Positions 1 to 64,000 of a stretch of DNA of 64,000 nt are shown piece by piece (the first letter of the stretch is position 1; each line of letters begins with the position of its first letter). The stretch comes from Roseibacillus ishigakijimensis (GTDB taxonomy: Bacteria; Verrucomicrobiota; Verrucomicrobiia; Verrucomicrobiales; Akkermansiaceae): the NCBI RefSeq assembly GCF_016595415.1, contig NZ_JAENIO010000001.1, positions 124,001-188,000 of the forward strand. The letters run 5' to 3'. The translations under genes were made by a program, and so were the position numbers. The notes under the pieces were generated by a model. That model was not told where the DNA came from and did not search any database. It saw nothing but the letters and a program-made list of their open reading frames with translations.

Positions 1-1028
1 ACAAATCACTGAGCAGCGAAGAAAAGATCGAACTCTACCGCACCATGATGCGGATTCGGCGCTTCGAGACCATCTCGCTGAAATATTACAACTCAGGAAA
101 AATGGGGGGATTCCTCCACCTCTACACCGGGCAAGAGAGCATCGCCACCTCCTGCGCCTCCTTGATGGGGGATCACGATCACATGATCACTGCCTACCGC
201 TGCCATGGTCATGCCCTCGCAGTGGGCATGAACATGAAGGAATGCATGGCCGAGCTTTACGGGAAGAAAACTGGCTGCTCCAAAGGCAAGGGAGGCTCCA
301 TGCACTTTTTTGCTCCTGACAAGAATTACTGGGGCGGGCATGGCATCGTGGGTGGCCAGATTCCCCTCGGAATCGGTCTTGCCTACGGCATCAAATACAA
401 CGAGCAAGTGGGCTGTTCCCTCTCCTTCATGGGCGACGGGGCAGTGAACCAGGGAGCCGTGCACGAATCCCTCAACCTCGCCGCGCTCTTCGAGCTTCCT
501 GCCGTCATCATCATCGAGAACAACGGGTATTCCATGGGCACCTCCCAAAAGCGCTCCTCGGCCTACCGCGATTGCCTGGCGCAACGGGCCGAATCCTATG
601 ACATGGCCTGGGACCTCATCAACGGCGAGGACATCTATGAACTCCGCGCCAAACTTCACATCGCCATGGAACGGGCCCGCAAGGAATCCCTGCCTACCGT
701 TCTTGAGATTCAGACCTACCGCTGGTATGGCCACAGCGTAGCCGACGCCAACGCCAAGAAATACCGCACCCCGGAAGAGATTCAAAAATACAAGGATGAA
801 CACGATCCGCTCATTCTTTGGGAAAAGAAGCTCATCGCGGAAGGTCTCCTCACCGAAGAAGAAGCCAAGCAAATCGGCAAGGACGCACTCCAAGAAGCTA
901 CCGAAGCGGCCGAATTCGCCGAGAGTTCACCCGCCCCCACCGCCGAAGACATTCAACAGCATGTCTACTGGGAGAGCGACAATGACACCGAGGCCTCCAA
1001 GATTGGCCGTCACTTCTTCAATGATTAA
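1..1028 (+). CDS. pdhA: Pyruvate dehydrogenase E1 component, alpha subunit (5' end outside window)
   Basis: This is the thiamine-diphosphate-dependent E1 alpha subunit, which decarboxylates pyruvate and passes the acetyl group to E2 lipoate in the cytoplasm. The reading frame is already open at base 3 (KSLSSEEKIELYRTMMRIRRFE), which is the usual family N-terminus, so the ATG at 45 is internal and roughly 10-20 residues lie upstream of the window. The ThDP motif begins at GDGAVNQGA and ends at the ENNGYSMGT asparagines. The GGFLHLYTGQES and KGKGGSMHFF stretches are also typical. E1 beta follows after 57 nt, so the two are probably co-transcribed. E2 and E3 genes are not present downstream. A branched-chain or acetoin E1 is possible, but the motifs fit PDH best. 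Confidence 0.93.
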   Translation, partial: KSLSSEEKIELYRTMMRIRRFETISLKYYNSGKMGGFLHLYTGQESIATSCASLMGDHDHMITAYRCHGHALAVGMNMKECMAELYGKKTGCSKGKGGSMHFFAPDKNYWGGHGIVGGQIPLGIGLAYGIKYNEQVGCSLSFMGDGAVNQGAVHESLNLAALFELPAVIIIENNGYSMGTSQKRSSAYRDCLAQRAESYDMAWDLINGEDIYELRAKLHIAMERARKESLPTVLEIQTYRWYGHSVADANAKKYRTPEEIQKYKDEHDPLILWEKKLIAEGLLTEEEAKQIGKDALQEATEAAEFAESSPAPTAEDIQQHVYWESDNDTEASKIGRHFFND

Positions 1029-1085
1029 CCTGGCCTGTTCCACGTAGAACACCGAACGAAACCAACTTTTACCCTTACTGAACAA

Positions 1086-2069
1086 ATGCGCGAAATCGAA
1101 TACCGCGATGCTCTCAATGAAGCCTTCGACGAGGAACTGGAACGCGATCCCAGTGTCGTCCTGATGGGCGAAGAAGTGGCTCAATACAACGGAGCCTACA
1201 AAGTCACCCGTGGCCTCTGGGAAAAATGGGGCGACAAACGAGTGGTCGATACCCCCATTTCCGAGGCCGGCTTTATCGGCATGGGCATCGGAGCCTCCAT
1301 GCTCGGCGTCCGCCCGGTGATGGAACTGATGTTCTGGTCCTTCCACTCCGTTGCCTTCGACCAATTGGTCAACAACGCCGCCTGTGTCCGCTACATGTCG
1401 GGCGGCCTTATCAATTGCCCCATCGTGATGCGAGGCCCGGCCAATGGCGGCACCAATGTGGGCGCGACCCACTCCCATTGCCCGGAAGGCCTCTTTGCGG
1501 CTTTCCCCGGCCTCAAAGTCGTGGTGCCAGCTACCCCAGCCGATGCCAAGGGCTTGATGAAATCGGCCATCCGCGACAACGATCCGGTCTACGTGATGGA
1601 GAACACCCTGCTCTACGGAAACAAGGGCCATGTGCCTGATCCTTCCGAAGGGGACTTCACCATCCCTCTCGGCAAGGCAGACATCAAACGCGAAGGAAGC
1701 GATATCTCCCTCATCGCCCATGGCCGCAGCGTCCTCCACGCCCTCGAAGCCGCCGAGACCCTGCAAAAGGAGCACAACATCTCGGCCGAGGTCCTCGACC
1801 TCCGCAGCATCCGGCCCCTCGACCAAGATGCCATCATCAAGACCGTGCAGAAAACCAATCGTGCGGTCCTGGTCGACGAGTCCAAGCCCTTCAATGGCGT
1901 CTCCTCCCAGATCGCCACTCTCATCCAGGAACACGCTTTCGACTACCTTGATGCCCCGGTGAAGCGCGTTTGCACCGTGGACGCACCCGCCATCTACTCC
2001 CCGCATATCGAGAACGAGCAACTCCCCAATCCTCGCCGCGTGGTCGAGAAAGTCCTCGAAATTGCTTGA
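1086..2069 (+). CDS. pdhB: Pyruvate dehydrogenase E1 component, beta subunit
   Basis: This 327-residue protein is the normal length for a PdhB-type subunit that pairs with the alpha subunit just upstream to form the E1 heterotetramer. Recognisable family blocks are MGEEVAQYNGAYKVTRGL near the N-terminus, DTPISEAGFIGMGIGASM, the ThDP-side segment MRGPANGGTNVGATHS, and the transketolase C-terminal block from about residue 200 (SLIAHGRSV, EVLDLRSIRPLD). The ATG is preceded by no visible ribosome binding site. A hairpin terminator 30 nt after the stop closes the two-gene unit, and no lipoate acyltransferase gene follows. That means the remaining complex genes must lie upstream of the window or elsewhere. 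Confidence 0.94.
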   Translation: MREIEYRDALNEAFDEELERDPSVVLMGEEVAQYNGAYKVTRGLWEKWGDKRVVDTPISEAGFIGMGIGASMLGVRPVMELMFWSFHSVAFDQLVNNAACVRYMSGGLINCPIVMRGPANGGTNVGATHSHCPEGLFAAFPGLKVVVPATPADAKGLMKSAIRDNDPVYVMENTLLYGNKGHVPDPSEGDFTIPLGKADIKREGSDISLIAHGRSVLHALEAAETLQKEHNISAEVLDLRSIRPLDQDAIIKTVQKTNRAVLVDESKPFNGVSSQIATLIQEHAFDYLDAPVKRVCTVDAPAIYSPHIENEQLPNPRRVVEKVLEIA

Positions 2070-2099
2070 GGCCGGCTTCCTAATCTCTAGTTATTCCAA

Positions 2100-2146
2100 A
2101 AAGCCTAACTGTGCCCGTTCTTTTCTTGCGGGGACTGTTAGGCTTT
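2100..2146 (+). terminator. Rho-independent-type terminator after pdhB
   Basis: AAAGCCTAAC (2100-2109) pairs perfectly with GTTAGGCTTT (2137-2146). Inside the loop CCCG (2114-2117) can pair with CGGG (2129-2132). The hairpin is followed by the T-rich GTTATTTAACT. It lies between the pdhAB stop and the kinase gene, so it probably isolates the two units. Confidence 0.7.
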
Positions 2147-2161
2147 GTTATTTAACTAGGG

Positions 2162-4348
2162 ATGAAATTGGGACGTCGCCTTTGGTCCGCACTTTTGGGA
2201 AGCCTGCTTTTCCTGAGCTTTGTGGCCCTGGCCGTCGCCCCCATTCCCAGCGTGAAGGCCCGCTGGTTCATCTGCGCTCTCGGCCTCTTCCTCCTCCTTC
2301 TCCTTTTTCTCGACTGGAATCAGCCCCGTCGGCATGAACACGACCTCCTCAAGCGCCTTCGCGTTGCGGAACGGGAACGGGACGAAGTCGAACGCTATTT
2401 CTCGGCCTTGATGGACTCCGTGCCCTCGAACATCTACTTCAAGGACCTGGAGTCCCGCTTTGTCCGCGTCAATCAATCCATGGCCCATTGGGTCAAAGTC
2501 GGCCACCCCCGCGACCTCGTGGGCAAGAGCGACCACGACCTCTTCAAACCCGAACACGCGGAACAAGCGCGGGCCGATGAGCTGGAAATTATCCGAACGG
2601 GGAAAAGCATCGAAGGATACGTGGAGAAAGAAATCTTTCCGGATGGCAAAGAAGGCTGGGTCCTCAGCACCAAGTTGCCTTTCCGCGACCACGGAGGAAA
2701 AATCGTGGGAACCATGGGGATCTCCAGCGATGTGTCCGAAATGGTCTTCACCTCCAAAGCGCTCGAAAGGGAAAGAAACACCCTGCGCTCCCTCATCGAC
2801 AGCATCCCGGACAATATCTACATCCGTGATCGCGACGGAAAATACGTCGTGGTCAACAAAGCCCTGGCAAACTTTGTCGGTATCGATGATCCAGAAGCGG
2901 TCTGCGGGAAAACACCGGGAGAACTCTTCGGCCCGGAAAAAGGAGAGGCCTTCATCGCGGAAGACAAGCAAGTGATGGAAACAGGCGAGCCCGTTCTCAA
3001 CCGCCGCAGCCAACTACGCAACAACAAAGGGGAACTCCGCGACCTCCTCATCTCAAAAGTGGCTGTCCGCGACGAAGAGGGGAAGGTCTTCGGCATCGTC
3101 GGCATGAACCGGGACATCACTGCCGAGATCAGCGCGCGGAGGAAACAAAAACAGGCCGAACGGCAGATGCGCGAAATTCTCGAACACAGCCCCGCGCCCA
3201 TTTACGTCAAATCGCTCAGTGGCCGTTACCTCATGGTCAACGAGCGTTTCGAGCGGCTCTTCAACCTCAAGGAAGAGGATATTCTCGGGAAAGAAGACAA
3301 GGAAGTCTTCAAAAACATCGAATCAGCGGAAACCGTTCGCGAACTGGACAGGCTGGTTATTGAGTCCGGGAAAGCTCATCAAACCGATGAAGAACTCATC
3401 ACGCCGGAAGGACCCAGAACCTACGTGTCCTCCAAGTTCCCCATGCGCGACGCCCAGGGACGCATCTATGCCGTAGGGGGCATCTCAATCGACATCACAG
3501 AGCGCAAGGAGGCAGAGGAAGCCATCCGAAAAATCAACGATGAGCTGCGCCAAGCCAATGAGAACCTAACCAAGGCCCATGAACAACTCATGATGGCTGA
3601 AAAAATGGAATCCGTCGGGCGCCTTGCAGCCGGCGTGGCCCACGAGGTCAAAAATCCCCTCGCTATGATCGGAATGGGACTGGAGCTCCTCGCGCGGCGT
3701 ATTCCGGAAGAAGACACCAAAGCAGCCGATACCGTGGAAAGAATGCGGCGGGGGATTGAGCGGGCCAAAACCATCGTCAAGGGATTGGTCGATTTCTCCT
3801 CCGATCGTTCCCTTGACATCAAACCAATCTCTGCCAAGCACATCATCGAGAGCTCCCTTGATCTGGTCGACTACGAGCTCCAAAAGGCCCAAATCAAGAT
3901 CATCTGGGAGCAGGACGAACCGCTACCCGAAATCCTCGTCGACCAGGTAAGGGCCGAGCAAGTTCTCCTCAACCTCATCATGAACTCCATCCACGCCATG
4001 GAGGGACCCGGAAGCATCACCATCGAAACAGATATCGTAACCTTGGAGGGCGTGATTTTTGATGCCGGTTCCCGCCAGCGCGAGCGTCCTAAAGATGGCG
4101 ATCTGCGGCTCCGCATTCTTCTCCGCGACACCGGACCGGGAATTCCCGAGGAAGTCCTCGACAAAATCTTCGACCCCTTTTTCACCACCAAAGAAACAGG
4201 GAAGGGGACCGGACTTGGCTTGGCGGTCTCTAACAAAATTATTGAACTGCACGGTGGGAAGCTGGCCATGCGAAACCGCAGCGATGGTGCGCAAGGAGCG
4301 GAGGCCGAAGTTCAATTCAAAATCGCCACCGGCAAAGAATTCTCCTGA
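2162..4348 (+). CDS. Membrane-bound multi-PAS sensor histidine kinase
   Basis: This 728-residue kinase begins with two hydrophobic segments (about residues 8-28 and 35-50) separated by a very short loop, so it is membrane-anchored with almost no periplasmic domain. Three PAS/PAC repeats follow (about 75-200, 205-325 and 335-455), each with the S-[NAP]-x-IYxKxxxxRyxxVN pattern. After a coiled coil (about 455-485) comes the HisKA domain with H494 in VAHEVKNPL. The HATPase domain shows the N box (QVLLNLIMNSIHAM), DTGPGIPEEV and the GKGTGLGLAVS lid. The receiver-only protein 32 nt downstream is its likely partner. The signal sensed is unknown, and the tandem PAS domains suggest a cytoplasmic small-molecule or redox input. 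Confidence 0.9.
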   Translation: MKLGRRLWSALLGSLLFLSFVALAVAPIPSVKARWFICALGLFLLLLLFLDWNQPRRHEHDLLKRLRVAERERDEVERYFSALMDSVPSNIYFKDLESRFVRVNQSMAHWVKVGHPRDLVGKSDHDLFKPEHAEQARADELEIIRTGKSIEGYVEKEIFPDGKEGWVLSTKLPFRDHGGKIVGTMGISSDVSEMVFTSKALERERNTLRSLIDSIPDNIYIRDRDGKYVVVNKALANFVGIDDPEAVCGKTPGELFGPEKGEAFIAEDKQVMETGEPVLNRRSQLRNNKGELRDLLISKVAVRDEEGKVFGIVGMNRDITAEISARRKQKQAERQMREILEHSPAPIYVKSLSGRYLMVNERFERLFNLKEEDILGKEDKEVFKNIESAETVRELDRLVIESGKAHQTDEELITPEGPRTYVSSKFPMRDAQGRIYAVGGISIDITERKEAEEAIRKINDELRQANENLTKAHEQLMMAEKMESVGRLAAGVAHEVKNPLAMIGMGLELLARRIPEEDTKAADTVERMRRGIERAKTIVKGLVDFSSDRSLDIKPISAKHIIESSLDLVDYELQKAQIKIIWEQDEPLPEILVDQVRAEQVLLNLIMNSIHAMEGPGSITIETDIVTLEGVIFDAGSRQRERPKDGDLRLRILLRDTGPGIPEEVLDKIFDPFFTTKETGKGTGLGLAVSNKIIELHGGKLAMRNRSDGAQGAEAEVQFKIATGKEFS

Positions 4349-4380
4349 AAGAATCACTATTAACCTGAACCTGAAGACCA

Positions 4381-4800
4381 ATGATACTAAACCCACGGAA
4401 GTCAGCCAAAAAGAACCTGACCAAAATCCTGCTCATCGATGACGAGAACGACTTCACCGAACTGCTGGCCGCCAACTTGGAAGAAGCCGGCGACTTCGAA
4501 GTCAAGCAAGTCAATGATCCCCGCCAAGCTCTTCCTACTGCCCGGGAGTTCAAGCCCGACATTTGTCTGGTGGACCTTGTGATGCCCAAAATGGATGGTG
4601 GAGACGTCGTCAACGCCCTGCAAAAAGATCCCAACCTCAAAGAAACCCCAGTTGTCATGCTCACTGCTTTGGTGGAAGAAAGCGCCGACAATCCAGGGGA
4701 GGCACAGGTGAGGGGAGGCCTCCCTTTCATCTCGAAGACTTCCGACCTCAGCGTGATTCTGAAAACGATTGCTGACCGCGTCCAAAAGTCGGCTTCTTGA
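4381..4800 (+). CDS. Single-domain (receiver-only) response regulator
   Basis: This 139-residue CheY-like receiver domain has no output domain. The acidic pair is in LLIDDEND, the phospho-acceptor is D65 in LVDLVMPKMDG, the switch threonine is in VVMLTAL and the conserved lysine is in PFISKTSD. It lies directly behind the PAS histidine kinase and is very probably phosphorylated by it. With no DNA-binding or enzymatic domain it must act by protein-protein contact or pass the phosphate onward. Its stop codon overlaps the probable TTG start of the next gene (TTGA), which suggests coupled translation. Confidence 0.88.
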   Translation: MILNPRKSAKKNLTKILLIDDENDFTELLAANLEEAGDFEVKQVNDPRQALPTAREFKPDICLVDLVMPKMDGGDVVNALQKDPNLKETPVVMLTALVEESADNPGEAQVRGGLPFISKTSDLSVILKTIADRVQKSAS

Positions 4801-5348
4801 GAAAAGCCGCCCAGAGCCTCCCTTTCCTCTTGTCAAAGAAGCCGCCCTGCCGATTGCTAACGGCAACCGCCGTGAAACCAAAAAAGTCTCCTTCCTCCCA
4901 ACCAAGTGCGCCCCTTGACCATAAGGAAACGAACGGGCAAAAATCCCTCCGGCCCCTCAACGGCTGGGGGGCATTTCTCGTCTTCGCCCTCCTCCTCTTT
5001 TTGCCCGCTTGGCTCATTGTCGATATTTGCCAACGCATCGACTGGCGCTACCCGCTGGCCTACCTCGTTCTCATCTCGATCTTAACCGTCACCTTTTACC
5101 TCATCGACAAACGCAAAGCCCGCGACAACGCGTGGCGCATCCCGGAAGCCAATTTGCACCTCTTCGAGTTCCTGGGAGGCTGGCCAGCAGCCCTTGTCAC
5201 TCAACGATTTCTCCGTCACAAGACGCGTAAAAAACGCTACCAAATCGTCTTTTGGGTCATCATCATTAGCCACCAAATCATTGCCTTTGAATTACTTACC
5301 GGTGGCCGGATAACACGCAGCCTCTCTGAGGCGCTCAAAGCCGCCTAG
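4797..5348 (+). CDS. DUF1294 family membrane protein
   Basis: The C-terminal 120 residues match the DUF1294 pattern: a first membrane helix (GAFLVFALLLFLPAWLIV), a second (YPLAYLVLISILTVTFYLI), then DKRKARDNAWRIPEANLHLF, EFLGGWPAALVTQRFLRHKT and a final helix. Many family members carry an N-terminal cold-shock domain, but here there is only a short basic, Ser/Pro-rich tail. The start is uncertain. TTG at 4797 overlaps the previous stop (183 aa), and GTG at 4872 would give 158 aa; there is no ATG in frame. The function of the family is not established. It may share a transcript with the two-component genes. Confidence 0.75.
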   Translation: MRKAAQSLPFLLSKKPPCRLLTATAVKPKKSPSSQPSAPLDHKETNGQKSLRPLNGWGAFLVFALLLFLPAWLIVDICQRIDWRYPLAYLVLISILTVTFYLIDKRKARDNAWRIPEANLHLFEFLGGWPAALVTQRFLRHKTRKKRYQIVFWVIIISHQIIAFELLTGGRITRSLSEALKAA

Positions 5349-5387
5349 AGGCCAGCAGCCACCCGCGACCCACCTGATTAAAAAAAG

Positions 5388-5403
5388 AAGCCGTTCCGGG
5401 CTT
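5388..5403 (+). terminator. Possible weak terminator hairpin
   Basis: AAGCC (5388-5392) and GGCTT (5399-5403) can pair around a 6-nt loop. The hairpin is flanked by an A-rich run upstream and TCTTCC downstream. The stem is short, and support is only moderate. It would separate the DUF1294 gene from the lipoprotein gene. Confidence 0.35.
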
Positions 5404-5421
5404 TCTTCCGTCATAATTTGT

Positions 5422-5451
5422 TTGCATCGCTTCATCATTTCTTCGTAGCCT
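5422..5451 (+). promoter_or_regulatory. Candidate sigma-70-type promoter for the Cys-rich lipoprotein
   Basis: TTGCAT (5422-5427) is followed after 18 nt by TAGCCT (5446-5451). Transcription would then begin only a few bases before the ATG at 5464. The match is partial, so this is a guess from spacing and position. Confidence 0.3.
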
Positions 5452-5463
5452 CAAGTCCACACC

Positions 5464-5934
5464 ATGAAACATTTCGCACTCATCGTTACTTCGGTCTTCG
5501 CTGCATTGGTTTTCACCTCCTGCTGCGGGTCACCATTCAGCCTCTGCGGTAAAAACGTGGAACTCAAGAATTGCTCGGACTGTGGACACAAGCAGACTTT
5601 CCCCCATCAGGGTTGTGAAAATCAGCGCTACGTCGAAAAGCAGATCACTGAATATGTCGAAGAACAAGTCGTCATCGAAGGCAAGGGTGGCAAAGGCGGC
5701 ATGACCACCGAAACCATCACCGTTCGTCGTCCCGTCGTGAAGACCGTGCGCGAAGAAGTGCATTGCGGTGATTGCGGTTCCAAGTTCTGCGCCACTCCCG
5801 ATTGCTGCGGAATCGTTCCCGTTTCCGTTCTCAGCCGTGCCACTGCACAAGGTGCCACCGGCGAACCCCACATCGGAACCATTCCGACCATGAAGGTTCT
5901 CGTCGAAGGCGCGCGTGAAAACAGCTCGCTCTAA
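5464..5934 (+). CDS. Cysteine-rich lipoprotein of unknown function
   Basis: This 156-residue protein has a short lipoprotein signal peptide ending in the lipobox LVFTSC (Cys about residue 19). The mature part is rich in cysteine, mostly as paired motifs: CSDCGHKQ, CGDCGSKFC and PDCCG, which could bind metal or form disulfides in the periplasm. Between them lies a charged segment (RYVEKQITEYVEEQVVIE) followed by GGKGG. I recognise no family. The gene stands alone between a weak upstream hairpin and a very strong terminator starting 31 nt after its stop. It could be a structural envelope lipoprotein, but nothing in the sequence assigns a role. Confidence 0.65.
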   Translation: MKHFALIVTSVFAALVFTSCCGSPFSLCGKNVELKNCSDCGHKQTFPHQGCENQRYVEKQITEYVEEQVVIEGKGGKGGMTTETITVRRPVVKTVREEVHCGDCGSKFCATPDCCGIVPVSVLSRATAQGATGEPHIGTIPTMKVLVEGARENSSL

Positions 5935-5949
5935 GAATCTCTTCCCCTG

Positions 5950-6276
5950 GTGAAAACTTTCAAAGAAGCCGGACCACTAAGGTCCGGCTTTTTTGCGTCC
6001 CTTCTTCTGGCCACGACTATCCTCAACCAACTATCCTGCCAGAACCAGCAAGGTCCCCTGAACCACCCCCAGCCCAACCAAAGGGACAGGCCTGCGAGCC
6101 ATTCCTTTCTCGGCCTCACCGAGCAAGAAGCCAACAGCCGGGCCCAGCAATTGGGATTGCAAGCCCGGGTGACCCGCCGCGATGGCCAAAGCTTCATCAT
6201 CACCAAAGAATTGCGGCCCGATCGAATCAACTTCGAAATCGACCGCAACCAGGTCACCAAGGCCGACTATTACTGA
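5950..6276 (+). CDS. Lipoprotein with peptidase-inhibitor I78-like domain
   Basis: The frame starts with GTG at 5950 and encodes 108 residues. The N-terminus looks like a lipoprotein signal (FFASLLLATTILNQLSC). From about residue 53 the sequence follows the I78 inhibitor pattern: FLGLTEQEANSRAQQLGL, RVTRRDGQSF, then RPDRINFEID and a final VTKADYY. Family members are small secreted inhibitors of serine proteases with the reactive loop near the Arg-Pro-Asp-Arg segment. The terminator of the preceding gene lies inside the first codons of this one, so the start or its expression is unusual. The 3' end overlaps the convergent apbE gene by 7 bp. Confidence 0.6.
   Translation: MKTFKEAGPLRSGFFASLLLATTILNQLSCQNQQGPLNHPQPNQRDRPASHSFLGLTEQEANSRAQQLGLQARVTRRDGQSFIITKELRPDRINFEIDRNQVTKADYY
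5966..5994 (+). terminator. Strong rho-independent terminator overlapping the next coding start
   Basis: AAGCCGGACC (5966-5975) and GGTCCGGCTT (5981-5990) form a perfect 10-bp stem with loop ACTAA, continued by TTTT (5991-5994). It is a textbook terminator for the Cys-rich lipoprotein gene. It also falls within the first 15 codons of the I78-like frame. Confidence 0.88.
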
Positions 6277-7349
6277 GGCTCTTCCCCAGCCAATAGTGGC
6301 GTCACCGCCGGGAAGGAATCCGAAACCTGCTTCATACCCCCGGATAGGATGCGGGAATGAATCTTTGTCGCCCCAGGCAAATCGCGAAAGAAAAGAGGAT
6401 CCACACAAGCAGCAGTCGCCAAGGGGTCGGCCATGAGTCCATTTTCGGCCACTACGGTAGCCATTAAGGAGTCGGTCAGACCAAGCCCAGTCTTGGAATC
6501 GATGATGTGGGAATAGCGACGGGAATCAATCACAACAAACTGCTCCAGATCCCCAGAGGTCGATACCGCACACTCGGATACCGAGATCGTCCCCGCGATT
6601 TCACCTTTCTCTCCTCGCAAGCCAACCACCCAGCCCGCAGCATTGGGCGGAGCAAGACCGCAACGAACGTCGCCCCCAATCACCACCAAAGATTGAGGCA
6701 AGCCGCTACTCTGCAAGGAAGCCAGCATTTGATCCGCCGCATAGCCTTTGGCCAGTCCGCCCAAATCAAGCCGCAGCCCTTCGGCCAAGCGCCGCACCCG
6801 ACTTTGATCAAAATCGACCTCGATCTTCTGCCAACCACTGGCCTCCAGCGCGGCCTGCAGAACCTCATTGGCCGGCAAAACCCCCGACTTTTTCGTCTCC
6901 CGCCAAAGATGAGTGGCCGTTCCCAAGGTCGGATCGAAAGCTCCCTCCGTTTGCTCGGCCAATTCCACCGCATAGCCAACCATCATCACGAAATCAGAAG
7001 ACGCCTCGAACCACTCCTCCACCGGACTGCGATTGAAACGACTCAACTCGCTATCTGGCAGGTAGTCTGAAGCAATTTGGTTAATCATTTCCCCCCGCAA
7101 GAAAGCCTTCTTCATCGCAGCTTGCGCGATTTCCTCGTCTTCCGCATAGACCGTGATTTGAACTGTCGTTCCCATCAGGGCCTGCTGCTCGTGAAAGCGG
7201 AGCTTCTCGACCACTGTCGCCGCCGACTTTTCCCAAGGCTTCACCTCGTTCCGCGACAACCACCACACCAGCCCTCCCAAGAAAAAAACCAGAGAGAGAA
7301 AAGTGAGAAATTTTGCTTTCTTGCGACGAGGGCGTATAGATGAGGACAT
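6270..7349 (-). CDS. apbE: FAD:protein FMN transferase (ApbE family), membrane-anchored
   Basis: This enzyme moves FMN from FAD to a threonine of target flavoproteins such as RnfG or NqrC-type subunits, outside the cytoplasmic membrane. I start it at the ATG at 7349 (359 aa), because this gives a basic N-terminus followed by one membrane helix (FLTFLSLVFFLGGLVWW). Family landmarks are MGTTVQITVY, DSELSRFNRS, FDPTLGTATHLW, LDLGGLAKGYAADQML, VIGGDVRCGL, STSGDLEQF and YSHIIDSKTGLGLTDSL. No flavoprotein target gene is nearby. The start codon shares two bases with the ATG of the divergent peroxiredoxin gene, and the stop overlaps the I78-like gene by 7 bp. Confidence 0.88.
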   Translation of the reverse strand: MSSSIRPRRKKAKFLTFLSLVFFLGGLVWWLSRNEVKPWEKSAATVVEKLRFHEQQALMGTTVQITVYAEDEEIAQAAMKKAFLRGEMINQIASDYLPDSELSRFNRSPVEEWFEASSDFVMMVGYAVELAEQTEGAFDPTLGTATHLWRETKKSGVLPANEVLQAALEASGWQKIEVDFDQSRVRRLAEGLRLDLGGLAKGYAADQMLASLQSSGLPQSLVVIGGDVRCGLAPPNAAGWVVGLRGEKGEIAGTISVSECAVSTSGDLEQFVVIDSRRYSHIIDSKTGLGLTDSLMATVVAENGLMADPLATAACVDPLFFRDLPGATKIHSRILSGGMKQVSDSFPAVTPLLAGEEPQ

Positions 7350-7851
7350 GAAGAGATTGATTGCTTTCTGGACGAGTTTAATCGCAATGACCGGATTGGT
7401 CCAAGCCGGAGAATTGGCAGTCGGAGCCAAGGTTCCCACTGTTAAAGTCAAAAATCAAAACAACGAAACCGTCGATATTGCCCAACAAGCGGCAACGGGT
7501 TGGACTCTCATCTATTTTTATCCCAAGGCAGACACCCCTGGCTGCACCAAACAGGCCTGTTCCCTCCGCGATTCCTACGCCCAACTGACTGAGCAGAGGA
7601 TCAAAGTCTTCGGCGTCTCCACCGATTCCGTGGCGGACCAGAAGAAATTTGCCGAGAAATACGAGCTCCCTTTCGATCTCTTGGCCGACAAATCCAAAAA
7701 GCTCGTCACCGCCTTTGGAGTGCCCGCTGGAATGGGTTTTGCCAAACGCCAAGCCTACCTCTTTCATGAGGGCAAGCTTGTCTGGCGCGACTTGAAAGCC
7801 TCCACCGAGCAGCAGGCCGCCGATGTCCTTGCCCAAGTGCGAGAAGACTGA
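7348..7851 (+). CDS. Secreted PrxQ/Bcp-type peroxiredoxin
   Basis: This is a thiol peroxidase of the AhpC/TSA thioredoxin-like fold. The block IYFYPKADTPGCTKQACSLRD contains the peroxidatic Cys (C66) and a resolving Cys five residues later (C71), the atypical two-Cys arrangement of PrxQ/Bcp. Unlike ordinary Bcp it starts with a signal peptide (MKRLIAFWTSLIAMTGLVQA), so it probably detoxifies peroxides in the periplasm. ATG 7348 is chosen over the TTG at 7303 because it gives this clean signal sequence. The gene diverges from apbE with overlapping start codons. Length (167 aa) is normal. Confidence 0.87.
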   Translation: MKRLIAFWTSLIAMTGLVQAGELAVGAKVPTVKVKNQNNETVDIAQQAATGWTLIYFYPKADTPGCTKQACSLRDSYAQLTEQRIKVFGVSTDSVADQKKFAEKYELPFDLLADKSKKLVTAFGVPAGMGFAKRQAYLFHEGKLVWRDLKASTEQQAADVLAQVRED

Positions 7852-7903
7852 CAAAGCGAGAAAAGACATTGCCAAGCCCCCGCCGTCTCCCTTGACTTCA
7901 GCC

Positions 7904-8212
7904 ATGGAACACCATGTTTACTTTTGGCTGAAAGAGGAAAAGCAGGATGCCGAAAACCGGGCCGCGTTCGAAAAGGGCTTGGACAATCTTTTCAAAATCG
8001 CGGGAGTAGCAGGAGGCACTTGGGCTGTTCCTGCCGACACCGCCGTCCGTCCGGTCACTGAGAAATCCTGGCACTACGCCCTCTCAATGAAGTTCGACAC
8101 CATGGAGGCGCACGATGCTTACCAGGTCGACCCCGACCATGACGTTTTCATCGACCAGTTCAAAAGCTGGTGGGACAAAGTCCAGGTGATGGACTTGGCA
8201 GGCCAACGATAG
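7904..8212 (+). CDS. Dabb (stress-responsive alpha/beta barrel) family protein
   Basis: This 102-residue protein begins EHHVYFWLKEE and has the typical Dabb arrangement: an N-terminal strand with His-His-Val, a helix rich in acidic residues, and WHYALSMKFDTMEAHDAYQVDPDHDVFI near the C-terminus. Proteins of this ferredoxin-like dimeric family are small and often of unknown function; some are cyclases or stress proteins. The frame is open further upstream, but the ATG at 7904 starts exactly where the domain begins. It lies 52 nt after the peroxiredoxin and 50 nt before UspA, so a stress-related transcript is plausible. Confidence 0.8.
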   Translation: MEHHVYFWLKEEKQDAENRAAFEKGLDNLFKIAGVAGGTWAVPADTAVRPVTEKSWHYALSMKFDTMEAHDAYQVDPDHDVFIDQFKSWWDKVQVMDLAGQR

Positions 8213-8262
8213 TTCCACCACCCACTTGCAGGAACTGGCAGCCGATCTATCTTTTCAGCAAT

Positions 8263-8697
8263 ATGAAAAGAATACTTGCTGCCATTGATTTTTCGGACGT
8301 CAGTTCCGAAGTGCTGGCCCAGACGGCCGCTCTTGCCCAGGCCACCGGAGCTCAGGTGACTCTCGTTCATGGTATCGAACAGCTTGCGGCTTTTTACGAT
8401 ATCTACGGCTACACCATCCCGGATGTCACCTCTTTCGAAACCCACGCCCGGCAACGGGCCCAGAAGGCTTTGGAGGAACGAGCCCAAGAACTCCAACTCA
8501 GTCCCGATCGCTATCAAACCCGGGTCTTGACCGGCCCTCTCGTCGATAGCCTCATCGACTGTGCCCGCGAAATTGATGCCGACCTCATCGTGCTGGGTAG
8601 CCATGGCCATGGCATCGTGGCGCGCATGTTATTAGGGTCGACCGCCCAGCGCATCGTCAACGAAGCGGTCCTGCCTAGCCTCATCGTCCCGGCCTGA
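8263..8697 (+). CDS. Universal stress protein UspA family, ATP-binding type
   Basis: This single 144-residue Usp domain opens with KRILAAIDFSDVSSEVL and ends with the nucleotide-binding loop GSHGHGIVARMLLGSTAQRIV, which fits G-x2-G-x9-G-[ST]. That places it with the ATP-binding Usp subgroup. Members are induced by starvation or oxidative stress and act as dimers in the cytoplasm. ATG 8263 is chosen because the domain begins immediately after it; the upstream part of the open frame looks non-coding. It follows the peroxiredoxin and Dabb genes on the same strand. Confidence 0.88.
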   Translation: MKRILAAIDFSDVSSEVLAQTAALAQATGAQVTLVHGIEQLAAFYDIYGYTIPDVTSFETHARQRAQKALEERAQELQLSPDRYQTRVLTGPLVDSLIDCAREIDADLIVLGSHGHGIVARMLLGSTAQRIVNEAVLPSLIVPA

Positions 8698-8716
8698 TTG
8701 AAAAACCATTTCCCGG

Positions 8717-10123
8717 ATGGTGCCCCTCCCCGAAACACGCTACCTTGCGAGTGTGAAAGAAGCACGCTTGCGATTTCTCCATCGGAACTACAGCCGGACC
8801 GGACGTTGGGGCTGGCGGATGAGCAGACGCATCCGGCCCTTTGGTTGGGGAATCCTTCTCCTCACCATACTTGCTGCCGTCCTTGGAGCGAACATCGAAA
8901 ACTCCGCCGTCTATATGATGTTCACCCTCGGAGTCTCCTCCATGGGTTTGGCTCTTCTCTGGTTGGCCTTTCGCCAAGGAAAAATTTCCGGTCACCGCCA
9001 CTTGCCGGAGTTCGCCAGCGTGGGGGAAGAGCTCCACTACACGGTCACAATTAAGAACGAGCACCGCCGGAAACTCGTAGTCATGCTTTTCGAAGAATGG
9101 CCCCCTGATCCCAGCCCCGATTACAAAACCTTTGCCACGACCCCGGAACCGGGGGAGGAGAAGAGAAATCTCGTCGATCGATTTCTTCTCTACTACCGCT
9201 GGACTTGGCTTCAGGAAAGAGAAAGAGGGTTTTCCCTCATTGAGGCCCGGCAATCCCCGCGTCAACTTGCTTCCGGAGAGGTAGGACATCTCCATTTCAC
9301 CCTAATACCCCAACACCGGGGCCTTCTGAAAATCGAAGACTTGAGACTCCTCTTACCCGACCCCATGGGTCTCTTCCAACGCTCTCTGCCCACCCGCATT
9401 CCTCCGGAGCACATCGTAGTGCTGCCCAAGCGCTATCCCATCACCAACTTGCATCTCCTGGGAGCCGCGCATCACCATCTGGGGGGTGATTCAGCTTCCA
9501 ACCGTTCCGGTGACAATGGGGATTTCCTTCATCTCCGGGACTATCAAAACGGCGATGCCATGCGATCAGTCGATTGGAAATCCTGGGCTCGCACCGGACA
9601 ACCGGTCGTTCGCGAATACGAAGATAACTATTACCCGCACTATGGCATCATCCTTGATACCAATGCCCCACTCCACCAGGCGTTCGAAGAGGCCGTCTCG
9701 ATCGCCTCATCTTTTGTGGTCTCAATGAACACTCAAGAATGCCTCTTGGACCTCCTCTTTCTCGGTGATCAGAGCTATCGCTTGACCGCAGGGCAAGGAG
9801 TGGCAAGGAGAGCCAAGCTGCTTGAAGCCCTGGCAACGGTCACAAGCAACCAGCAGGACAATTTCAAAGATTTGGAAGCCCTCATCAAGAAGGAAAGCTC
9901 CCATCTCACCGCCCTCATCGCCATCTTTCCCGACTGGTCACCCAGCCGCCAGCTTTTGGTCCAGTCACTCCAGGCGCGTGGAATGGTCATTCATTCTCTC
10001 ATTGTCGGGGATGATCAGGTGAGCGCGACCTTCGAACAATTTCCCGTGCCTCAAGCTCATCTTCTTTCCCTTTCTCAGATTCCAGCCGATTTGGCACGGG
10101 CCACGCAAAAATTTGCCCCATGA
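8717..10123 (+). CDS. DUF58 domain membrane protein
   Basis: Two adjacent membrane helices (WGILLLTILAAVLGANI and VYMMFTLGVSSMGLALLWL) are followed by a long soluble part. The DUF58 signature occurs in the middle: GDFLHLRDYQNGDAMRSVDW, then WKSWARTGQPVVREYED, and a von Willebrand A-like C-terminal half. DUF58 proteins normally pair with MoxR ATPases and transglutaminase membrane proteins; here the transglutaminase follows with an ATGA overlap, but no MoxR gene is adjacent. The start could be ATG 8717, GTG 8753 or ATG 8819. The longest form is given. The role is probably envelope assembly or protease-like maturation, by context only. Confidence 0.85.
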   Translation: MVPLPETRYLASVKEARLRFLHRNYSRTGRWGWRMSRRIRPFGWGILLLTILAAVLGANIENSAVYMMFTLGVSSMGLALLWLAFRQGKISGHRHLPEFASVGEELHYTVTIKNEHRRKLVVMLFEEWPPDPSPDYKTFATTPEPGEEKRNLVDRFLLYYRWTWLQERERGFSLIEARQSPRQLASGEVGHLHFTLIPQHRGLLKIEDLRLLLPDPMGLFQRSLPTRIPPEHIVVLPKRYPITNLHLLGAAHHHLGGDSASNRSGDNGDFLHLRDYQNGDAMRSVDWKSWARTGQPVVREYEDNYYPHYGIILDTNAPLHQAFEEAVSIASSFVVSMNTQECLLDLLFLGDQSYRLTAGQGVARRAKLLEALATVTSNQQDNFKDLEALIKKESSHLTALIAIFPDWSPSRQLLVQSLQARGMVIHSLIVGDDQVSATFEQFPVPQAHLLSLSQIPADLARATQKFAP

Positions 10124-12339
10124 CAACGACCTCTCCCTCTTCCTATCCTGCGCCCCCCAAATTTCTTCTGGGTCTCGCGGTCATTATCTGGGGTCTGCTC
10201 ACGGACCATCTCTTGACGGGTTTGGTTACCGCCCTTCTGGTGGAAGGCCGCCACTGGTTGAACTGGAGATGGCAATTCAAACTCCGGGGCTACTCGCGAG
10301 CTTGGATTCTCTCACTCATCGTCCTTGCCGGTGTGGTGGCCTATCATTCCCTCAACTTATCCGGGCCGACCGCCGCTTTGGCCTTCATCGAATGGCTGCC
10401 CTTAATCTTTCTGCCCCTTATCCTTGCCCAACAATACGGTGAGGAAGAAGCAGTGCCGACAACCGTTTTTTCCCTCGTCGCCCGCCGTCGCTTGCAACGA
10501 GAACGTCGTCTCGGAAAGATCATTCCCGAGTCCTACATCCAGCTCGGTTATCCCTATTTCGCCTTTATCCTCCTGGCCACCGGCTTCACCGCCAGCGGGC
10601 AAAGGGATCAACTCACCTTTTTCCTCATTCTCATCGCTCTCGTCGCATTTGCCTACTACTTTGGTCAACAACGAGATCAACGACGACTCTGGCCAACAGT
10701 GGTGGCCATGATTCTCGTTGCCACAAGCTCCTATTTTATGAGTCAGGGTCTGGTGCAGCTCTATTACTGGCTCAAACATGGTCACTTCCTCTCCAGCCAA
10801 GGCAAGGATCTGCCGATTCAACAACGAACAGCCATTGGTCAATTGGGCGAACTCAAGCAAACCCGCCGCATCCAATGGCGCCTCAACGTGCCTAAACAAA
10901 CCCGGCCTCCCAAGTTGCTCATGACCGCAGGCTACAACGCCTATCGAGCGGGAAAATGGCAGGCCTGGGATCCTGATTTTCCTGATCAGGACCGAACTTA
11001 CGTGGATCTCCTGACTCTAGCTGGAGAAGAGAATGAAGGAGAATTTGCCTTCGATACCCAGGGTTTCGAACTCAACAACGACGACAGCCCATCACCACCT
11101 CCCATCCGAATTCGAGGGGCCATTGCGACCAACGAGAAAACCCTACCTGCTCCCTCTTCACCGGGTCTCTTTGCCCAAGCCCACGAAATTGATAGTATTG
11201 AACAAAATCGACTCGGCACACTACTTGCCATCAATGCCGGCAGTGTTGTCGACTACCATGTTTGGGAAAGCCGCCATCCAGAATGGCGAGAGGCTCCTCC
11301 CATGGAGCAAATTCGCCCCAACGAAGAACCTGAGATCATTGCGCTATCCCTCCCGAATAAAAACGAATTCTATAACGAACGCCAAGCCATTGAAGAAGTC
11401 GCGGAAGGGCTGAAACTGGCAAGCCTCCCAGAGGAGAAACGAATTCAGACTCTCAAGGATTACTTTCAAGAAAACTTTCGCTATTCCACCCATTTGCGCA
11501 TCTCCGGAGCAGATGGTCGAAGTGCCTTGGCGGATTTTCTCACTGAAACCCGGGAGGGACATTGCGAATATTTTGCCACTGCCACCACTTTGCTTCTGCG
11601 TGCCTCGGGAATCCCCGCTCACTATGTAGTCGGCTACGCAGTGCATGAAAATTCCAAAGAACCAAACGAATACGTCCTGCGAGGAACCCACGCCCATGCC
11701 TGGTGCCGCGCTTATCTGGGAGGAAAAAGTGAAGTCATCGTTGATGAACGCCAGGTCGAAAAAAATGGAGAATTGACCACTCTCTCCTTCACCCGAGTGG
11801 TTTGGAGTGGAGGACAGTGGACCGACATTGATTTGACCCCGCCCAATTGGTTCCAAATCGACTCACCTCCTCCCAACTGGAAAGAACGTCTCGCTGACCA
11901 ACTTCAACGGGGTCGAGAGGATTTTCAGGTTTGGCGATCCAATGAAGCCAACCGGGGCTGGGTGAATCTTCTCTTGGCCGTAGTTGCTTCCGCAGTGCTC
12001 ATTTTTATTGGCTGGCGTCTCATGACCACGCGACTGAAAAAAGATTCTCCCTCACCCCATTCAAGAGCCGAAAATTTCGGTTCCAGAACTCTTCTGAATG
12101 AGAAAATTCCTACCTTGGAACACCACCTCGGCAAGCGTCGGCCCGGAATGAGTTTGGATCGCTGGCTTGCCGAAAATCTCCCTGATTTCCCGGAGTCGAA
12201 TCTCGCAACGATTTTGAGCTATCAAGCAGAACAACGCTTTGCCGATCGCAAGTTGACTCACAGCGAATATGTGGAATTCGAGCGCTTGATCGAGAGTCTC
12301 GTGGAAAGTTGTTCCCAGAGGAAGGAAAGGTCTTTTTAA
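10120..12339 (+). CDS. TgpA-like transglutaminase family membrane protein
   Basis: The 739-residue protein has about five or six N-terminal membrane helices (residues 1-215), an extracytoplasmic transglutaminase core and a C-terminal membrane helix (VNLLLAVVASAVLIFIGW) with a cytoplasmic tail. The catalytic triad is visible: C482 in REGHCEYFATA, H526 in THAHAWC, and Asp in WTDIDLTPPNW. Its start overlaps the DUF58 stop (ATGA), so the two are translated together, as is common in this gene pair. The family is thought to crosslink or cleave envelope proteins. It is the last gene before the candidate replication origin. Confidence 0.9.
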   Translation: MTTTSPSSYPAPPKFLLGLAVIIWGLLTDHLLTGLVTALLVEGRHWLNWRWQFKLRGYSRAWILSLIVLAGVVAYHSLNLSGPTAALAFIEWLPLIFLPLILAQQYGEEEAVPTTVFSLVARRRLQRERRLGKIIPESYIQLGYPYFAFILLATGFTASGQRDQLTFFLILIALVAFAYYFGQQRDQRRLWPTVVAMILVATSSYFMSQGLVQLYYWLKHGHFLSSQGKDLPIQQRTAIGQLGELKQTRRIQWRLNVPKQTRPPKLLMTAGYNAYRAGKWQAWDPDFPDQDRTYVDLLTLAGEENEGEFAFDTQGFELNNDDSPSPPPIRIRGAIATNEKTLPAPSSPGLFAQAHEIDSIEQNRLGTLLAINAGSVVDYHVWESRHPEWREAPPMEQIRPNEEPEIIALSLPNKNEFYNERQAIEEVAEGLKLASLPEEKRIQTLKDYFQENFRYSTHLRISGADGRSALADFLTETREGHCEYFATATTLLLRASGIPAHYVVGYAVHENSKEPNEYVLRGTHAHAWCRAYLGGKSEVIVDERQVEKNGELTTLSFTRVVWSGGQWTDIDLTPPNWFQIDSPPPNWKERLADQLQRGREDFQVWRSNEANRGWVNLLLAVVASAVLIFIGWRLMTTRLKKDSPSPHSRAENFGSRTLLNEKIPTLEHHLGKRRPGMSLDRWLAENLPDFPESNLATILSYQAEQRFADRKLTHSEYVEFERLIESLVESCSQRKERSF

Positions 12340-12369
12340 ATTTGGAAAGAAAACCCTTCTTCCTCTCCT

Positions 12370-12378
12370 TGTGAATAA
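12370..12378 (-). promoter_or_regulatory. DnaA box
   Basis: TGTGAATAA on the + strand is the exact complement of TTATTCACA. It is the only one of the three boxes in the gap that points left. Confidence 0.6.
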
Positions 12379-12476
12379 GCTCTCAAAAAGTCTGTTCCTC
12401 GTTGATTTCATCAGTGTTCCCCAAGGCCAACAAGTTCTGAAACAACTGGGAGAATCCCAGCCATAAGCCCGTAAAG

Positions 12477-12485
12477 TTATTCACA
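12477..12485 (+). promoter_or_regulatory. DnaA box
   Basis: Perfect TTATTCACA, 37 nt before a second identical copy in the same orientation. Confidence 0.6.
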
Positions 12486-12513
12486 GAAGAGTTGCTTCCA
12501 AATTGCTCCCAAC

Positions 12514-12522
12514 TTATTCACA
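12514..12522 (+). promoter_or_regulatory. DnaA box
   Basis: Perfect TTATTCACA, ending 15 nt before the first possible ribD start codon. Binding here could also affect ribD transcription. Confidence 0.6.
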
Positions 12523-12537
12523 CCCTTTTTCGCAGCT

Positions 12538-13617
12538 TTGAGTAGTTCTTCACAATCGGATTTGATGGCCCAGGCAATCGTCGAGGGAAGCAAAGGGGTG
12601 GGCTTGACCGCGCCCAATCCCTCCGTTGGCGCAGTGGTGGTTCGCGAAGGAAAAATCGTTGCCCGTGGGTTTCACCGAGGCGTTGGTCAGCCTCATGCCG
12701 AGATCGAGGCCATTGCGGATGCGGACCGCAAAGGGGTCAATCTGAAGGAATGCGAAATTTTTATCACTTTGGAGCCGTGTTCAAGCTACGGTCGCACTCC
12801 ACCTTGCACGGCAGCGCTCATCGCAAACGGCTTTCGGCGTGTTGTTTGGGCTGCTGACGATCCCAACCCCAACCATAGTGGTCGGGCTTGGGAAATTCTT
12901 CGAGACGCTGGAATCGAAGTGGACAGGGGTCTACTTGCAGAAGAAGCGGCTTATCTTCATCGTGCTTTTTTCAAAGTTCAGCGAAAAGGTCTCCCTTGGT
13001 TGATTGTGAAGACCGCGATGAGCCTTGATGGTCGACTGACCCGCCCGCCGGGTGAAGGACAATGGTTGACCTCGCCTTCAGCCCGCGAGGATGTTCAGAA
13101 GCTTCGGGGGGAAGCCGATGCCATTCTCACTAGTGGAGAAACAGCTCGCTCGGACAATCCCCGTCTCAATTATCGCGGACCCAGAGCGGAAAAAAAACAG
13201 CTCAAGCGAGTCGTCCTCACGCGTATTCCCGAGGCGGGTTTATCTGCGGGTGCTCACCTTCTCAATCCCACTGAGTCTGGTCCGACCCGTTTTGAGGGGG
13301 GTGACATTGAGCAAATTTTGCGCAATCTTGCGCAAGAAGGAATCCAGACCATCCTGGTAGAGGCGGGAGGTCGTCTGGTCGGAGATTTATTGAAACTGGG
13401 GCTGGTCGATGAATGGGTCGCTTACTATGCCCCTCTTGTCTCGGGAGGACCGGTGCCTTCGGTAGGCGGGGGTCAGGAGTCTCATCTTCCGCGACCTCTG
13501 AGCTTGAAAAACCTGGTCTATGAACAAGTGGGGCCAGATCTGAAAGTGAGAGGGTTGATTGGACCGCAGTTGCTCAAAAAATCGGAATCTTTGCGGAGAA
13601 AAGGAGAGACAGAGTAG
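12538..13617 (+). CDS. ribD: Bifunctional riboflavin biosynthesis deaminase/reductase RibD
   Basis: RibD carries out the second and third steps of riboflavin synthesis: pyrimidine deamination, then NADPH-dependent ribosyl reduction. Counting from the TTG at 12538, the zinc deaminase site is H53-A-E55 with C81 and C90 in LEPCSSYGRTPPC. The reductase half starts near residue 155 (VKTAMSLDGRL) and includes GEGQWLTS, AILTSGETARSDNPRL and VEAGGRLVGDLL. ATG 12565 is an equally possible start (MAQAIVEG). Length, 359 aa, is normal. No other rib gene is adjacent. It is the first gene to the right of the DnaA-box cluster, and its codons switch to G/T-rich third positions compared with the genes to the left. 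Confidence 0.92.
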   Translation: MSSSSQSDLMAQAIVEGSKGVGLTAPNPSVGAVVVREGKIVARGFHRGVGQPHAEIEAIADADRKGVNLKECEIFITLEPCSSYGRTPPCTAALIANGFRRVVWAADDPNPNHSGRAWEILRDAGIEVDRGLLAEEAAYLHRAFFKVQRKGLPWLIVKTAMSLDGRLTRPPGEGQWLTSPSAREDVQKLRGEADAILTSGETARSDNPRLNYRGPRAEKKQLKRVVLTRIPEAGLSAGAHLLNPTESGPTRFEGGDIEQILRNLAQEGIQTILVEAGGRLVGDLLKLGLVDEWVAYYAPLVSGGPVPSVGGGQESHLPRPLSLKNLVYEQVGPDLKVRGLIGPQLLKKSESLRRKGETE

Positions 13618-13640
13618 CAAATCACTTTATTATAACCGAG

Positions 13641-15779
13641 ATGAGAAATGCAATTTTTGCCACGATTTCCGCAGGAGTCTTGAGTGCGGAAGCCAGCAAG
13701 TGGGTTTATCCAGAATCGTTTCCAGAAGAGCTTGTTGAGACCATTCATGGAGTTGAGGTGGGCGATCCCTATCGATGGTTGGAGGATTTTAATACGGAAA
13801 AAGCGGCTCGCTGGGCTCAGGAGCAGAATGCGTTGACGGATTCGTTTTTAAGCACGGTGGAAGGGACTGAGGAAATCAGCGCGCATTTGACCGAACTGTG
13901 GAATTATGAGCGCTATGGATTGCCCTATCGCGAGGGTGGTCGTTACTTTTTCTCTAAAAACGACGGTCTCCAGAATCAATCGGTTCTTTATACCTGTTCT
14001 GATCTGAAGGAGGAACCTCGTGTTCTTCTGGATCCGAACCAGCTTTCTGAAGATGGCACGGTCGCCTTGAGCGGCTATTCCGTTTCTCCCAATGGCGACT
14101 ATCTGGCTTATGCGATTTCGAAAGCTGGTTCGGACTGGAAAGAATGGAAGGTGCGCCAGGTGAGCACCGGCGAAGATTTGGAGGACCATCTCGAGTGGTC
14201 AAAATTCTCCGGAGCTTCCTGGAGCAAAGATAGCAAAGGGTTTTATTACGGTCGATTCGAGCAACCGGAAGAGGGTGACGAATTCACCGCTAAAAATACC
14301 AATAAGAAAATCTATTATCATCGTTTGGGAGAGAAACAAGAAAGCGACCAATTGGTGTATGAGCGTCCTGACCATCCTCTCTGGGGGTTAAATGTGGGTG
14401 TTACTGACGATGGGCGCTTTCTTATTTATTCCATTACTCAGGGGACGGATACCAAGAATGGTCTTTTTTATCAGGATCTCACTCAAGAGGATTCGGAAGT
14501 TATCGAGTTGCTTGCTGACTTTGATGCCTCTTATCGATATGTTACTCATGACGAGAAAACCTTGTATATTCAGACCGATTGGCAGGCTCCCAAGCAACAG
14601 TTGATCGCAGTCGACTTGCATGAGCCGGAGCGCGAAAACTGGCGAACCGTCATTCCAGAGGGAGAAGCGACTCTGCGAGCGGTCAATTATGTCGGGGGTG
14701 TCCTCTTTGCAAAATATATGAAAGATGCTCACAGTCAGGTTGTTCGATATGGCCTTGACGGAAAGAGCCTGGGAGAGGTGGCTCTCCCGGGCTTGGGTAG
14801 TGTGGGTGGGTTTGGCGGGGAAGCTGATAGTGAGGAGACCTTTTATTCCTACTCTTCCTTCACCAGTCCCGGCACGATCTATCGTTATGAGATCGCGAGT
14901 GGAAAATCTGAGGTCTTCCGCCAAGCCGAGGTGAAGTTCGATCCTGAAAATTACGAAACCAAGCAAGTTTTCTTTTCTTCCAAAGATGGCACCAAGGTGC
15001 CGCTTTTCATCGTGCACCGGAAGGATGTCCTCCTCAATGGGAAGAATCCGACTCTTCTCTATGGCTATGGCGGGTTTAATATTTCACTCACACCGGGATA
15101 TTCTCCGGTTTTAATGACTTGGCTTGATATGGGTGGAGTCTATGTCACTGCCAATCTGAGAGGGGGCGGGGAATATGGCGAAGATTGGCATCAGGCAGGT
15201 ATGCTTGACCAGAAACAGAACGTTTTCGATGACTTCATTGGTGCGGCTGAATATCTGATTGCCGAAAAATATACGAGTTCTGATAAGCTGGCGATTTCCG
15301 GGGGATCCAATGGTGGCCTCCTCGTGGGAGCTTGTCTCGTGCAACGTCCCGATCTCTTTGGAGCCTGTCTTCCCTCGGTGGGCGTGATGGACATGCTTCG
15401 CTTTCACAAGTTCACCATTGGTTGGGCTTGGCAGGCCGAGTATGGCTCTCCTGACAAGGCGGAGGATTTCAAAGTCCTGCGAGCCTATTCTCCGTATCAC
15501 AATTTGCGTAAAGGGGAGTCCTATCCCGCCACCATGGTGATGACTTCCGATCATGATGATCGGGTGGTTCCTTCGCACTCTTACAAGTTCGCTGCCGCCT
15601 TGCAGGCCGCCAATGAAGGACCCAATCCGATGTTGATTCGAATCGAAACCAAATCGGGCCACGGCGCCGGGACACCCACCAGCAAGCGTATCGAGCAGGC
15701 AACTGATAAATTCGCCTTCCTATCCAAAGCTCTCGATTTTCCTATAAAAGTAAAAACAGCCGGGCGTAGCAACGGTTGA
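13641..15779 (+). CDS. Prolyl oligopeptidase (S9A), probably exported
   Basis: This 712-residue serine peptidase cleaves after proline in short peptides. It has an N-terminal seven-bladed propeller (about residues 70-420) and a C-terminal alpha/beta hydrolase domain. The nucleophile is S556 in SGGSNGGLLVGA; the acid is in SDHDDRVVPSHS and the histidine in KSGHGAGTPTSK. The start MRNAIFATISAGVLSAEA looks like a short signal peptide, so export is likely. The family opening VYPESFPEELVETIHG is followed by DPYRWLED. The next gene starts 7 nt after the stop, so the two may be co-transcribed. Confidence 0.93.
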   Translation: MRNAIFATISAGVLSAEASKWVYPESFPEELVETIHGVEVGDPYRWLEDFNTEKAARWAQEQNALTDSFLSTVEGTEEISAHLTELWNYERYGLPYREGGRYFFSKNDGLQNQSVLYTCSDLKEEPRVLLDPNQLSEDGTVALSGYSVSPNGDYLAYAISKAGSDWKEWKVRQVSTGEDLEDHLEWSKFSGASWSKDSKGFYYGRFEQPEEGDEFTAKNTNKKIYYHRLGEKQESDQLVYERPDHPLWGLNVGVTDDGRFLIYSITQGTDTKNGLFYQDLTQEDSEVIELLADFDASYRYVTHDEKTLYIQTDWQAPKQQLIAVDLHEPERENWRTVIPEGEATLRAVNYVGGVLFAKYMKDAHSQVVRYGLDGKSLGEVALPGLGSVGGFGGEADSEETFYSYSSFTSPGTIYRYEIASGKSEVFRQAEVKFDPENYETKQVFFSSKDGTKVPLFIVHRKDVLLNGKNPTLLYGYGGFNISLTPGYSPVLMTWLDMGGVYVTANLRGGGEYGEDWHQAGMLDQKQNVFDDFIGAAEYLIAEKYTSSDKLAISGGSNGGLLVGACLVQRPDLFGACLPSVGVMDMLRFHKFTIGWAWQAEYGSPDKAEDFKVLRAYSPYHNLRKGESYPATMVMTSDHDDRVVPSHSYKFAAALQAANEGPNPMLIRIETKSGHGAGTPTSKRIEQATDKFAFLSKALDFPIKVKTAGRSNG

Positions 15780-15786
15780 AACGCCG

Positions 15787-17013
15787 ATGAAGCCTTCCCT
15801 GCGCACTGCTCTTCTGTTGGCCGCCTTTGCGGTTGCCGTGCTACTTGCTACCAAGGTGGGCGCGCAAGTTGAGCTTTGCCCGGGGATGCCCAACGGGCCG
15901 TTGATTTCCAATCCGGCAGAGGCCAGTTGTGTCTACGATGCCTCTAGTCATTCGGCAGTGGTGACCTTTAATCAAGCCACGGTGCTGGAGTGGCCGCAGC
16001 TACGACAGGGTGCGGAGAGCGAAATGACCTTCACCTTTCCCACGGCCGTCTCCAATGCCACTGTGCTCAATCGGTTGGGTCGACTATCGAATGGCCAAAT
16101 GCATCGTCTTGACGGCACTTTGCGATCCAATGGGCGGGTCATTTTCTTGAGTCCCCACGCCGGACTTTCTCTTGCTGGCGATTTGCAGGCGAGAGAATTC
16201 GTGGCGGTGGCAAGTGGCGTCAGCGCGAGCGGGATAGACGGTCTCCTTGCGGGTGATACCGAAGTGGTCTTCGAGCCTTCAGGAGGGACCCAGGGTGGTG
16301 GCCAACTTTTGACAGTCTCCAATGCCCGAATCGAGGCGACCGGGGGCGATGTGGTTCTGGGAGCGGCGAGGGGGGTCATCATCAGCAACACCGTATCGAG
16401 GCCGTCGCTGATTGTCTCGCAGGAGGCGACCCGGATCTTTGCCGGTGATGGCATGCGCTACGATCCGACCATTAGTGGTGGCGAGCAACTCTCCCCTGTG
16501 GTGGGCAGCCGGGCCAGCGTAGTTAGTCATAGTGGCCGCATCACGGCAGGCACGGATGTGGAGATTCGTGGTAGCGAGAGCAGTGAGCTGCTCATCACGG
16601 GTCCTATTTCGGCAGGGGAAGGAGGGCGGATTTTCCTGAGAGTGAGCGAGGGACGCATTGATTTGAATCCGCAGGCTACGCTGGCGGGAACTCTGGAGTC
16701 GACCGGAAGCTTTTCTTCTTTGCTTCTGGAGGGGAGCTCCGGAGATACGCCGGGTGCGAGCAACCCGGCGACCAGTCTCTTTCCTTCTTTGCGGAAAGAG
16801 GGCGCCACCGATCGGAGTGGCGGTCGCACCAAGGCAATCAAAGTGCATCGCGGCGCACCCGTGGTGGCGAATGCGGGCTTCCGGCGGGAAGAGCAAGCAA
16901 GGGGCAATCGAGAACGCGTGCGGGCCGCAGCGGAAGGGCAGCGTCGGCAGACTCTGGTGCAGCGCTCGGGCTTTTTTGGCCTTCGTCGCAGTGAGAAACC
17001 TACCCAACGCTAG
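15787..17013 (+). CDS. Short secreted protein with haemagglutinin-type (TPS-like) N-terminal domain
   Basis: After a clear signal peptide ([19 protein letters not shown]) the first ~150 residues resemble the TPS domain of filamentous haemagglutinins: [39 protein letters not shown] and then [16 protein letters not shown]. Repetitive beta-strand sequence continues to about residue 330 ([14 protein letters not shown]). The last 80 residues are Arg-rich and low-complexity. At 408 aa it is far shorter than true FHA adhesins, and no TpsB (FhaC-like) transporter is adjacent. Its 3' end overlaps the convergent CHAT protease gene by 14 bp. TPS-like and CHAT genes are neighbours in several phyla, so a functional link is an inference. 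Confidence 0.65.
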
Positions 17014-19690
17014 TAGCCTTCCCTTTCCGCTTGCGGGCGGAAACGAGGCCAAGGATCCCGGCGAAGATGAGCAGGGCACCAAGGGTCCAAGGATGAGGTG
17101 TTCGGCTGGGGGGCGGGTTCGTGCTCGTTTGCAGACTGGTGAGCTCTTTGAGGTTCACTTCGTCGGCTGGGATCAAGGCTGGCAGGGGGCCCTGATGGGT
17201 CATGAGGAAAGGCCCGTAGCGGAGGACGGCTTCTTCAAGCCCGGCATCCGAGTTGCTCTTGTCGATGGACTGGCGTAGGAGGTGAGTTTGCAGTCGCCAG
17301 AGATTTTGATTGGGATTGGGATGAAGTCGGCTTAGTTCGTAAAAATCCCTCATAAAGTGAGCAGTCGAGAGGTCGGGAACTTGCCAGAGGGTCATCAGCA
17401 CGCTGCGGGCACCGGCAAGCATGAAGGCGCGGCGGAGACCCAGCACGCCCTCCCCGGTGAGAGGAAGTCCGCGACCGGTATGGCAAGCCGAGAGGGTGAC
17501 GAGGTGGGTGTCACCGAGGGGCAGCCGGGCAATGTCGGCCGGGTAGAGTTGCTGCTTGTGACTCAAATGAAGGCCGGAGCTCTGGAGAATCTCGGGCTGG
17601 GCATCGAAGTCGCCTCGAAAATGAGCTCCTTCTTTTTCCCCCTGATAAAAGGCGTGGGTCGCCAGGTGAAGAACCGTCCCCGGCGAATGCTGCTTCAGGA
17701 GGATTGCCAAGGGATCCCTTGGATCGAGGGCGGTGATGCTTCCCTTGGGGGCGAGTTTGCTGATCTCGGCCAGTTCTTCCGCCACTGAGGGCAAATCCGA
17801 GAGGGGATGATTATCCGGCATCTCGGGGGAGGAGAATTGGGAAAGACCAAGCAGGGTCCAAGGGCCGGCGAAGAGATCGAGGGGAAGATGCGCCTCCGAG
17901 AGCGCACGCCGGGAGCTGACAAAGAGAACCTGAGGGTAGACTTCGCCTAGAAGTTTTCCCTTGGCATCAAGTAAACTGTTGTAGGGAAGGAAGTGCAAGG
18001 CCCCATCCGGGCAGAGAAAAAGGGTCTCGGTGCCTGCAGGTAGCCGGGTGAGGGCAGGAGCAAGAAATCGCTGGTGGATTTGCTTGAGGACTGCCTCCAG
18101 CCGTATCGGCGGGGCTTGGGAGGGGGAACCGCCGAGGATGACGCTGCGGTGATTCAAGCGGGCGGTCAGGGCCTTGAGCCATCGATTAAGAGTCTGCTCG
18201 CTAGCCAGTTCGCAAAAGTGAATCTCGCTCTGGGTTTCAATAATTGCTCCGTAATGATAGTGCCACTGCCCGTTCTGTGGCTTGCGGTAGCGGATGAAAT
18301 CAATGAAGGCTGCTGAAGGAGCCAGGGCGTGTGCTTCTGCGGTGTCAATCTGTGTTTCGGCATTTTCCCTCGATATCAAGCTATCCTGCAGAAGACCTTT
18401 GTTGGCCGCGAGAAGACGGTGCAAGCGGCGGGCGTTGCCCCGGCAAGCGGGGAGGGAATAGAGGTCGAATTGAGAAAGAAAATTCAGCCGTTCTCTTTCG
18501 CTTCCGTGATTGAGCAGGTGCTGGAGGGCGGCTTCCGCTTGTTCGCAGGCGATTGCGGTGGCTTGGCGGGCTTCTTCTTCCCATCCGGCCAAGTGGGCGT
18601 TCCAAGCGAGATTTTGCAACCATTCGGCGCGTTGCTGATGTCCGTGCGCCAGGCCCTTCATCTCGTTTTCAATGGCCTGCAGAGCCGATTCCATCTCCTG
18701 GCGGGCGAGTTCATGATTGTGCTGAAGCATGGCCGCAAAGCCGATGTTGTGGTGGTAGCTGGCCAGGGCGGGGTGGTGGCGGGGAAAGTAGGGGCCGAGG
18801 AGGGCGAGGGCCTCGCGGAAAGTGGCTTCCGCTGCCTCGGGATCATTGGCGAGCTCGAATTCTCCCGCCTTGTTGAGAATTTCCGCTTCCGCTCGGGCCC
18901 GGGTGTAGCTTTCAGGCTGCTGCCGAATGAGGGTGAGAGCGGTGATGAGCGAGTCTTGCGCCGCGCCTTCTTCCCCGGCCCGGTGTTGGCTGAGTGCGAG
19001 CAGATCGTAGAAGGGAGCGAGATTCAGCCCTTCCACTTTTTGGCCGAAGGCGATCGCTTGCTGGGAATGCTCGCTTGCGCGGTGGTAGTTCCGGATGGTG
19101 AGGAGATAGCGCGCTAAATGGTGGTGCCGTAATGCCCGCAGTTCGACCTCGTCAACGGGGGTGGCTGCCAGGGCGCGGGTTAATCGGGACCCAGCTTCTT
19201 GATACTTGCCCGCCGAGAGGAGTGTGAGAGCGAGGTGATCCGCAGTGATGCTTTCCCAATAGGCGGCCTCCTCACTGGGCACCTGCTGCCAATAGTGGAG
19301 GGACGAGCGGAAGGCGGCTTCAGCCTCTCCCAAGGCGCCGCTTTCCTGACAAGCTTGCCCAAGCAGATCGGCGAGGCGCGCACGCAGTTTTAACTCGATA
19401 TCAAGGGAATTGGCTTCGCGGAGGGCCTGCTCGAGGACTTGGCAAGCGAGACCGGATTGTCCATCCGCGAGGAGGGCCATCCCTTGGGCGAGGCGGGTGC
19501 GGGCGAGTTCCTCATTGTCATCCGCACTTCGCTTGGCGAGGGAGAGAAGTTCGCTTTCCCGGTGGCGGAGCTCTGCGATGGCTTCCTGGTAGCGGCCGGT
19601 GGCGAAGAGCTCACTCGGGCTCGGTGCGGCCGTCGCCGGACAAAGGGCGAGGAGCAAGGAAGCGAGGACGAGAATGGAAGGCAATCTCAC
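17000..19690 (-). CDS. TPR-CHAT protease, exported, with C-terminal membrane anchor
   Basis: CHAT domains are caspase-like cysteine proteases. From the GTG at 19690 the protein has 896 aa: signal peptide ([20 protein letters not shown]), tetratricopeptide-type helical repeats to about residue 470, and a CHAT domain from about 540 to 850. The catalytic dyad is H679 in LHLATHAFY and C736 in [10 protein letters not shown], followed by [20 protein letters not shown]. The C-terminus has one membrane helix ([18 protein letters not shown]) and a basic tail. The open frame runs upstream to 19924, but that part overlaps the ferredoxin gene and looks non-coding. The overlap with the TPS-like gene suggests co-evolution. 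Confidence 0.85.
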
Positions 19691-19709
19691 GGCAGGGTGG
19701 AAATGAGCC

Positions 19710-20021
19710 TCACGGCTCGTGCGGAGGAGAGATGCGCAGATCTTCCACCGGCTTTCCGCCGAGTAGGTGTTCCTGAATGATACGCTCGAGATTATCCGGA
19801 TGACAATGACGATACCACACGTCGTCGGGATAGACGACTGCGACGGGTCCTTCCACACAGACGCGGAGACAGTCAGCCTTGCTGCGGCGGATTTCTTGGC
19901 TCGGCTGGGGGAGCTGGAGTTCACCCAACCGCTTTTTCAGATAGTTCCAGGCAGCTTCCCCCTCCGGGGGTTGGCAGCATTTTCCTTTTGTGGGCAGGGC
20001 ACAGAGGAAGATGTGCCGCAT
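19710..20021 (-). CDS. Thioredoxin-like [2Fe-2S] ferredoxin
   Basis: This 103-residue protein has the four-cysteine pattern of the thioredoxin-like 2Fe-2S ferredoxins: [14 protein letters not shown] near the start, then [12 protein letters not shown], followed by [18 protein letters not shown] and EHLLGGKPV. These soluble proteins carry single electrons; partners vary. ATG 20021 is preferred because the domain starts immediately with it; an upstream ATG at 20066 would overlap the GH63 gene by 19 bp. The gene lies between gh63 (upstream) and the CHAT gene (downstream), all on the minus strand with small gaps, so it could be part of one transcript. Confidence 0.82.
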
Positions 20022-20047
20022 GTTGGATTGGGGCAATGGGCTTTGCT

Positions 20048-22744
20048 TTAGAGGTCCTTTTTCCATTCGTCTTGACAGCTTGCCAGCTTCTCGCGTCGCT
20101 CGCGCACAAGGCGAACGACGAGGGAAGTCCAGCCGGTTTGATGGGAGGCACCAAGGCCTTCACCGGTTTCGCCATGGAAGTATTCGTAGAAAAGAACAAG
20201 CTCTTTCCAATGTTCGTCCTCCTTGTAACGGGGATCATCGCCATTACAGGGGCGGCGGCCGTTTTCATCAGGCAGAAAGAGGGAGATGAGTCGATCGCAG
20301 AGGTCAATGGCAACCTCCCGCAAGGTCGCGCTTTGGCCGGATCCGGTCGGATACTCCACTTGGAGAGAGTCACCGTAGAAGTAGTAGTAGCGTTCAAGAG
20401 CTTCGATAATGAGGAAGTTTGTCGGGAACCAGATAGGCCCTCGCCAGTTGGAATTGCCGCCAAACATGCCACTGTCCGATTCGCCCGGAACGTAGCTTAC
20501 CGTGTTTTTCTTGCCCTGGTGCTCGAAGACAAATGGACTGTGGCCATGGGCTTTGCTCAGAGAGCGGATGCCGTAGTCGGAAAGAAATTCCTGCGGATCG
20601 AGGAGACGCTTGAGGGTCTTGAGGAAGCGATCTTCGGGAGGAATGGCCAAGAGCACGCGGTTGGGATTCTTCTCCCCTTCCGCCCGTCGCACGTTGATGT
20701 ATTTGAGCAATTCCGGCTGATTGGTGAGAAACCAGTCCATCCGTCTGCGGAATCCGGGCAGGGCATCGATGGTCTTTTGCTTCAGCACGGTGACCCCGAT
20801 CATGGGTAGGAGACCGACTAGCGAGCGAATTTTCATCGGGATGGGCTTGTCGTCTCCCACGATGAGGTTGTCGTAGTAGAAACCGTCTTCCTCATCCCAC
20901 AATCCGCTTCCTCCCAACGAGTTCATCGCATCTGTGATACTTACGAAGTGTTCCAGGAATTTGGAAGCGATGTCTTCATAGGGCGGCCGGGTGGGGGCCA
21001 GCTCCAGGGCCATGGCGAGCATGGTCAGGCAGTAGGAGCCCATCCAAGCGGTGCCGTCGGCCTGCTGGAGGACGGAGCCGCTGGGCAAGCTGTGTGAGCG
21101 ATCAAAAACCCCGATATTGTCGAGGCCAAGAAAGCCTCCGCCGAAGACGTGGCGCCCCCCCACGTCCTTGCGGTTGACCCACCAGGTGAAATTGATGAGG
21201 AGCTTTTGAAAACACCGTTCGAGGAAGTCGAGGTCTCGTTGTCCCTTCCGATCAGCGATTTTATACACCCGCCAGACCGCCCAAGCGTGCACGGGGGGAT
21301 TGACGTCTGAGAAGTTCCACTCGTAGGCGGGGAGCTGACCATTGGGATGCATATACCATTCCCGCAGGAGCAAAAGCAGCTGGTGCTTGGTAAAGCCCGG
21401 GTCGAGAACGGCGAAGGGAATCATGTGGAAGGCGGTGTCCCAGGCGGCAAACCAAGGGTATTCCCACTTGTCGGGCATGGAGAGGATGTCGCGCGCGAAG
21501 AAATGCGACCAATCCGAATTTCGCCCGGCCAATCTTTCGTAGGGTGGGGGAGGGCCATCGCGATCTCCCTTCAACCAGTCCTTGATAACGTAGTAGAAAA
21601 ACTGCTTGGTCCAGAGAAGTCCGGCGTAGCCTTGTCGGCACATGTTTTCCTCTGCGGCCGAGAGATTACGAGGAATGACCTCCTGGTAAAATTCGTTCGC
21701 CTCCGCGATGCGTTCGGCAAAGGTTTCCTCAAAATGGTCCAATTCCTGAAAACCATTGTCCTCCTTCAGTTCGTGCAGCCGACAATGAACCACCACGGTT
21801 TCCCCGGGGGCGATGAGCAGCTTGAAGTGCGCGGTGGCCTTCGTTCCCTTTTCCTCCGGATTGATGGCATCGACTTCCTGATTGATGAGGTGGCGATGAA
21901 AGGCATCTTTGACATAGGGGCTGGGACCCGGGGTCTTGAAGACGCGTGGATAATTGGTCTCGTTCTCGGTAAAGAGCCAAGCCGTCTCGCTGCAGGCTTG
22001 GTCGGCCAAAGAAGCGTAAAAGCGGAATTTCCCCAGATTGCCATGCTGGGCTTCCAAGCCCGCCCCCTTGCGCCGAATATCCGGTCGCCGCACTGGTTCT
22101 TCGTATTCGTTGCCCCACTTCCAAGTGTTCCGGAACCAGAGATGGGGAAGGAGGTGGATTTCCGCGGTTTCGGGGCCCCGGTTGGTGAGGGAGATCTTCC
22201 ACAGGAGGTCTTGGGGTGAGCGCTTGGCGACTTCTTGCAAGACGTCAAAGTAGCGCCCGTCTTGGAAGGCCCCGGTATCAGCCAGCTCTAACTCCCGATC
22301 GAGATAGCCTCGCTTGCCGTTTTCATCCCGCAATTTGACGTAGGGAAACTTCGCCTGTGGGTATTTGTAGAGAGCCTTGGTGTAGGAGTGTGTGGGCGTG
22401 GAATCCAGGTAGTAATAGCATTCTTTAACGTCCTCGCCATGATTCCCCTCCGGCCCAGTCAGTCCAAAAAGCCTTTCCTTCAAGATATCGTCCTGGCCAT
22501 TCCAGAGTGCGGGGGAAAAGCAGAGCCGGCACTGGCGATCGCACCACCCCTGCAAGCCGTCTTCACCCCAGCGATAGGCCCGGCTGCGGGCGTGGTCGTG
22601 GGGAAAGGCACCCCAACTATTCCCGTCGGCCGAGTAGTCCTCCCGCACGGTGCCCCATTGCCGCTCACTCAAGTAAGGGCCCCACCGCCGCCAGTTTTTC
22701 TCCCGAGCCGCCTCCTCAGCCAATCTAGTCCGTTCCTGAATCAT
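20048..22744 (-). CDS. GH63-type (MGH1-like) glycoside hydrolase
   Basis: This 898-residue cytoplasmic protein lacks a signal peptide and resembles bacterial GH63 enzymes, which remove glucose or mannose from small alpha-linked glycosides such as mannosylglycerate. Landmarks are the N-terminal [19 protein letters not shown] block, [17 protein letters not shown], the (alpha/alpha)6-barrel segments [14 protein letters not shown] and [44 protein letters not shown] and the C-terminal [12 protein letters not shown] 22744 is used because [18 protein letters not shown] is the usual family start. The natural substrate cannot be read from the sequence. Confidence 0.85.
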
Positions 22745-22861
22745 AACTGATGGCTTGGCTTTTAGCAGGATCCAGCCCAATCGGCGAGCGATACCTCTGC
22801 AGAAACTCCCGGAGGAGGGTCAACGGATTGACACCCCGGTTCCACTGTGAGATCGTCGCTC

Positions 22862-23929
22862 ATGGCTGCCGCGCAACCGCGAACCGCCACTTTGGTGGGA
22901 CTTTTTATCTTCATTGGTCTGGTCGTGCTCGCCTGGCTCATCCTCCTCGTGGGTCGCTTCGAGAATCGATACGAAGAGACTTACACCATCAGGGTTGAGC
23001 TCGCCGATGCCAGCGGCGTCGTCAAGGGCACCCCGGTCAAGCTTGCTGGCGTGCGCATCGGATCCGTCGTGGGCCCTCCCCGGCTGCATTCCGTCTCACC
23101 ACCTCGAGTCATCGTGCCGGTTGGTATTGATTCCAGCCGCAACTTGCCAGTGGATGCCCGCTTTCGGGTGCAAAGCGCCACCGTCCTAGGGGACAAACTT
23201 CTGACCGTGACCATTCCGCCTTCCCCGGCAGCCCGCAATCTAAAGGATGGCGACCTCGTGGAAGGAGGAGGGCAAGCTGGTCTGGAGGCCATCACCAATG
23301 ATGCCCTGGCGGTTGTCCACGAAACCCGCACCCTCGTTACCGAGGCCCAGAGCAGTTTACAGAGTTTCGACAGTGCGGTGGGTGAGATTCGTGGCGTCAC
23401 CCGGCGTCTGGGAGAAACCGTTGATACCGTCAATCGTGAGCTCTTGAACGAAGCGAATATCCGTTCTATCAGTTTCACTATCAGCCATGTCGAAGATGCC
23501 TCGTTGGGCATTCGCAATGCCAGTGCCGAGTTCCAGCCCGTCTTGGCTGCGGTCCGGGAAGCGGTCAATCGGGTCAGTGCCCTCGCCCAGACGGCCGAAA
23601 ACACCTTTAGCGAAATCGATCAGCAGCTGACTCAGGTCGGCCCGGCCATAGAAGAAGTGCCCGCAACCATGAGGTCGCTGCGGAGAGCGGCTGACCAAGC
23701 GGGGGAAGCGGTGGTGCAGGCCGAGAAAACCTTCGCCAAAGCAGGAGACACCCTCGATACCCTCACTGGGGAAGAAGGCCTGGTCGGGGCTCTCACCCAG
23801 GATGCCGAGGTCTCAACCGACACCAAGTCCTTTATCCGCAACCTTCGCCGTCACGGTATCCTGGGCTACAAGGACGAAGAAACCCCGGCCGATGATCCAC
23901 GTGAACGCTATCAGGGACGCCGCCGGTAA
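22862..23929 (+). CDS. MlaD/MCE-domain membrane-anchored lipid transport protein (orphan)
   Basis: The N-terminus has one membrane helix (LVGLFIFIGLVVLAWLILLV) directly followed by the MCE domain (about residues 40-120: VELADASGVVKGTPVKLAGV, then VPVGIDSSRNLPVDARF and VLGDKLLTV). The remaining 230 residues are helical and coiled-coil-like, as in MCE proteins that form lipid-conducting tubes across the periplasm. The usual partners (MlaE permease, MlaF ATPase) are not adjacent. GTG 22847 is an alternative start five codons upstream. Sense-strand codons are more C-rich than in the flanking genes. Confidence 0.85.
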   Translation: MAAAQPRTATLVGLFIFIGLVVLAWLILLVGRFENRYEETYTIRVELADASGVVKGTPVKLAGVRIGSVVGPPRLHSVSPPRVIVPVGIDSSRNLPVDARFRVQSATVLGDKLLTVTIPPSPAARNLKDGDLVEGGGQAGLEAITNDALAVVHETRTLVTEAQSSLQSFDSAVGEIRGVTRRLGETVDTVNRELLNEANIRSISFTISHVEDASLGIRNASAEFQPVLAAVREAVNRVSALAQTAENTFSEIDQQLTQVGPAIEEVPATMRSLRRAADQAGEAVVQAEKTFAKAGDTLDTLTGEEGLVGALTQDAEVSTDTKSFIRNLRRHGILGYKDEETPADDPRERYQGRRR

Positions 23930-24733
23930 AAACTGGCCCGCCCGCCAATTCTCTAACAGCCAATTTGGTGCAATAACTTTTCAGCTATTTCTACTTGCTA
24001 TTTGTTTAATCTAATGTAACACGGGCTCGTAATTAGCTGTTTTCAGCCAATTACGTTGGGATCAAGTAGCAAAATGGCCTTCCTCCGACTGGGGGGTTGG
24101 AGGAAGGCCGACTTGAGTCCGACCACTCTTGATGGAGCGAATAGGAAGCTCCGTTGGCAAGGCACTGAATTCTTCAGGGTGTGCCTTGGAAAGAATGCCC
24201 CGTCAATTCGTGCGCAGGGAAGAGATTCACAGGAGGAGTCGACGAGGATAGAATCGGCTTTGATTGAGTAAAGTAAACAGACTCCGGCAGGATTTCTGGC
24301 TTCCCTTTTCAAACTGCTCGCAGCCCCTCCTTGTGATCCATTTCATCCAAGTGAGGCCTCTAGGGGTAGTACGGAATGCTGGCATGGTGGTGATTAGTGG
24401 CCAAGAAGTGGTGCTTCTCACTTTCTATCAGATAAAGAAGATAGAAAGAAAGTCACTGACTGGATTTCTAATGGCACCCCATCGTCCGAGAGCACGATCA
24501 TTTCACTCGTAGGTGAGGAGAGTGCTTCCCGGTTCCAACTCCTTCTTGAAACTGTCTTAAATAGACATTACTATATATTTAATGATATATCAAAAAAGGC
24601 GACAATGCCCTTGGTGATTGCCGGAAAAAATGGAGATGATGGGAGGGGTTATTTGTGTCTTATTTTCAGAGGTTTAAGAAATACGTAACTTATAGTTTTT
24701 CGTGAAAAGATAAGAGTTTTCCTGTGTTTGTGA
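23930..24733. other. Gap with low coding potential before the giant beta-helix gene
   Basis: About 800 nt with only short frames (up to 89 codons) on both strands, none recognisable. The first part (23,940-24,060) and last part (24,540-24,730) are AT-rich. The centre has neighbouring-genome GC and contains a perfect hairpin at 24076-24109. It may be a decayed gene plus the regulatory region of the giant gene. Confidence 0.5.
24076..24109 (-). terminator. Perfect 11-bp hairpin, terminator-like in the minus direction
   Basis: GGCCTTCCTCC (24076-24086) pairs perfectly with GGAGGAAGGCC (24099-24109) around a 12-nt loop containing six G. Read on the minus strand the hairpin is followed by ATTTTGCT. 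It may end an unidentified minus transcript or be a structured RNA. Confidence 0.5.
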
Positions 24734-24763
24734 TTGACTAAATTGAAGAGTTGGACCTTTAGT
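24734..24763 (+). promoter_or_regulatory. Candidate promoter of the giant beta-helix gene
   Basis: TTGACT (24734-24739) is followed after 18 nt by TTTAGT (24758-24763). It overlaps the GTG at 24762, which favours the ATG at 24798 as the real start. Confidence 0.4.
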
Positions 24764-24797
24764 GAAAGTAACGATACGCAAACAACAACGCTTACCA

Positions 24798-27700
24798 ATG
24801 AAGACTTTTCTTTCCTTCCTTCAGTCGCCGCGAGTTGCTTCTCCTATGGCTGGATTTCTAATGTCAGGTATTCTTCCGGCGGAGGTTATCCGCGTTCCGT
24901 TGGATCAGACAACACTTCCGGCGGCCATTTCCGCTGCTGGGCCGGGCGATCGTATTGAACTTGCGAATGGAACTTATTCCCTGTCAGGAACGCTAAATAT
25001 CAATAAATCATTAACGATTGTCGGGGAAAGTGAGTCCGGAGTCATCATTGATGCTTCGGGAAACGGAGCCAGCTGGGGAATCAAAGTGCAGGCGGATGAC
25101 GTCACTCTCGACACCTTTACAATGAGACCTCCTCTCGTGCCTGGTTCAGTGGGGACAAGCGGAGGGGGAGGGTATGCTATCCATGCTCAATTCGATGCGG
25201 GTATCCCGCAAGCGCATAAGAATTTGACTCTGGCCAATATCACGATTCGGGACGGGAACCGGAGTTCTTTCGATGTCAACGGCTATGATGGGGTGACCTT
25301 GACGAATCTGACCGCGACCGGAAATGCCGTTGGCAACGGCATTCAGGTCTCTGGTTGCACTGACGTCATTATGACCGGCTGCGAGGTGTCCGGGAATGCT
25401 TGGGGAGCGATTGCGGTTTATGTTTCAAAGCCTGGGCAGCTGAATCGGCCTAGCAGCAATGTGGTATTTGACTTTACGGCCAATCCCGATTTGGAGGGAA
25501 TCTTTTATATTGAGGATCAGGATGGCCTTACGAATAGCGGGATCGCGGTGGATGGAGCCAGTCATAAGGTAGTTGGCAAGGGGTCAACGACCCAACACCT
25601 TTTCTTGAATACGGGCGACGAAGACGATGCTTTTGCCCTCATGGATGCGATCGAGGCTCGCTTTCCCACCAGCCTGGCCGCCTATGACCTGGCAACCGGC
25701 CATCTCATTGTCAATCCGGCAGGAGAAGCAGGGGTGATTCAGGCTGCTATCGATGCCGCTGAAGAGGGAGACGTCATCGCTCTGCCTGCGGGAATTTTCA
25801 CGGAGGAATTGGTTATCGACAAAAGAATCTCATTGAGGGGTGCCTTGGCGGGAAAATCGGCAGGGATTGTGACCGACAGTCTTTGGAATGATGAGCAAAA
25901 CAGGACAATTTTGGATGGTGGAATCATCGTTAGGGCAGCTCAGGCCGGTGTCGATGGAATCGATATTCGCAACGGGCGTGGCTACGGCTCGCGAAAAGTG
26001 GGTATCGCGGTTGAGGCCGAGCGGGTTTCCATTCGGAACGTATTCATCTCCGATGTTTATGTCGCTTCCGAATCGAACTACGATGGCCTGGTTACGACCC
26101 CGAGCACGAACCACTTGCTTTTCGCTGACTCTACTGTCCTAAGCTGCTGGCGTCCGATTTATCTGAACCCTGGTGATGGCCATGTGGTTGCTGGAAACTT
26201 TTTGGAGGGACCAAGTGGCTCAGGGGTTGGAATTGGCTCGGACGGACTTAGCAGCTTTTCCCTGGTGAGCAACCGCATCACGGGATTTACCGAAGGCTGG
26301 GGCAGCAGTGCGGTCGGCCAGAATGTGCGGGCGAGAAACAATGATCTGGACGGAAACTTCATCGCGGTTGGCCAATATTCCGGCGATCCCATTGATGCTC
26401 GGGAGAATCTTTGGGATAAGCCTACTGGCCCGGATGAGAACGATGTCTTGGGATCCGTGGACGCGGCCGATCACTACACGACGGCGAGCCAGGTAACCAA
26501 TCAACCGATAACTAACTCCCGTACTGGCGTCGCTTATTCTCTCATCCAGGACGCACACAATGCGGCGGCTCCGGGCGATACCATCCTCGTGGGCGATGGC
26601 ACGTATGTAGAGGATCTGTTGCTTAGCAAACAAGTATCCTTGCAGGGCTCCGGGCCTGATACGTGCATTCTGTCCGGTGCCATTGGCGGAGGCCAGGCCA
26701 CGGTGCGCATCGAGACCTCGGAGGTCTCCGTCAGCGGATTGACCATCACCCGCGAAGGAAACAATCCCACCGATTGGAACGACAGCAGTCTCAATTTGGC
26801 CGGCATTGCTATCCAAGGCCAAGGTTTCACTGGCATTGCCGTCCACGACAACCGAATCACCGGAAACCGGACCGGCATCGACTTGAACAATACGAGTGGG
26901 CACACCATCCGCAACAACGTCATCGACAACAATCATACCGGGACCATTCTCCGTAATCAGACCGATGACCTCCTGGTGACGGAGAACTTTATCACCAACA
27001 ACCGCACGGTGGGTATCCTCTTCCTCGATGCCAGCGGTGGAAGCAATTCCCCCTTGCAGCAGGCTCAAAATGCCAACTTCTCAAACAACGATATCAGCGG
27101 CAACTGGTATGGGCAGGTCGTCGACCGACAGGCCGGAGGTTCTCTCCCCGCACCTGGTGGAAACCTCAAGAACTTTGCTAACAACTGGTTCGGCACAACC
27201 AATCCGTCCTTCACCAACAGTAATAGCGGCGAACCCGGCTATGCCGTTCTCATTCCTGTTGCTTACGGAGGAAGCGCCGAGGCCCCTGCTTCCTCGCAGC
27301 CTGATTTCGCGGGTCCGGCTTCAGCGAACCTTACCATTGTTCCGCTTTTCACTGATGGAACCGATACCGATATCGATTCTGGCAATGGCTGGGGCATTTA
27401 CGGATTTCAAGGGGAAGCCACTTCCGTGGGAACCCCAGTTTACAACGTCACACAAGACACCCATCATGCGACCCTGGAGCGAGCGATCGCGGCGGCAGTT
27501 GCCGGGGATGAACTTGCCCTTTCGGGCACCTTCACCCTCTCAACCACCGTCACCCTCGACAAGGAACTGGTCTTGAATGGAGATCACGACAACGAGGGAA
27601 CCAACGCCCTCATCACCGGCACTGCCGATGCCCTTTTTCACTTCGGGGCGGGCTCGGATAGTTCGGAAATCAAAAACCTTGACTTCGATGCCACCGGAGT

Positions 27701-30700
27701 CACCGCCCTCTCCTTTGAGCCCAACCTCTCTGGCTTGAGCATCACCGACTCGACCTTTGCCAATCTCACTGCACCGGCAACCTTTCCTCAGGGCGTGATT
27801 GCCACCGTGAGCACAAATGACACCTCCAACACCAATGGCTGGATGGTCGAAAACGGAGCATTCGTCACCTTCACCGGAAACACTTGGGGCAGTGGCAACA
27901 CTGCTGACATCACCCTCCTCGCCCCTGCCAGTTCATCTGATGCTATCCACTATGGGGCCCCCTACGACACGCCAGGTCTTTTTCCGCAAGAAGGATCCCT
28001 CGTTGCGCTTGCTCAGGCCAATGATGGGGCGAATATCGTCGATCAGCGGGGTATTGTTTCACTCAATCTGACCCAGAGTCGCGGCTATACGACCATCCAG
28101 AATGCCATTGATGAAACCGACTCTGCGGACACCGTCGAGGTTTATCCCGGAACTTATGTCGAGAACGTCGTTACCACCGTTCCCGTTACCCTACGCCAGG
28201 CGACGGGGACCATGGGTGTCGTTACCATCGCCCCTGCTACGGGTATAGGCGTGGATCTCGCAGATGGTATTGATGCGGCCACCCGCAGCATACTTCAAGA
28301 TGTGACGATCCAAGGTCCTGGAAGCTCCGGGATCAGTGCCGGCTCATTTGTGACCGTCGCCAATGTTACTTCTTCCGGCTTCACCTATGGGATTAATATT
28401 CGGGAGGGACAAGACGTCTGTCTCGAGAATAGCCGTTTTGATCAGAACACAAGCGCCGGGCTTAAGATCCCATCGACCGTTAGCCTGACCGGCCTGAAGA
28501 TCGGGGGCTGCAACTTCGACAACAATCAGTTTGGCTTCTACGCTGATGCCAATAAGTCTGCCGAACCCGACCTTGGCGACGTCTTGATCTCAGGCAGCAG
28601 TTTCAGCGACAACAGTGAGAAGGGCATCTACTTGGAGCGCCTCAGCAACGCTGTTTTTTCTGGTTTGCAAATTGTGGGCAATGGCCAGGGCAACACCGCA
28701 TATCCGGGAATGGGTATTGACCTGAACCTGAAGTGGAAGGCTTATAGCAACATCACTATCAAGGACACCTTCTTCAGCGGAAATGGATTTGACAACGATC
28801 CCGTCAACTACAACCCGCAGGGTGCTCTGGGTATCAAGGCCCGGGACGACGGCCCAAACTATGGTTCCAAGTCTGCGTCCATTGACAACCTCACCATTAT
28901 AAACAATGTCTTCGAAGACAATGGTATGGGTCTCACCCTCGGCGAGCCCGGACAAGATAATCCTACCCCCACCACCCTCACTATCGTTTACAACAAGTTC
29001 CTCGGGGACCAAGAGAAGTCTCTTGCCAACCATAATGTATCCCCGGTTGAAGCGGGCCTCAACTATTGGGGAAGTGCTACCGGTCCTGCCGCTGGCACAA
29101 TAAGCGGTGCCGTTGACATCGCCCCCTTCTACACCTCTTATGACAGCACCAATTGGCCAACCGAGAACGGACTCGAGGGACTCGATGCGCCTGTCGTCAA
29201 CCTCAGCCAGACAACTTACCACGACACCATTCAGGAAGGGATCGACGCTGCAGTTCCTGGCGATACCCTCCATCTTAAGGGCACTTTTGGGCCCTCCTCC
29301 ACCATCGAACTCGACAAGCCCCTCACCATCGATGGTGATGGTGATAGCGATGGCAACAAGGCCCTCGTCATCGGCAGCTTCGGAAGCCCAGCCGGTTATT
29401 TTCTGCACGCCACCGCCTCCTCGGCTGGCTCGACCCTCAAGAATATCGCTTTTGAAAAGAGCGATAAAAACGGTACCCAAAATCTCATTTACGTGGGAGG
29501 CGATGACCTCACTTTTGATGCTCTTAACTTTGACGGCCAATATGAAACCGGCGATGGTGAAGTGAGTCGAGCCTTCGAGGTCGCTGGGGGGGCCACGGGG
29601 CTGACCATTTCCCATTCCACCTTCGATAAGCTTCGCCAGCCCGCCTATATCAATCCCGGCGCCGAAGTCGCCGTCACCAACAATTCCACCAAACGCTCCA
29701 AGGGATGGGTCATTGGCAATGGCGCGGTCGTTACTTTCTCCGGCAACACCTGGGGTATGGAAAACGATCCCGAAGAAAGCGGCGTCGATACCCGTAACAT
29801 CACCAGTGCTTCACCCCTTGTCATTACCGACATCGCCTTGCTGGGGTCCAACGCCAACCCTGCCGATCCCGCTGAGGCCCGCTACTATGGTGCCCCTTAC
29901 GACACCCCTGGTCTCTTCCCCCAGAACGGTTCCCTCGATGCCCTGGTCGCCGCAAACAACGGAGCCAGCATCGACGACCAGCGCGGCATTGTGGCTCTCA
30001 ATACGACCCAAAGTCTTGGCTACACCACCATTCAATTTGCCATTGATGAAACCATCGCTGGGGACACCGTCGAAGTCTATCCCGGCACCTACGATGAGAA
30101 CGTGATCACCACCGTTCCGGTTACCCTGCGCAAAGGCACCGGAACGACCGGCGCGGTCATCATTGCGCCTACCTCTGGCAACGGGGTCTTCCTTGCCGAC
30201 GGCAGCGATGCCATGACCCGGAGCATCCTGCAGGATGTCACCGTGCAGGGCTCGGGTGGCTCAACCCGCGGCATCCAGGCAGGCTCTTTCGCGACCCTCT
30301 CCCATGTCATTTCAACCGGAAGCCGCTACGGAGTCGAACTTACCGGAGGGGAGGACCTCGCCATTGAGAACAGCAGCTTTGACAACAATACCAGCAGCGG
30401 CCTGAAGATTCCCTCGACCGTGAACGTCACCGGCCTCACTGTTGAGGGCTCGACCTTTGATGGCAACGGGTTCGGATTTTATGCCGATGCCGACAGCGGG
30501 GTCCAACCTGACTTGGACGGCGTTGTCATCACTAACAGCAGTTTCAGCAATAACACCAACAAGGGAATTTACACGGAGCGTCTGAGCAATGCCGTTCTTT
30601 CCGGCCTGACCATCTCACACAATCTGAGCACCGGCAGTGCGGGTATCAGCATCAGCGTGCTGCACAAGTCCTACGCCAACCTCACCATCAAGGACTCGCT

Positions 30701-33700
30701 CTTCAGTGGCAACACCGGAGCTGCCCTCGTGGTCAAGGCCTTGGGAGCAGCAACCCTTTCCAACGTGACCATCTGTAACAATGTCTTCGAGGGCACTAAT
30801 GGAAAGGGACTTGTGATCGGGGAAAATGGCATGGCAAGCCCGGCCCCCTCGGGCTTGCTCATCAAAGACAACAAGTTCTTCGAAAACACGGATAGTTCGC
30901 TCGAGAACCACACCGGAACAAGTATTAACGCGGACTTCAACTTCTGGGGCTCGAGCGCGGGTCCCGAAGGCAATGACCTGGTCGGCGACACCATTGGCAT
31001 CGCCCCCTTCTACACCAACTACGATGGCACCAACTGGCCGACCGTCACCGGACTCTCTGGCCTCGATGCCCCCGTCGTCAACGTCACCGCAATGCCCGAT
31101 CCCACCTACCATGACACCATCCAGGAAGGGATTGATAGCGCGACGGATGATGACGTTCTTCATCTGAAGGGCACCTTCAATCCCACCTCCACCATCGTTC
31201 TCAACAAAAAACTGACTCTTGACGGAGACGGAGATACCACCGGGACCAAGGCCCGCATCGTGGCCAATTCCAGCGCTCCCGCAAGTAATGTGATGCGAGT
31301 CCCTGCGGCAAGTGGAGACGGGTCACTCATCCAGAACATCGAATTCGAGCTTGCGGACGACATCTCAAAGAATCTCATCACCATCCAAGGCAGTGACCTG
31401 ATCTTTACGAACCTCGATTTCTCGGGCCAATGGCTATTCCCATCCAATCGGGTCAGCCGGGCCTTCGAGGTCTCGGGTGGAGTCAGTGGCCTGACCATCT
31501 CGGAGTCCACCTTCGACAAGCTCCGCCAGCCCGCCTACCTCAACCCGGGTGCCGAGGTCACGGTTATCAACAATTCCACCAAGCGCACCAAGGGCTGGGT
31601 CGTTGACAATGGCGCGGTCGTCACCTTCTCCGGCAACAGCTGGGGCCTGGAAAGTGACCCCGCGCTAGGAGACGCCGACACCCGGAACATCACCGATACC
31701 TCCTCCATTCCCTTCACCGTGACGGACATTGCCTTGTTGGGCCATAATTCCGATCCCTCGGTGCCCCGCTACTACGGTGCCCCCTACGATACCGAGGGCG
31801 AACTTCCCGAAGAGTCTCTCACCGCTCTGTCTGACCTCAACAATGGCGCCCTCATCGACGACCAGCGTGAAATCAGAGTCATTAATCTGACCGAAACTGA
31901 CAACAATCTCCGTGGTTCTACTGGAATTCAATTCGCTATCGGTAGAGCCGGTGACAATCATGAGCTGCTTGTTGCTCCGGGGACTTACGAGGAGTTTGTT
32001 ACCATCGACAAAAGCGGCCTGAAACTCACTTCCGCGGAAGGCAAAGGCATGACCACCATCAGTCCTCCCGCCGGACATCCTGGCACTGCCTTGGGCACCG
32101 TGCTGGTCACCCCCAATACCGATGGAGTTCAGCTGGGAGATTTGGATGCGGGCTTCACTATCGTCGGATTCGACGGAGCGAGTTCGGGCATCGAGTCGGC
32201 CGCCGTTTACTTCCAGGGCGCGCACGCCGGAGCAACCGTGACTGGCAACTGCCTCGTTGCGGATGGAGACTCAGCCTTCCTTACGGAGTATAATTTCATA
32301 AACTCGGACTTCATCCTCTCCCACAACGAATTTACGGGAACGACCTTTACTGGTGGCTCTCCGGGAGGATCTTACGGAGACAGCCAGTGGACCACGGCAA
32401 ACTACCCCCGCATCCTTGTCGCGGTAAATGGGCCCTTGGCCACGAACGTTAGTTTCACTAACAACGAGATCACCGGAATCGCGGGCAATGGCACCGACCA
32501 TGGGGCATCGCTGGTGATGTTCTATGACAGCATCGCAGGGCTGACAGTAAGAGAAAACAACTTTGGGGGCATTACCGCTGGGGGCGCAGGCACCGCTTCC
32601 CCTCGCAGTTCTCTGGTCCTTCACGGGACAGGAGTGGAGGTAGAAAATAACGTCTTCTCCGCCACCGCTCCAATCGCCTTCCGCACTCTTTCCGCAGTTG
32701 ACTCCCTCAAGGACAACAGTTTCATCGGAAACAACGCATTCTATACGGTTGCCAATGACTTCGCCGGAGAACTCGATGCCAGTGAAAACCACTGGAACAG
32801 TGAGAACGGTCCCACCGATGAGATGAACAAACTCTATGGTGATGTCATCTTTAGTCCTTGGTTTGCCGCCAGCAACGGCCTTCCTGCCCCGGATCTCGAG
32901 CTGAGCGATCTCCGGTCCACCCTCGCAAACGATAACATCGACGACATGGAGATCGATTCTCCCGTCGTCGTCTCCGGCTCCTTCCACATCGCCAAAGGTC
33001 AGACTATCACCGTCACCCCCGAAGGTTCTCTCACCGTCCCCTCGCTTACCAGTGCGGCCGGAGATGGCGCCCTTGAGGGCGGGAAACTCATCGTGGACCG
33101 GGGGTCTCTGACCATTGGCGACCCCTCCGGAACCTCCATCTTGAACGGTTCCTTCATCGTCTTCAATTCCTTTGGTTCCATGGACATCACCGACGACACC
33201 ACCATCACAAGCACCGGGTTTGGTCTCACTTGGGTTTCAGACATTCATGTTGCGGCTGGAAAGACGGTCACGGTTGAAGGTCTGCTCTCTTGGGATGGTT
33301 GCGTGATTGATTCCCAGACTCCCACCAGCCCGTTCAATTTGATTGTGGCAGATGGCGGAAGACTGGTCTTGGCTCGTTCGGAGGTCTCCGATGCTGCCGT
33401 GACTATCGACACAGGGGGTGAAGCAGACATCTATGACAACCTCATTCTAGCGGGGTCCACAATCACCGGGAGTCCGGGTTCAGATGCTCATGTCTACCAC
33501 AATATTATCCCCAACGATCTGGCTCCTTTCCCTGCGGTCCTCATGGGTGATCTGACGACTGCGGAGAGCGGTTGGAGCAATGTTTCGGATCGAATCGACA
33601 CGCGAAACAATCTCACCCTCGAGTTTCAGCAGCCTGACGATGTCACTCGGACCCTGGAGATGAACGCGGTCACTGGACTCTATGACCTCTACCTGCAGCC

Positions 33701-35063
33701 GGGAGATGGCTTCAAGGTTGGCCTCGATGTGAGTGCGTTGACCGAAGCGATCGATACCGTCGATGCTAAAATTGCTTACTCTTACTCTCTTCTGGAGCCT
33801 TGGAACCCTGCCAACCCAAATCCCGATTACGAGCTCGATGCTCCCTGGGGGAATATGCATGCTGTATCCGAGGACTTGGAGGGCGTGATTGGATTAATCA
33901 GTTCAGGGACTGGGCAAAGCTTGGAGTCCAGTAGTCCCACCGCCGAGGATGATCAGGTGGTGCGATATCTTCTCACAGCCAGAAGCGATGCTCCAGACAC
34001 TGTCTCTGGTATCTTCTTCCGCCCCGATCTCCATGACTCCGCGATTGCAGAGACAGAATTCGACAACCCCGCGAGCACGAACGAATTGTCCCGCCCCAGC
34101 GGTGCCAATCCGTCGGAAGCCATTAGATTGACACCCTTCACTGCGAATACTGGACGATTGATCATCGATGGCACCACGCCTGAGGTCGACTATGCGACTG
34201 CACCCACGGGGTATCAGGCACAGGCCTCCATAGGTTCTGTTGATGTCTTCGGGTCCGGCGAGCTTGCGGTGAGGGAAGCAGGTGCACCCATCGTGATCCA
34301 TTTTCTCACTGCTGACAATTTGGCGGGAATTGATGATGAGGATGTCGTGGTTACTGCCACCTCTGGGTCAACGACTTTGACTGCCGATCGGTCTTCCTCC
34401 GATTTGGGGATTGATGACGACGACCACACCTTCGATTTGGCTGTTCCTAGTGTGGGAGCACCAAGCGGGACCTATTCTGTGAACGTTGAGGTGCGCGATC
34501 GTTCCGGCAATGTGGCGAATTTTCCTCTGGGAACGTTCACACTCACCGACGAGGTTCATGCCACCGTGCAGTTGGATGGCTTCGAGGGTGCTGCCCGGGA
34601 AGTGACCTTCAAGGCTACGGATTCCTCAGGTGCTGTCTTAGGGACTTGGGAGGATGTTCTGGTGGACTTTACTGCTGATCCGATGGGTGAAGGAAACTTC
34701 GGGATGGTGTCTCTTACAAGCATTCCGGCGGGTACTGTGGCAATCAGTGCAAAGACTGACTGGACTCTGCGCAAGCGCCTTTCGGTTTCACTCACCGATG
34801 GCTATGGTTCGATTAGTTTAACCGCAGCTCATGATAATCCTTCTGATAGTCATGATGGCATGCTGACTGCAGGAGACTTCGATGGTGATAATATCGTGAA
34901 GGGCACTGATTATACTCTTCTTCGGCACGTTTATAACAAAGTGCTCAATGAAGAAGAAAATATTTTCCCTGAGATTGGAGATATCACCGGTGACGGCGTA
35001 ACCACGAGAAGTGACTACGATCAGTTTGTGATCAACTATTTTACTGTCGGCGCTCCCGAATAA
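24798..35063 (+). CDS. Giant secreted right-handed beta-helix protein with dockerin-like C-terminus
   Basis: At about 3,421 aa this is the largest gene here. A weak signal peptide (SPRVASPMAGFLMSGILPAEV) precedes pectin-lyase/NosD-like parallel beta-helix sequence. Nine helix-entry motifs of the form TIQxAIdxAxxGDtvxVxxGTYxE occur (near 24,905, 25,735, 26,535, 27,465, 28,090, 29,220, 30,025, 31,110 and 31,915). Two long modules repeat in tandem between 27,432 and ~31,870. From ~32,900 there is further beta-rich and Ig-like sequence. The end carries two calcium-type repeats (GDFDGDNIVKGTDYTLLRHV and GDITGDGVTTRSDYDQFVIN) as in type I dockerins. No catalytic site is evident. It is probably a cell-surface or matrix protein that may bind or cut polysaccharide. 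GTG 24762 is an alternative start. Confidence 0.85.
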   Translation: MKTFLSFLQSPRVASPMAGFLMSGILPAEVIRVPLDQTTLPAAISAAGPGDRIELANGTYSLSGTLNINKSLTIVGESESGVIIDASGNGASWGIKVQADDVTLDTFTMRPPLVPGSVGTSGGGGYAIHAQFDAGIPQAHKNLTLANITIRDGNRSSFDVNGYDGVTLTNLTATGNAVGNGIQVSGCTDVIMTGCEVSGNAWGAIAVYVSKPGQLNRPSSNVVFDFTANPDLEGIFYIEDQDGLTNSGIAVDGASHKVVGKGSTTQHLFLNTGDEDDAFALMDAIEARFPTSLAAYDLATGHLIVNPAGEAGVIQAAIDAAEEGDVIALPAGIFTEELVIDKRISLRGALAGKSAGIVTDSLWNDEQNRTILDGGIIVRAAQAGVDGIDIRNGRGYGSRKVGIAVEAERVSIRNVFISDVYVASESNYDGLVTTPSTNHLLFADSTVLSCWRPIYLNPGDGHVVAGNFLEGPSGSGVGIGSDGLSSFSLVSNRITGFTEGWGSSAVGQNVRARNNDLDGNFIAVGQYSGDPIDARENLWDKPTGPDENDVLGSVDAADHYTTASQVTNQPITNSRTGVAYSLIQDAHNAAAPGDTILVGDGTYVEDLLLSKQVSLQGSGPDTCILSGAIGGGQATVRIETSEVSVSGLTITREGNNPTDWNDSSLNLAGIAIQGQGFTGIAVHDNRITGNRTGIDLNNTSGHTIRNNVIDNNHTGTILRNQTDDLLVTENFITNNRTVGILFLDASGGSNSPLQQAQNANFSNNDISGNWYGQVVDRQAGGSLPAPGGNLKNFANNWFGTTNPSFTNSNSGEPGYAVLIPVAYGGSAEAPASSQPDFAGPASANLTIVPLFTDGTDTDIDSGNGWGIYGFQGEATSVGTPVYNVTQDTHHATLERAIAAAVAGDELALSGTFTLSTTVTLDKELVLNGDHDNEGTNALITGTADALFHFGAGSDSSEIKNLDFDATGVTALSFEPNLSGLSITDSTFANLTAPATFPQGVIATVSTNDTSNTNGWMVENGAFVTFTGNTWGSGNTADITLLAPASSSDAIHYGAPYDTPGLFPQEGSLVALAQANDGANIVDQRGIVSLNLTQSRGYTTIQNAIDETDSADTVEVYPGTYVENVVTTVPVTLRQATGTMGVVTIAPATGIGVDLADGIDAATRSILQDVTIQGPGSSGISAGSFVTVANVTSSGFTYGINIREGQDVCLENSRFDQNTSAGLKIPSTVSLTGLKIGGCNFDNNQFGFYADANKSAEPDLGDVLISGSSFSDNSEKGIYLERLSNAVFSGLQIVGNGQGNTAYPGMGIDLNLKWKAYSNITIKDTFFSGNGFDNDPVNYNPQGALGIKARDDGPNYGSKSASIDNLTIINNVFEDNGMGLTLGEPGQDNPTPTTLTIVYNKFLGDQEKSLANHNVSPVEAGLNYWGSATGPAAGTISGAVDIAPFYTSYDSTNWPTENGLEGLDAPVVNLSQTTYHDTIQEGIDAAVPGDTLHLKGTFGPSSTIELDKPLTIDGDGDSDGNKALVIGSFGSPAGYFLHATASSAGSTLKNIAFEKSDKNGTQNLIYVGGDDLTFDALNFDGQYETGDGEVSRAFEVAGGATGLTISHSTFDKLRQPAYINPGAEVAVTNNSTKRSKGWVIGNGAVVTFSGNTWGMENDPEESGVDTRNITSASPLVITDIALLGSNANPADPAEARYYGAPYDTPGLFPQNGSLDALVAANNGASIDDQRGIVALNTTQSLGYTTIQFAIDETIAGDTVEVYPGTYDENVITTVPVTLRKGTGTTGAVIIAPTSGNGVFLADGSDAMTRSILQDVTVQGSGGSTRGIQAGSFATLSHVISTGSRYGVELTGGEDLAIENSSFDNNTSSGLKIPSTVNVTGLTVEGSTFDGNGFGFYADADSGVQPDLDGVVITNSSFSNNTNKGIYTERLSNAVLSGLTISHNLSTGSAGISISVLHKSYANLTIKDSLFSGNTGAALVVKALGAATLSNVTICNNVFEGTNGKGLVIGENGMASPAPSGLLIKDNKFFENTDSSLENHTGTSINADFNFWGSSAGPEGNDLVGDTIGIAPFYTNYDGTNWPTVTGLSGLDAPVVNVTAMPDPTYHDTIQEGIDSATDDDVLHLKGTFNPTSTIVLNKKLTLDGDGDTTGTKARIVANSSAPASNVMRVPAASGDGSLIQNIEFELADDISKNLITIQGSDLIFTNLDFSGQWLFPSNRVSRAFEVSGGVSGLTISESTFDKLRQPAYLNPGAEVTVINNSTKRTKGWVVDNGAVVTFSGNSWGLESDPALGDADTRNITDTSSIPFTVTDIALLGHNSDPSVPRYYGAPYDTEGELPEESLTALSDLNNGALIDDQREIRVINLTETDNNLRGSTGIQFAIGRAGDNHELLVAPGTYEEFVTIDKSGLKLTSAEGKGMTTISPPAGHPGTALGTVLVTPNTDGVQLGDLDAGFTIVGFDGASSGIESAAVYFQGAHAGATVTGNCLVADGDSAFLTEYNFINSDFILSHNEFTGTTFTGGSPGGSYGDSQWTTANYPRILVAVNGPLATNVSFTNNEITGIAGNGTDHGASLVMFYDSIAGLTVRENNFGGITAGGAGTASPRSSLVLHGTGVEVENNVFSATAPIAFRTLSAVDSLKDNSFIGNNAFYTVANDFAGELDASENHWNSENGPTDEMNKLYGDVIFSPWFAASNGLPAPDLELSDLRSTLANDNIDDMEIDSPVVVSGSFHIAKGQTITVTPEGSLTVPSLTSAAGDGALEGGKLIVDRGSLTIGDPSGTSILNGSFIVFNSFGSMDITDDTTITSTGFGLTWVSDIHVAAGKTVTVEGLLSWDGCVIDSQTPTSPFNLIVADGGRLVLARSEVSDAAVTIDTGGEADIYDNLILAGSTITGSPGSDAHVYHNIIPNDLAPFPAVLMGDLTTAESGWSNVSDRIDTRNNLTLEFQQPDDVTRTLEMNAVTGLYDLYLQPGDGFKVGLDVSALTEAIDTVDAKIAYSYSLLEPWNPANPNPDYELDAPWGNMHAVSEDLEGVIGLISSGTGQSLESSSPTAEDDQVVRYLLTARSDAPDTVSGIFFRPDLHDSAIAETEFDNPASTNELSRPSGANPSEAIRLTPFTANTGRLIIDGTTPEVDYATAPTGYQAQASIGSVDVFGSGELAVREAGAPIVIHFLTADNLAGIDDEDVVVTATSGSTTLTADRSSSDLGIDDDDHTFDLAVPSVGAPSGTYSVNVEVRDRSGNVANFPLGTFTLTDEVHATVQLDGFEGAAREVTFKATDSSGAVLGTWEDVLVDFTADPMGEGNFGMVSLTSIPAGTVAISAKTDWTLRKRLSVSLTDGYGSISLTAAHDNPSDSHDGMLTAGDFDGDNIVKGTDYTLLRHVYNKVLNEEENIFPEIGDITGDGVTTRSDYDQFVINYFTVGAPE
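27432..29183 (+). repeat. Internal tandem module A of the beta-helix gene
   Basis: First copy of a unit that contains an entry motif (HHATLERAIAAAVAGD), the landmark HYGAPYDTPGLFP (27948 onward), a second entry motif (YTTIQNAIDETDSADTVEVY) and GLKIPSTVSLTGL, ending at GLEGL. It is more divergent than copy B. Confidence 0.75.
29184..31074 (+). repeat. Internal tandem module B of the beta-helix gene
   Basis: Second copy, starting DAPVVNLSQTTYHDTIQEGI. The YYGAPYDTPGLFP landmark (YGAP Tyr codon at 29886) is 1,935 bp after that of copy A. YTTIQFAIDETIAGDTVEVY and GLKIPSTVNVTGL are near-identical to copy A. Confidence 0.8.
31075..31870 (+). repeat. Internal tandem module C (partial) of the beta-helix gene
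   Basis: Third, incomplete copy, starting DAPVVNVT then YHDTIQEGIDSATDDD. It retains STFDKLRQPAYLNPGAEV and YYGAPYDTEGELP (31,770 onward; 1,887 bp after copy B) and then diverges. Confidence 0.78.
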
Positions 35064-35114
35064 GCACATCAATCTTCTTTTAAAAACTGTTTGTGGTTCA
35101 AATAATAATATTCT

Positions 35115-35831
35115 ATGAAAAGCTCATTCATTTTCTCTGCCTTCATCCTGGCGTCAGCCAACTCGACCGCTTTCGGGGCTTCACCCCTGTGGGACGGCGA
35201 TGCGACGGCAACTCAACAACATTATCTCTTTACGAATAATGATGATACTGGATTGAGTCCCGATTCCGCCAGCAATCCTTACGGGACCGCGATGGTCGAT
35301 GTCTTTCACCCGAATCCGTTTGCATCCCATTGGCAAGATCCGGGGGTTGATAGCGATTACTCGGGCCCTCCTTCGACGGCAGATGGGACTTGGGGAATCG
35401 GCCCGGATGGGGAGATCTCCGCCAGCGTCCCCTTCACGAACGAAAGCATTGGGACAGGAGAGACTTTCGTGGTCGAATTCTACATCTCGACTATCTGTTA
35501 TATCGATGACTTGGCAGCCTTTCCCTATTTGGAAATCGTTGACTATTCTGTGATTGGTTTGTCCGAGAGCACGACTCACGTTGAAGACGATGACTCTCTT
35601 GCGGGTGGAGACTGGAACGAGAGAGTATGGACGGGTAGGATTGAAGGGGTTACCACCGACATTCTCACTTTCAAATTGGCCACGCCTGATAGCGACGGGT
35701 CTTCTCCCCGATTTGATTACTTCGTCGATGATCTGGAGATATTCACTAATTTTACGGTTGTTCCGGAGCCATCTTCCTTTTTCCTCCTAGCGGGGTCAGG
35801 GATGATTCTGTTTCTGCGTAGATTGCGCTGA
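35115..35831 (+). CDS. PEP-CTERM sorted exported protein
   Basis: This 238-residue protein has a signal peptide (MKSSFIFSAFILASANSTAFG) and a classic PEP-CTERM tail: VPEPSS, a membrane helix FFLLAGSGMILFLR and a terminal RRLR. Exosortase recognises such tails and cleaves them during export; no exosortase gene is in this window. The middle is acidic and beta-rich with a single Cys and no recognised domain. It follows the giant beta-helix gene after 51 nt with an AT-rich leader, so the two might be expressed together as extracellular matrix components. Its function is unknown. Confidence 0.82.
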   Translation: MKSSFIFSAFILASANSTAFGASPLWDGDATATQQHYLFTNNDDTGLSPDSASNPYGTAMVDVFHPNPFASHWQDPGVDSDYSGPPSTADGTWGIGPDGEISASVPFTNESIGTGETFVVEFYISTICYIDDLAAFPYLEIVDYSVIGLSESTTHVEDDDSLAGGDWNERVWTGRIEGVTTDILTFKLATPDSDGSSPRFDYFVDDLEIFTNFTVVPEPSSFFLLAGSGMILFLRRLR

Positions 35832-35851
35832 TCCCGATTAGAAATCCTCTG

Positions 35852-37162
35852 GTGAAAGGGAGAATCTGCACGCGATTCGGCGACCGGACAGTAGCGGGCG
35901 TTCATAGCTTCTTGCTTTCTATCCGGTCCCGATGCGCGTGCTCCTATCCAAGAGCGACTCGAGTCTTTCTGGTGACGGGCTTCATGCTGACCTCGGGAAA
36001 ACTATTTCCGGTCGAGGCTGAGTTCGTCACCACCCGGGGATCATTCACGGTTGATCTTCACCTGTCAGAGGCGCCCTTGGCGGTTGCTCATTTTGTAGAC
36101 TTGGCGGAAGGGGAAAGGCTGTGGATCGATACTTCTTTGGCAATTCCTCGCCGGTTTCCCTATTACAATAACAGAAGGGTTACCGTTGTAGAAGGTAGTG
36201 CGGGTGACCGTCTTGGGATTATCGGAGGAGCTGATCTGATGGGCGATCGGGAATTGGGCTATGTCATTCCTGATGATTACGGGGAGAGGGCCGCTGAATG
36301 TGCTTATTCCCTGGTGATGGAAAGCAATGGGCCGAACGCCAATGCGGGCCGCGTTGCGATTCTTGGCGGAATCGTTCGGACGGAGGAGAGGAGTCACCGT
36401 CTTCTCCTCGGACGTATTATAGCGCAAGATGACCGGGAAGTGATCGATCAGATTCTTTCCGCCGATAATGAAGAGGTTCTGGTGAAAGAGGTTCTGATTA
36501 CTCAGAATGAGAGCGAGCGAACCCGGATGAAGGAGATGCTGACGGGTTTACCGCGAGTCGAATTTCCCGTGCTGCACCCTCGAGTCGCGGTAGAGCAAAT
36601 CGTCTTTTCTTCTCCGCAGCCCTCCTTTTCCGTTTTTTGGTCGGCTCAAAGTGATAACTTAACGATTTGGCGTCGCGCGCACCGGCACTACCAAGCGGGA
36701 AACTTGGATTTTTCTTCTTTTCCGCCCCTGGTTGCCAACGGGCCACAGATGTTTCTGCGTTCCGCCCTCGTGATCTACCCGGAGTCGGTTGCCCCCTTGG
36801 CAATTTCCACTTTGTCCGAACAGATATTGACGGTTACCAGTGAAGATTTGGGACAGATTCGCTATCATTTCGATGGAAGCGGCGAGTCCGGAGATTACGA
36901 AGTCTTCGTCTCGCCAGATGAACCTCCGGTTTTTGTCGGAGAATTCTCTCTCGGTGCTGAAGAGCGCTACGCCACTCCCTATTCCCTCACCTTGACGATA
37001 TTGGCTCCCGGGCTGGGGGGCTCGGCCCGGCAGAAAATATCCTTGGGCTGGGATGAGAGGCAGAGTGGGATTCTCCGAGGGCGTCACCGCACCGAGTTGT
37101 TCGGTGATGCCGGGCAGCTCTTCTTCGCGGACTGGGGTGGAGCGGAGCTGGCTCCTAATTGA
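35852..37162 (+). CDS. Exported cyclophilin-like (peptidyl-prolyl isomerase) protein, divergent
   Basis: Residues ~55-220 of this 436-aa frame resemble a cyclophilin domain: EFVTTRGSFTVDLHLSEAPL, AVAHFVDLAEGERLW, then IIGGADLMGDRELGYVIPDD, SLVMESNGPNANAGRVAILG and HRLLLGRIIAQDDREVIDQI. The catalytic Arg/Phe/His pattern is not clearly kept, so isomerase activity is doubtful. The C-terminal 200 residues are beta-rich and unknown. The start is uncertain: GTG 35852 gives a long basic leader before a hydrophobic stretch (RVFLVTGFMLTSG) and a likely signal cleavage at VEA. The 3' end overlaps the convergent SEC-C gene by 8 bp. Confidence 0.6.
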   Translation: MKGRICTRFGDRTVAGVHSFLLSIRSRCACSYPRATRVFLVTGFMLTSGKLFPVEAEFVTTRGSFTVDLHLSEAPLAVAHFVDLAEGERLWIDTSLAIPRRFPYYNNRRVTVVEGSAGDRLGIIGGADLMGDRELGYVIPDDYGERAAECAYSLVMESNGPNANAGRVAILGGIVRTEERSHRLLLGRIIAQDDREVIDQILSADNEEVLVKEVLITQNESERTRMKEMLTGLPRVEFPVLHPRVAVEQIVFSSPQPSFSVFWSAQSDNLTIWRRAHRHYQAGNLDFSSFPPLVANGPQMFLRSALVIYPESVAPLAISTLSEQILTVTSEDLGQIRYHFDGSGESGDYEVFVSPDEPPVFVGEFSLGAEERYATPYSLTLTILAPGLGGSARQKISLGWDERQSGILRGRHRTELFGDAGQLFFADWGGAELAPN

Positions 37163-38579
37163 GGCAGCACTTCTTGTATTTCTTTCCGCTGCCGCAGGGG
37201 CAAGGGTCGTTGCGGTTGATCTTCGCCTTCTTCTCGGGCTGGGGTGTGGCGGGGGTTGGCTCGGGAAAAATATCTTCCGCTGATTCATACAGGCTCAGTC
37301 CGTCGAAGCCTCCCTCGCCAGTGGCGAAGGTTCCGCTGGCGAGCAGGTGGTCCATGAGGCGGAACATGGGGTTGTCGTCCCTATCCTCGAGGAGGCGGAT
37401 CCCTTCTTCTTCTGCTTCCAAGATTTCGAAGATCAGTTCATTGATGAAGGCGTATTCCTCTTTTTCGGGATTCTCGACAAAGACGTCGTAGCCACGTCCG
37501 AAGCCGTCCGTCCAGTTGGAGAAGTAGGGGGCCTCGGGGTCCATGGAGTCCTCGGCGTCGGGCCAGGGAAAGACGAGGGGGAGATAGCTGTCGTCGCGCA
37601 GGCCTTGTTTGACGGTCTCGTAGTGGGTCTTGAGGAGTTGGCGCCAGAGCTTGGCTTCCTTTTTGTCACGAAAGTCGGGGATGGCTATCTCATCCCCGTT
37701 TCCGAGACTCCAGACGGCGGCTTCGATCTGGCGGAAGGGGGGGTCATCGGGGCTCATGGCAGCGGCCAGCAGAAAGCCGTCCAGCTCGTCGATGCCGCTG
37801 AGGCTTTGCGAGGTCGCGTGGAGGCTGAGCAAGTATTGCATCTGGGCGTGGGGATTGCTGTCCGCCGGAAATTCGCCGAGGAAATCGAGGCGTTCCTGCA
37901 GGGCCAGTTCGTTCTCCAGTTGGAAAAAGTTCGGCCGGGCAGTTTCACGTTTTTCCCGCAGGCCGAGGGCAATCTGAACCTCTTCCCAATCGCCGTTCAG
38001 GCTGACGTCGACGCGATTGTTGGCAAAGGCTTCTTCGATTTGCCCGGCCATCTGCTTGGCCTTCAGCTCGATAAAGGCCGAGATGAGGCAGGAGCGCGTC
38101 TGGCGGTCGAGAGATTCCTTTTGGAAGAGAGGGAGGAGCTGCTCGGTAGCGGAGATCCGTTCTTCTTCGTTGCTGGGAAGGGCGGTGATGGCATCGATGA
38201 GGGAGGAATTGACGAGAATGTCGTCGCCGATGAGTTCCCGCAAGACGGGCAGGATGTCCATGCCGAGGGGGGCTAACAAATGAGGGAAATCGTTGGGATA
38301 CCAGTCATCATCAATGGCACTGGTCGCGTGGAGCAGGGTGATGAATTCGGCCAGATTCTCGCGACGAGCCTGGGTAGCCAGCGCGCGCCAGGCGTGGATG
38401 GAGACTGCGGATTCCTCGTCATCTTGCTCAGGGGCCAGGTGGTATTCGTCGATGAGATCGAGCAGGGTTTCTTCGTCGGCCTCGGTGAATCCCAGGGCGG
38501 CGTAGTCCGGCCAGTCCTTGCGCTTGAGGGTGGGCTCCGGGAGGCCGGCCAGCTTGCTGTAGATCTCGTCCGCAGTCAT
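37155..38579 (-). CDS. UPF0149/DUF1186-like protein with C-terminal SEC-C zinc motif
   Basis: The 474-residue acidic cytoplasmic protein ends in the SEC-C metal-binding motif RNDPCPCGSGKKYKKCC, as found at the end of SecA and many chaperone-linked proteins. The N-terminal 240 residues are helical repeats resembling DUF1186. The middle part has the YecA/UPF0149 feature SGIDELDGFLLAAAMSPDDP. Such proteins are thought to contact ribosomes or unfolded clients, but this one is uncharacterised. The start ATG 38579 precedes MTADEIYSKLAGLP. The 3' end overlaps the convergent cyclophilin-like gene. Confidence 0.8.
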   Translation of the reverse strand: MTADEIYSKLAGLPEPTLKRKDWPDYAALGFTEADEETLLDLIDEYHLAPEQDDEESAVSIHAWRALATQARRENLAEFITLLHATSAIDDDWYPNDFPHLLAPLGMDILPVLRELIGDDILVNSSLIDAITALPSNEEERISATEQLLPLFQKESLDRQTRSCLISAFIELKAKQMAGQIEEAFANNRVDVSLNGDWEEVQIALGLREKRETARPNFFQLENELALQERLDFLGEFPADSNPHAQMQYLLSLHATSQSLSGIDELDGFLLAAAMSPDDPPFRQIEAAVWSLGNGDEIAIPDFRDKKEAKLWRQLLKTHYETVKQGLRDDSYLPLVFPWPDAEDSMDPEAPYFSNWTDGFGRGYDVFVENPEKEEYAFINELIFEILEAEEEGIRLLEDRDDNPMFRLMDHLLASGTFATGEGGFDGLSLYESAEDIFPEPTPATPQPEKKAKINRNDPCPCGSGKKYKKCCLN

Positions 38580-38701
38580 GCGGGTGACTTTAGGCGGGGA
38601 AGGGTAGGGAGGAAAAGGGGATTCCCGGGGGGAGGGGAGCTTTTTCTCGCGGGACAGGCTTTCCTCTTTCGGACTTGTCCTGAATCGCCTATCGTGCCCC
38701 G

Positions 38702-39616
38702 GTGAGCAAAGCGGAGATCACTTTTCCCGACCGGCGGCTGAGCCCGGCAATCGATCAAGTGGGGGTCGAGGAGCGGGCGGCCCGCTTTTGCACGCGAAGC
38801 ATTAAGAAGGAGAGCAAGCTATCAGCCCTGCGCTTGGCGGTTTCCTTACTCGATGTCACGACCTTGGAAGGGGCTGATTCAGTGGGGAAGGTGCGCCAGA
38901 TGTGTGCCAAGGCCCGCCATCCCTTGCCGGGGGACGCCTCGGTAGGCCCGGCGGCGGCGGTCTGTGTGTATCCGCGCATGGTCCGGATTGCCGCCGAAGC
39001 GGTGGCTGGCAGCGGGGTGAAGGTCGCCAGTGTGGCCACGGCCTTTCCCAGTGGGCAAATGCGCCTCGCCGAGCGCCTGGACGAGATCCGCTACGCGGTG
39101 GGGGAGGGCGCGGATGAGATCGACATGGTCATCTCGCGCGGGCAATTTCTGCAGGGGGAGTATCGCGCCATTTTTGACGAGATTGCCGCTTGTAAGGAGG
39201 CGTGTGGCGAAGCCCACCTCAAGGTCATCCTCGAGACTGGGGAGTTGGCGACTTACGATGCCGTTCGTTGGGCCAGTGACTTGGCGATGGCGGCGGGGGC
39301 CGATTTTATCAAAACCTCCACGGGCAAGGTCAGCCCGGCGGCCACCCTGCCGGTGACCCTCGTGATGCTGCAGGCCATTGACGACTTCTACCACCGCACT
39401 GGCCGCATGGTGGGGATGAAGCCGGCGGGCGGAATTTCCAATGCCAAGCTCGCCTTGCAGTATCTCGTCATGGTGCGCGAGGTCCTGGGTCCCCGCTGGC
39501 TCACCAACGAATGGTTCCGCTTCGGGGCCAGCTCCCTGACCAACGACTTGCTGATGCAAATTCGCAAGCAGGAGACGGGGCGCTATCAAGCGCCGCAGTA
39601 TTTCTCGAAAGATTGA
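38702..39616 (+). CDS. deoC: Deoxyribose-phosphate aldolase
   Basis: DeoC splits 2-deoxyribose-5-phosphate into glyceraldehyde-3-phosphate and acetaldehyde. The class I TIM-barrel motifs are clear: DVTTLEGADS, ASVATAFPSGQ, EIDMVISRGQFLQGEY, KVILETGEL, and the Schiff-base lysine K204 in GADFIKTSTGK followed by KPAGGISN near the C-terminus. The start is GTG at 38702; no ATG is available upstream. The ALDH genes downstream could oxidise the acetaldehyde product, giving a deoxynucleoside catabolic set. Length (304 aa) is slightly above bacterial DeoC average because of an N-terminal extension. Confidence 0.93.
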   Translation: MSKAEITFPDRRLSPAIDQVGVEERAARFCTRSIKKESKLSALRLAVSLLDVTTLEGADSVGKVRQMCAKARHPLPGDASVGPAAAVCVYPRMVRIAAEAVAGSGVKVASVATAFPSGQMRLAERLDEIRYAVGEGADEIDMVISRGQFLQGEYRAIFDEIAACKEACGEAHLKVILETGELATYDAVRWASDLAMAAGADFIKTSTGKVSPAATLPVTLVMLQAIDDFYHRTGRMVGMKPAGGISNAKLALQYLVMVREVLGPRWLTNEWFRFGASSLTNDLLMQIRKQETGRYQAPQYFSKD

Positions 39617-39733
39617 CCGGGCGAGCCGACCATTCGGAAAAATCGAAATTTCAAAAACTCAAAAATCCAAGTCCCTCTTCCCTGCGCGACTTTTCGCCTT
39701 GGCGGTTCACCTTTTTACCCTCCCTATTTTTTC

Positions 39734-41182
39734 ATGCCCGGTTCCCATGATTTTCTCCTAGGCGATTATGCGCCTGCTCCCGAGTCCGCTGACCACGTCA
39801 AGCTCGCTTCCCGTTACGACCACTACATCGATGGCTCGTGGGTGAAATCGGCCAGCCGTTTTGAGACCTGCAATCCGGCCACCAACGAGGTTCTCGCCGA
39901 GGTGGGATTGGCGAAAAAGAAAGAGGTCGATCTCGCGGTGGCGGCGGCCCGCAAGGCTTATGAGGGCGATTGGGGCAAAATGTCGGGAGCCGAGCGGGGC
40001 AAGTATCTCTTCCGCATCGCGCGGCTCATCCAGGAGCGGGCCCGGGAATTTGCCCTCGTCGAGACCCTCGATGGCGGCAAGCCCATTCGGGAAAGCCGGG
40101 ATGTCGATCTCCCCCTGGTGGCGGCCCATTTCTTCTATCACGCGGGTTGGGCCGACAAGCTGGAGTATGCCTTCCCCGGCAAGACGCCTCGTTCGCTCGG
40201 GGTGGTGGCGCAGGTCATTCCGTGGAATTTTCCCCTGCTGATGGCGGCTTGGAAAATCGCACCTGCCCTCGCCTGTGGCAATACGGTGGTGCTCAAGCCT
40301 GCCGAGACCACCCCCTTGACCGCCCTCAAGTTGGCCGAGCTCATCGAGGATGCCGGACTACCGCCGGGAGTGGTCAATATCGTCACCGGAGCCGGGGAGA
40401 CCGGGCAGCTCCTAGTCGAGCACCCCGGAGTGGATAAAGTGGCTTTCACCGGATCCACCGAGGTCGGCAAGGCCATACGCCGGGCGGTGGCGGGCACGGG
40501 CAAGCGTTTCACTCTCGAGCTGGGGGGCAAGGCCGCCAACATCATCTTTGAGGATGCCGCCATCAATGAGGCCGTGGAGGGCATCGTGAACGGCATCTTT
40601 TTCAATCAGGGCCATGTCTGTTGCGCGGGTTCGCGCCTTTTCGTGCAGGAGAGCATCGCGGGGGAGGTCGTGCGCAAGCTCAAGAAGCGGGTGGAAACCC
40701 TCATCGTGGGTGATCCGCTGGACAAAAACACCGACATCGGCGCCATCAATTCCCCCGAACAACTCAAGCGCATCAAGCTCTTGGTCGATGCCGGGGAAAA
40801 GGAAGGAGCTTGTCTCTGGCAGCCCGAGGGCAAATTGCCGCGCAAGGGGAACTGGTTTCCGCCCACTCTCTTCACCGATTGCGCGCAGAGCCATCGCATT
40901 GTGCAGGAGGAGATCTTTGGCCCCGTGCTCGCCATCCAGACCTTCCGCACCCCGGCCGAGGCCATCGCCAAGGCCAACAACACCCCCTATGGGCTCAGTG
41001 GCGGGGTGTGGTCGGACAAGGGAGCCAAGGTCTTTCAGATGACCAGTCAGCTGCGCGCGGGAGTGGTCTGGGCCAATACTTTCAACAAATTCGACCCCAC
41101 TTCCCCCTTCGGTGGTTACCAAGAGTCCGGCATCGGACGCGAAGGGGGGCTCCAGGGACTGGCCGCGTATCTCGCTCTTTAG
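39734..41182 (+). CDS. ALDH16-type aldehyde dehydrogenase, catalytic domain
   Basis: This NAD(P)-dependent aldehyde dehydrogenase has all functional residues: PWNFPLLMAAWKIAPALACG for cofactor binding, FTGSTEVGKAI, E262 in LELGGKAANI and nucleophile C296 in NQGHVCCAGSR. The opening YAPAPESADH is characteristic of the ALDH16 group, in which a catalytic ALDH domain is normally fused to a second, catalytically dead ALDH domain. Here the protein stops after the first domain (482 aa) and the second domain is a separate gene at 43351-44196. The deoC neighbour suggests acetaldehyde as substrate (inference). The stop overlaps that of the convergent doxX-like gene by 4 bp. Confidence 0.88.
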   Translation: MPGSHDFLLGDYAPAPESADHVKLASRYDHYIDGSWVKSASRFETCNPATNEVLAEVGLAKKKEVDLAVAAARKAYEGDWGKMSGAERGKYLFRIARLIQERAREFALVETLDGGKPIRESRDVDLPLVAAHFFYHAGWADKLEYAFPGKTPRSLGVVAQVIPWNFPLLMAAWKIAPALACGNTVVLKPAETTPLTALKLAELIEDAGLPPGVVNIVTGAGETGQLLVEHPGVDKVAFTGSTEVGKAIRRAVAGTGKRFTLELGGKAANIIFEDAAINEAVEGIVNGIFFNQGHVCCAGSRLFVQESIAGEVVRKLKKRVETLIVGDPLDKNTDIGAINSPEQLKRIKLLVDAGEKEGACLWQPEGKLPRKGNWFPPTLFTDCAQSHRIVQEEIFGPVLAIQTFRTPAEAIAKANNTPYGLSGGVWSDKGAKVFQMTSQLRAGVVWANTFNKFDPTSPFGGYQESGIGREGGLQGLAAYLAL

Positions 41183-41556
41183 CGGAGTCCGGGAATATTT
41201 TCGCGCCGGAGGTAAAGGATTCCCAAGCTGGCTCCGAGACAGACAAAGGCGAGCATGGCGAACATGCCCAAGGCCCCGGCGAAGCCAAAGCTAAAGACGT
41301 GCCCCAGAATGGCCGCGGTCATGATACAGGCTGCCAGCAGCGCTCCCGCCACGACGGTGCCGGGGATGAGGACGAGGATGACGGCCGCCATTTCGGCGAA
41401 GCCGACCAGGTAACGGCCGAGAGGCTCCATCTTGAGCGAGGTGAAAAGATCGACTTCATCCGGATGACTGCTTAGCTTCATGTAAGCGGGATAGACGAGA
41501 ATACCCGCGACGATGATTTGCAGGACGAGGGAGACGGTGTTGGTCTTTTTAGTCAT
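41179..41556 (-). CDS. DoxX-like four-helix membrane protein
   Basis: This 125-residue protein has four hydrophobic helices (VSLVLQIIVAGILVYPAY; YLVGFAEMAAVILVLIPG; TVVAGALLAACIMTAAILG; FAGALGMFAMLAFVCLGASL). The first contains the Lys-Leu/Tyr features usual for DoxX/DoxX-like proteins (YMKLSS). DoxX-type proteins are linked to quinone or redox functions, but this member is uncharacterised. ATG 41556 starts the domain; the longer open frame upstream overlaps the next gene and is not credible. The gene follows the FMN-binding glutamate-synthase-like gene by 25 nt on the minus strand, so they likely form one transcript. Confidence 0.78.
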   Translation of the reverse strand: MTKKTNTVSLVLQIIVAGILVYPAYMKLSSHPDEVDLFTSLKMEPLGRYLVGFAEMAAVILVLIPGTVVAGALLAACIMTAAILGHVFSFGFAGALGMFAMLAFVCLGASLGILYLRRENIPGLR

Positions 41557-41581
41557 GGTTTCGGTTCGGTTTTGTTTCGGT

Positions 41582-43162
41582 TTAATGAACAATGGGTTGG
41601 CGGGGGAAGTGGTGCCCTTCGTGCTGGATGTGATCCAGGATGTGGTGGAGAGCGTGGCCACTGGGGATGTAAAGGTGGTTGATGTTGAGCTCCTCCTCCG
41701 AGCGCACTCCGGCGGCGGCCAGCAGTTCGTCGAAGTCGTGCAGCAGCCCATGGACGTAATTGGCCACCCGTTGTGATTTCACCTCGATATCCAGCCCGCG
41801 ATTGAGGCTGGGGTCGTGGGTGGTGATGCCTACCGGACAGGTGTTGTTCCCGCATTGCAGAGCCTGGATGCAGCCCATCGCCAGCATGAAGCCCCGGGCG
41901 GTGTAGCAGGCATCCGCCCCGATGCAGAGGGCGATGATTTGTCGCAGCGGGGTGATGAGCTTGCCCCCGGCAATGAGGTGAATGGATTCCCGCAAGCCCT
42001 CTTCGCACAGGATGCGGTTGACGTGGTAGAGGCCGACGTAGATGGGCACGCCCACCCCATCGATGAAGGCGGTGGGGGCGGCGCCCGTGCCTCCCTCCGC
42101 TCCGTCCACGGTGATGAAGTCGGGTGTCACTCCTTGTTTTTTGAACTCCTGCATCAAGGCGCGAAATTCTTCAGGATTGCCCAGACAAATCTTGAAGCCC
42201 GTCGGTTTGTCCGCGATCTCTTGCACCCGGCGGAAGAAAGTGACCGTGCTCTGTGCATCGGTGCACTCCAGATGCCGCGGCGGGGAGACCACGTCGAATT
42301 CCCGGCTCACTCCACGGAGCTCCGCGATTTCTTCCGAGATTTTTTCCTTCGGCAGCAGCCCTCCCTTACCCGGCTTGGCCCCTTGCGAAAATTTCACCTC
42401 CACCATTTTGACCTCAGGCTGTTCCACAATGGCGCGGAACTTCTCTTCATCAAGGAAGCCTTTCTCGTCGCGCGCCCCGAATTTGGCCGTGCCCAATTGG
42501 AAGATGAGGTCGCAACCTTCCATGAGGTGGTATTTGGGAAAGCCACCTTCCCCGGTATTCATCGCGATGCCGGAACGCTTTGCCCCCCGGGCCAAGGCGC
42601 GCACTGCCGGGGCGGAAAGAGCGCCATAGCTCATTGCGCTGATCAAGGTCGGGTGGTGAATGGTGTAGGAGTTGGCAATGCCCCGCTGGGCACCGAAGGT
42701 CAGGGAGAATGGCTGCCGCTCATTCTGCGGAATCGGGAACATGGAATGGCGCAGCTTAATCTCGCTGGCATCATATTCACGCTGGGAGCCGAAGCTGGCG
42801 GCCGAGTCGATGGCTTTCGATTTGCGGTAGACCTCGGCCCGTTCGTTGCGATTGAAAGGCCGTTCCTCGGTATCGTTGGCGAAGAGATACTGCCGCATTT
42901 CCGGGCCAATGCTTTCCAAAAAATAACGCGCCTGGCCGATTAGGCCAAAGTTTGCCAGCAGGGTGTGGTCCTTTTGTCCATAGAGGTAGAGGAAGTTAAA
43001 GGCCGTGACCAGCAGGAGAGGCGCACTTAGAAAGTGGAAGTAGAAAGAGATAAAAATACCCGCAAGGACCATCAGAACGGTCACCGTGGGGAGAACGAGA
43101 TTGAAAATTTTCGCCACCGCGTGCAGGTCCACGGTTGCTGTCTTGGAGCCACGAATCATCAC
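41582..43162 (-). CDS. FMN-binding glutamate-synthase-like protein, membrane-anchored
   Basis: The 526-residue protein carries two N-terminal membrane helices (about residues 20-62) and then the FMN/iron-sulfur central domain of glutamate synthase (GltB-like): SAMSYGALSAPAVRALARGA, MNTGEGGFPKYH, GAKPGKGGLLP, TVDGAEGGTGAAP, and the 3Fe-4S cysteines in GCIQALQCGNNTCPVGI. It lacks the amidotransferase domain of real GltB, so it cannot use glutamine in the normal way. Archaeal-type stand-alone members exist, but their reaction is often unknown. With DoxX it forms a minus-strand pair inserted between the two halves of ALDH16. Confidence 0.85.
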   Translation of the reverse strand: MMIRGSKTATVDLHAVAKIFNLVLPTVTVLMVLAGIFISFYFHFLSAPLLLVTAFNFLYLYGQKDHTLLANFGLIGQARYFLESIGPEMRQYLFANDTEERPFNRNERAEVYRKSKAIDSAASFGSQREYDASEIKLRHSMFPIPQNERQPFSLTFGAQRGIANSYTIHHPTLISAMSYGALSAPAVRALARGAKRSGIAMNTGEGGFPKYHLMEGCDLIFQLGTAKFGARDEKGFLDEEKFRAIVEQPEVKMVEVKFSQGAKPGKGGLLPKEKISEEIAELRGVSREFDVVSPPRHLECTDAQSTVTFFRRVQEIADKPTGFKICLGNPEEFRALMQEFKKQGVTPDFITVDGAEGGTGAAPTAFIDGVGVPIYVGLYHVNRILCEEGLRESIHLIAGGKLITPLRQIIALCIGADACYTARGFMLAMGCIQALQCGNNTCPVGITTHDPSLNRGLDIEVKSQRVANYVHGLLHDFDELLAAAGVRSEEELNINHLYIPSGHALHHILDHIQHEGHHFPRQPIVH

Positions 43163-43259
43163 TAACAGGTTTTACTAAATTGTCGGATTTTGGCTAATAT
43201 TTTTTCATGGAAAATGGGATCATGTTTTCGGTGTCCCTGGGGCCGGACACGCACCCACC

Positions 43260-43289
43260 TTGACAATCTGCGGCTTGGGCCCCTACCGT
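43260..43289 (+). promoter_or_regulatory. Candidate promoter for the non-catalytic ALDH gene
   Basis: TTGACA (43260-43265), an 18-nt spacer and TACCGT (43284-43289). The -10 hexamer covers the GTG at 43288, so translation probably starts at ATG 43351. A dedicated promoter would allow this half gene to be expressed apart from the catalytic half. Confidence 0.45.
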
Positions 43290-43350
43290 GCCATCGTCTT
43301 CACTGAGTTCGCGCGGGCTCGTCTCTTCCCTTCGATCGCTCATCGTCACC

Positions 43351-44196
43351 ATGTCCTCTCTCGCTATTCCAAAAACCTATAAGCTCTTCATTGGCGGGAA
43401 GTTTCCCCGCACCGAATCCGGGCGCTACCGCGAGATGAAGGACGGGAGCGGCCAATTCTTGGCCAACGTCTCTTGGGCCAGCAAGAAGGACCTCCGCAAC
43501 GCGGTGGTGGCCGCGCGCGCGGCGCAGAGTGGCTGGGCCGGGCCCTCGGCTTACTTGAAGGGGCAGATTCTCTACCGCATCGCGGAAGTCCTGGAAGGTC
43601 GCGCCAGCCAGTTCGTGGACGAGCTTTTCCTGCAGGGAATGAGCGCCCAGACCGCTGAAGCCGATGTGCGGGCAGCGAGTGACCTCCTCGTTCACTATGC
43701 GGGCTGGAGTGACAAATACACCTCCCTCTTTTCCAGCGTAAACCCCGTGGCCAGCGCGCATTTCAATTTCTCCTGCCCCGAGCCCAGTGGTGTGGTCGGC
43801 CTCGTCGCTCCGCAGGCCGGTTTGTCCGGACTGGTCTCCGTCCTCGCGCCCGCTCTGGTGGGGGGGAATACCGTGGTCGCGCTTGCCTCCGAGCAATTTC
43901 CCCTCAGTGCCATCTCTTTTGCCGAGGTTCTCGCCACTTCCGATGTCCCCGCTGGCGCGGTCAATATCCTGACCGGCCTGCGCGAAGAATTGGTCGGGGG
44001 GCTGGCCAGCCATATGGATATCAACGCCCTCCTTCTGGCCTTGGAAGAGCCCGAGATGCGCCAAGCGGTCGAGAGGGAAGCCGCCGAGAACCTCAAACGG
44101 GTGATCACTCATCCCGACCAAGCCTTGGCCCCCAGCCCTTATCACATCCTTGATTTGCAGGAAATCAAGACCACCTGGCATCCCGTGGGCGGGTGA
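43351..44196 (+). CDS. Non-catalytic ALDH16 C-terminal-type domain (stand-alone)
   Basis: This 281-residue protein matches the second ALDH domain of ALDH16: YKLFIGGKFPRTESGRY, ASKKDLRNAVVAARAAQSGW, GQILYRIAEVLEGRASQFVD, HYAGWSDKY and EPSGVVGLVAPQAG, then PAGAVNILTG. It ends after the cofactor-binding half and has no catalytic Cys segment, as expected for the pseudo-enzyme domain, which in fused ALDH16 proteins helps dimer formation. It is separated from the catalytic gene by two minus-strand genes. ATG 43351 is used because a promoter -10 overlaps the GTG at 43288. A simple truncated pseudogene is the alternative, but the frame is intact and well conserved. Confidence 0.75.
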   Translation: MSSLAIPKTYKLFIGGKFPRTESGRYREMKDGSGQFLANVSWASKKDLRNAVVAARAAQSGWAGPSAYLKGQILYRIAEVLEGRASQFVDELFLQGMSAQTAEADVRAASDLLVHYAGWSDKYTSLFSSVNPVASAHFNFSCPEPSGVVGLVAPQAGLSGLVSVLAPALVGGNTVVALASEQFPLSAISFAEVLATSDVPAGAVNILTGLREELVGGLASHMDINALLLALEEPEMRQAVEREAAENLKRVITHPDQALAPSPYHILDLQEIKTTWHPVGG

Positions 44197-44231
44197 GTTG
44201 CCCCGGATTCTCAAGGAGCGTAGGCGTCCCG

Positions 44232-44254
44232 CCTGCGTTCTTCACTGACGCAGG
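44232..44254. repeat. Inverted repeat
   Basis: CCTGCGT (44232-44238) and ACGCAGG (44248-44254) pair perfectly with a 9-nt loop. A second small hairpin (GGCG-TCC-CGCC) lies just before it. It may be a dispersed extragenic palindrome. Confidence 0.5.
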
Positions 44255-44338
44255 TCAATTTCATCGAATCCACCTCTTGGCGGGGCTGTTGAAGAGTAGG
44301 TGAAATGACACAGCCTCCCATCAGCACAAAACGCCCTT

Positions 44339-44360
44339 TTATCTTCCCCTCGGAAGATAA
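44339..44360 (+). terminator. Hairpin, probable terminator of the non-catalytic ALDH gene
   Basis: TTATCTTCC (44339-44347) pairs perfectly with GGAAGATAA (44352-44360) around a CCTC loop, followed by the T-rich TTCATCTTTC. No long U-tract is present. Confidence 0.5.
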
Positions 44361-44390
44361 TTCATCTTTCATCAAGAAAGGTCTTGCCAT

Positions 44391-44410
44391 CCCCCCCCGC
44401 CCCCCTCCCC
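44391..44410. repeat. Poly-C tract
   Basis: Runs of eight, six and four C separated by G and T. The minus strand could form a G-quadruplex. Such tracts are prone to slippage. It lies 37 nt before the truncated Tat leader ORF. Confidence 0.6.
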
Positions 44411-44446
44411 ATGTCAACATGATTTTGCTATCAAGAGATATTTTCC

Positions 44447-44533
44447 ATGAAAGATTCTGATAGTCCTATCAATACCACTCGTCGCTCCTTCATGAAAAGA
44501 AGAGTCGTGGAAACAGTGGCCGCGTCTTTTTGA
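44447..44533 (+). pseudogene. Orphan 28-codon twin-arginine leader ORF
   Basis: ATG at 44447 starts MKDSDSPINTTRRSFMKRRV and reaches a TGA after VVETVAASF. TTRRSFMK is a good twin-arginine (Tat) signal, and the following residues look like the start of its hydrophobic core, but the frame ends at once. It may be the remnant of a deleted Tat-exported enzyme. A leader peptide for the following lipoprotein gene is less likely. Confidence 0.45.
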
Positions 44534-44574
44534 TAAGATGAGAAGTAAATATCAATTTATCTAAACTTTTGAGT

Positions 44575-46017
44575 ATGACTAAGTGCGCCATATGCTTTCC
44601 TCTCGTCGCCTTGCTTGCTTGTGAGAGTAAAAACGAAAGAGAAAAAGGTAATATTCCTGAAAGGATAGAACCTTCTCATCTTGGGATTGAGAAGGTTGAC
44701 AAATCGAACGATGAAGGTTCTGAAGATGGCCAGATCGACGGGTTGTTAAAGGCGGGAGAAAATTTAGATGTAGAGGCGATCAGGAGTAAGCTACGTTCGC
44801 TGCCTCCCGGTGAGGTTGAAAGTGCGTGGGATCTACTCATCCAAGAAAATCTGGATTCCAATCGCTTACAGTATCTATTGGCGGCTTCAATTAGTGAATT
44901 AAAACACGCTGGGAAGATTGAGTTTGCTTTTGATTTGGTTAACCAAAAATTTGGCCCTGGCTCTATTAGAAATAACCTAATTGAGCATTGTTTTAGAAAC
45001 CTTGATAACGCTCTTAATCGGTTTCCATCGATGTATATGTCACTCGAATCTGATGTTGAAAGAGAGCGAGCGCTAACGGGCCTGGAGCAGGCTATGGCCT
45101 ATACAGATAATTTGGTGTCGTCGGATTTCCGAGGAGTGGATTTACCTCCTCTAGAATTCGAAGAGTTTCTTCAAGCAACTCTCTCTTATCGATTACGTGC
45201 CACAAGCAAAGATCGTCGATTAGGTATTCTTAATGACTCGTTCAATTTATTGGAAGAAATGAAAGCGGATGGAACTATTTCTTCCACATTTAAAAACGAA
45301 TTCCTGTTAGCCACGGCTGAAAAGATGCCTTTTGAAATCTGGAAGATGGTCTCTGAGGAGAATTTCAAGCTTGAACCCTCTGAGATGAATAAGATCGCAA
45401 TCGAGTTAGCTCGCGCGAATCCGCTCAAGGCTCTCAATGCGCTTGCTAAGACCAGTCAAAATGAGAGTTTAAGTCATGCTTTCGAACAGTGGTTGAAAAT
45501 GGATAACCAAGCTGCAAGCAAGTGGATGGAGGTCCACCGGAATGAGCTTAGCCAAGAAAAGTTGGAAATGCTGGATGCTTCTTTTGTAAGGTTTTCTTTG
45601 TTCTCAAAAGATTTGTCGGCAGCCAAACATTGGTATTCGAGAATTGAAGATACGAAACTCAGAGCGAACTTGGATGGAAGGATATGGCACGCCGAAAACG
45701 CATTGGTGAGTCAGGCCGCAAGAAATAGTCCCGAAAAAACTGTGCTAGAAATGGCAAATGGGACTTCTGAATTTGAGCCGCTCTATCTTCCAACCGCTCT
45801 CAATGCTTGGATGAAGGAGGATGGGGAAGCGGCGGCCCAGTGGGTGGAACGGGAGGGAGTGAATCTACCCCCTGAAACCCGCCAATTTGTGGCGATGGCC
45901 TATGCGCGGGAGGCGGCCAATCAGGGTCAAATCGACCTCGCCGAGCAGTGGGCTGAACTGATTGTGGATGAGGAGCGGAAGGAACGGGTGATGCAACACA
46001 TTAATAACAAACGCTAA
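44575..46017 (+). CDS. Helical lipoprotein of unknown function
   Basis: ATG 44575 gives 480 residues beginning MTKCAICFPLVALLACES, a lipoprotein signal with lipobox LLAC. The mature part is almost entirely alpha-helical and acidic, with loosely repeated units such as ALNAWMKEDGEAAAQWVERE and AANQGQIDLAEQWAEL, which suggest a TPR/HEAT-like solenoid. I do not recognise a named family. Base composition is uneven: the first 1.1 kb is AT-rich with many A/T-ending codons, whereas the last ~300 nt are GC-rich like the flanking genes. A TATCTA element just upstream (44558-44563) could be a -10 box, giving a very short leader. Confidence 0.7.
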   Translation: MTKCAICFPLVALLACESKNEREKGNIPERIEPSHLGIEKVDKSNDEGSEDGQIDGLLKAGENLDVEAIRSKLRSLPPGEVESAWDLLIQENLDSNRLQYLLAASISELKHAGKIEFAFDLVNQKFGPGSIRNNLIEHCFRNLDNALNRFPSMYMSLESDVERERALTGLEQAMAYTDNLVSSDFRGVDLPPLEFEEFLQATLSYRLRATSKDRRLGILNDSFNLLEEMKADGTISSTFKNEFLLATAEKMPFEIWKMVSEENFKLEPSEMNKIAIELARANPLKALNALAKTSQNESLSHAFEQWLKMDNQAASKWMEVHRNELSQEKLEMLDASFVRFSLFSKDLSAAKHWYSRIEDTKLRANLDGRIWHAENALVSQAARNSPEKTVLEMANGTSEFEPLYLPTALNAWMKEDGEAAAQWVEREGVNLPPETRQFVAMAYAREAANQGQIDLAEQWAELIVDEERKERVMQHINNKR

Positions 46018-46048
46018 TCAGTCTGGTCCCATGGGCTAGAAGGCCAAG

Positions 46049-47272
46049 ATGGCAGAACCCTTTCACGTCATTGTCTCTACGATGCGCTCCGGCAGTTCGC
46101 TCTGCGGGCATCTTTTGGCCGAGGCGGGCTGGATTCTCTATGCGGGGGAGACTCATACCCAGTTGGGGGGTGAGGACGGCGTGGCAGAGGCGATTGCAAG
46201 GATTCGAGAGCAAGGACAGGGGAGTCGCTGGGATGCGCCGCCTTGCGACAAGGTTTTGGGGCATGGGCATCTGCCTGATGAGGGTGAGTTCGTCGCCAAA
46301 CGGGCGGAGCGGATCTACCTTCTCCTACGTCATCCCCTGGCAATCTGGCGTTCACAGAAGGAGACCGGCTGGTCCTTTTGCTCCTTGCAGGCCTTGGCGG
46401 ATCAGTTGTCCTTGATGCGCTTATTAATCGAGAAGGTGTCCTTGGAGAGGTTGACGGTGTTGAGCTATTATGAGCTGACGCAGAAGGAAGGGCGCAGGCA
46501 GCTTTTTGGGCAGTCCATCGAGGGCTATACTCCGAATGCGAAGGCGGGCCAGCCTGTGTGGGGGGATCCGGGCGAGCTTATTGCAAGTGGGAGGATCCGG
46601 GAGTGCTCGCTTAGGGATGATGTGGAGAGGGCTTTGCCGGAAGTGTGGATGGATCTAGGTGATTTTGATTTTGCACGGGCGATGGCGGAGTTTGATAGGA
46701 TTCTCGAGCTGACGGGGAAACGGGATCTCGCGGTGAATTGGTGGGACTCCGCCTTCTTTGCGGCTGATGCTCTTCAGATCGGAGGAATGAGTCGGCGGGA
46801 GGGAGTGGCGATGATTTCGGTGGAGGAGTTTCGGGCCCGGCGGGACTTGCCCTGTGCGGCGGGAGCGTTTGATCGGATTGACTCCACGGAGTTGGTTCAT
46901 CGTTGTGAGCCCCCAGAGCTGCTGAAGTTGCTCGGGGAGCTGCGACGCATTCTCAGGGAGCAAGGCGTGCTGCGGCTTGAGACGATCGATTTCGATTTTG
47001 TCCGTCGATTGTCGCTGGGACAGGAAACGGATTATGTAGATTGGTATCGAGAAAGGATTCTGTCGGCCAAGGGTGGGGTTTCCGGGAGGGTGTCAGTCAT
47101 CAACCATCTTTCTCGGGAATGGGGGCATTGCTATTTCTATGATCGGGCCAGGTTGCAGGCCTTGATGGGGAGGGCTGGTTTTCATGCGGTGCGGGAGGTG
47201 CCGGCTGGTGAGTGGCTTGGGGCGGGAGGGGGCATGCCTCTGCGAATTCATGCGAAGGAGCGATTTGCCTGA
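46049..47272 (+). CDS. Fusion of a sulfotransferase-like and a methyltransferase-like domain
   Basis: Residues 1-235 resemble a Stf0-type sulfotransferase: the PAPS-binding loop STMRSGSSLCGHLLAEAGW at the N-terminus and LLLRHPLAIWRSQKETGWSF, which includes the 3'-phosphate Arg-His-Pro motif. Residues ~250-407 resemble the C-terminal part of small class I SAM methyltransferases: AFDRIDSTELVHRCEPPELL, KLLGELRRILREQGVLRLET and YFYDRARLQALMGRAGFHAV. The Gly-rich SAM motif I is not obvious (QIGGMSRREG is the only candidate), so the second domain may not bind SAM. ATG 46049 lies 31 nt after the lipoprotein stop. The acceptor substrate is unknown. Confidence 0.68.
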   Translation: MAEPFHVIVSTMRSGSSLCGHLLAEAGWILYAGETHTQLGGEDGVAEAIARIREQGQGSRWDAPPCDKVLGHGHLPDEGEFVAKRAERIYLLLRHPLAIWRSQKETGWSFCSLQALADQLSLMRLLIEKVSLERLTVLSYYELTQKEGRRQLFGQSIEGYTPNAKAGQPVWGDPGELIASGRIRECSLRDDVERALPEVWMDLGDFDFARAMAEFDRILELTGKRDLAVNWWDSAFFAADALQIGGMSRREGVAMISVEEFRARRDLPCAAGAFDRIDSTELVHRCEPPELLKLLGELRRILREQGVLRLETIDFDFVRRLSLGQETDYVDWYRERILSAKGGVSGRVSVINHLSREWGHCYFYDRARLQALMGRAGFHAVREVPAGEWLGAGGGMPLRIHAKERFA

Positions 47273-47353
47273 GAGGGAAGGAGAAGGTGAGGCTGAGATT
47301 TTTTGTGAAAAAACGATAGGCTCAGGGGAGGCTTTGTCGTATCGCTTGAGCAC

Positions 47354-48061
47354 ATGAAGAAGATTGTTTTACTTTTTTCTCTGGCGGCGGGCTTTGTTTT
47401 TGGGGAACCGATTGCTCTTCCCAAGATTGATGGCACGGGGCCGGGTTGGGTTGAGCTGACCGAGGCGGACTTCGAGAACATCAATTGCGCGGAGGATACT
47501 TGGAAGTGGGAGGGCAATGCGGCCGCCTGCACGGGCCAGCCGGTGGGGGTCATCGCGACTAAGAAAAATTACACCAACTTCGAGCTCATGGTGGAATGGC
47601 GCCACAACAAGGCGGCGGGCAATTCCGGGGTCTTCATCTGGGGCATTCCGGGCATTCTGGCGGCGATGAAGGATGGTTCTGATGCTCGCCGTCTCCCGGC
47701 CGGAATCGAGGTGCAAGTCCTCGATCTGGGATACAAGACCAACTACGAGAAGGATGGTAAAGTGGCGGATTGGTTCACTTGCCATGGGGATGTTTTTCCG
47801 GTGGGAGAGGCCAAGCTGAAGCCCTTTGCGCCCCTGTCGCCCAATGGCAATCGCTCTTTCCCCACGGCCGAGACGACCAAAGGTCACGGCGAGTGGAACC
47901 ACTACTACATTCGCTGCATCAATGGAGAAATCCGCCTCTGGGTCAATGGCACGGAGGTTTCGGGAGGAAATCAGGCCGAGCCTGCCAGTGGTAAGATTTG
48001 CCTCGAGTCCGAGGGCTCGCCCATCGACTTCCGCAATCTCATGATTCGCGAGTTGCCGTAG
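47354..48061 (+). CDS. Secreted DUF1080 (3-keto-disaccharide hydrolase-like) protein
   Basis: A signal peptide (KKIVLLFSLAAGFVFG) is followed by one concanavalin-like DUF1080 domain of ~215 residues. Typical blocks are WKWEGNAAACTGQPVGVIAT, FELMVEWRHNKAAGNSGVFI, GIEVQVLDLGY, GEWNHYYIRCINGEIRLWVN and GKICLESEGSPIDFRNLMIR. Members are abundant in Verrucomicrobia and Planctomycetes, and some act on 3-keto-glycosides in the periplasm. The gene is followed 24 nt later by the convergent GHL10 gene. The start codon lacks a visible Shine-Dalgarno. Confidence 0.88.
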   Translation: MKKIVLLFSLAAGFVFGEPIALPKIDGTGPGWVELTEADFENINCAEDTWKWEGNAAACTGQPVGVIATKKNYTNFELMVEWRHNKAAGNSGVFIWGIPGILAAMKDGSDARRLPAGIEVQVLDLGYKTNYEKDGKVADWFTCHGDVFPVGEAKLKPFAPLSPNGNRSFPTAETTKGHGEWNHYYIRCINGEIRLWVNGTEVSGGNQAEPASGKICLESEGSPIDFRNLMIRELP

Positions 48062-48085
48062 GGCGGCCAGGGAGGGCCCTCAGCC

Positions 48086-49525
48086 CTAGCGCGCTGAGAG
48101 CACTGCCGGAGCACTGGCGGAGCCGAAGCGGTCGGCTGCAGTCACCGCCACCGCTTGCGCTCCGGCGGGCACGGTCACCGAGGTGGCTCCGGCGGAAACC
48201 ACGTGGGTGCAGCGCCAGGTTTTGCCGTAGCGGGCTTGCACGGCATACTTGGAAGCTCCGCTGACCGGGCTCCAGCTCACTTGCACCCCGTTGCCGGAGG
48301 CGCTGGCTTGCGCGCGGGGAGTGCCGGGGGCCTTGGTGCTGAGCCAGGGCATGGGCGGCACGAGGGCGGGCTCGGCGTAGAAGCGGCCTTTGAGGGCATT
48401 GCTGATGCCGCCCCGGTTTTGCATGAGCGACTTCATGCTCCAATGCACGTGCCCGACCCAGTTTTTATCAATGGTGCGGGTGAGATTGAGCTGGTTGAGC
48501 ATCTCGCCAGCGCTGCGGCCGGGATCTTCGGAGGAGCCGATGCGGGCGGTGGCCACGCCGGGCCAGACCGGGCGCTCACCCTGCTGCCGCCACCAGGTGA
48601 GGAGGCGGGTGAAGCTTTGTTCGCTGTTGATGCGCCAGTAGAGCTGGGGGCTGAGGTAGTCGCACCAGCCATTGGCGAGCCATTTGCGGGAATCGGCGGC
48701 TAGGTGTTCGTAGGCATTGATGTTGGCGGTGGTGCCAGCGGGCACACCGGGACGCCAGATGCCGAAGGGGCTGATGCCCACGCGGACCCAGGGTTTTTCC
48801 CGTTTCACGGCTCCATACATGTCCTTGACGAAGCCATCCACGTAGGCCCGGCGCTGGGCAGGGCTCTTGCCGTCGGGGAAATTCTGCTTGGGCGAGCCGT
48901 CGCTATTGACGTCGGGATAGGGGTAGAAGTAGTCGTCGATATGGAGGCCATCGATGTCGTAGCGACGCACCACGTCCATCATCACCTTGAGGGCGTGACT
49001 GCGGGTCCAAGAGCTGGCGGGGTCCATCCAGAGGTAGCTCTTGAAGCGCTTCATCTGCGAGGAATGGGTGCGGCTGACATGGTTGCTGGAAGCGGCCATC
49101 TCGGCATTGGGCAGGGCGCGGAAGGGATTGAACCAGGCGTGGACCTCGATGCCGCGGGCGTGGGCTTCGCGGATGCAAAAGGCGAGGGGATCGTAGCCGG
49201 GGCTGCGTCCCATGGTGCCACTGATCCACGGGCTCCAGGGCTCGAGGGAGGATTGGTATACGGCATCCGCATTGGGGCGCACTTGGAAGATGAGCGCGTT
49301 CATGTTCAGCGACTGCATGCGGTTGAGGATGGAACGGAGCTCGGCTTGCTGACTGCCGGCACTGAGGCCCTTGCGACTGGGCCAATCGATGTTGTAAACG
49401 CAGGCCGACCAAGCGCCCCGGAATTCGCGGGGCACAGCGGGGGGACGTTCTTTGCTGGGGGAAAAAGTCTGGGCTCCAGCCCAAAGGGTGAAGAGGAGGA
49501 GGAGGGAAGTGATCGCGCGAATCAT
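48086..49525 (-). CDS. GHL10 (DUF187-type) glycosyl hydrolase-like protein with C-terminal Fn3-like domain
   Basis: ATG 49525 gives 479 aa with signal peptide MIRAITSLLLLFTLWAGAQ. The catalytic part is the glycosyl-hydrolase-like 10 TIM barrel: EFRGAWSACVYNIDWPSRKG, LIFQVRPNADAVYQSSLEPW, GIEVHAWFNPFRALP, IDGLHIDDYFYPYPD, VRVGISPFGIWRPGVP and WCDYLSPQLYWRI. The Asp-Asp pair in LHIDDYFYP is a likely acid site. The last ~85 residues form a fibronectin III-like module (QVSWSPVSGASKYAVQARYG). Family members act on peptidoglycan-like or amino-sugar glycans, but the substrate is not defined here. Confidence 0.86.
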   Translation of the reverse strand: MIRAITSLLLLFTLWAGAQTFSPSKERPPAVPREFRGAWSACVYNIDWPSRKGLSAGSQQAELRSILNRMQSLNMNALIFQVRPNADAVYQSSLEPWSPWISGTMGRSPGYDPLAFCIREAHARGIEVHAWFNPFRALPNAEMAASSNHVSRTHSSQMKRFKSYLWMDPASSWTRSHALKVMMDVVRRYDIDGLHIDDYFYPYPDVNSDGSPKQNFPDGKSPAQRRAYVDGFVKDMYGAVKREKPWVRVGISPFGIWRPGVPAGTTANINAYEHLAADSRKWLANGWCDYLSPQLYWRINSEQSFTRLLTWWRQQGERPVWPGVATARIGSSEDPGRSAGEMLNQLNLTRTIDKNWVGHVHWSMKSLMQNRGGISNALKGRFYAEPALVPPMPWLSTKAPGTPRAQASASGNGVQVSWSPVSGASKYAVQARYGKTWRCTHVVSAGATSVTVPAGAQAVAVTAADRFGSASAPAVLSAR

Positions 49526-49849
49526 GCCCTCATAAACTCCCACACCCCGGCTGGGGCTCAAGGGAAAAGTGCGGGGAGGAGGTTTTCGGGCATCGACCTT
49601 GGTCTCTGCGTCGTTCTCTCGATCCCCACTGCAGGAAGGGCCTTCGGGGAGGTCTGTGAATTTCGCCATCGCACGCTCGGCCTCCATTTTTCCGGGCCCG
49701 GACCCGGGGGCTCCGCTGCGCTCCACCCCCGGCTAACTTCTTTCGTCCCTTCGAGACTGCCGGAATACGCCGTAGAGGGGGGCGAGGAGAAGGGTAGCCC
49801 CGAATGAGGTCGCTTGTCCCTTTGGGACTTTAAGGCGGCGCTTCTATCG
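49526..49849. other. Palindrome-rich non-coding gap
   Basis: About 320 nt without a credible gene. The minus-strand open frame into this gap (to 49726) is an upstream extension of the GHL10 frame and looks non-coding. Contents include CCGGGGG...CCCCCGG (49704-49732), a preceding CCGGGCCCGG (49692-49701) and GTCCCTTTGGGAC near 49,817-49,829. The concentration of G/C palindromes suggests an extragenic repeat element. Confidence 0.5.
49704..49732. repeat. GC-rich inverted repeat
   Basis: CCGGGGG (49704-49710) pairs with CCCCCGG (49726-49732) around a 15-nt loop that is itself partly self-complementary. It lies in the gap between the GHL10 start and the lspA stop. Confidence 0.55.
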
Positions 49850-50443
49850 CTACTTATTCTTCTGAGCTTCCTCGCGGAAGCTGGCGATGACGAGGAGGAC
49901 GGCGGCGACGGAGATGCAAGAATCGGCGACGTTGAAGGTGGGCCAGCGGTAGTTGATGAGAGGGATGGTGACGTCGAGGAAGTCGACCACGTAGCCGGCC
50001 GAAAAGCGTTCCCACCAACTGGCTTCTTTCAATCGTTCCAGCCAGAAGCCTTGCAGGAGGCGGTCGGTGACGTTGCCTGCGATGCCGGCGAAAAGCAGCA
50101 CGCAGGCAGTTTTCATGAGGGGTGTGGTGAAGGCTCCCTTGCGCCAGAAGACGAGCAGCAGGGTGACCGCGATGAGGGGCACGAGGAGGAAGACGATGGG
50201 CGCCCAGGCGCTGCCATTGCCGAAGCCGAAGGCCACGCCCTGATTGTGGACGCGGGTGAGATTGAAGAAGCCCTCAATGACCACGATGGGCTCGTCAAAG
50301 GTGCCGAAGCGTCCGGCGACGGGTTCGCTGAAGCGATAGACGACCCACCATTTGGTGATTTGGTCGAGAATGTAGAGCGGCAAGGCCACGATGAGGAGGA
50401 GCTTGCCGAGATGGGAAAAGGTGGGTGGGTTGGTGGTGTTCAA
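49850..50443 (-). CDS. lspA: Lipoprotein signal peptidase II
   Basis: LspA cleaves diacylglyceryl-modified prolipoproteins in the inner membrane. The 197-residue protein has four membrane helices (LLLIVALPLYILDQI; VFLLVPLIAVTLLLVFW; ACVLLFAGIAGNV; SCISVAAVLLVIASF). The two catalytic aspartates are in AGNVTDRLLQGF and PTFNVADSCIS, and LTRVHNQGVAFGFGN is the usual signature. It lies downstream of ileS in the same orientation, which is the common ileS-lspA arrangement, but a toxin-antitoxin pair sits between them. A cysteine in VADSCI replaces the more usual aliphatic residue, which is not unusual. Confidence 0.93.
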   Translation of the reverse strand: MNTTNPPTFSHLGKLLLIVALPLYILDQITKWWVVYRFSEPVAGRFGTFDEPIVVIEGFFNLTRVHNQGVAFGFGNGSAWAPIVFLLVPLIAVTLLLVFWRKGAFTTPLMKTACVLLFAGIAGNVTDRLLQGFWLERLKEASWWERFSAGYVVDFLDVTIPLINYRWPTFNVADSCISVAAVLLVIASFREEAQKNK

Positions 50444-50540
50444 GGAGGGAAGAGGTTGAAAAAATGTCGGGCGCGAGCCAATTGATTCCGAGAGGCTTGG
50501 AAGAGGCTATTAAGTTTTTTGAACAGACCGGATATTGAGG

Positions 50541-50732
50541 TTAAGATGCGGAAGGGCCAGAAGAGTGGGTGGGGTGTTTGCTTGCCAGTGGAATGATAAC
50601 GCGGTCAGATTTGGCCTGGCGTTTTTTGGCCTCGGCGATGATTTGAGTGACTTTAAAATCGTGACGCGCGGCATTCGCTTCTTTCAGGGAGCGAACTTCT
50701 TCAAGAATGGTTTTGTGGTTTTCAGTTATCAT
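50541..50732 (-). CDS. Putative antitoxin of a PIN-domain toxin-antitoxin pair
   Basis: ATG 50732 gives 63 residues: ITENHKTILEEVRSLKEANA, ARHDFKVTQIIAEAKKRQAK, then SDRVIIPLASKHP. The coil-rich N-terminus with ILEEVRxxxEANAAxxxxD and a basic C-terminus looks like the small partner found next to this PIN subfamily. It overlaps the end of the PIN gene by 11 bp and follows it, which is the reverse of the usual antitoxin-first order. No DNA-binding fold is obvious. A hypothetical protein without antitoxin function is the alternative. Confidence 0.6.
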   Translation of the reverse strand: MITENHKTILEEVRSLKEANAARHDFKVTQIIAEAKKRQAKSDRVIIPLASKHPTHSSGPSAS

Positions 50733-51198
50733 CGCCAAGAAGATCTTCTGGGGTGCAAATAACACTAGCCCGGTAGTTGAATTCGGCAAGGCAGTCGGAA
50801 ATTCGTCGCCAGTTCCGGGGATTAGCCAGATGTTTGCAGTTCCAAGTGACGAGAAAATCTATTTGGTGAACGGATGCCACCGCAATATGGATGGCATCAT
50901 CAGCGGCTTTTGTTGGAATGATTTGTTTGGAGAGGAGCGCTTGAGCAATGGTGGCGACTTCATCGGTGAGTTCGAGCAGGGGAATTTCTGCCAAAAACTC
51001 AAGGCGTTTCGCAGCCATTGCTGGATCGCCGAGAGAGCATTCATCGAGAACCGTTTGAGAGCAAACCAAGTTGAATTCCTGCCTTTGCTCGTCCCACCAG
51101 ATTTTTGTGAGGTTTTGTCGAGCAGCTTCGATCAAACGACGGGCCGGCCTCCCGCAGTAGAGACTGGGAATGGTTGTTTCAATGTAAGCTGTTGCCAT
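50722..51198 (-). CDS. PIN-domain ribonuclease toxin (VapC-like)
   Basis: From ATG 51198 the protein has 158 aa and starts MATAYIETTIPSLYCGRPAR, the pattern of the PIN subgroup with an N-terminal Glu-Thr-Thr in place of the usual Asp. Further acidic residues are in QTVLDECSLGDPAM and KAADDAIHIAVASVH, followed by FLVTWNCKHLANP. PIN proteins cleave RNA using Mg2+ held by such carboxylates. The gene starts 26 nt after the ileS stop on the same strand and overlaps the small putative antitoxin. It lies within an otherwise conserved ileS-lspA neighbourhood, which suggests insertion. Confidence 0.78.
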   Translation of the reverse strand: MATAYIETTIPSLYCGRPARRLIEAARQNLTKIWWDEQRQEFNLVCSQTVLDECSLGDPAMAAKRLEFLAEIPLLELTDEVATIAQALLSKQIIPTKAADDAIHIAVASVHQIDFLVTWNCKHLANPRNWRRISDCLAEFNYRASVICTPEDLLGDDN

Positions 51199-51224
51199 GT
51201 TCCTGAGGCTGGAGAGCGATGAAA

Positions 51225-53951
51225 TCAAGCACCCACCACCTCGTGGCAGCGTCCGCAGAGTTCGGAGCCCTCCACCGGGGGCTCGTAGCAGCGGCAGCGG
51301 GGGCACATGGGGTGGTCGCATTTGCTGGCGGTGGCTTTGAGCTCCTCGCCCTCTTCCACCACCATCTCGGCCACGATGAAGAACTCCTTGGCGAAGAGGT
51401 GGTCCTGCAGCAGATCGCGGCAGGGGTGGTTGGCGGGCACGGTGAGGACGACGCGGGCTTCGTTGTTTTTCTTGAATTCCTTGGCTTGCACGAGGGGCTC
51501 GATTGCTCCTTGCACAAGGTCGCGGATCTCCAGCAGGCGATTGACCAGGGGGGTGGCCTCGTTGTTTCCGAAACGGGCGTCGGGCACGGGGAAGGTCTCC
51601 TCATGCACGCTGCCCTCGCGCCCCGCATGTTCCCACGCCTCCTCGGCGGTGTAGGCGATGATGGGGGCGAGCAGGCGGACGAGACTGTCGAAGATGGCGT
51701 GCAGCGCGGTCTGGCTGGCCCGGCGACGGATGTCGTCCTCAGGATCGCAGTAGAGGCGATCCTTGGTCATGTCGATGTAGAGCGAGCTGAGGTCGTGGGC
51801 GCAGAACTGGTTGATGGCGGAGAACACTTTGCGGAACTCGAACTTTTCGTAGGCCTGGAGACATTCGCTGACCACGGCATGGAGGCGCTCCAGGATCCAG
51901 CGGTCGATGAGGGTCATCTGCTCGGGCTCGACGGTGTGTTTCTCCGGGTCGAAGCCATGAAGATTGCCGAGGACGATCTTGAAGGTGTTGCGCAGACGAC
52001 GGTAGGGGTCGCCCACTTGCTGGAAGAGGTCCTCGCCGAAGGGCACCTCGTTCTGCCAATCGACCGAGCTGACCCAGAGGCGCAGGATGTCGGCCCCGTA
52101 TTTGTTGTAAAAGTGAGCCGCGTCGGTGGGTTTGCCTTTCTTCTTGGCGTCGCTCTTGGAGGTCTTTTTACCGGTGTCCTTGTCCACCACGAAGCCGTGG
52201 GTCATCACGGTCTTGTAGGGGGCCAGGTCGCGGTAGCCCACGCTGAGCATGAGGGAGCTCTGGAACCAGCCGCGGTGTTGGTCGGTGGCTTCCAGGTAGA
52301 GATCGGCGGGCACACCCACGTCCTCGTTTTTCTCCATCACCGCCACATGACTGGAGCCGGAGTCGATCCACACGTCGAGGGTGTCGGTGGCCTTTTTGGA
52401 GCCTTCGGGGAGGCCGAGCTCGGCCACCCATTCGGCATCGGATTTTTCGAACCACACGTTGGTGCCTTTCTCAGCCACGATATCGGCGATTTTGGCGATG
52501 AGGTCGGCATCGAGGAGAGCTTCGCCCTCGGGGGTGAAGAAGACGGGCAAGGGCACTCCCCAAGTGCGCTGGCGCGAGATGCACCAGTCGGGGCGGGATT
52601 CCACGGTGCCGTAGATGCGGTTGCGGCCCCAGTGAGGGAGCCATTGCACGCGGTCGATCTCGGTCATCGCTTTCTCGCGGATGCCTTCCAGCGAGATGAA
52701 GAATTGTTCCACCGCGCGGAAGATGATGGGGGTCTTGGAGCGCCAGCAGAAGGGGTATTGGTGCTCGTAGGTCTCCGAGCCCAGGAGGGAGTCGCGCTCG
52801 GCGAGCATTTCCACGATGCGCTCGTTGCTCTGGAAAACATGTTGGCCCACGAGTTCGTCCACCCCGCATTCGTCAGTGAACTTGCCATCGTCGTCCACGG
52901 GGGAAAGGACTTCCAAGCCATTGGCGAGTCCGGCCACGTAGTCATCCGCGCCGTGTCCGGGGGCGATGTGGACCGCGCCCGTTCCGGTCTCGGCGGTCAC
53001 GAAGCTACCGAAGATGACCTTGGAGGTGCGGTCGAGGAAGGGGTGTTGCGCTTCCAGGCCCTCCAGCTCGCTGCCGGAGAGTTCGCGCAGGTCGCCGGCC
53101 GCTTTCCAGCCGGTCTTGGCGCCGAATTGTTCCACCAGATCGCGGGCGATGATGAGCTTTTTGGAGGCACCGTCTTTCTCGAAGGTTCCCGCCACGTAGA
53201 CGAAGCGCTCGTGGAGGGCGATGCCTTGGTTGGAGGGCAGGGTCCACGGGGTGGTGGTCCAGATGACGAGGGAAAAACCGGTCCAGTCGCCGCCGAGGAG
53301 GGCGAAGGGCACATAGACGGCGGTGCTCTTTTTGTCCTGATACTCGACCTCGGCTTCGGCGAGAGCGGTGCGGGCCCCGTAGGACCATTGCACGGGCTTT
53401 TTGCTGAGGTAGACGCGGTCTTTTTCCACCAGCTTGGCAAAGACGCGCAGGATGTCGGCCTCATAGCTGGGGGCCATCGTCAGGTAGGGATTGTCCCAAT
53501 CGCCAAAGACCCCGAGGCGGCGGAAGCTGGCTTTCTGAATCTCGATCCACTTCTCGGCAAATTCCTGGCAAAGGGTGCGGATTTCGGCGGGCTCCTTGCC
53601 GCGGGCGTCTTGCAGGACCTTGAACTCGATGGGCAGGCCGTGGCAGTCCCAGCCTGGCACGTAGGGCACCTCGTAGCCCGCCATGGACTTGGACTTCACT
53701 ACGAAATCCTTGAGCACCTTGTTCAGGGCGGTGCCCATGTGGACGTCGCCATTGGCGAAGGGCGGGCCGTCGTGGAGAACGTAGCGCGGAGCCCCGGATT
53801 CGCGGCGCTTGGCCAGAATGCGGTCGTAAATCTTGCTCTCCTCCCACCGTTGCAGGCGTTCGGGCTCCTTGTTCACCAGATTTCCTTTCATGGGAAAGGT
53901 GGTCTGGGGCAGGCAGATCGTCTCTTTGTAATTGACCTTATTCTCGCTCAT
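51225..53951 (-). CDS. ileS: Isoleucyl-tRNA synthetase
   Basis: IleRS charges tRNA-Ile. The 908-residue protein is full length from ATG 53951. The HIGH-type motif is in FANGDVHMGTALNKVLKD and the KMSKS-type loop reads KKTSKSDAKKKGKP, both variant forms. WTTTPWTLPSNQGIAL marks the editing domain, and the C-terminal zinc finger CPRCRCYEPPVEGSELCGRC is present, indicating the bacterial type. The start is chosen because MSENKVNYKETICLPQTTFP is the usual family opening. lspA and a toxin-antitoxin pair lie downstream on the same strand. Confidence 0.95.
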   Translation of the reverse strand: MSENKVNYKETICLPQTTFPMKGNLVNKEPERLQRWEESKIYDRILAKRRESGAPRYVLHDGPPFANGDVHMGTALNKVLKDFVVKSKSMAGYEVPYVPGWDCHGLPIEFKVLQDARGKEPAEIRTLCQEFAEKWIEIQKASFRRLGVFGDWDNPYLTMAPSYEADILRVFAKLVEKDRVYLSKKPVQWSYGARTALAEAEVEYQDKKSTAVYVPFALLGGDWTGFSLVIWTTTPWTLPSNQGIALHERFVYVAGTFEKDGASKKLIIARDLVEQFGAKTGWKAAGDLRELSGSELEGLEAQHPFLDRTSKVIFGSFVTAETGTGAVHIAPGHGADDYVAGLANGLEVLSPVDDDGKFTDECGVDELVGQHVFQSNERIVEMLAERDSLLGSETYEHQYPFCWRSKTPIIFRAVEQFFISLEGIREKAMTEIDRVQWLPHWGRNRIYGTVESRPDWCISRQRTWGVPLPVFFTPEGEALLDADLIAKIADIVAEKGTNVWFEKSDAEWVAELGLPEGSKKATDTLDVWIDSGSSHVAVMEKNEDVGVPADLYLEATDQHRGWFQSSLMLSVGYRDLAPYKTVMTHGFVVDKDTGKKTSKSDAKKKGKPTDAAHFYNKYGADILRLWVSSVDWQNEVPFGEDLFQQVGDPYRRLRNTFKIVLGNLHGFDPEKHTVEPEQMTLIDRWILERLHAVVSECLQAYEKFEFRKVFSAINQFCAHDLSSLYIDMTKDRLYCDPEDDIRRRASQTALHAIFDSLVRLLAPIIAYTAEEAWEHAGREGSVHEETFPVPDARFGNNEATPLVNRLLEIRDLVQGAIEPLVQAKEFKKNNEARVVLTVPANHPCRDLLQDHLFAKEFFIVAEMVVEEGEELKATASKCDHPMCPRCRCYEPPVEGSELCGRCHEVVGA

Positions 53952-54046
53952 CGGGCTAGGGCGGGGGACCCTAGGGCGCATTTTGCTCTTGCGCAAATCT
54001 AAAGGCGTGCAAGGGGCTCTTCGGCTCTAGAAGGCAAATTGAGCCC
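53952..54046 (-). promoter_or_regulatory. ileS leader with several stem-loops
   Basis: The 95-nt gap contains CTAGGG/CCCTAG (53956-53961 with 53969-53974), GCGCA/TGCGC (53976-53980 with 53990-53994) and GGGCTC/GAGCCC (54014-54019 with 54041-54046). The last lies just past the stop of the transpeptidase gene and may help to end it. No T-box sequence could be recognised. Confidence 0.35.
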
Positions 54047-54787
54047 TCACTGCCGATTGAGCACGTAGATGGGGTCGCCGAGGGCTTGGGTCTGGTATTC
54101 GACTACTTTGCCGCTGGCGATGAGGGCGCGCAGATTGGCATTCGGGGACGCGGTGGGATCGAAGCGCCCCGCGCTGGCCTTCAGGTAGGGGATGAGGCGG
54201 GGGGCCTGGTCGATTTCGGGCACGGGGCAGCCCGTGGTGCAGGGCACGCGACCGACGAGGCGCTGGGCCCGGCGCTGGCGCAGCATTTCGCTCGCGGTGG
54301 GATTGTAGCTGTGGATGACGACGCCATTGGGCACCATGCCGCGAAGCTTGGGATCGGGGTGGCTGGGGGGGTAGAGCATTTCGGCGTAGATCCCGCTGAC
54401 GCCTTTCTTGGAGTCTCCGGTCTGGATGGAGGGGTCGCCATTGTGAGCGATGCGCACGCCGCCCATGGTGAAGAAGCCGGGAGGGGTCTGGGCGTCGCCG
54501 GTGCCGAGGCCGCGCTTGCCGGTGCCGCAGAGAAGGGTCTCGCGGATCTGCCGGGTGCGCAGGGAGACGACGTGGAGACGCTGGCTGGCGGGGTCGACGA
54601 GGTAGAGCCACTGGGGATTGTAGTCAGGATGTCCGGCCTGGCGTTGGGCGGCGATGGCGGAGTCGATCACGCTCCATTCGAGCCCAAGGATTTTCCCTTG
54701 CGCCGGGGCGGAATTGCCCGCAGGCGAGCAGGAGAAAAGAAGCAGGGAGCAGGGAAGGAGGAGAGAGAGGAAGGCACGGAGGGTCAT
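54047..54787 (-). CDS. Lipoprotein L,D-transpeptidase-like (YkuD_2 type) protein
   Basis: ATG 54787 gives 246 residues with a lipoprotein signal peptide (FLSLLLPCSLLLFSCSP). The domain resembles the murein L,D-transpeptidase catalytic (YkuD_2-like) family: YLVDPASQRLHVVSLRTRQI, GTGKRGLGTGDAQTPPGFFT, GVVIHSYNP with H159, and the catalytic C187 in TGCPVPEIDQAP. Such enzymes crosslink peptidoglycan stems or attach lipoproteins to them in the periplasm. The short distance to ileS (95 nt) and the same strand mean that the two may share transcription. Confidence 0.8.
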   Translation of the reverse strand: MTLRAFLSLLLPCSLLLFSCSPAGNSAPAQGKILGLEWSVIDSAIAAQRQAGHPDYNPQWLYLVDPASQRLHVVSLRTRQIRETLLCGTGKRGLGTGDAQTPPGFFTMGGVRIAHNGDPSIQTGDSKKGVSGIYAEMLYPPSHPDPKLRGMVPNGVVIHSYNPTASEMLRQRRAQRLVGRVPCTTGCPVPEIDQAPRLIPYLKASAGRFDPTASPNANLRALIASGKVVEYQTQALGDPIYVLNRQ

Positions 54788-54919
54788 GCCGTCATTTTGG
54801 ATCCTTTCCGCCGAGAAATCCAATCCGGAAATGATCGGTGCCTTCTCTTCGACCTTGGCGACTCGCAAAACCCTGCAGGACCGTGTCGGGGCGGAGATGG
54901 CCTTTTTGTTCTCTTCTCC

Positions 54920-57900
54920 CTACTCGGTTTCCTCGCTTTGGGTGGCGGCGCGGAAGTTATCGAAGCGCAGGGGCTCGTCGAGCCGCACATTGCGGGCTTC
55001 GCAAACGGCGAGAAGGCTCAGCGGCGGGGTTCCGCCGGGGAAGGGATTACTGCGGGATTCCAGCTCGATGAATCGGGTGCCCCCCTGGGGACGATAAGAG
55101 GTCACGAGGACGTCGCTGGTGCGATCGAAGGTGATGCGCAGGGTGCCGGCACCTCCGGCGGCAGGGTATTCGTTCTCGTTCTCTCCACTCTGCACGTAGA
55201 GGCGGGGCTCGGGACCGGGCTCGAAGGAGGCTCCGGCAGCAAAGCCCTCTGGCGAGAGCTCGGTGAGGAGGATGAGCCCCACCCCGGCATAGGCGTGGCC
55301 GCTGGAGGCGGGAGTCACCGCGCCGGTTGCGAAGTCGAGCTGCACCTGCCAGGATCGATCGACGGGAAAGGGCTGCTTCCATTGCAAGGCGGCCATTCCC
55401 TCCGTGCTCGTGCTCCCTCCGCTCAGGAGCATCTCACCATTGATTTGCTCGAAGGTCAGGTTGCCGGGGAGAGGGCCGTCGGGAGAAACGGGATTCCAGA
55501 GCCCGCTGCTCAAGCTGGGCGAGGCAAAGGTGTCACTGCCCGTGAACTCGGCCTGGCCCGTGAATCCCTCGTCGAAGTAGGGTATCCCCGCGTAGCGGAA
55601 AAAGCGCGAGGCCGAGCCGCGGAAGGGAATGGAGCGGAGCTCGCCCGTGATCCAGGTCGGGTCCTCGGCAAGCGGCTCGGCGCTGAGTTGGGCCAGCGGC
55701 AGGGGGCCGAAGCGGTCGAGTCCCCGGCTGGTCTGCACCTCGAAGTCGACGTCGCCTCCCAGTGCGATGCGGGGCACGCGCACCACGAGCTGTTGGTAGC
55801 CGGGCTCCCCGGGCACGGGCTCCAGGCCGATGCTGGGCATCGGGCCATCCGGCACTTTCGGATCGAGACCGAACAGGTGCTCGAAGCCATTGACCGCGCC
55901 GTCGCCATCGGGATCGGCGAGGAAGGCGGAATCCCCTCGTGCCCTTTCATCAGCGTCAAAGGCGCTTGTCTCGAAGGCGCTGTAGAGATCGCCCTGCAGG
56001 GGCGGGGCCGTTTGGATGGCAAAGGTTTGCCCGGCAGCGGAGCCCTCGCCGAGAACGAAGGTGCGGACGGCTCCGGGCTCGCTTGCGGCGGGCAGGCGCA
56101 CCGCAGCTTGGCTGACCACGTTCTCGTAATCAGAGGCCGTGGAGGTCTGGAAGGAGACTTCTGCCGCTGGGTTGCCATTCTCCGTGAGGGAGGTCGTGAG
56201 GTCGCGGTCCGGCACATGTTGGACCTCGACGAGGGCGAGCCCTTCTTCAGCTGCGAGCGAGAGTCCGTCGGTCAGAAAGCGATACTCGGGCTCGGGGAAG
56301 GGAATGTCCTCGGTGGCCAGAATGTATTGCAGGAGGTAGGAGCCTTCCTGACGGCTGGCGAGGGTCACGATCTTGTCCTTGGCAAAGACAAAGTGACTGC
56401 TGAGACGGAGGCTTTGGTCTTCGCGATAGGCGGTCCAATGGATGCCGTCCGAGGATTCCCAGAGGCGGGCTTCAGTTTTCATGAGAAAACGGGAGCCATT
56501 GGTGCTGAGGTTGGAGCCGCCATCGAATCCGCCCCCGGTGGGAGGGCCCGAGGCGGAAAAATAGAGGCTGCCATCATCGGAGTAGCGGGTGCCGGAGGTC
56601 GCCTCCGTATAGACGAAGCGTCCGCTGCCAAAGGCGAGGCCTTCGCGGTCGGCATAGCCCAAGTTGGTGCTCACCGTCGTCCAATTGACCAGATCGCTGG
56701 AACGCCAAGCGGTTGCGTTTCCGTTGTAGACTTTGCTATAGAGAAGGTAGTAGTCGCTCCCGGTATGAACTACGGAAACGAGGGGGTCGCCGAAGTTGCC
56801 ATTGTTCGTCAGGAGGTCCACACTCAGACGTTCGACCCAATTTTGCCCATTGGGTGAGGTGAAGATGACCAGCTTGGCATTGCTGGTATCGACATCCCGG
56901 TAGCCGCTCAGGAAGAATTGGCCTTCGGCAAAGCCACTCAGAGTGAGCCTCTTCACCCCATTGATTTCGGTTGGCTTGGGGAGGGAGGTGAGGGTGCCGT
57001 GGGCGAAGGAAAACTGCCGTGAACGCTCCCACTGGTTGGCGAAGGACTGATCGATGCCGATAAAAAGAGTGATTCCGTTGCCCGCGATGGGGCGGGAGAG
57101 GCTGCTGATCTGGGAGTTGGTGACCTTCGTTTCCCAGCTTTCCCCATCGGAGGAGGACTTCACAAGGAGGCCGTTGTTCATCGTGCCGATGGCGACGAAG
57201 GAGGAGCCATCGAAGACGAGGCCTTCCTCAAAGGAGCCGACCTCATGGTTTGGGGCAATGGAATGGCCCCGCAGGACGGTCCAGAGTGAGGGAGAGCTGG
57301 GGTCGTTTTCCAGAATCAGCCCCCCTTCGCCGACCGCGTAGGTGCGGCCCCGGAAGGTGACGAAGTCCTTCAGAGTGTTGGCGGCGTAATGGTCGTTGGT
57401 GGTGCGGACCTGGGCCCAGTTCTGCCCATTGGTGGAGTAGAAAATGGCTCCGTGTTCCCCGCTGGCGAAAAAGGCGCCGTCCCGCTGGCCCAGTCCGCCG
57501 GACACGCCGCTGGTGGTCCAGGTGGTTCCGTCGTCGGTCGAGCGGTAGGCCCCCGCCAACCAAATGCCGTCTTGATAGGCCCAGTCGGTGACCCGATCAA
57601 AGCGTGGGGTCTCGGGAAGGGATTGCCAAATCCGGCCCTCGAGGGAGCGGTTGACCCCATTGCCGGAGAAGCCCAGCCAGATGCCATTGGCGTAGGCGAG
57701 CTGGTTGGTCCAAGGGAAGCCCGAGGGGTCGTCGCTCGCGAGGGGGACCTCATCCCAGCTGAGACCATCACGGGTGAGAAAGCCGACGGGGGCCTGGTCC
57801 CCATTGAGTCCGGAGCCCACCAGCCACCCTTCCGGTCCGGCAGCCAAGGCCGTCAGGCGGGAGGAGCTGGCCACTTCTGGGGGCGTTTTCAGGGTCCATT

Positions 57901-58234
57901 TGCGACCATCGAGGGAGAACGCGACCGCGCCATCGAGCGAAGGCAAGGTGGAGGCCCCGCCGAAGCCAGGTTGACCCAGGAGGGCGCACCAGATGCCCTC
58001 GTGTTCCTCCAAGCGGAGAACATCGAGGCGGGTATCGAGAGAGACATCCTCGAAGTGAACGAAGTCCGTGGTGGTGTGCAGGAGGCCGTCCAAGCCGCCG
58101 AGCACGACCCGCGTGCCATCGGTGGCGGCCTTGGTGTAGGTGAGCACCCCCGCTTCCGGGCTGACCACTTTCCAATCATAGGCGGATGCACTGGCGGTCA
58201 AAAGAGACAGCAGGCAAAGGAGTTGGCGTTTCAT
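54920..58234 (-). CDS. Large secreted beta-propeller protein with calcium-type repeat
   Basis: ATG 58234 gives 1,104 aa with signal peptide MKRQLLCLLSLLTASASA. The first ~620 residues contain nine S-x-[DN]-G-x-x-W-type repeats (SLDGRKW, TRDGLSW, SLEGRIW, STDDGTTW, STNGQNW, SSDGESW, SPNGQNW, SSDLVNW, SSDGIHW), as in BNR/sialidase-like propellers. Near residue 800 a calcium-binding-type motif DPDGDGAVNGFEHLFGLDP occurs, common in secreted Verrucomicrobia proteins. The C-terminal ~200 residues look like a jelly-roll (LamG-like) domain. There is no PEP-CTERM tail. No catalytic residues are recognisable; a glycan- or surface-binding role is the best guess. Confidence 0.8.
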   Translation of the reverse strand: MKRQLLCLLSLLTASASAYDWKVVSPEAGVLTYTKAATDGTRVVLGGLDGLLHTTTDFVHFEDVSLDTRLDVLRLEEHEGIWCALLGQPGFGGASTLPSLDGAVAFSLDGRKWTLKTPPEVASSSRLTALAAGPEGWLVGSGLNGDQAPVGFLTRDGLSWDEVPLASDDPSGFPWTNQLAYANGIWLGFSGNGVNRSLEGRIWQSLPETPRFDRVTDWAYQDGIWLAGAYRSTDDGTTWTTSGVSGGLGQRDGAFFASGEHGAIFYSTNGQNWAQVRTTNDHYAANTLKDFVTFRGRTYAVGEGGLILENDPSSPSLWTVLRGHSIAPNHEVGSFEEGLVFDGSSFVAIGTMNNGLLVKSSSDGESWETKVTNSQISSLSRPIAGNGITLFIGIDQSFANQWERSRQFSFAHGTLTSLPKPTEINGVKRLTLSGFAEGQFFLSGYRDVDTSNAKLVIFTSPNGQNWVERLSVDLLTNNGNFGDPLVSVVHTGSDYYLLYSKVYNGNATAWRSSDLVNWTTVSTNLGYADREGLAFGSGRFVYTEATSGTRYSDDGSLYFSASGPPTGGGFDGGSNLSTNGSRFLMKTEARLWESSDGIHWTAYREDQSLRLSSHFVFAKDKIVTLASRQEGSYLLQYILATEDIPFPEPEYRFLTDGLSLAAEEGLALVEVQHVPDRDLTTSLTENGNPAAEVSFQTSTASDYENVVSQAAVRLPAASEPGAVRTFVLGEGSAAGQTFAIQTAPPLQGDLYSAFETSAFDADERARGDSAFLADPDGDGAVNGFEHLFGLDPKVPDGPMPSIGLEPVPGEPGYQQLVVRVPRIALGGDVDFEVQTSRGLDRFGPLPLAQLSAEPLAEDPTWITGELRSIPFRGSASRFFRYAGIPYFDEGFTGQAEFTGSDTFASPSLSSGLWNPVSPDGPLPGNLTFEQINGEMLLSGGSTSTEGMAALQWKQPFPVDRSWQVQLDFATGAVTPASSGHAYAGVGLILLTELSPEGFAAGASFEPGPEPRLYVQSGENENEYPAAGGAGTLRITFDRTSDVLVTSYRPQGGTRFIELESRSNPFPGGTPPLSLLAVCEARNVRLDEPLRFDNFRAATQSEETE

Positions 58235-58403
58235 TATCTTTTTTGTGCGTTGTTGATTTCTGCCCGTTTTTTCGAGAAACGGACAGGCTCTCAATGTAAC
58301 GAAATCGGCCTTGGAATATTCGTATGTTAGATATCCTTATTTCATTTTATCTATATGCAAAAATAGGGTTTTCTGTATCAAGCGATTATCGATTGGACGA
58401 GGG

Positions 58404-61400
58404 TCAGTTCCGGTTATCCAAGGGGCGGCCGTGGCGGTGGTTGGTCTCCGAGACGCTTTGCTCGAGTAGGTAGGGCAGGAGCTCGAGGCGGGCGTGGGCG
58501 GTGACGGGGTGGTGGTGATTGCGCCAGGCCAGCGCGATGTGGGGGCGGCCCGGGGTGCGCAGGGTGGCCAGTGGCTCCCGGGTCAGGCGCGCGGCCAATG
58601 CCTCGTCACTTTCCTGTTGGAAATCCAGGCCCGCTGCGGAGGTGAGGCTTTCCAGGGCGGGGGGCAGGGCCTGGGCCGAGCTTACGGTGAGGGGCACTCC
58701 GGCGGTGCGGGCCATGAGGGCGGAGATGGCTAGCTCGCGAGCGGTGCTGGTGGAGGTCACCCGGAAGGTGGCCGCGCGCACCGGGCGGTAGCGGAAGTCG
58801 TTTTTCTCGCAAAGTAAGCCCGAGGGATCGTGCTCCCGGGCGAAGTGCTGCTGCCACCAGTAGGCGGCATTCCCGGCAGCGGCGTGGAGCTCCTCGGCGG
58901 CATCGGGGACCCGGGTTAGCAGGGCTTTCAAGAGCTTGTCCACGGCTTCGGGGAGGGGGGCCACCCGGCTGGGTAGGACGACGCTCTGCCAGTGGGAGAA
59001 TTGGGCAACGTAGTTGGGCCCTCCGGCTTTGGCTCCGGGGCCAACGGCTGATTTCTTCCATCCGCCGAAGGGTTGGCGCTGCACGATGGCACCGGTGATG
59101 GTGCGGTTGATGTAGGCATTGCCCACTTCCACCTTGTCGCGCCAGAAGGCGATCTCCTGGGGGTCGAGGCTGTGAATCCCGCCGGTCAGGCCGAAGTCGC
59201 TGGAGTTTTGAATGGCGATGGCCTCCTCCAGATCATCGTAGGCGATGATGCCAAGGACGGGGCCGAAGAGCTCGGTCTGCTGCAGCCAGGAGCCGGCCTC
59301 CACTCCTAAACGGATTCCCGGGGACCAGAGGCAGGGGTCGTCGGAATCGCATTGCGGTTCCAGGAGCCACTCTTCTCCGCTGTCGAGCTCAGCGAGTCCA
59401 CGGGCGAGATCGGGGGAGGGCTCTTGCACCAAGGGAGTGACGAGGCTGGAGCGCACGCCATGGGGGCCGACCTCCAGCGAGGCTGCCGCGTCCTTGAGAC
59501 GTTCCAGGAAGTTGGTTTTCTCCAGAACCGAGCGTTCGACGAGAGCGAGGGAGGCCGCCGAGCACTTTTGGCCGGTGTGGCCGAAGGCGGAGCGCACCAG
59601 ATCCTTGATGGCGAGGTCGGGGTCGGCGCTGGCAGAGATGATGAGGGCGTTCTTTCCCGAGGTCTCGGCGTGGAGGCGGAGGTCGGGCCGCCAGCCGAGA
59701 AAGAGTTGGGCGGTTTGGCTGGAGCCGGTGAGGATGACTCCGGCGACGCGCTCGTCGGTGATCAAGCTTTGGCCGACCTCGTTATCGGGCAGGGGGAGGA
59801 ACTGGAAGGCGTCGCGGGGGAGTCCGGCTGCCCAGAGCACCTTGGCGAGGGCTTGGGCGGTGGCGAGGGCCTCGGGGGCGGGCTTGAGGAGGGCGGTATT
59901 GCCGGCGGCGAGGGCCGCGAGGATTCCTCCGCAGGGGATGGCGCAGGGGAAGTTCCACGGGGAGGCGATTACGATGGGCCCGAGGGGCCGGGCGGCTAGG
60001 CCATCCTGCCAATCGGTCTGGGAAAGGCTGTGGGCGTAGTAATTGGCGAAATCGATGGCTTCCGAGACTTCGACATCGGCCTCGGCGGGTGCTTTTTTCC
60101 CTTCTGCGACCATGACGGCGATGAGGTCGCCACGGGCCTCGGCGAGGGCGACGGCCACCTGGCGGAGGAGCTGTTGGCGCGCGGTGGCGGGGGTGTCGGC
60201 CCAGGTGCTTTGGCGTGCCCGCTCCAGGGCTTGCGAGACCTCCTCGCGAGTGGTCACCAGCGGGGGCTGCCCGGGAACGGGGCGGGCGAGGACCTCATCC
60301 AGCCACTGCCGATTGGCCGGGAGGGAAAAGTCGGTGTCGGGACAGTTGGCAAACCCTTTTTCCGCTGCCAGCGGCTCTTCGGTTTGCCGGTTTTGCTGTC
60401 GTTTGGGGCCGGAAGGCACGCTTCCGCGGTTTTGGCAGGCTGCGAGAAAAGCTTCCTTTTGCTCCTGCCAGGGCATGGAATCGGGGGCGAGCTGGAAGAG
60501 GTCGCGCAGGAAGTTGCCGGGGGTGGTATTTTCATCCAAGCGGCGCACCAGATAGGCGATGCTGGCCTCGAATTCCTCGTGACGCACGATGGGGGTGTAG
60601 AACAAGACCTGCCCCGCCCGTTGCAAGACGGCCCGGGCTTGTGGAGGAGCCATTCCCTCCAGCATCTCGATTTCCACCTCTTCGCGGACGCCGTAGTCAT
60701 CGCGCAGGACGAGGGCGTAGGCCAAATCGAAGAGGTTGTGGGAGGCGATGCCCAGGTGGACGGCCGCCGCATTTTCCGGTTGCATGCCATAGTGGACGAG
60801 ACGCTTGTAATTGGCGTCGACTTCCGCCTTGCTGTTGTAAGGGGCGAGTTCCCAGTGGTGGCTTTCCGCATCTACCCGCTCCATGGCCAGGTTGGCTCCT
60901 TTCACGAGGCGGACTTTGATGGGGGCGCCACCCTGGGCCACCCGTTGCCGGGCCCAATCGGTGAGGGCTTGTTGCATGGGGAAGGAGTCGGGCAAATAGC
61001 CTTGCAGCACGATTCCCGCCCGCAGGGTGAGGAACTCCTCTTCCATCAGGACCTCGCGGAAGACATCGGCGGTCAGCTGCAGATCCCGGTATTCCTCCAT
61101 ATCCAGATTGATGAAGGCTGCCGGGCTCTGGCGCTGGGCGGCGCGATAGAGGGGACGCAGGCGCGTTTTGAGGGTCTCCTTGCTCTCTTCGTAGGCAGTT
61201 AGATTGATTTGTGAAAAGAGGGAAGACAGCTTGACGGAGAGATAGTTCGCGGTCCCGTCTTCGAGGAGGGCCACGTTTTGCGCCAATCGATCGCGGGCTT
61301 CTTTCTCGCTCAAGACGGCCTCGCCCAGCACGTTGAGGTTGATGCGGGCCCCTTCTGCCCTTCGTTGGGAGAGGTGGCCGGCCAGTTGGTCGCGGCGGGC

Positions 61401-61826
61401 GGGCAAGATGACTTCACGCGATTCTTCCCGCAGGCGCCGCGTAATGGCGGGCATGACCACTTGGGGCAGCAGGCGGGAGCCCAAGCCTGCGGTGGTCAGC
61501 AAAGCGCGGTCCAGGAGGGGAAAGCTCTTGGGCGTGCCATAGGTCGCGAGCAGATTGCGGAAGAGCCGGGCTCCGCCGTGGACATCGGGGGTGCGCAGGA
61601 TGCGATCGGTCAATTGAAAGGTCAGCTCCATGCCCTGGGGGTCGGCCAATAGGTCCGCCAGCTTGGCGCTCTTCCTCGCCTCCGACGCCGTCTCGAGCTG
61701 CTGCGAGGTCACCAGCAGGTCTTCGGCGAGGGCGAGGGTTTTTTCGGTGAGAGCGGGCTCAGTCATGGCAAGGATGGCGGTGTCAGTCTTCCCCTGGTGA
61801 GGGGCATGGGCAGTAGAAAGGCTCAT
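58404..61826 (-). CDS. putA: Bifunctional proline dehydrogenase / P5C dehydrogenase (short PutA)
   Basis: PutA oxidises proline to glutamate in two steps. The 1,140-residue protein has a PRODH barrel (about residues 100-470: INLDMEEYRDLQLTADVF, VRLVKGANLAMERVDAE, ASHNLFDLAYAL), then a P5C dehydrogenase (about 520-1000) with SPWNFPCAIPCGGILAALAA, TGSSQTAQLFL and catalytic C755 in FGHTGQKCSAAS. A C-terminal ~140-residue domain follows. The N-terminal ribbon-helix-helix repressor domain of enteric PutA is missing, so another regulator must control it; the divergent PAS-AraC gene is the obvious candidate. A TATGAT (61833-61838, minus strand) six nt before ATG 61826 suggests a leaderless transcript. 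ATG 61766 is an alternative start. Confidence 0.92.
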   Translation of the reverse strand: MSLSTAHAPHQGKTDTAILAMTEPALTEKTLALAEDLLVTSQQLETASEARKSAKLADLLADPQGMELTFQLTDRILRTPDVHGGARLFRNLLATYGTPKSFPLLDRALLTTAGLGSRLLPQVVMPAITRRLREESREVILPARRDQLAGHLSQRRAEGARINLNVLGEAVLSEKEARDRLAQNVALLEDGTANYLSVKLSSLFSQINLTAYEESKETLKTRLRPLYRAAQRQSPAAFINLDMEEYRDLQLTADVFREVLMEEEFLTLRAGIVLQGYLPDSFPMQQALTDWARQRVAQGGAPIKVRLVKGANLAMERVDAESHHWELAPYNSKAEVDANYKRLVHYGMQPENAAAVHLGIASHNLFDLAYALVLRDDYGVREEVEIEMLEGMAPPQARAVLQRAGQVLFYTPIVRHEEFEASIAYLVRRLDENTTPGNFLRDLFQLAPDSMPWQEQKEAFLAACQNRGSVPSGPKRQQNRQTEEPLAAEKGFANCPDTDFSLPANRQWLDEVLARPVPGQPPLVTTREEVSQALERARQSTWADTPATARQQLLRQVAVALAEARGDLIAVMVAEGKKAPAEADVEVSEAIDFANYYAHSLSQTDWQDGLAARPLGPIVIASPWNFPCAIPCGGILAALAAGNTALLKPAPEALATAQALAKVLWAAGLPRDAFQFLPLPDNEVGQSLITDERVAGVILTGSSQTAQLFLGWRPDLRLHAETSGKNALIISASADPDLAIKDLVRSAFGHTGQKCSAASLALVERSVLEKTNFLERLKDAAASLEVGPHGVRSSLVTPLVQEPSPDLARGLAELDSGEEWLLEPQCDSDDPCLWSPGIRLGVEAGSWLQQTELFGPVLGIIAYDDLEEAIAIQNSSDFGLTGGIHSLDPQEIAFWRDKVEVGNAYINRTITGAIVQRQPFGGWKKSAVGPGAKAGGPNYVAQFSHWQSVVLPSRVAPLPEAVDKLLKALLTRVPDAAEELHAAAGNAAYWWQQHFAREHDPSGLLCEKNDFRYRPVRAATFRVTSTSTARELAISALMARTAGVPLTVSSAQALPPALESLTSAAGLDFQQESDEALAARLTREPLATLRTPGRPHIALAWRNHHHPVTAHARLELLPYLLEQSVSETNHRHGRPLDNRN

Positions 61827-61885
61827 GTTTTTATCATATCAGAGGCGTATTGACCGATTTCGACGGTCTTTTCGTGATTTTCAGC

Positions 61886-61917
61886 AAAAGGCGAAAAAAG
61901 GCCTCTCTTCGCCTTTT
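61886..61917. promoter_or_regulatory. Inverted repeat between putA and the AraC gene
   Basis: AAAAGGCGAA (61886-61895) and TTCGCCTTTT (61908-61917) are perfect complements with 12 nt between. The position, between divergent genes, is suited to an operator; an RNA hairpin in the AraC leader is equally possible. Confidence 0.5.
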
Positions 61918-61938
61918 CAACCTGCTAGACGGGAGTTC

Positions 61939-62697
61939 ATGTTCAGGGAGCCGTCAAGGAACCAGCGGGAAAAATTTTTCCGCGAGATGAAAGATCCGCT
62001 TTTGCTGGAGAGACTTTTCTGTTGTCTCCCAGATGTGGTCTATTGCCTCAAGGACAGGGAGTTGAGGTATCTCTCGGCCAACGATGCCTTCGCCGAGCGC
62101 GTCCATCTGGGTTCCCGCTGGGAGGTGGTGGGCAAGCGTGCGGGGGACTTTTTTCCCGAGGTGCTGGCTGCCCACTACCATGCCCAAGACGAGCACATTC
62201 TCGCCACCGGCAAGGGCTTCCGCGAACGCTTGGAGCTGTTGCCCCTCCGGAATCGTGAGCTGGGCTGGTTCCTTTCTAGCAAGGAGCCGGTGTTCAATCG
62301 CGCGGACGAGTTGGTGGGCATCGCGTGTGTCTCTTGCGATCTGCGGCTGCCTTCCGGGCAGGAGAAGGGCTATCGCGAGATGGCCAAAGTGGTGGAGGAA
62401 ATGGAGGAGCGGTTCAGTGAATCGCTGAGTCGGGCGGACTTTGCGGCAAAGGCCGGCTTGAGCGAGTTGCAGTTCGAGCGGCGTTTGAAACGCATATTTG
62501 GCCTCAGTTTTTCGGCATTATTGCGCAAACTCCGCATCGACCATGGCTCACGTTTGTTGGTAGAAAGTGACCGTTCTTTGCTCGAGATTGCCCATGCCTG
62601 CGGCTACAGCGAGCAATCCTCTTTTGCCCGCCAATTCAAGTCGGCGGTGGGTCTGAGCCCGGGCCGTTACCGGGAAGACTATCGCGACTGGTGGTAG
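61939..62697 (+). CDS. PAS-containing AraC family transcriptional regulator
   Basis: From ATG 61939 the protein has 252 aa. Residues ~20-140 form a PAS domain (LFCCLPDVVYCLKDRELRYL, FAERVHLGSRWEVVGKRAGD, GWFLSSKEPVFNRADELVGI). The C-terminal ~100 residues are an AraC-type double helix-turn-helix with SRADFAAKAGLSELQFERRL and LEIAHACGYSEQSSFARQFK. It is divergent from putA and probably regulates it, replacing the repressor domain missing from this PutA. The frame extends upstream to 61825, but that part covers an inverted repeat and encodes only basic low-quality sequence. ATG 61987 (MKDPLLLERL) is also possible. Confidence 0.82.
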   Translation: MFREPSRNQREKFFREMKDPLLLERLFCCLPDVVYCLKDRELRYLSANDAFAERVHLGSRWEVVGKRAGDFFPEVLAAHYHAQDEHILATGKGFRERLELLPLRNRELGWFLSSKEPVFNRADELVGIACVSCDLRLPSGQEKGYREMAKVVEEMEERFSESLSRADFAAKAGLSELQFERRLKRIFGLSFSALLRKLRIDHGSRLLVESDRSLLEIAHACGYSEQSSFARQFKSAVGLSPGRYREDYRDWW

Positions 62698-62717
62698 GGA
62701 AAATTGGCAAGAACAGC

Positions 62718-62807
62718 TTCCAATTTCTTGGAAAAACTGGTTGTCACCATTTTCGAAAAACTTGCAAAAGTATAGCAACTTCGTTTCAATCGGAGCGTCT
62801 TGCAAAA
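62718..62807 (+). promoter_or_regulatory. Repeats in front of the second AraC gene
   Basis: TTCCAA-TTTC-TTGGAA (62718-62733) is a perfect palindrome. CTTGCAAAA occurs twice in the same orientation (62761-62769 and 62799-62807), the second copy covering the TTG start. This is the pattern of AraC-type direct-repeat sites, so autoregulation is possible. Confidence 0.4.
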
Positions 62808-63726
62808 TTCGTCAATCATCTTGGAACGGATCGGGGAGCTCGTCAGCCAACTGGGAGAGCCCGAGGATTATTTTGTCGGCAAAGATTGGGGTCGCCTCAT
62901 TTTGCCTCGCGAGATTCTGTGCTTTCATCGCTCCAATCAAATGGAAGAAGAGGGCTGGGGTGGTATTTCGACCTCCGCCAAGCGTTATGACCAGCACCGC
63001 CGCTTTGTTCTGCTCGTCGCCCGGGAGGGCTCCGGGCGGGTGGGGGTGGAGACCAATCTCTGGAATTTGCAGCCGGGCGAAGCGCTCCTCATGTTTCCCC
63101 ACCAGGCTCACTATTATGTGTCTCTTCCCGAGAAGTTTTCCTGGCTATTTGTGACCTTCGACCTCCCTCTTTCCTTTTGGTCCGCTATCCAGCCGCTACG
63201 GGATTCGCCCCGGCGCCTGTCGAAGGACATGCTGGCAACCTTGTATGAATTCCTGTCCAGTTGGACGGAAGCGGACGACGAGTTGGGGGCTTTGCAAGCG
63301 GCCAGCTACCTCGGTGGCTTTTTGTCTGAACTGAGTGGAGAAGAAGAGCTGCCTTCCCTGGGAGTGGAAAATGAACTCGTGCGCCGGGTGCGGGAGCGGG
63401 TGCAGAATAACCTACGGGAAGACCTTTCGGTGCGGGCTATTGCCGACTATCTCGAGGTCTCGGGCAGCTACCTGCGCGAGCAATTCCGTGAAGGAGCCGG
63501 GGTCTCGCTCGGGCACTTCGTGCGCTCGGTGCGGTTGATGGAGGCCACCCGCCTCCTGCGTGATAGCTCGCTGAGTGTGCGGGAGGTGGCCGAGCTTTCC
63601 GGTTTCGGTTCTTTCACCGCCTTTTCCCGGGCCTTCGGCAATGTCTACGGCACCAGCCCTTCTGTTTACCGCAAGACCGTTGGGGGTGGAAATGTCGAAG
63701 ACGATCGCGCGGGAGAGGAAGAATAA
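62800..63726 (+). CDS. AraC family transcriptional regulator with N-terminal sensor domain
   Basis: The frame starts with TTG at 62800 (GGAG five nt upstream is a possible ribosome binding site) and encodes 308 aa. The N-terminal ~170 residues form a cupin-like sensing domain (RYDQHRRFVLLVAREGSGRV, LWNLQPGEALLMFPHQAHYY). The C-terminal ~100 residues are an AraC double helix-turn-helix: LSVRAIADYLEVSGSYLREQ, then VREVAELSGFGSFTAFSRAF and the usual GTSPSVYRK. No ATG lies near the domain start. The target is unknown; the neighbouring exported-protein gene at 63739 is one candidate. Confidence 0.85.
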   Translation: MQNSSIILERIGELVSQLGEPEDYFVGKDWGRLILPREILCFHRSNQMEEEGWGGISTSAKRYDQHRRFVLLVAREGSGRVGVETNLWNLQPGEALLMFPHQAHYYVSLPEKFSWLFVTFDLPLSFWSAIQPLRDSPRRLSKDMLATLYEFLSSWTEADDELGALQAASYLGGFLSELSGEEELPSLGVENELVRRVRERVQNNLREDLSVRAIADYLEVSGSYLREQFREGAGVSLGHFVRSVRLMEATRLLRDSSLSVREVAELSGFGSFTAFSRAFGNVYGTSPSVYRKTVGGGNVEDDRAGEEE

Positions 63727-63738
63727 CTCTCACTATCG

Positions 63739-64000
63739 ATGAAGGCGCTTCCTCTTTTTCTTGTCCTTGCTCTCACCGCCCTCGCTTGGGCTGTCGGTGG
63801 CGGAAAGCCCGCTCCGGTGGAACCCATTGGAGCCGGATTGCGGGAATCCTTTTCGCTGGGCGATCATTACCAGAAGGTCCTTCTCCTGGAGGGCTTTCCC
63901 ATCGTTGGCTCGGAGAAAGTGGCCGACGAGGCCCTGCAAGAGGCTGCGGTGGTGATTGGGCATATGCTCAAGAATCGCCCCGACATCCTGCGCCAGCTCG
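63739..64000 (+). CDS. Exported protein, 3' end beyond the window
   Basis: ATG 63739 opens a frame that is still open at the window end. The signal peptide is MKALPLFLVLALTALAWA. The visible mature part reads LRESFSLGDHYQKVLLLEGF, then PIVGSEKVADEALQEAAVVI and GHMLKNRPDILRQL. The Tyr-x-Lys ... GFPIVGSxKVxDxAL ... ML-x-x-RPD pattern recalls a family of secreted zincin-like proteins, but this is from memory and the diagnostic part is missing. It starts 12 nt after the AraC stop. Confidence 0.6.
   Translation, partial: MKALPLFLVLALTALAWAVGGGKPAPVEPIGAGLRESFSLGDHYQKVLLLEGFPIVGSEKVADEALQEAAVVIGHMLKNRPDILRQL

Follow-up and report, generated by a model that had tools for sequence, protein, structure and literature searches.

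At the Escherichia coli oriC, the unwinding region lies to the left of an inverted first DnaA box, with the T-rich strand on that side, and the origin sits away from dnaA; to our knowledge, it carries no rigid GTTCC pair. The locus described here, an intergenic gap next to ribD in a 64-kb window (the whole stretch of 64,000 nucleotides analysed), shares this arrangement but differs from the E. coli origin, which contains IHF sites, Fis sites and 13-mers.

As far as the available parts of the reports describe them, DnaA-trios are 5'-TAG-3'-like triplets on the strand that forms the 5' tail to a DnaA box, and published searches look for 3'-NAN-5' within 16 nt of the box (PMC8287927, PMC10316083, PMC6669920, PMC8235120). 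In the basal unwinding system (BUS) with DnaA-trios, as at Bacillus subtilis incC and other origins, a box, a trinucleotide run and an AT-rich unwinding region follow one another in series, and a second box group lies farther off (PMC8287927, PMC6669920). The present locus has both features, except that its 5'-tail strand carries 5'-TCW-3' where the BUS carries 5'-TAG-3'. The Thermotoga maritima oriC, with its TAG eTrio, likewise has a trinucleotide module, adjoining DnaA boxes that differ in orientation, but it again has TAG rather than TCW, and no GTTCC pair is mentioned in the accessible portion of that report (PMC10316083). Among verrucomicrobia, the origin of Methylacidiphilum infernorum was also placed by GC skew; it lies 250 nt upstream of dnaA, according to the part of the account available (PMC2474590), whereas dnaA is on another contig here. 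In a set of twelve gut bacteria that includes Akkermansia muciniphila YL44, parS clusters together with GC skew served to place the origins, which dnaA does not always mark (PMC10197239). The nearby parS cluster and the separation from dnaA are shared with the present locus; the available part of that study describes no DnaA-box or trio architecture. Within the partial literature covered, the module reported below is described in no title or abstract opening found on Verrucomicrobia, Akkermansia, Roseibacillus or ribD origins.

The ribD-side gap region is very probably the chromosome replication origin (oriC), in line with the original prediction of an origin between a transglutaminase gene and ribD with no dnaA beside it. 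This sequence-based assignment draws on a GC skew minimum in the gap, a parS cluster nearby, the position of dnaA on another contig, a box spacing that relatives keep upstream of ribD, and a rigid module found in much of the family, with rare exceptions once per genome. The trinucleotide repeat, the GTTCC pair and the parS cluster extend the original prediction. The architecture appears to be a variant, differing from that of the textbook origin and common to many relatives. The features are listed in Table 1.

Table 1. Features of the putative origin region and its surroundings, in window coordinates
Feature	Position	Strand	Remarks
parS-like site TGTTCCACGTAGAACA	1036-1051		four more just left of the window, C104:120999-123072
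Transglutaminase-core gene, left flank	10120-12339	+	PF01841
AT-rich stretch, likely DNA unwinding element	12328-12354		overlaps end of transglutaminase gene
Trinucleotide repeat CCTTCTTCCTCT, decayed copy of family TCWTCWTCWTNW	12355-12366	+	conserved columns in 59 aligned sequences
DnaA box 1, TTATTCACA	12370-12378	-	exact match; faces repeat; GNGARTAA in family module
GTTCCNC site 1 (GTTCCTC)	12394-12400	+	15 nt after box 1
GTTCCNC site 2 (GTTCCCC)	12416-12422	+	22 bp after site 1
Degenerate GAATAA element, GCCAACAA here	12426-12433	-	GAATAA-like in most relatives
DnaA box, TTATTCACA	12477-12485	+	exact match
DnaA box, TTATTCACA	12514-12522	+	exact match; 144 bp from box 1
Near DnaA box, TTCTTCACA	12546-12554	+	1 mismatch
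Cumulative GC skew minimum of 210-kb contig	12557
ribD, right flank	12565-13617	+	PF01872, PF00383; relatives' RibD alignment starts at about this ATG

The three identical boxes reported originally at 12370 on the minus strand and at 12477 and 12514 on the plus strand are confirmed, and they are the sole occurrences of TTATNCACA in the window. Their clustering is improbable by chance, as had been supposed: dinucleotide shuffles of the window give a mean of 0.57 copies, with three reached in 1 of 100 shuffles, and random placement of the 24 genome-wide sites yields a triple within the observed span in 0 of 200,000 simulations. The genome-wide count of 24, the figure that the original prediction had proposed to establish, compares with 15 for a control pattern (4.14 Mb in 192 contigs), and one other triple cluster is found, at C106:23847-24154. 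The cluster of boxes in the window is intergenic. For the gap itself, originally drawn as 12340-12537, the left end holds, while the right end had assumed a TTG start for ribD; because the ATG at 12565 fits the RibD proteins of relatives, the gap is 12340-12564. Moreover, an inverted-to-direct box spacing of 144-146 bp is found upstream of ribD, at up to one mismatch, in 8 of 30 loci from genomes of the same genus or family (G000, G001, G002, G003, G011, G012, G014 and G016).

Box clusters are also seen elsewhere. The second triple TTATTCACA cluster (L012:3847-4154) lies upstream of nadA with no skew switch and is shared, with little change in position, by G000, G001 and G002; it is absent in G003 and in 15 genomes of other genera. 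Within the genus it may serve to titrate or reactivate DnaA. Dense TTATTCACA-like arrays occur away from both the module and ribD in L024 (G012) and L025 (G020), the latter including four boxes every 10 bp.

The cumulative GC skew of the 210,419-base contig C104 reaches its minimum inside the gap, at C104:136557, and the window taken alone has its minimum at the same position. As the original prediction stated from counts of single lines, the plus strand is C-rich to the left of the gap and G-rich just to the right, and the sign is the same for genes of both strands: with ORFs split by strand and side, the skew is -0.084 (32 on the minus strand) and -0.118 (42 on the plus strand) on the left, and +0.136 (17 on the minus strand) and +0.068 (20 on the plus strand) on the right. 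This two-sided contrast is equalled by 0 of 20,000 shuffles of 5-kb blocks. The noise described earlier, with opposite signs in parts of 22.9-33 kb, corresponds to a real patch of opposite sign at approximately 26-33 kb. Of the two skew curves proposed as a check, the cumulative GC curve on contig C104 places its minimum in the gap, but the third-position cumulative curve by gene bottoms at window 35831 instead, because gene strand dominates that curve; within each gene strand, third-position skew rises across the site, from -0.316 to -0.113 and from 0.011 to 0.363. Elsewhere in the genome, 31 stretches on 12 further contigs show no sustained negative-to-positive switch, the skew sample amounting to 0.81 of 4.14 Mb (about a fifth); one of the stretches, L195, starts at -0.005 and then turns positive. 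Contig C104, of 58% GC, also contains a stretch of 30% GC (G000:C104:80001-85000, L006), which was possibly acquired horizontally.

In relatives, the minimum of cumulative skew was located in eight stretches. In four of them it is no more than 0.8 kb from the module: G001 (143988 versus 143821), G012 (262905 versus 263665), G016 (14517 versus 14328) and G018 (41458 versus 41797), the stretches being short for G016 (20 kb) and G018 (33 kb). It lies off the module in G347 (by 20 kb), G069 (21 kb) and G079 (9 kb, in a 20-kb stretch), and in G066, where skew is mostly positive on both sides, it is likewise not at the module. Local skew around relatives' loci lends weak support: among 20 with enough flank, it rises across the module in 17, is negative on the left in 12 and is positive on the right in 15.

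Genome-wide, five parS-like sites with at most two mismatches to the parS consensus, TGTTYCACGTGRAACA, are present, all within C104:120999-125051 and thus 11-15.5 kb left of the gap. The palindromic pattern scores five per strand against two per strand for its reversed control, and the sites are spread over an ORF that looks mnmG-like by eye, its surroundings and the genes to its right. The single dnaA, followed by a dnaN-like ORF (by eye), is located on contig C126 and the single ParB_N on contig C115, so neither gene marks the origin; with the putative origin on C104, dnaA does not lie beside it. The module and dnaA are on different contigs in G001, G002, G003 and G012 as well. In relatives, the distance from the module to the closest parS-like site is 2.5-5.5 kb (G018, G347, G066, G069 and G079), approximately 12 kb (G012) or 43 kb (G001), and no such site is seen in the 20 kb available for G016. 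On the minus strand at window 17000-19924, close to the putative origin, a large protein with TPR and CHAT domains is encoded.

Box 1 belongs to a rigid module with the order AT-rich stretch, 5'-TCW-3' repeat, 3 nt, inverted DnaA box, 15 nt, GTTCCNC, 15 nt and GTTCC. The window differs from the combined pattern by two mismatches, and both its repeat and its GAATAA element are decayed. The stretch at 12328-12354, the predicted unwinding element beside box 1, is 74% AT against 43% for the window and ranks among the eight most AT-rich 27-mers with starts at 12000-12999; by eye, relatives are AT-rich at the matching place. From box 1 through both GTTCC sites to the next two elements, centre-to-centre distances are 23, 22, 10 and 11 bp, each near whole helical turns. 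The 22-bp GTTCC pair occurs once in 0.81 Mb of the genome's own sequence, at this locus, with other tried spacings giving 0-2 each.

The full pattern, at up to three mismatches, matches 152 of 260 genomes and 11 of 16 genera of the family compared (the one containing Akkermansiaceae), with no match for the reversed control; there is one match per genome, except for G122 with two on two contigs. Roseibacillus persicicus KCTC 12988 (G001), of the window genus, carries the module at C8:143821. By row count, the 108 family genomes with no match include all 76 of genus g3, outside which the pattern is found in 152 of 184 family genomes. A g3 genome with no module match, G005, carries TTATTAACA upstream of ribD at one mismatch; measured from the start of ribD, its parS-like sites lie at 1.6 and 3.8 kb and its skew minimum at about 1 kb. 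Boxes upstream of ribD read TTATTAACA in both L052 (G005) and L045 (G017), and in L045 a TTC repeat precedes TGTTAACAA; a box letter may have changed in the genera of these two genomes.

A shorter exact pattern (box, 15 nt, GTTYYNC, 15 nt, RTTCC) is found in 60 of 386 genomes of the order, once in each, with no control match; by row count, these are 58 of 227 family genomes and 2 of 159 outside the family. A stricter pattern applied to the genome_contigs collection matches 57 stretches. Most of their titles name Akkermansiaceae, Akkermansia, Roseibacillus or other Verrucomicrobiota; six come from unrelated bacteria, and the repeat is missing from all of these and from L069. Leaving them out, together with L102 and L124 (both incomplete), reduces 68 distinct sequences by nine to an alignment of 59, the window's own included. 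Outside the letters fixed by the pattern, this alignment conserves the repeat at -16 to -5, AC at +50/+51 (55 of 59), A at +58, +59, +61 and +62 (54-58 of 59) and G at +66 (55 of 59). A wider, phylum-level claim was dropped: an exact search for repeat plus box matched 5 of 387 genomes, where about 1.5 are estimated by chance; three of the five belong to the family, and the genome of the window is not among them. Since the two matches outside the family have no GTTCC pair (by eye), no claim is made beyond it.

The repeat resembles the DnaA-trio only in part. At least three TCW triplets lie beside the box in 53 of 59 sequences, compared with 0.25% of shuffles and none of seven chance matches, giving a three-nucleotide periodic repeat that adjoins the box as in the BUS; the window copy is decayed, with a TCW run of one. 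When at least three 3'-NAN-5' triplets are sought within 16 nt of the box on the 5'-tail strand, 19 of 59 sequences (32%) score against 28% in shuffles, so that no enrichment above chance is found on the expected strand in these 59 sequences; on the opposite strand the count is 57 of 59 versus 63% in shuffles. In the window itself, a run of three at spacer 15 falls outside the repeat, and the opposite strand has a run of three at spacer 4. Judged by its letters and spacing, the repeat is trio-like in place and period, not in sequence.

GTTCC sites also recur upstream of dnaA. GTTCCAC is present there on the minus strand in 15 of 16 family loci, which suggests that a factor acting at the origin also controls dnaA, and GTTCCNC occurs 21 times in all across the 16 loci, against 2.9 expected from letter shuffles. 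In the family region (L221-L235), the conserved GTGGAAC appears as GTGGAACnnnnGTGGAA in 7 of the 16 loci; a second GTGGAA follows with a period of 11 bp in 7 of 16 and of 12 bp in one. On the other strand, the second copy in G018 and G009 reads TTTTCCACA, near a DnaA box, and that in two further genomes TATTCCACA or CATTCCACA; G000, G001 and G002 instead have GTTCC[CT]C on the plus strand 31 bp on. Among further family loci, G005 has a GTTCCAC-type site and G007 does not; in other families, a site is found in 1 of 10 loci with upstream sequence (G020, as GTTCCCC). It was also considered whether the variable box position follows a residue in the recognition helix of DnaA. This was dropped because GRDHGT, the motif with that residue, is seen throughout the order's six families in all cases where the correct frame could be read (G003, G009, G010 and G019 excepted).

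Taken as a whole, the region 12328-12564 is best explained, with high confidence, as oriC, where DnaA would drive opening next to the TCW repeat. From the observed sequences, spacings, conservation, skew minimum and parS cluster, we infer the binding and melting steps as follows. DnaA would bind box 1 together with the boxes on its right-hand side. The two GTTCCNC sites and the GAATAA element lie on approximately the same helix face as box 1 and probably serve as weak DnaA-like sites that extend the oligomer. A DnaA filament would then move from box 1 onto the adjoining trinucleotide repeat and open the AT-rich stretch, where the helicase would be loaded, and ParB acting at the parS cluster would segregate the new origins.

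Boxes of this kind might instead form a DnaA control or titration locus, similar to datA or DARS, or a DnaA-regulated ribD promoter, with the true origin elsewhere. The triple cluster upstream of nadA, kept in three of four genomes of the window genus without a skew switch, shows that box clusters do occur outside origins, yet it is absent from the 16 other genomes examined, G003 among them, and the skew minimum inside the gap, the nearby parS cluster and the retention of the module's form where ribD is not found beside it make a control locus very unlikely here. An RNA leader or promoter element of ribD is more improbable still, to the point of being hardly credible. It would account for the 33 of 61 loci in which ribD starts 195-271 bp downstream of the module start, directly behind it; however, an Rfam scan of 11800-13200 gives no match up to E = 1, ribD is about 4.5 kb away in one locus, and it is not found in the stretch at 27 loci, so the module is more than a part of ribD. 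Some of these 27 stretches are incomplete, and one, L103, is from G001, which does have ribD after the module; G008 has the two on separate contigs.

The factor that reads GTTCCNC is less clear-cut. DnaA binding at these sites is a guess, because those of the window share four to six of nine letters with the DnaA box. A regulator other than DnaA acting on both oriC and the dnaA promoter, in a CtrA-like role, or ParB reading the motif as half a parS, is a substantial possibility, although we would put it somewhat below an even chance. The same limited likeness to the box, the AC at +50/+51 kept beyond the pattern-fixed letters and the GTTCCAC upstream of dnaA in 15 of the 16 family loci fit another regulator; against it, the second repeat upstream of dnaA comes near a DnaA box in G018 and G009, with TATTCCACA or CATTCCACA in two others, and box 1 and site 1 both vary at position 7, favouring DnaA. 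For ParB, GTTCCAC lies within a half site of the relatives' parS, TGTTCCACGTGGAACA, but origins of the window genus have GTTCCTC or GTTCCCC (with one GTTCCAC, in G003), and the window's parS-like sites are mostly TGTTCCA or TGTTTCA. The half-site reading is weakened by these window-genus sites.

With oriC next to ribD as the preferred assignment, it is close to, though just short of, an even prospect that the lineage has its own origin code, in which DnaA would engage a TCW repeat instead of a TAG-type DnaA-trio, and a helically phased GTTCCNC pair would double as the control element of the dnaA promoter. One factor, either DnaA through a new class of weak sites or an undescribed regulator, would thereby couple origin firing to initiator supply across the family. 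For a bacterial family that is widespread and mostly uncultured, and whose origin is not marked by dnaA, the locus provides an exact position that can be tested as origin; growth-rate estimates from metagenomes that are anchored at dnaA would consequently be misplaced. The TCW repeat offers a test of how uniform DnaA-trio recognition really is, and GTTCCNC, common to oriC and the dnaA upstream region, points to an initiation control element that can be footprinted.
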